Assembly (NCBI RefSeq): GCF_946885725.1
Contig: NZ_CAMPGZ010000146.1
Coordinates: 1 to 10,794 of the forward strand
Direction: 5' to 3'
Source of the DNA: an uncultured Nocardioides sp.
GTDB taxonomy: Bacteria; Actinomycetota; Actinomycetes; Propionibacteriales; Nocardioidaceae
DNA: 10,794 nucleotides
Below the pieces are notes generated by a model, which saw nothing but the letters and a program-made list of their open reading frames with translations, had not been told where the DNA came from and made no database searches. The position numbers and the translations under genes are program-made. Positions 1-10,794 of this stretch are shown piece by piece. Positions within the stretch are counted from its first letter, which is position 1, and each line of letters opens with the position of its first letter.

Positions 1-1
1 C

Positions 2-268
2 GAGCCGGAGCCCACGCCGGAGTCCGAGCGGGAGCCTGAGCGGGAGCCCGTGCCCGCGACGCCGACCGTGGTCACCTCCACGCGCCGCCGGGTGGCTCGC
101 CGCCCAGCCGGACCGCCTGCCGGAGCGGCCGCGGCGACGATCGTCGCGGACCCGCCCGAGACGACCGAAGCGTCGGTCGACGGCGACGGAAGCACCCTGG
201 CCGGGGAGAGCGAGCAGTCGGTCGCGGCCCACGTGCCCGTCAAGAAGCGCGGCAGCCGCAAGCGGTGA
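2..268 (+). CDS. rne: RNase E/G family ribonuclease, C-terminal tail (5' partial)
   Basis: This is the last 88 codons of a gene that begins before the window. The frame opens at base 2 and stops with TGA at 266-268. What is visible is low-complexity: a Glu/Pro/Arg-rich stretch (EPEPTPESEREPEREP), then basic and Ala/Pro-rich sequence, and a very basic end (VKKRGSRKR). No catalytic domain lies in the window. The call rests on context: in actinobacteria an RNase E/G with a long disordered acidic and basic tail lies just upstream of rplU-rpmA-obg. In RNase E proteins such tails act as RNA- and protein-binding scaffolds of the degradosome. Another Pro/Glu-rich protein tail cannot be excluded from this fragment alone. 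Confidence 0.7.
   Translation, partial: EPEPTPESEREPEREPVPATPTVVTSTRRRVARRPAGPPAGAAAATIVADPPETTEASVDGDGSTLAGESEQSVAAHVPVKKRGSRKR
26..49 (+). repeat. Two tandem 12-bp units in the RNase E tail
   Basis: GAGCGGGAGCCT at 26-37 is followed directly by GAGCGGGAGCCC at 38-49, encoding EREP twice. It is an in-frame coding repeat typical of disordered linkers, where changes in copy number keep the frame. Confidence 0.75.
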
Positions 269-304
269 CGTGCATCGCATCGGTTGAGGGCCCCCCGGCT
301 CGTT

Positions 305-333
305 TTGACCGGGCCGGGGACCGTCCGTAAACT
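305..333 (+). promoter_or_regulatory. Sigma-70-type promoter for rplU-rpmA
   Basis: TTGACC at 305-310 and TAAACT at 328-333 are separated by exactly 17 bp, close to the consensus for the housekeeping sigma factor. Transcription should start near 339-341, leaving a leader of about 100 nt before rplU. It is the only clear two-box promoter in the window, as expected for strongly expressed ribosomal protein genes. Confidence 0.8.
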
Positions 334-340
334 AGATCCT

Positions 341-357
341 CGGTGCTTCGTGCGCCG
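341..357 (+). promoter_or_regulatory. Hairpin at the 5' end of the rplU leader RNA
   Basis: CGGTGC (341-346) pairs with GCGCCG (352-357) through six pairs including one U-G, with the loop UUCGU. It sits almost at the predicted transcription start. A second small stem, CCGGT/ACCGG, follows at 374-386. It could stabilise the mRNA or take part in L21 autoregulation. The pairing is read from sequence; the function is inferred. Confidence 0.4.
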
Positions 358-443
358 TCTTGTCGCGTGCGCCCCGGTCCGACCGGCACGGCTGGCGCGG
401 CGGCCCAAGAACTCGTAGTCCGACGAATGAGAGTGAGCCCGCG

Positions 444-752
444 GTGTACGCGATCGTGCGCAGTGGCGGCCAGCAGCAGAAGGTTGCTGTCGGTGACGTC
501 ATCGAGATCGACAAGGTTTCGTCCGAGGTCGGTGACTCGGTGACCCTGCCCGTGGTCATGCTCGTCGACGGCGAGAAGGTCACGGCCGGCACCGACGCCC
601 TCGCGAAGGCCTCCGTGACCGCCGAGGTCCTCGGCGCCACCAAGGGCCCGAAGATCACGATCCTCAAGTACAAGAACAAGACCGGCTACCGCAAGCGCCA
701 GGGTCACCGTCAGAAGTACACCCAGGTCAAGGTCACCGAGATCAACGCCTGA
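444..752 (+). CDS. rplU: 50S ribosomal protein L21
   Basis: A 102-residue protein beginning [10 protein letters not shown] after the initiator and ending [12 protein letters not shown], the usual size and pattern of bacterial L21. The family signature [16 protein letters not shown] near the C-terminus contains the basic residues that contact 23S rRNA. I chose GTG at 444 because it starts exactly at the conserved N-terminus; the reading frame upstream of it does not resemble L21. A weak GAGAG at 429-433 lies 10 nt before the start. L21 is a structural protein of the large subunit. It is followed after 59 bp by rpmA and shares the promoter at 305-333. Confidence 0.96.
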
Positions 753-798
753 CGGCGTCGCTCTCACCCAGGTCAACAACATCCCGCACGGAACGCTG

Positions 799-803
799 AA
801 GGA
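799..803 (+). promoter_or_regulatory. Ribosome binding site of rpmA
   Basis: AAGGA lies 8 nt before the rpmA ATG, the best-matched and best-spaced Shine-Dalgarno in the ribosomal unit. It fixes the rpmA start at 812. Confidence 0.75.
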
Positions 804-811
804 CTGAACTC

Positions 812-1069
812 ATGGCACACAAGAAGGGCGCGGCCTCGACCAAGAACGGTCGCGACTCCAACGCGCAGCGTCTCGGTGTGAAGCGCTACGGCGGCCAGCT
901 CGTCAACGCCGGCGAGATCATCGTCCGTCAGCGGGGCACCCACTTCCACCCGGGCAACGGCGTCGGTCGCGGTGGCGACGACACCCTGTTCGCCCTGGTC
1001 GGCGGCAACGTCGAGTTCGGCACCAAGCGCGGCCGTCGCGTCGTCAACGTCGTTCCGACCGCGGAGTGA
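812..1069 (+). CDS. rpmA: 50S ribosomal protein L27
   Basis: An 85-residue protein starting [16 protein letters not shown] and containing the L27 signature [23 protein letters not shown]27 has a flexible N-terminus that reaches toward the peptidyl transferase centre and helps position tRNA. This copy begins directly with the mature sequence, without the cleavable N-terminal extension seen in Firmicutes, where the protease Prp removes it. Length is normal for the family. It follows rplU in the same transcription unit, and a strong hairpin lies 33 nt after its stop. Confidence 0.97.
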
Positions 1070-1101
1070 GCTCGGCTTCCTGAGTCTCCGCAAGACTTCC
1101 T

Positions 1102-1138
1102 CGAGGGGCGCCCTGCTGACAGAGCAGGGCGCCCCTCG
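1102..1138 (+). terminator. Perfect 16-bp hairpin after rpmA
   Basis: Bases 1102-1117 pair without mismatch with 1123-1138 around the 5-nt loop GACAG. The stem is mostly G-C. The following bases are TTCGTTCATCC, so there is only a weak U-tract, common for actinobacterial terminators. It should end most rplU-rpmA transcripts and reduce read-through into obgE, although it could also protect the 3' end of a processed mRNA. Confidence 0.82.
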
Positions 1139-1169
1139 TTCGTTCATCCAGTAGAGGAGCACAGCCACC

Positions 1170-2732
1170 ATGGCCGTCCCGACCTTCGTGGACCGGGTGT
1201 CCCTCCACGTCACCGCCGGACGTGGAGGCAACGGCGTCGCGTCGGTGCACCGGGAGAAGTTCAAGCCGCTGGGCGGCCCCGACGGCGGTAACGGCGGTCC
1301 CGGGGGCAGCGTGATCCTGCGCGTCGACCCGGACGTCACGACGCTGGTCGACTACCACCACAGCCCGCACCGTCGCGCCGAGCACGGCGGGCACGGCGCC
1401 GGCGGCCACCGCAACGGCGCGCACGGCGCCGACCTCGTGCTGGCCGTCCCGGACGGCACCGTCGTCAAGGACGAGCAGGGCAACGTGCTGGCCGACCTCG
1501 TCGGCGCCGGCACCGAGATGGTCGTGGCCGAGGGCGGCCGCGGCGGCCTGGGCAACGCCGCGCTGGCCTCGTCGAAGCGCAAGGCTCCTGGCTTCGCGCT
1601 GCTCGGCGAGCCCGGCGACGACCGCGTGGTCGTGCTCGAGCTCAAGGTCGTCGCGGACATCGGCCTGGTCGGCTTCCCCAGCGCGGGCAAGTCCAGCCTG
1701 ATCGCCGCCCTGTCGCGAGCGCGGCCGAAGATCGCCGACTACCCGTTCACCACGCTCGTGCCGAACCTCGGCGTGGTGACCGCCGGCGACGTGACGTTCA
1801 CCGTCGCCGACGTACCCGGACTCATCGAGGGCGCCAGCGAGGGCCGCGGTCTCGGCCACGACTTCCTGCGCCACGTCGAGCGCTGCGCCGCGCTCGTGCA
1901 CGTCATCGACACCGCGACGATGGAGCCGGGGCGCGACCCGCTCAGCGACCTGGACGTGATCGAGGGTGAGCTCTCCAAGTACGGCGGGCTGGAGGACCGG
2001 CCCCGGCTGGTCGTGCTCAACAAGGTCGACGTGCCCGACGGCCGCGACCTCGCCGAGATCGTGCTTCCGGATCTCGAGGCGCGCGGGCTGAAGGTGCTGA
2101 TGGTGTCCGCGGCGAGCCACGAGGGACTGCGCGAGCTCTCGTTCGCGATGGCCGAGATCGTCGCCGCCGCGCGGGCCGCGAAGCCCGTGGTCGAGCCGAC
2201 CCGCATCGTGCTGCGCCCCCCGGCGGCCGCGGGCGGTCCGGAGTTCACCATCAAGCAGACCGCCGACGGCTGGCGCGTGCGCGGCGAGAAGCCCGAGCGC
2301 TGGGTGCGCCAGACCGACTTCAGCAACGACGAGGCGGTCGGCTTCCTCGCGGACCGGCTCAACCGGCTCGGCGTCGAGGAGCAGCTGCTCGAGCTTGGCG
2401 CCGAGGAGGGCGACGCCGTCCTCATCGGCGACGAGGACAACGCGGTCGTCTTCGACTTCAAGCCGATGATGGAGGCGGGCGCCGAGATCCTCGGCCGCCG
2501 CGGCGAGGACACCCGCTTCGAGGAGTCCCGGCCCGCCGCCCGGCGCCGTCGGGCGATCCAGGAGGCCATGGCGACCCGGGCGCCCGGCGAGACCCGCGCC
2601 GACGTGGCCCGCCGACTCGGCGTCACCGAGGCCGACGTCGACGCTGCTACCGCCGAGCTCGGCGACGAGACACCCGAGGACTGGGGCTGGAGCGAGGACG
2701 ACCCCGACGCGGCCGGGGGCGAGGCCAGGTGA
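1170..2732 (+). CDS. obgE: Obg family GTPase (ribosome assembly, CgtA)
   Basis: A 520-residue Obg GTPase, which assists late 50S assembly and links growth to nucleotide levels. Order of parts: glycine-rich Obg fold at about 1-160; P-loop GFPSAGKSS at 168-176; switch region FTTLVPN from 193; G3 DVPGL at 214-218; G4 NKVD at 284-287; G5 SAA at 313-315; C-terminal OCT domain at about 359-430; then a charged 90-residue tail. Actinobacterial Obg proteins usually carry both the OCT domain and a tail. Seven histidines fall in residues 63-85, which is unusual. ATG at 1170 follows AGGAG at 1155-1159 by 10 nt. The stop overlaps the proB start, suggesting translational coupling. Confidence 0.97.
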
Positions 2733-3847
2733 GCCTGCGCCGCGAGCTGGCTTCCGCGCGACGCGTCGTGGTCAAGGTCGGCTCGTCGTCGCTGACCACC
2801 GCGGAGGGCGGCATCGACCCCGAGCGGGTCAGCGCGCTGGTCGACGCGCTCGCCGCCGTACGACGCCGCGGCGCGGAGGTCGTGCTGGTGTCCTCCGGCG
2901 CCATCGCCGCGGGGCTCGCGCCGCTGTCGCTGGCCCGGCGTCCTCGCGACCTGGCCACCCAGCAGGCCGCGGCGTCCGTGGGGCAGGGGCTGCTCGTGCA
3001 CCGCTACACCGAGGAGTTCGCGCGTCACGATGTCGCCGTCGGGCAGGTGCTGCTCACGGTCGACGACGTCACGCGCCGCAGCCACTACCGCAACGCCTAC
3101 CGCACGTTCGCCAAGCTGCTCGAGCTCGGCGTCCTGCCGATCGTCAACGAGAACGACACCGTCGCCACCACCGAGATCCGCTTCGGCGACAACGACCGGC
3201 TCGCCGCGCTGGTCGCCCACCTCGTGCACGCCGACCTGCTGGTGCTGCTCAGCGACGTCGAGGGGCTGTTCGACGGCAACCCCGCACGCGAGGGGACCCG
3301 GCTGCTCACCGACGTGACGACCGAGGACGACCTCGAGGGCGTCAGCATCGGCCGCACCGGCCCCGCCGGGGTCGGCACGGGCGGCATGCAGACCAAGGTC
3401 GAGGCGGCCAAGATCGCCACCGGCGCCGGCATCCCGGTCGTGCTGACCTCGGCGGACCGGGCGTCCGCGGCGCTCGCCGGGGACGAGGTCGGCACGGTGT
3501 TCCACCCCACCGGCCGGCGGCGGCCCACGCGGCTGCTGTGGCTCGCCCACGCCACGGAGGGCAAGGGCCGGGTGCACCTCGACGACGGTGCGGTGCAGGC
3601 GCTCGTGGAGCGTCGGGCGTCGTTGCTGCCCGCCGGCATCACCGACGTGACCGGGGCGTTCGAGGCCGGCGACCCGGTCGACCTCGTCGACCCGCGCGGC
3701 GAGGTGGTCGCGCGTGGTCTGGTCAACTACGACTCGACCGAGCTGCCCGGCCTGCTGGGCAAATCGACTCGCGACCTGGCGCGCGAGCTGGGATCGTCCT
3801 ACGAACGCGAGGTCGTGCACCGCGACGACCTCGTCGTGCTGCGCTGA
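2729..3847 (+). CDS. proB: Glutamate 5-kinase
   Basis: A 372-residue enzyme that phosphorylates L-glutamate to glutamyl 5-phosphate, the first and normally proline-inhibited step of proline synthesis in the cytoplasm. The amino acid kinase domain covers about 10-250: KVGSSS at 16-21, SSGAIAAG at 55-62, NENDT at 140-144, FGDND at 152-156, SDVEGL at 175-180 and GTGGMQTK at 216-223. A PUA domain follows from about 278 to 360, giving the two-domain form also seen in E. coli. The GTG start at 2729 overlaps the obgE TGA in a GTGA arrangement; the next start would cut into the kinase fold. Its partner proA is not adjacent but lies about 550 bp downstream, past a small unknown gene. Confidence 0.96.
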
Positions 3848-3867
3848 GAGCGCGCTGAGGACTGGAA

Positions 3868-3877
3868 CAGGTACCTG
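3868..3877. promoter_or_regulatory. 10-bp perfect palindrome after proB
   Basis: CAGGTACCTG is self-complementary over 10 bp, 21 nt past the proB stop. It is partly flanked by GGAA on the left and TTCC on the right, which extends the dyad with a 2-nt offset. It could be a regulator site or chance; no matching second copy was seen in the window. Confidence 0.3.
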
Positions 3878-3880
3878 AAA

Positions 3881-3918
3881 TTCCGGGGTTCCGCCACGAG
3901 CCGCGGCGAAGCCCGGAA
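3881..3918 (+). terminator. Long imperfect hairpin downstream of proB
   Basis: TTCCGGG (3881-3887) pairs with CCCGGAA (3912-3918). Inside, TT-CGCC (3889-3895, with C3891 bulged) pairs with GGCGAA (3905-3910), giving about 13 pairs with one G-G mismatch and a 9-nt loop. No T-run follows. It is placed to terminate the obgE-proB transcript, but attenuation or an operator role is also possible. Confidence 0.45.
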
Positions 3919-3922
3919 CACT

Positions 3923-3948
3923 GGACCACGTCCGTGGACCGATGGTCC
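3923..3948. promoter_or_regulatory. Overlapping GGACC/GGTCC dyads before the small unknown gene
   Basis: GGACCACGTCCGTGGACC (3923-3940) is a near-palindrome with an A-A mismatch (inner arms CCACG/CGTGG). Its last GGACC also pairs with GGTCC at 3944-3948 across GAT. The two structures are mutually exclusive in RNA, since they share bases 3936-3940. They could be an operator or a leader switch for the gene at 3975; there is no direct evidence. Confidence 0.3.
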
Positions 3949-3964
3949 GAGGCTTGGGAGAGGT

Positions 3965-3968
3965 GGAG
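3965..3968 (+). promoter_or_regulatory. Ribosome binding site that decides the start at 3975
   Basis: GGAG, within the purine-rich run GGGAGAGGTGGAG, lies 6 nt before the GTG at 3975. The alternative in-frame ATG at 3942 has no such site and lies in the dyad-rich spacer, so the GTG is the better start. Confidence 0.6.
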
Positions 3969-3974
3969 CGGCAC

Positions 3975-4325
3975 GTGACCGAGGCGATCCGACTCTGGCA
4001 CGTCACCCTGACGGTGGCGGGCGAGCCGCTCGAGCCGTTGATCGTGCGCAACGGGCTGCGCCGGCTCGCCGACCAGCGTCCGTTCCTGCACTCGCTCAAG
4101 TACGCCGCCGGCCGCGCGGAGATCCAGTACTGGGAGGAGGCCGACACCCTCCTCGACGCCTCGTCGCTCGCCCTGCGCGTGTGGAGCGAGCACCGCGAGC
4201 CGGCCGGACTGCCGCGCTGGGAGGTCGTCGGACTCGAGGTGCTGGAGCGCAGCGTCTACCTCAGCCGCGGCATGGACTACTCCGTGATCGTCGACCTGCA
4301 GGACGTCACCCCGCTGCCCTTTTGA
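3975..4325 (+). CDS. Conserved-looking small protein of unknown function between proB and proA
   Basis: With the GTG start the product has 116 residues. I do not recognise a named family. It has no signal peptide and no membrane segment, so it is probably a soluble cytoplasmic protein. It appears to have an N-terminal strand (IRLWHVTLTVAG), a helix (EPLIVRNGLRRLADQ), a second helix after YWEEADTLLDASS (LALRVWSEH), and two C-terminal strands (WEVVGLEVLE, YSVIVDL). This alternating alpha/beta pattern suggests a compact single domain. Codon use matches its neighbours, so recent transfer is unlikely. An alternative start at ATG 3942 would add 11 residues. Its place between two proline genes hints at a link but does not show one. 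Confidence 0.85.
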   Translation: MTEAIRLWHVTLTVAGEPLEPLIVRNGLRRLADQRPFLHSLKYAAGRAEIQYWEEADTLLDASSLALRVWSEHREPAGLPRWEVVGLEVLERSVYLSRGMDYSVIVDLQDVTPLPF

Positions 4326-4345
4326 GCCCACCTGACCGGCCCTGA

Positions 4346-4363
4346 CCCGTCCTGCCGGACGGG
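4346..4363 (+). terminator. 7-bp perfect hairpin between the unknown gene and proA
   Basis: CCCGTCC (4346-4352) pairs fully with GGACGGG (4357-4363) around the tetraloop TGCC, 20 nt past the stop at 4325. No T-run follows. The palindrome ACCCGGGT lies next to it at 4369-4376. It probably separates the upstream transcript from the leaderless proA start. Confidence 0.5.
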
Positions 4364-4391
4364 ACGGGACCCGGGTGGCCGCCGCGCGACC

Positions 4392-4397
4392 TACGCT
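4392..4397 (+). promoter_or_regulatory. -10 element of a leaderless proA promoter
   Basis: TACGCT fits the TANNNT pattern and ends exactly 6 nt before the proA ATG at 4404, which places transcription start on the A of the start codon. No -35 element and no Shine-Dalgarno are visible. This geometry is established for leaderless genes in actinobacteria. Confidence 0.65.
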
Positions 4398-4403
4398 GGC
4401 CCC

Positions 4404-5645
4404 ATGAACGAGGTCGAGTCCGTCGCCCGGCGCGCGCGTGAGGCGTCCGTGGAGCTCGCGCTGGCGACTCGCGCCGCCAAGGACGCCGCGCTGCACGCGA
4501 TGGCCGCCGCGCTCGAGGCCGGTACGGCCGGCATCCTGGAGGCCAACGGCGCCGACGTCGACGCCGCCCGCGCCGCCGGGATCCTCGAAGCGGTGGTCGA
4601 CCGGCTCCGGCTCGACGAGGACCGGGTCCGCGGCATGGCCGACGGCCTCCGGGACGTCGCCGGACTGCCCGACCCCGTGGGCGAGGTAGTCCGGGGGTCC
4701 ACGCTCGCCAACGGGCTCGAGCTGCGCCAGGTGCGGGTGCCGTTCGGGGTCGTCGGGATCATCTACGAGGCGCGTCCCAACGTCACCGCGGACGCCGCCG
4801 GGCTGTGCCTGAAGAGCGGCAACGCCGTGCTGCTGCGCGGCTCCTCGAGCGCGGCCGGATCCAACGCCGAGATCGTCCGGGTGCTGCGCGAGGCCGTGGC
4901 GTCCACGGGGCTGCCCGCCGACGCCGTCCAGGTCGTCCCGGGGGAGGGGCACGAGCCCGCCAAGACCCTCATGCGCGCCCGCGGCCTCGTCGACGTGCTG
5001 ATCCCGCGCGGCGGCGCCGGACTGATCCGTTCGGTCGTCGAGGAGTCCACGGTGCCGGTGATCGAGACCGGTGTCGGCAACTGCCACGTGTACGTCGACC
5101 GCGACGCCGACCTCGACCGGGCGCTGGCCATCGTGCTGAACGCCAAGGTCCAGCGGCCCTCGGTGTGCAACGCCGCGGAGTCGCTGCTCGTGCACGCCGA
5201 CGTCGCCGACGAGTTCGTGCCCCGCGTGGTGAGGGCGCTCCAGGACGCCGGGGTGACCGTCCACGGCGACGAGCGGTTCGCAGCGGTCGACGGCGTCGTA
5301 CCCGCCACCGACGAGGACTGGGACCGTGAGTACCTCTCCCTCGACATCGCCGCGGCCGTGGTCCCCGACCTCGACACCGCGCTCGCGCACATCCGGGCGC
5401 ACTCGTCCGGTCACAGCGAGGCGATCGTCACAGACTCGCAGCAGGCCGCGCGCCGGTTCACCGCCGAGGTGGACGCCGCCGCGGTGCTGGTCAACGCCTC
5501 GACGCGGTTCACCGACGGCGGCGAGTTCGGGTTCGGCGCGGAGATCGGCATCTCGACCCAGAAGCTGCACGCTCGCGGCCCGATGGGCCTGCCGGAGATG
5601 ACGTCGACGAAGTACGTCGTCACCGGTGCCGGGCACGTGCGCTGA
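4404..5645 (+). CDS. proA: Glutamate-5-semialdehyde dehydrogenase (gamma-glutamyl phosphate reductase)
   Basis: A 413-residue enzyme that reduces gamma-glutamyl phosphate to glutamate 5-semialdehyde with NADPH, the step after ProB. It belongs to the aldehyde dehydrogenase superfamily. The stretch [20 protein letters not shown] and the following VLLRGSS are the conserved cofactor-binding region. The catalytic cysteine is C255 in [10 protein letters not shown]. The C-terminal part has the ProA-typical [21 protein letters not shown] and [12 protein letters not shown]. Length is normal for the family. The ATG at 4404 has no Shine-Dalgarno, but a -10 element ends 6 nt upstream, so the message is probably leaderless. 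Proline can be made from its product by spontaneous ring closure and ProC, which is not in this window. Confidence 0.96.
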
Positions 5646-5691
5646 CACTCCCTGCCTCGCGTGGGTGACGGATCCGGTCGGTCCCGGCTGA

Positions 5692-5697
5692 CAGGAT
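5692..5697 (+). promoter_or_regulatory. -10 element of a leaderless promoter for the winged-helix gene
   Basis: CAGGAT keeps the A at position 2 and T at position 6 of TANNNT and ends 6 nt before the GTG at 5704. There is no Shine-Dalgarno in the last 15 nt and no -35 that I can see. An ATG at 5696 inside it is in another frame and is not the start. Confidence 0.5.
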
Positions 5698-5703
5698 GAG
5701 TAC

Positions 5704-6885
5704 GTGACCCGCAGGTTCACCACCGAGCAGCGACGCGCGCGTCTGGCCCGGCGCCACCGGCTCGTGCCGTCCTTGCGCACCGACGACGTCGTGGCCGTCG
5801 CCGACTCCGTCGTCGCCCTGCACTCGACCGACCCGGTCACGGTGTACCTCTCCTCGGCCGCCCGGATGGCGCACCCCTCCATCGAGGCGGTCGAGCGGGC
5901 GCTGTACGACGACCGCGTGCTGGTGCGCCACCACGCGATGCGCCGCACGCTGTGGCTCGCGCGCCCCGAGGTGGTGCGCTGGATGCACGCGGCGTGCACG
6001 CGCAAGGTGGCGGCCGTCGAGCACCGCCGTACGGTCAAGTACCTCACCGACAACGGTGTGGACGACGCCGAGGAGTGGATCGCGGGCGCGCGCAAGCAGG
6101 TCCTCGACCTGCTGCACACCCGTGGCCCGACCAGCACCCGCGACATCGGGGAGGCGCTGCCCGAGCTGCGCGTGCCGCTGCGCCTCGCGCCGGGCAAGTC
6201 CTACGCCGCGAACATCTCCGCCCACACCCGCGTCCCGCTGCTGCTCGGCTTCGAGGGCGAGGTGGTGCGCACGCGGCCGCTCGGCACGTGGGTCAGCGGC
6301 GCCTACCTTTGGGCGGCGATGGACTCCTGGATGCCCGGCGGCGTCGGCGACCTCGCCGAGGAGGAGGGCGCCGTCCCTCTCGCCGACGCGTACCTCCGCC
6401 GGTTCGGCCCGGTCACGCAGCGTGACCTCCAGTGGTGGGCGGGCTGGACGGTGGCGCTGACCAAGCGCGCCCTCGCGGGCTGTGGCGCCGAACCGGTCGA
6501 GCTCGAGGAAGGCCCCGGCTGGGTGGCCGCCGGTGACGCGGAGAGCGCCGACGACGAGCCGCTGCCGTCGTGGGTGGCGCTGCTGCCGAGCCTCGACCCG
6601 ACCACGATGGGCTGGAAGGACCGGGCCTGGTACCTCGACCCCGCCTGCGCCGACGCGTTCGACAGCGTCGGCAACGCGGGCGCGACGATCTGGGCCGACG
6701 GCCGGGTGGTCGGCGCCTGGGCGATGGGGGAGGACGGTAGCTTCCGCGCCCACTACTTCCTCGACGTGGACGCCTCCACGCGCGCGGCCGTCGAGGAGGA
6801 GGCGGAGTGGCTACGGAGCCTCCTCGGTGAGACGCGCTTCTCGGTGCGGTTCCCCGGGCACATGCAGAAGGCGCTGAGCCGCTGA
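5704..6885 (+). CDS. Winged-helix DNA-binding domain protein, AlkZ/YcaQ-like superfamily
   Basis: A 393-residue protein of the winged-helix family (HTH_42, PF06224) that includes the DNA glycosylases AlkZ and YcaQ, which remove bulky alkylated or crosslinked bases. Family-like stretches are the N-terminal helix RRARLARRHRL, LHSTDPVTVYLSS at 39-51, the helical middle ending in the LHTRGPTSTRDIGEALPEL winged-helix segment, and the C-terminal WALLP/LDPTTMGWKDR region. Known AlkZ and YcaQ carry a Gln-x-Gln or Gln-x-Asp catalytic motif near this N-terminal site; here the matching place reads HSTD, so glycosylase activity is uncertain. The GTG start appears leaderless. It is the first gene of a three-gene run; its stop overlaps the next start by one base (TGATG). 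Confidence 0.85.
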   Translation: MTRRFTTEQRRARLARRHRLVPSLRTDDVVAVADSVVALHSTDPVTVYLSSAARMAHPSIEAVERALYDDRVLVRHHAMRRTLWLARPEVVRWMHAACTRKVAAVEHRRTVKYLTDNGVDDAEEWIAGARKQVLDLLHTRGPTSTRDIGEALPELRVPLRLAPGKSYAANISAHTRVPLLLGFEGEVVRTRPLGTWVSGAYLWAAMDSWMPGGVGDLAEEEGAVPLADAYLRRFGPVTQRDLQWWAGWTVALTKRALAGCGAEPVELEEGPGWVAAGDAESADDEPLPSWVALLPSLDPTTMGWKDRAWYLDPACADAFDSVGNAGATIWADGRVVGAWAMGEDGSFRAHYFLDVDASTRAAVEEEAEWLRSLLGETRFSVRFPGHMQKALSR

Positions 6886-7739
6886 TGCTCGCCGCCGCCC
6901 TCGCCGCGGCCGCCTCCGCCGGCGGCTTCGCGATCTCGACGTCGCTGCAGCACCAGGCCGCGGAGCGCGTGGACGCACCGGTCGGTGCCTTCGGGCTGCT
7001 GCTCCGCCTGGCCCGGCAGCCGGTGTGGCTGATGGGGATCGCGTTCGGCGGGCTCGCCTTCGGCTTGCACGCGCTCGCGCTCAGCCTCGGCGCCCTCGCG
7101 CTCGTGCAGCCGATCATGGTCTCGGGCATCGTGTTCGCTGTCGTGGTCCGGGCTGCGCTCGAGCGGTCGTTCCCCACGACGCCCGAGCTGTGGGCGGTGT
7201 CGGCGACGGCCGTCGGCCTGGCCCTGTTCCTGGTCGCCACGGACCCCACCGAGTCGGGCGCGGAGCCCCGCCGTACCGCTGCCGCGGCGCTCGTCGTGAG
7301 CGCGGGGGTCGTGTCGGCCGTGCTGGTCGCGACCCACCGCCGCTGGCGCGTCGACCTGCGCCCGATGGTGCTCGGTATGGCCGCCGGACTGTTGTTCGGC
7401 CTGTCGGCGGGACTGACGAAGCTGGTGACCCACGACCTCACCGAGCCGCGGTGGTCGACCGTGGTCGCGGCGCTCGGCGTGGCCGTCTGCGGGCTGTCCG
7501 GGGTCGCGGTCAACCAGCAGGCCTACCGGCTCGGACCGCTGTCCGCGTCGATGCCGGCGCTCAACGTGGTGAGCGTCTGCCTGGCCGTCGTTTTCGGCGG
7601 TGTCGCCTTCGGGGACTACCCCTCGCTGGGTACGCTCGCGGTCGCGGGGCAGGTCGTCGCGCTGGTGCTGATCGGCATCGGGCTCCGGGTGGTCGCGGTC
7701 GACCTGGACACCGAGGGCGTCACGGCTCGGGCCGACTGA
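6885..7739 (+). CDS. DMT-superfamily (EamA/NIPA-like) integral membrane transporter
   Basis: A 284-residue, very hydrophobic protein with about nine or ten predicted membrane helices, roughly at 1-19, 46-65, 68-90, 102-118, 131-149, 160-180, 190-207, 220-241 and 247-270. The sequence LALVQPIMVSGIVFAVV and the early LQHQAAERV are typical of actinobacterial drug/metabolite transporter proteins, and the later half repeats the pattern GPLSASMPALNVVSVCLAVVFG, as in families built from two EamA-like units. The substrate cannot be told from sequence; export of a metabolite or transport of a cation (NIPA-like) are both possible. The ATG overlaps the upstream stop by one base, so translation is likely coupled with the winged-helix gene. 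The next gene follows after 14 bp. Confidence 0.85.
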   Translation: MLAAALAAAASAGGFAISTSLQHQAAERVDAPVGAFGLLLRLARQPVWLMGIAFGGLAFGLHALALSLGALALVQPIMVSGIVFAVVVRAALERSFPTTPELWAVSATAVGLALFLVATDPTESGAEPRRTAAAALVVSAGVVSAVLVATHRRWRVDLRPMVLGMAAGLLFGLSAGLTKLVTHDLTEPRWSTVVAALGVAVCGLSGVAVNQQAYRLGPLSASMPALNVVSVCLAVVFGGVAFGDYPSLGTLAVAGQVVALVLIGIGLRVVAVDLDTEGVTARAD

Positions 7740-7740
7740 A

Positions 7741-7748
7741 AGGGGGAG
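7741..7748 (+). promoter_or_regulatory. Strong Shine-Dalgarno of the duplicated membrane protein
   Basis: AGGGGGAG lies 5 nt before ATG 7754 and directly after the stop of the transporter gene. It supports ATG 7754 over the adjacent GTG 7757. Confidence 0.7.
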
Positions 7749-7753
7749 CGAGG

Positions 7754-8698
7754 ATGGTGCAGGTCCTCGCGGTCGGCCTGCTGGCCGGCTGGCACGCCGC
7801 CAACTGGGGCGCCTACAAGGACACCCCCTACGAAGGCTTCCGCTGGGCGAGCTACGTCCGGAGCGTCGTCGTCGCCGGCGCCGCGGCTCTGGTGCTCGGG
7901 TGGCTCGCGGGCTTCGACTCGGTCCCGTCGCTGCTCGTGCTGCTCGGCATGGTCTACACGATCGAGCGCTTCGCCACCGAGTGGTGGAAGTCGATCGTCC
8001 GCGAGCAGGACCAGAGCGTCTACACGATCCCCATGCGGCTCGGCGTTCGCGGCCGCACCGTCGACCGGCGCGGACGCCGTTACGCCGTCGGGATCGGCAC
8101 CGTGGTCGTGCTGGTGCTGCTGGCCGGCGCGGGCGAGCTCGTGCAGCGCTCCCTGCCGCCGCAGCCGTGGCTGGTCACGGTCCTGGTCGGCGGTGGCGGC
8201 GGCTGGCTGACCGCGGTCGGCGGAGCCTGGAAGGACGCCCCGATCGAGGGGTTCAGCGGCTGGAAGTTCCTGCGCAGCCCCGTCGTCGCGACCGCGTGGG
8301 CGGTCCCGCTGTCCGCGCTCACCGACAACTGGGTGGTGCTGGCCATCTCCGCGGCCGGCTTCGCGGTGGCCGGCATCGAGACCTACAAGACGTTCCTCAC
8401 CGGCGGCCGGCCGCCGGGCAAGTTCGCCGACAAGCCGGTGCGGTACGTCGCCTCCACCGCCCGCGGCGTGTTCGCGCTGCTGCACGCGCTGCTGTGGGCG
8501 GCGCTCGCCCTCGGGATCGCGGTGAGCGTCTCCCTCGGCCTGGTCGCGCCCACGCAGCAGTTCGCGTCCTCCCTGATCGGCCTCGTCGCGCTGGTGCTGG
8601 CGGGCTCCGTGCCGGTGGCGCTGTCGTGGGTCACGCTGCGACGCCGTACCGTCTCCGTGCCGGGCTCCGTGCACGAGCGCGCCGACGAGGGCCGCTAG
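7754..8698 (+). CDS. Integral membrane protein of unknown function built from two copies of one module
   Basis: A 314-residue protein I cannot assign to a named family. Residues 13-75 align with 151-213 without a gap at an offset of 138, with 24 of 63 positions identical by my count. Shared core: W(x)5GA[YW]KD[TA]PxEGF, then RSxVV, and 48 residues after the shared lysine IE[RT][FY]xT. Each unit is a polar entry motif followed by two hydrophobic stretches and an IE motif. Further hydrophobic segments are at about 111-124, 239-262 and 271-294, and the C-terminus is basic and polar. The conserved K, D, E and R residues near membrane segments could line a site or hold the halves together. It lies 14 bp after the transporter gene and may act with it. 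Confidence 0.85.
   Translation: MVQVLAVGLLAGWHAANWGAYKDTPYEGFRWASYVRSVVVAGAAALVLGWLAGFDSVPSLLVLLGMVYTIERFATEWWKSIVREQDQSVYTIPMRLGVRGRTVDRRGRRYAVGIGTVVVLVLLAGAGELVQRSLPPQPWLVTVLVGGGGGWLTAVGGAWKDAPIEGFSGWKFLRSPVVATAWAVPLSALTDNWVVLAISAAGFAVAGIETYKTFLTGGRPPGKFADKPVRYVASTARGVFALLHALLWAALALGIAVSVSLGLVAPTQQFASSLIGLVALVLAGSVPVALSWVTLRRRTVSVPGSVHERADEGR
7790..7978 (+). repeat. Internal protein repeat, copy A (residues 13-75)
   Basis: The first module of the membrane protein holds GAYKDTPYEGF and ends IERFAT. The resemblance to copy B is clear in protein but weak in DNA, so the duplication is old. Confidence 0.8.
8204..8392 (+). repeat. Internal protein repeat, copy B (residues 151-213)
   Basis: The second module holds GAWKDAPIEGF and ends IETYKT. 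The distance between the two motifs is 48 residues, the same as in copy A, and no gap is needed in between. Confidence 0.8.
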
Positions 8699-8701
8699 GC
8701 T
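8696..8701 (+). promoter_or_regulatory. -10 element overlapping a stop codon, leaderless promoter for the nadD unit
   Basis: TAGGCT fits TANNNT and ends 6 nt before ATG 8708. Its first three bases are the TAG stop codon of the preceding gene. No Shine-Dalgarno is seen upstream of 8708, so the message is probably leaderless. Confidence 0.6.
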
Positions 8702-8707
8702 GACGGC

Positions 8708-8872
8708 ATGTCGCTCACGCCTCTGGTCACGACCGTGGTCCCCGCCCTGTCCGAGGGCGTGGGCTCCGAGCCCGCCGTCAGCCCGATCGCCATCGGCATC
8801 GGCACCTTCGTCGTCCTCGCCGCGATGATGCTCGCCCTGCTGGCCTTCGGCGCGGGCCGCGACCACTCCTGA
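8708..8872 (+). CDS. 54-residue single-span membrane protein upstream of nadD
   Basis: A short gene of 54 codons plus stop. The product starts MSLTPLVTTVVPALSEG, has one membrane helix at about 27-49 (PIAIGIGTFVVLAAMMLALL within it), and ends with the short polar tail GRDHS. The first segment is probably outside and the short basic/acid tail inside, but the topology is not certain. Evidence that it is real: GC-rich third positions, a -10 element exactly 6 nt upstream, a stop 23 bp before nadD, and no room for another gene there. From memory, small one-helix proteins ending GR-H-S precede nadD in related actinobacteria; this needs checking. Function unknown. Confidence 0.75.
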   Translation: MSLTPLVTTVVPALSEGVGSEPAVSPIAIGIGTFVVLAAMMLALLAFGAGRDHS

Positions 8873-8895
8873 CCCCGGCGTGAAGACGGTGACGG

Positions 8896-9579
8896 GTGGC
8901 TGAGCGCGAGAAGCCCGCCGCCGACGCCGCCGGTAGCTCCGGGCGACGCCGCATCGGTGTCATGGGCGGCACCTTCGACCCGATCCACCACGGCCACCTG
9001 GTCGCGGCGAGCGAGGTGCAGTCGTGGTTCGGGCTGAGCGAGGTCGTGTTCGTGCCGACCGGCCAGCCGTGGCAGAAGAGCGGCCGCAAGGTCTCGCCGG
9101 CCGAGCACCGCTACCTGATGACGGTCATCGCGACCGCGTCGAACCCGCGCTTCTGGGTCAGCCGCGTCGACATCGACCGGGGCGGTCCGACGTACACCGC
9201 CGACACGCTGCGCGACCTCAAGGAGCAGCTGCCCGACGCGGACCTGTACTTCATCACCGGTGCCGACGCCCTGAGCGACATCTTCACGTGGCGCGACGCG
9301 GCCGGGCTGTTCGAGCTGGCGCACTTCGTCGGTTGCACGCGGCCCGGATACGACATGGACCCGTCCACGCTCGACGGCATCCCGCAGGACAAGGTCACGA
9401 TCGTGGAGATCCCCGCGCTGGCGATCTCGTCGACCGACTGTCGCGAGCGGCAGGCCGCCGGGGACCCCGTGTGGTACCTCGTCCCCGACGGTGTGGTGCA
9501 GTACATCAACAAGCACGACCTCTACCGCAAGCACGACGGCACCGAGAACTCACCCCGGCTAGGAACCAACCTCATATGA
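8896..9579 (+). CDS. nadD: Nicotinate-nucleotide adenylyltransferase
   Basis: A 227-residue enzyme that joins ATP and nicotinate mononucleotide to form deamido-NAD, a shared step of de novo and salvage NAD synthesis. The nucleotidyltransferase motif [11 protein letters not shown] is at 24-34 with the HxGH residues at 31-34. The second motif, ISSTDCR at 177-183, matches the family's ISSTxxR phosphate-binding sequence. GTG 8896 is the only start before the first strand (RRIGVMGG); it gives a short polar extension of about 16 residues and has no good Shine-Dalgarno, so the start is less sure than the function. It overlaps rsfS by ATGA. NadD is essential in many bacteria. Confidence 0.94.
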
Positions 9580-9956
9580 CCGCCACCGACCGCGCACTCG
9601 AGCTCGTCGTCACCGCCGCCCAGGCCGCGTCCGACAAGCTCGCCGAGAACATCATCGCCTTCGACGTGTCCGATCAGCTGGTCATCACCGACGCGTTCCT
9701 GCTCTGCTCTGCACCCAACGACCGCCAGGTCAAGGCGATCGTGGACGAGATCGAGGACAAGCTGCGCGAGATCGGCGCCAAACCGGTGCGCCGTGAGGGC
9801 GAGCGGGACGGGCGCTGGGTGCTGATCGACTACGCCGACATCGTCGTGCACGTGCAGCACGAGGAGGAGCGCTCGTTCTACGCGCTCGAGCGGCTCTGGC
9901 GCGACTGCCCGCTGATCGAGCTGCCGGCCACGGTCACCTCCGGCCGCGGCCAGTGA
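9576..9956 (+). CDS. rsfS: Ribosomal silencing factor RsfS (YbeB/Iojap family)
   Basis: A 126-residue protein of the RsfS family, which binds L14 on the 50S subunit and stops it joining the 30S subunit when nutrients are short. Family features: N-terminal helix ([15 protein letters not shown]), [40 protein letters not shown] from about residue 75, and the closing [16 protein letters not shown]. One family residue differs from the usual HVFHEE: here the sequence is HVQHEE. The ATG overlaps the nadD stop by 4 bp, and AGGA at 9561-9564 lies 11 nt upstream. The nadD-rsfS pair is widespread, so this start is well supported. Confidence 0.95.
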
Positions 9957-10648
9957 CGCGGGACCTCGACACGCCGCTGACCGACGACGAGCGACCGGGC
10001 CGACGCCTGGTCGTGCTCCGGCACGGCCGCACCGCGTGGAACGCCACCGGCCGCGGCCAGGGGCACGCGAACATCCCGCTCGACGAGACCGGCCACGCCC
10101 AGGCGTCCGCGGCGGCGCCGTACCTCGCCTCCCTGCGGCCCAGCGCCGTCTTCACCTCCGACCTGGCGCGGGCGCGGGAGACGTGTGCGTACGTCGAGCG
10201 CGAGACCGGGCTGACGGCGGTGGAGGACCCGCGGCTGCGTGAGTTCGACATCGGCGAGCGGCAGGGGATGACGATGGCGGAGTTCGCCGCGACGTACCCG
10301 CGCGAGCACGCAGCCTGGGTCCGCGGCGACCGGATGCACCGGCTGCCCGGCGCGGAGATCGCCTCCGAGGTCGAGGCGCGCATGCGGCCGGCCCTGCGCG
10401 ACGCGCTCGAGTCGCTCGGCCCGGGGGAGACCGCGATCGTCGTGACGCACGGCGCCGCGCTGAAGGTCGGCGTCGTCGCGCTGCTCGGCTGGCCGTCCGA
10501 GATCGCCGGCACGCTGCAGGGCATCGACAACTGCGCCTGGGTGACGCTGGAGGAGCTGAGCTTCGGCGGGCAGCTGCGGCTGACCGGCTACAACGAGTCC
10601 GTCACCCCGGGTCACACCGCCCCGAAGCGGCTGCCCGACGAGGGCTGA
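9953..10648 (+). CDS. Histidine phosphatase family protein, likely counterpart of Rv2419c (GpgP)
   Basis: A 231-residue member of the histidine phosphatase (phosphoglycerate mutase-like) superfamily. The phosphohistidine motif is LRHGRT with H24; other active-site residues are R23, R76 region (FTSDLARARET), E97 in LREFDIGE, and the second histidine H166 in VVTHGAALK. The order nadD-rsfS-phosphatase is the same as in M. tuberculosis, where Rv2419c is the glucosyl-3-phosphoglycerate phosphatase of methylglucose lipopolysaccharide synthesis. Whether this organism makes such a sugar is not shown here, so another phosphatase substrate is equally possible. GTG 9953 overlaps the rsfS TGA by 4 bp; the first 16 residues are a polar extension before the core strand. 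Confidence 0.9.
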   Translation: MTRDLDTPLTDDERPGRRLVVLRHGRTAWNATGRGQGHANIPLDETGHAQASAAAPYLASLRPSAVFTSDLARARETCAYVERETGLTAVEDPRLREFDIGERQGMTMAEFAATYPREHAAWVRGDRMHRLPGAEIASEVEARMRPALRDALESLGPGETAIVVTHGAALKVGVVALLGWPSEIAGTLQGIDNCAWVTLEELSFGGQLRLTGYNESVTPGHTAPKRLPDEG

Positions 10649-10649
10649 G

Positions 10650-10674
10650 CCCGCCCGATTTCGTGCGGGGCGGG
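10650..10674 (+). terminator. GC-rich hairpin after the phosphatase gene
   Basis: CCCGCCC at 10650-10656 pairs with GGGCGGG at 10668-10674, with G10670-G10668 matching C10654-C10656 and the loop at 10657-10667. It begins 2 nt after the stop codon. No T-run follows, so termination is uncertain. It lies just ahead of the tRNA -10 element. Confidence 0.4.
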
Positions 10675-10683
10675 GGCGACCGC

Positions 10684-10689
10684 TACTAT
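10684..10689 (+). promoter_or_regulatory. -10 element for tRNA-Ala
   Basis: TACTAT is a near-consensus -10 hexamer. The -35 is poor: TTCGTG at 10660-10665 with an 18-bp spacer is the best candidate. Transcription would start near 10696, about 20 nt before the mature tRNA, which fits 5' processing by RNase P. Confidence 0.6.
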
Positions 10690-10715
10690 TTCCCGCGTTG
10701 CCCGCACAGGGCGGC

Positions 10716-10788
10716 GGGGCTGTGGCGCAGCTGGTAGCGCACCTCCATGGCATGGAGGGGGTCAGGGGTTCGAGTCCCCTCAGCTCCA
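10716..10788 (+). tRNA. tRNA-Ala, anticodon GGC
   Basis: A full 73-nt cloverleaf: acceptor GGGGCTG/CAGCTCC, D stem GCGC/GCGC, anticodon stem CCTCC/GGAGG with loop ATGGCAT (anticodon GGC at 10749-10751), 5-nt variable loop, T stem AGGGG/CCCCT with loop TTCGAGT, and discriminator A at 10788. The third acceptor pair is G3-U70, the main identity element for alanyl-tRNA synthetase. CCA is not encoded, as the next bases are CTTCTT, so it must be added by the CCA enzyme. It reads GCC and GCT codons, heavily used in this genome. Confidence 0.97.
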
Positions 10789-10794
10789 CTTCTT

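Follow-up and report, generated by a model that had tools for sequence, protein, structure and literature searches.

What does a membrane protein of no named family, built from a repeated helical unit, do in the bacterium that encodes it? The question is raised by a gene at 7754..8698 (+) in a 10,794-nucleotide stretch of DNA from an uncultured Nocardioides species; the whole of this stretch is called the window. The gene encodes 314 amino acids, and its open reading frame translates into a protein with 512 relatives at E<=1e-3. Third-position GC in this frame is 0.971, as in the surrounding genes, and an antisense frame at 7616-8866 was rejected as a true gene, its value being 0.734. The nearest relatives mark the protein as actinobacterial. 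A DMT-family transporter gene (6885..7739, +; NCBIfam DMT_1, 77.4 bits, cut-off 50) lies immediately upstream, with 14 bases between it and the target, and is itself preceded by an AlkZ-like gene (Pfam). The other genes of the window we take from their translations to be rplU, rpmA, obgE, proB, proA, nadD, rsfS and a histidine phosphatase gene. A 54-residue open reading frame with one hydrophobic stretch occurs between the target and nadD (8708-8872, +).

The target represents a family that is thousands strong and has members in seven bacterial phyla or more. In three protein searches, 512 of 7998 scored sequences were relatives, then 2681 of 3410 and 943 of 3955; these sets may overlap, and 120 relatives were listed from each. 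A scan of one genome per species, which used peptide patterns of the window protein and is not a random sample, revealed 36 loci in Actinomycetota, Poribacteria, Myxococcota, Gemmatimonadota, Acidobacteriota, Bacteroidota, Calditrichota and Patescibacteria-type lineages; one of them is on a contig labelled Dadabacteria. An alignment of 69 rows comprises the window protein, 37 of 120 listed relatives and 31 of the 36 loci; identity to the window protein is 31 to 42% in its 29 non-actinobacterial rows. The gene is present as a single copy in all 12 genomes examined. At most 5 to 12 candidates were scored per genome in the large genome searches, so members may have been missed in their counts, which include the centre genomes: 1 of 198 in the Actinomycetota (the phylum of G003), 2 of 247 in the Bacteroidota (the phylum of G007), 3 of 245 in the family and 2 of 394 in the class of G002, 1 of 186 in the family of G003, and 1 of 188 in the phylum of G008.

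The initial annotation did not recognise the family, and neither do the profile collections. No Pfam family scores above cut-off for the window protein or the members tested, and at E<=0.1 no family is common to more than two of 71 members (25 of 26 families listed, all weak). DUF1290 (E 0.0018) and Phage_holin_3_5 (E 0.0005) were rejected as the family, each being found in one member and not shared. NCBIfam has no family for two members tested, and the window protein has no match there at E<=10. When a 71-member profile was compared with the PDB, no chain fell below E 0.1, the best being at E 0.11. The protein belongs to an undescribed membrane protein family for which no name was found in Pfam or NCBIfam.

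The two halves of the protein are related copies of one repeat. At an offset of 138, residues 13-75 and 151-213 share 24 of 63 identities, compared with 2 to 9 at each of the other 15 offsets within 130-145. The Smith-Waterman score of the first half against the second is 85, a value never reached by 5000 plain shuffles (maximum 66) or 5000 class-preserving shuffles (maximum 70). Comparison of the half profiles by hhalign, using 69 aligned relatives, gives a probability of 98.6 and an E value of 1.3e-15 over 91 columns, against 7.7 for the reversed-column control and 15.9 for the best of 30 column-permuted controls. Identity between the copies over residues 3-52 has a median of 34% and ranges from 23 to 47% in 70 members. 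The repeat proposed in the initial annotation is therefore real, as the profile self-comparison and the shuffles indicate, but it is a diverged repeat and not the exact duplication that had been described: the two stretches agree at 101 of 189 bases.

The register of the repeat also differs in part from the gap-free alignment over 63 residues that had been drawn. According to the family profile, an offset of 138 is the best register for residues 3-52, and there the gap-free spacing stands; past residue 52 a gap-free repeat was rejected because of a shift of 5. Residues 66-84 favour an offset of 133, which pairs E76xxK79 with E209xxK212, and helix 4 favours an offset of about 129. No offset is convincing for residues 60-69 or for the loop at 84-106, and in that loop every offset scores at or below zero. 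The pairing of IERFAT with IETYKT, which had been counted as a shared IE[RT][FY]xT at +48, is probably fortuitous and a register error, because offset 138 is not the best register at that place and the profile prefers the two ExxK sequences.

The protein is an integral membrane protein, as had been suggested from the sequence. Two confident predicted models (pLDDT 92.5 and 95.4) have an eight-helix core whose helix pattern fits two tandem four-helix units, so the repeats would run parallel rather than inverted. From the model, hhalign and the profile register, unit 1 spans residues 1-138 (7754..8167, +; helices 2-27, 31-52, 60-82 and 106-133), and unit 2 spans residues 139-260 (8168..8533, +; helices 139-165, 169-186, 193-214 and 234-260). 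The model places a ninth helix outside the conserved core, at residues 266-297 (8549..8644, +). At least 20 residues stand opposite this helix in 11 of 71 rows of the 71-member alignment and in 37 of 69 rows of the 69-row alignment, and the helix is missing from a 279-amino-acid Mucilaginibacter model. Neither model had a Foldseek match in the PDB at E 0.001 or better, and none of the structure comparisons produced a clear match.

Each unit has the same layout: WGxxKDxPxEGF ends helix 1, RS starts helix 2, and ExxK ends helix 3, followed by a loop rich in basic residues and by an R at the start of helix 4. Copy 1 of the motif, WGAYKDTPYEGF, occupies residues 18-29 (7805..7840, +), and copy 2, GGAWKDAPIEGF, occupies residues 156-167 (8219..8254, +). 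The sequences GAYKDTPYEGF and GAWKDAPIEGF, each followed by RSxVV, are present as originally reported, and relatives keep the motif in both halves, the strict pattern occurring in 66 of 69 rows for copy 1 and 68 of 69 for copy 2. The three misses in copy 1 are L024 and L035, which begin late by the chosen start, and L034, which reads KDSLYEHF; the sole miss in copy 2, L013, reads LGAWKD. The ExxK sequences of repeat 1 (E76 and K79; 7979..7990, +) and repeat 2 (E209 and K212; 8378..8389, +), which correspond at offset 133, are kept in all 71 rows. K160, D161, R174 and K223 are also invariant in 71 of 71, as are D23, E27 and R36 in 70 of 70. At least 67 of the 71 members retain K22, D23, E27, R36, R72, R83, Q87, R109, E165, K171 and R237.

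The distribution of basic residues predicts which side of the membrane these motifs face. Mean K+R is 4.87 in loop 3-4 (27 residues) and 4.62 in loop 7-8 (24 residues), with 1.19 in loop 1-2 (11 residues) and 1.04 in loop 5-6 (12 residues); each of the four loops on the opposite side (6 to 9 residues) averages between 0.12 and 0.57. Both the helix count and this sidedness are predictions, by which the invariant K, D, E and R residues would lie on the cytoplasmic face. From the models, the motif residues appear to sit at the predicted cytoplasmic edge of the membrane and not in its middle. Charged residues gathered on one face in this way are suited to a catalytic role or to binding an anion tightly.

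Outside the Actinobacteria, the target commonly follows two oxidoreductase genes. By tblastn, a Gfo/Idh/MocA (Gfo) gene is found upstream on the same strand in 24 of 33 loci, which are not all independent since L004 and L005 are near-identical, and a GMC gene precedes Gfo in 22 of 33. The alignment gap from Gfo to the target is 16 to 186 bases, with exceptions of 524 (L025) and 688 (L028). Gfo occurs without GMC in L008 and L019, where only 900 and 801 bases are available upstream. No upstream Gfo was found in nine of the 33 loci; four of these (L017, L022, L032 and L033) have fewer than 650 bases upstream, and in the other five (L010, L011, L023, L034 and L036) no named partner was seen within the 6 kb or so of upstream sequence that was read. 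The linkage to Gfo and GMC recurs in Poribacteria, Myxococcota, Gemmatimonadota, Acidobacteriota, Calditrichota and Bacteroidota. Among 247 Bacteroidota genomes, the target and a close Gfo relative (E<=1e-50) are found in the same two.

Some Bacteroidota loci continue with genes for a CDP-alcohol phosphotransferase that has a long N-terminal region, a GT4 glycosyltransferase or an epimerase-like protein, and some with an LPG_synthase_TM/TIGR00374 flippase-like gene. In the Bacteroidota MAG locus L014, two CDP-alcohol phosphotransferase genes with long N-terminal regions (1965-3128 and 6902-8116) flank GMC-Gfo-target. The second of these resembles AF2299 and IPCT-DIPPS, so an inositol lipid or another CDP-alcohol lipid is possible. 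A protein of 180 residues that has no Pfam or NCBIfam match is encoded upstream of GMC in several Bacteroidota loci (L014 1235-1777, -; L012, L015, L016, L018 and L027). Near GMC-Gfo-target in the Calditrichota locus L021, an Omp85-domain gene lies beside a lipoprotein-like gene (234-3241, -), and a pair that is similar by eye occurs in the Poribacteria locus L005 (6830-9945, -).

The actinobacterial loci carry the transporter gene. DMT is upstream of the target in five of six loci, and DMT genes of this type number one or two per genome in five genomes. In the sixth locus, from Pedococcus, the target is situated elsewhere than a row on another contig that consists of Gfo (40% identity), GMC (34%) and then DMT. 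In G785, a genome of the same family, DMT, Gfo and GMC are again adjacent, though oriented differently (L055 5404-8822), and the target is missing; a search of 186 genomes of that family found the target in Pedococcus only. Gfo, GMC and DMT are therefore together in two Intrasporangiaceae genomes, in differing arrangements. Because G785 has these three genes without the target, the parts are separable, and going by this genome, DMT, Gfo and GMC may form a unit of their own.

The GMC/Gfo pair was not found in the window itself, nor was any such pair found in the four Nocardioidaceae genomes with the target. Gfo relatives in these four reach 27 to 33% identity at best, and in G008 and G010 26%; none of the six has a close one. 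One of the four, G547, does have GMC relatives (31 to 32%), comparable in closeness to that of Pedococcus, but they are unpaired, no Gfo having been found beside them. Other genes near actinobacterial targets include an MGDG-synthase-like glycosyltransferase gene (L051) and PAP2, GT2 and VTT/DedA genes (L002). In a tree of 37 members, for which the tree tool flagged meeting long branches, the actinobacterial members group together on a single branch (support 100/99). The types of neighbourhood are clustered on this tree: they need 7 changes, where shuffling gives a mean of 11.7 and none of 200 shuffles gives so few. When the neighbourhood patterns are combined, the target, the GMC-Gfo pair and DMT are each linked to the others somewhere.

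The initial annotation suggested a two-fold pseudo-symmetric transporter, channel or enzyme. We tentatively propose a membrane enzyme whose substrate is a lipid-linked sugar or cyclitol and whose pathway would work like that of DprE1 and DprE2. Its eight-helix core, arising by duplication of a four-helix unit, would bring both copies of WGxxKDxPxEGF, RS, ExxK and the K/R-bearing loop after helix 3 into one pseudo-symmetric charged site at the cytoplasmic membrane surface. This site might bind a phosphate-bearing lipid and make or modify a lipid-linked sugar or cyclitol. The adjacent cytoplasmic FAD enzyme (GMC) and NAD enzyme (Gfo/Idh/MocA) would, in most of the lineages seen, oxidise and re-reduce the polyol, and the DMT-type transporter would move the product across the membrane. 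We infer the shared site, the lipid substrate, the catalysis and the order of these steps. That an FAD oxidase and an NAD reductase are encoded next to each other suggests that a single polyol is oxidised and then reduced again, and gene neighbours point to lipid or lipid-linked sugar metabolism, since some neighbourhoods encode a CDP-alcohol phosphotransferase, GT4, an LPG_synthase_TM flippase-like protein, an MGDG-synthase-like glycosyltransferase, PAP2, GT2 or VTT/DedA. Against an enzyme, no fold or sequence match to any enzyme was found, and no neighbour identifies the substrate. The four Nocardioidaceae genomes in which no GMC-Gfo pair was found and the separable genes of G785 also speak against a fixed pathway, as do the five loci with none of the named partners. 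A transporter or flippase is a possible alternative, and nearly as likely: helical repeats that face one side also suit transporters, and the parallel four-helix repeats might alternate access for a lipid-linked sugar, a phospholipid or an anionic metabolite, with the charged motifs as cytoplasmic gate and binding site.

The neighbours might also mislead. The protein could be a general membrane protein, for example a regulatory or envelope-structural one, that stands outside any oxidoreductase/DMT pathway, which would fit its patchy presence (in one of 198 genomes of Actinomycetota and two of 247 of Bacteroidota) and the five loci that lack the named partners; this is unlikely, however, given a linkage that recurs across six phyla and the shared presence of target and Gfo relative in those two Bacteroidota genomes. 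Still less probable is a membrane anchor and electron or quinone partner of the cytoplasmic GMC protein, which would pass FADH2 electrons to the quinone pool. The GMC-Gfo-target order agrees with such a role, as do the nearest solved relatives of the GMC protein, which include FAD glucose dehydrogenase and fructose dehydrogenase, enzymes that in known cases hand electrons to a partner. However, the window protein is cysteine-free, CxxCH and CxxC are absent from all 71 members, and conservation of the charged residues named above extends to rows whose gene has no GMC-Gfo pair beside it (the actinobacterial rows, L036 and L034).

Returning to the lipid-linked-sugar enzyme, its fullest version is rather doubtful: a new membrane-enzyme family with a fold absent from the PDB, at the core of an undescribed GMC, Gfo/Idh/MocA and DMT or flippase-like pathway on a lipid-linked sugar or cyclitol, linked in six phyla and with its parts unlinked in Actinomycetota. 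If this is true, the membrane fold is possibly new. The recurring partners make the pathway testable, in that loss of the target, of GMC and of Gfo should lead to one common lipid or glycan defect. The family itself merits attention as one that crosses phyla with a clear internal duplication and a near-invariant charged site, yet has no Pfam or NCBIfam name.

Several known systems invite comparison. AF2299 and IPCT-DIPPS (PDB 4o6m and 4mnd) are CDP-alcohol phosphotransferases whose relatives adjoin the target in several Bacteroidota loci; they represent a type of neighbour and are not relatives of the target. SWEET and semiSWEET transporters consist of two parallel helical repeats, as the target is predicted to do, and their VIA row ranks highest for the first model, although at background level. 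In contrast to them, the units here have four helices, and no SWEET/PQ-loop Pfam match was found for the window protein or five relatives, nor among the families listed (25 of 26) for 71 members. As for the DMT superfamily, the upstream gene matches DMT_1, whereas the target has no NCBIfam match at E<=10 and no EamA match.

UbiA prenyltransferases carry the motifs NDxxDxxxD and DxxxD, for Mg-diphosphate. NDxxDxxxD is found in 0 of 71 members of the target family and DxxxD in 3 of 71, the window protein not among these, and the conserved D23 and D161 stand singly within KDxPxEG. The UbiA profile does not match the window protein or five relatives at E<=10, and UbiA is absent from the Pfam families listed (25 of 26) for 71 members at E<=0.1. 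The target does resemble UbiA enzymes in having conserved polar motifs in two places at the membrane face and eight to nine predicted helices, compared with the nine helices and two aspartate-rich regions of the UbiA superfamily described in PMC11127046. Judged by sequence and motif, the target is not a UbiA family member.

DprE1 and DprE2 belong to families other than GMC and Gfo/Idh/MocA. Membership of the target loci in the DprE system through a homologous oxidase and reductase was rejected, the oxidase here being GMC and the reductase Gfo/Idh/MocA. According to PMC11127046, DprE1 and DprE2 oxidise and re-reduce decaprenyl-phosphoryl ribose in a mycobacterial system that also has a polytopic prenyl-phosphate enzyme, the UbiA-family DPPR synthase, and a proposed SMR exporter. 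The loci described here resemble that system in several ways. FAD oxidase and NAD reductase genes are adjacent in 22 of the 33 loci outside the Actinobacteria (24 have Gfo), their partner is a polytopic membrane protein, some lineages add a DMT-type transporter, and lipid or glycan enzymes are encoded in the vicinity. Unlike the DPPR synthase, the target has no UbiA match or Asp-rich motif, and the likeness is known here from the genes. A literature search found no paper on the target/GMC/Gfo gene combination. By analogy from gene context, the target would stand where a DprE-like scheme has its membrane enzyme, and if so, lipid-linked sugars may be redox-edited by a second route, unrelated to that of DprE1 and DprE2.
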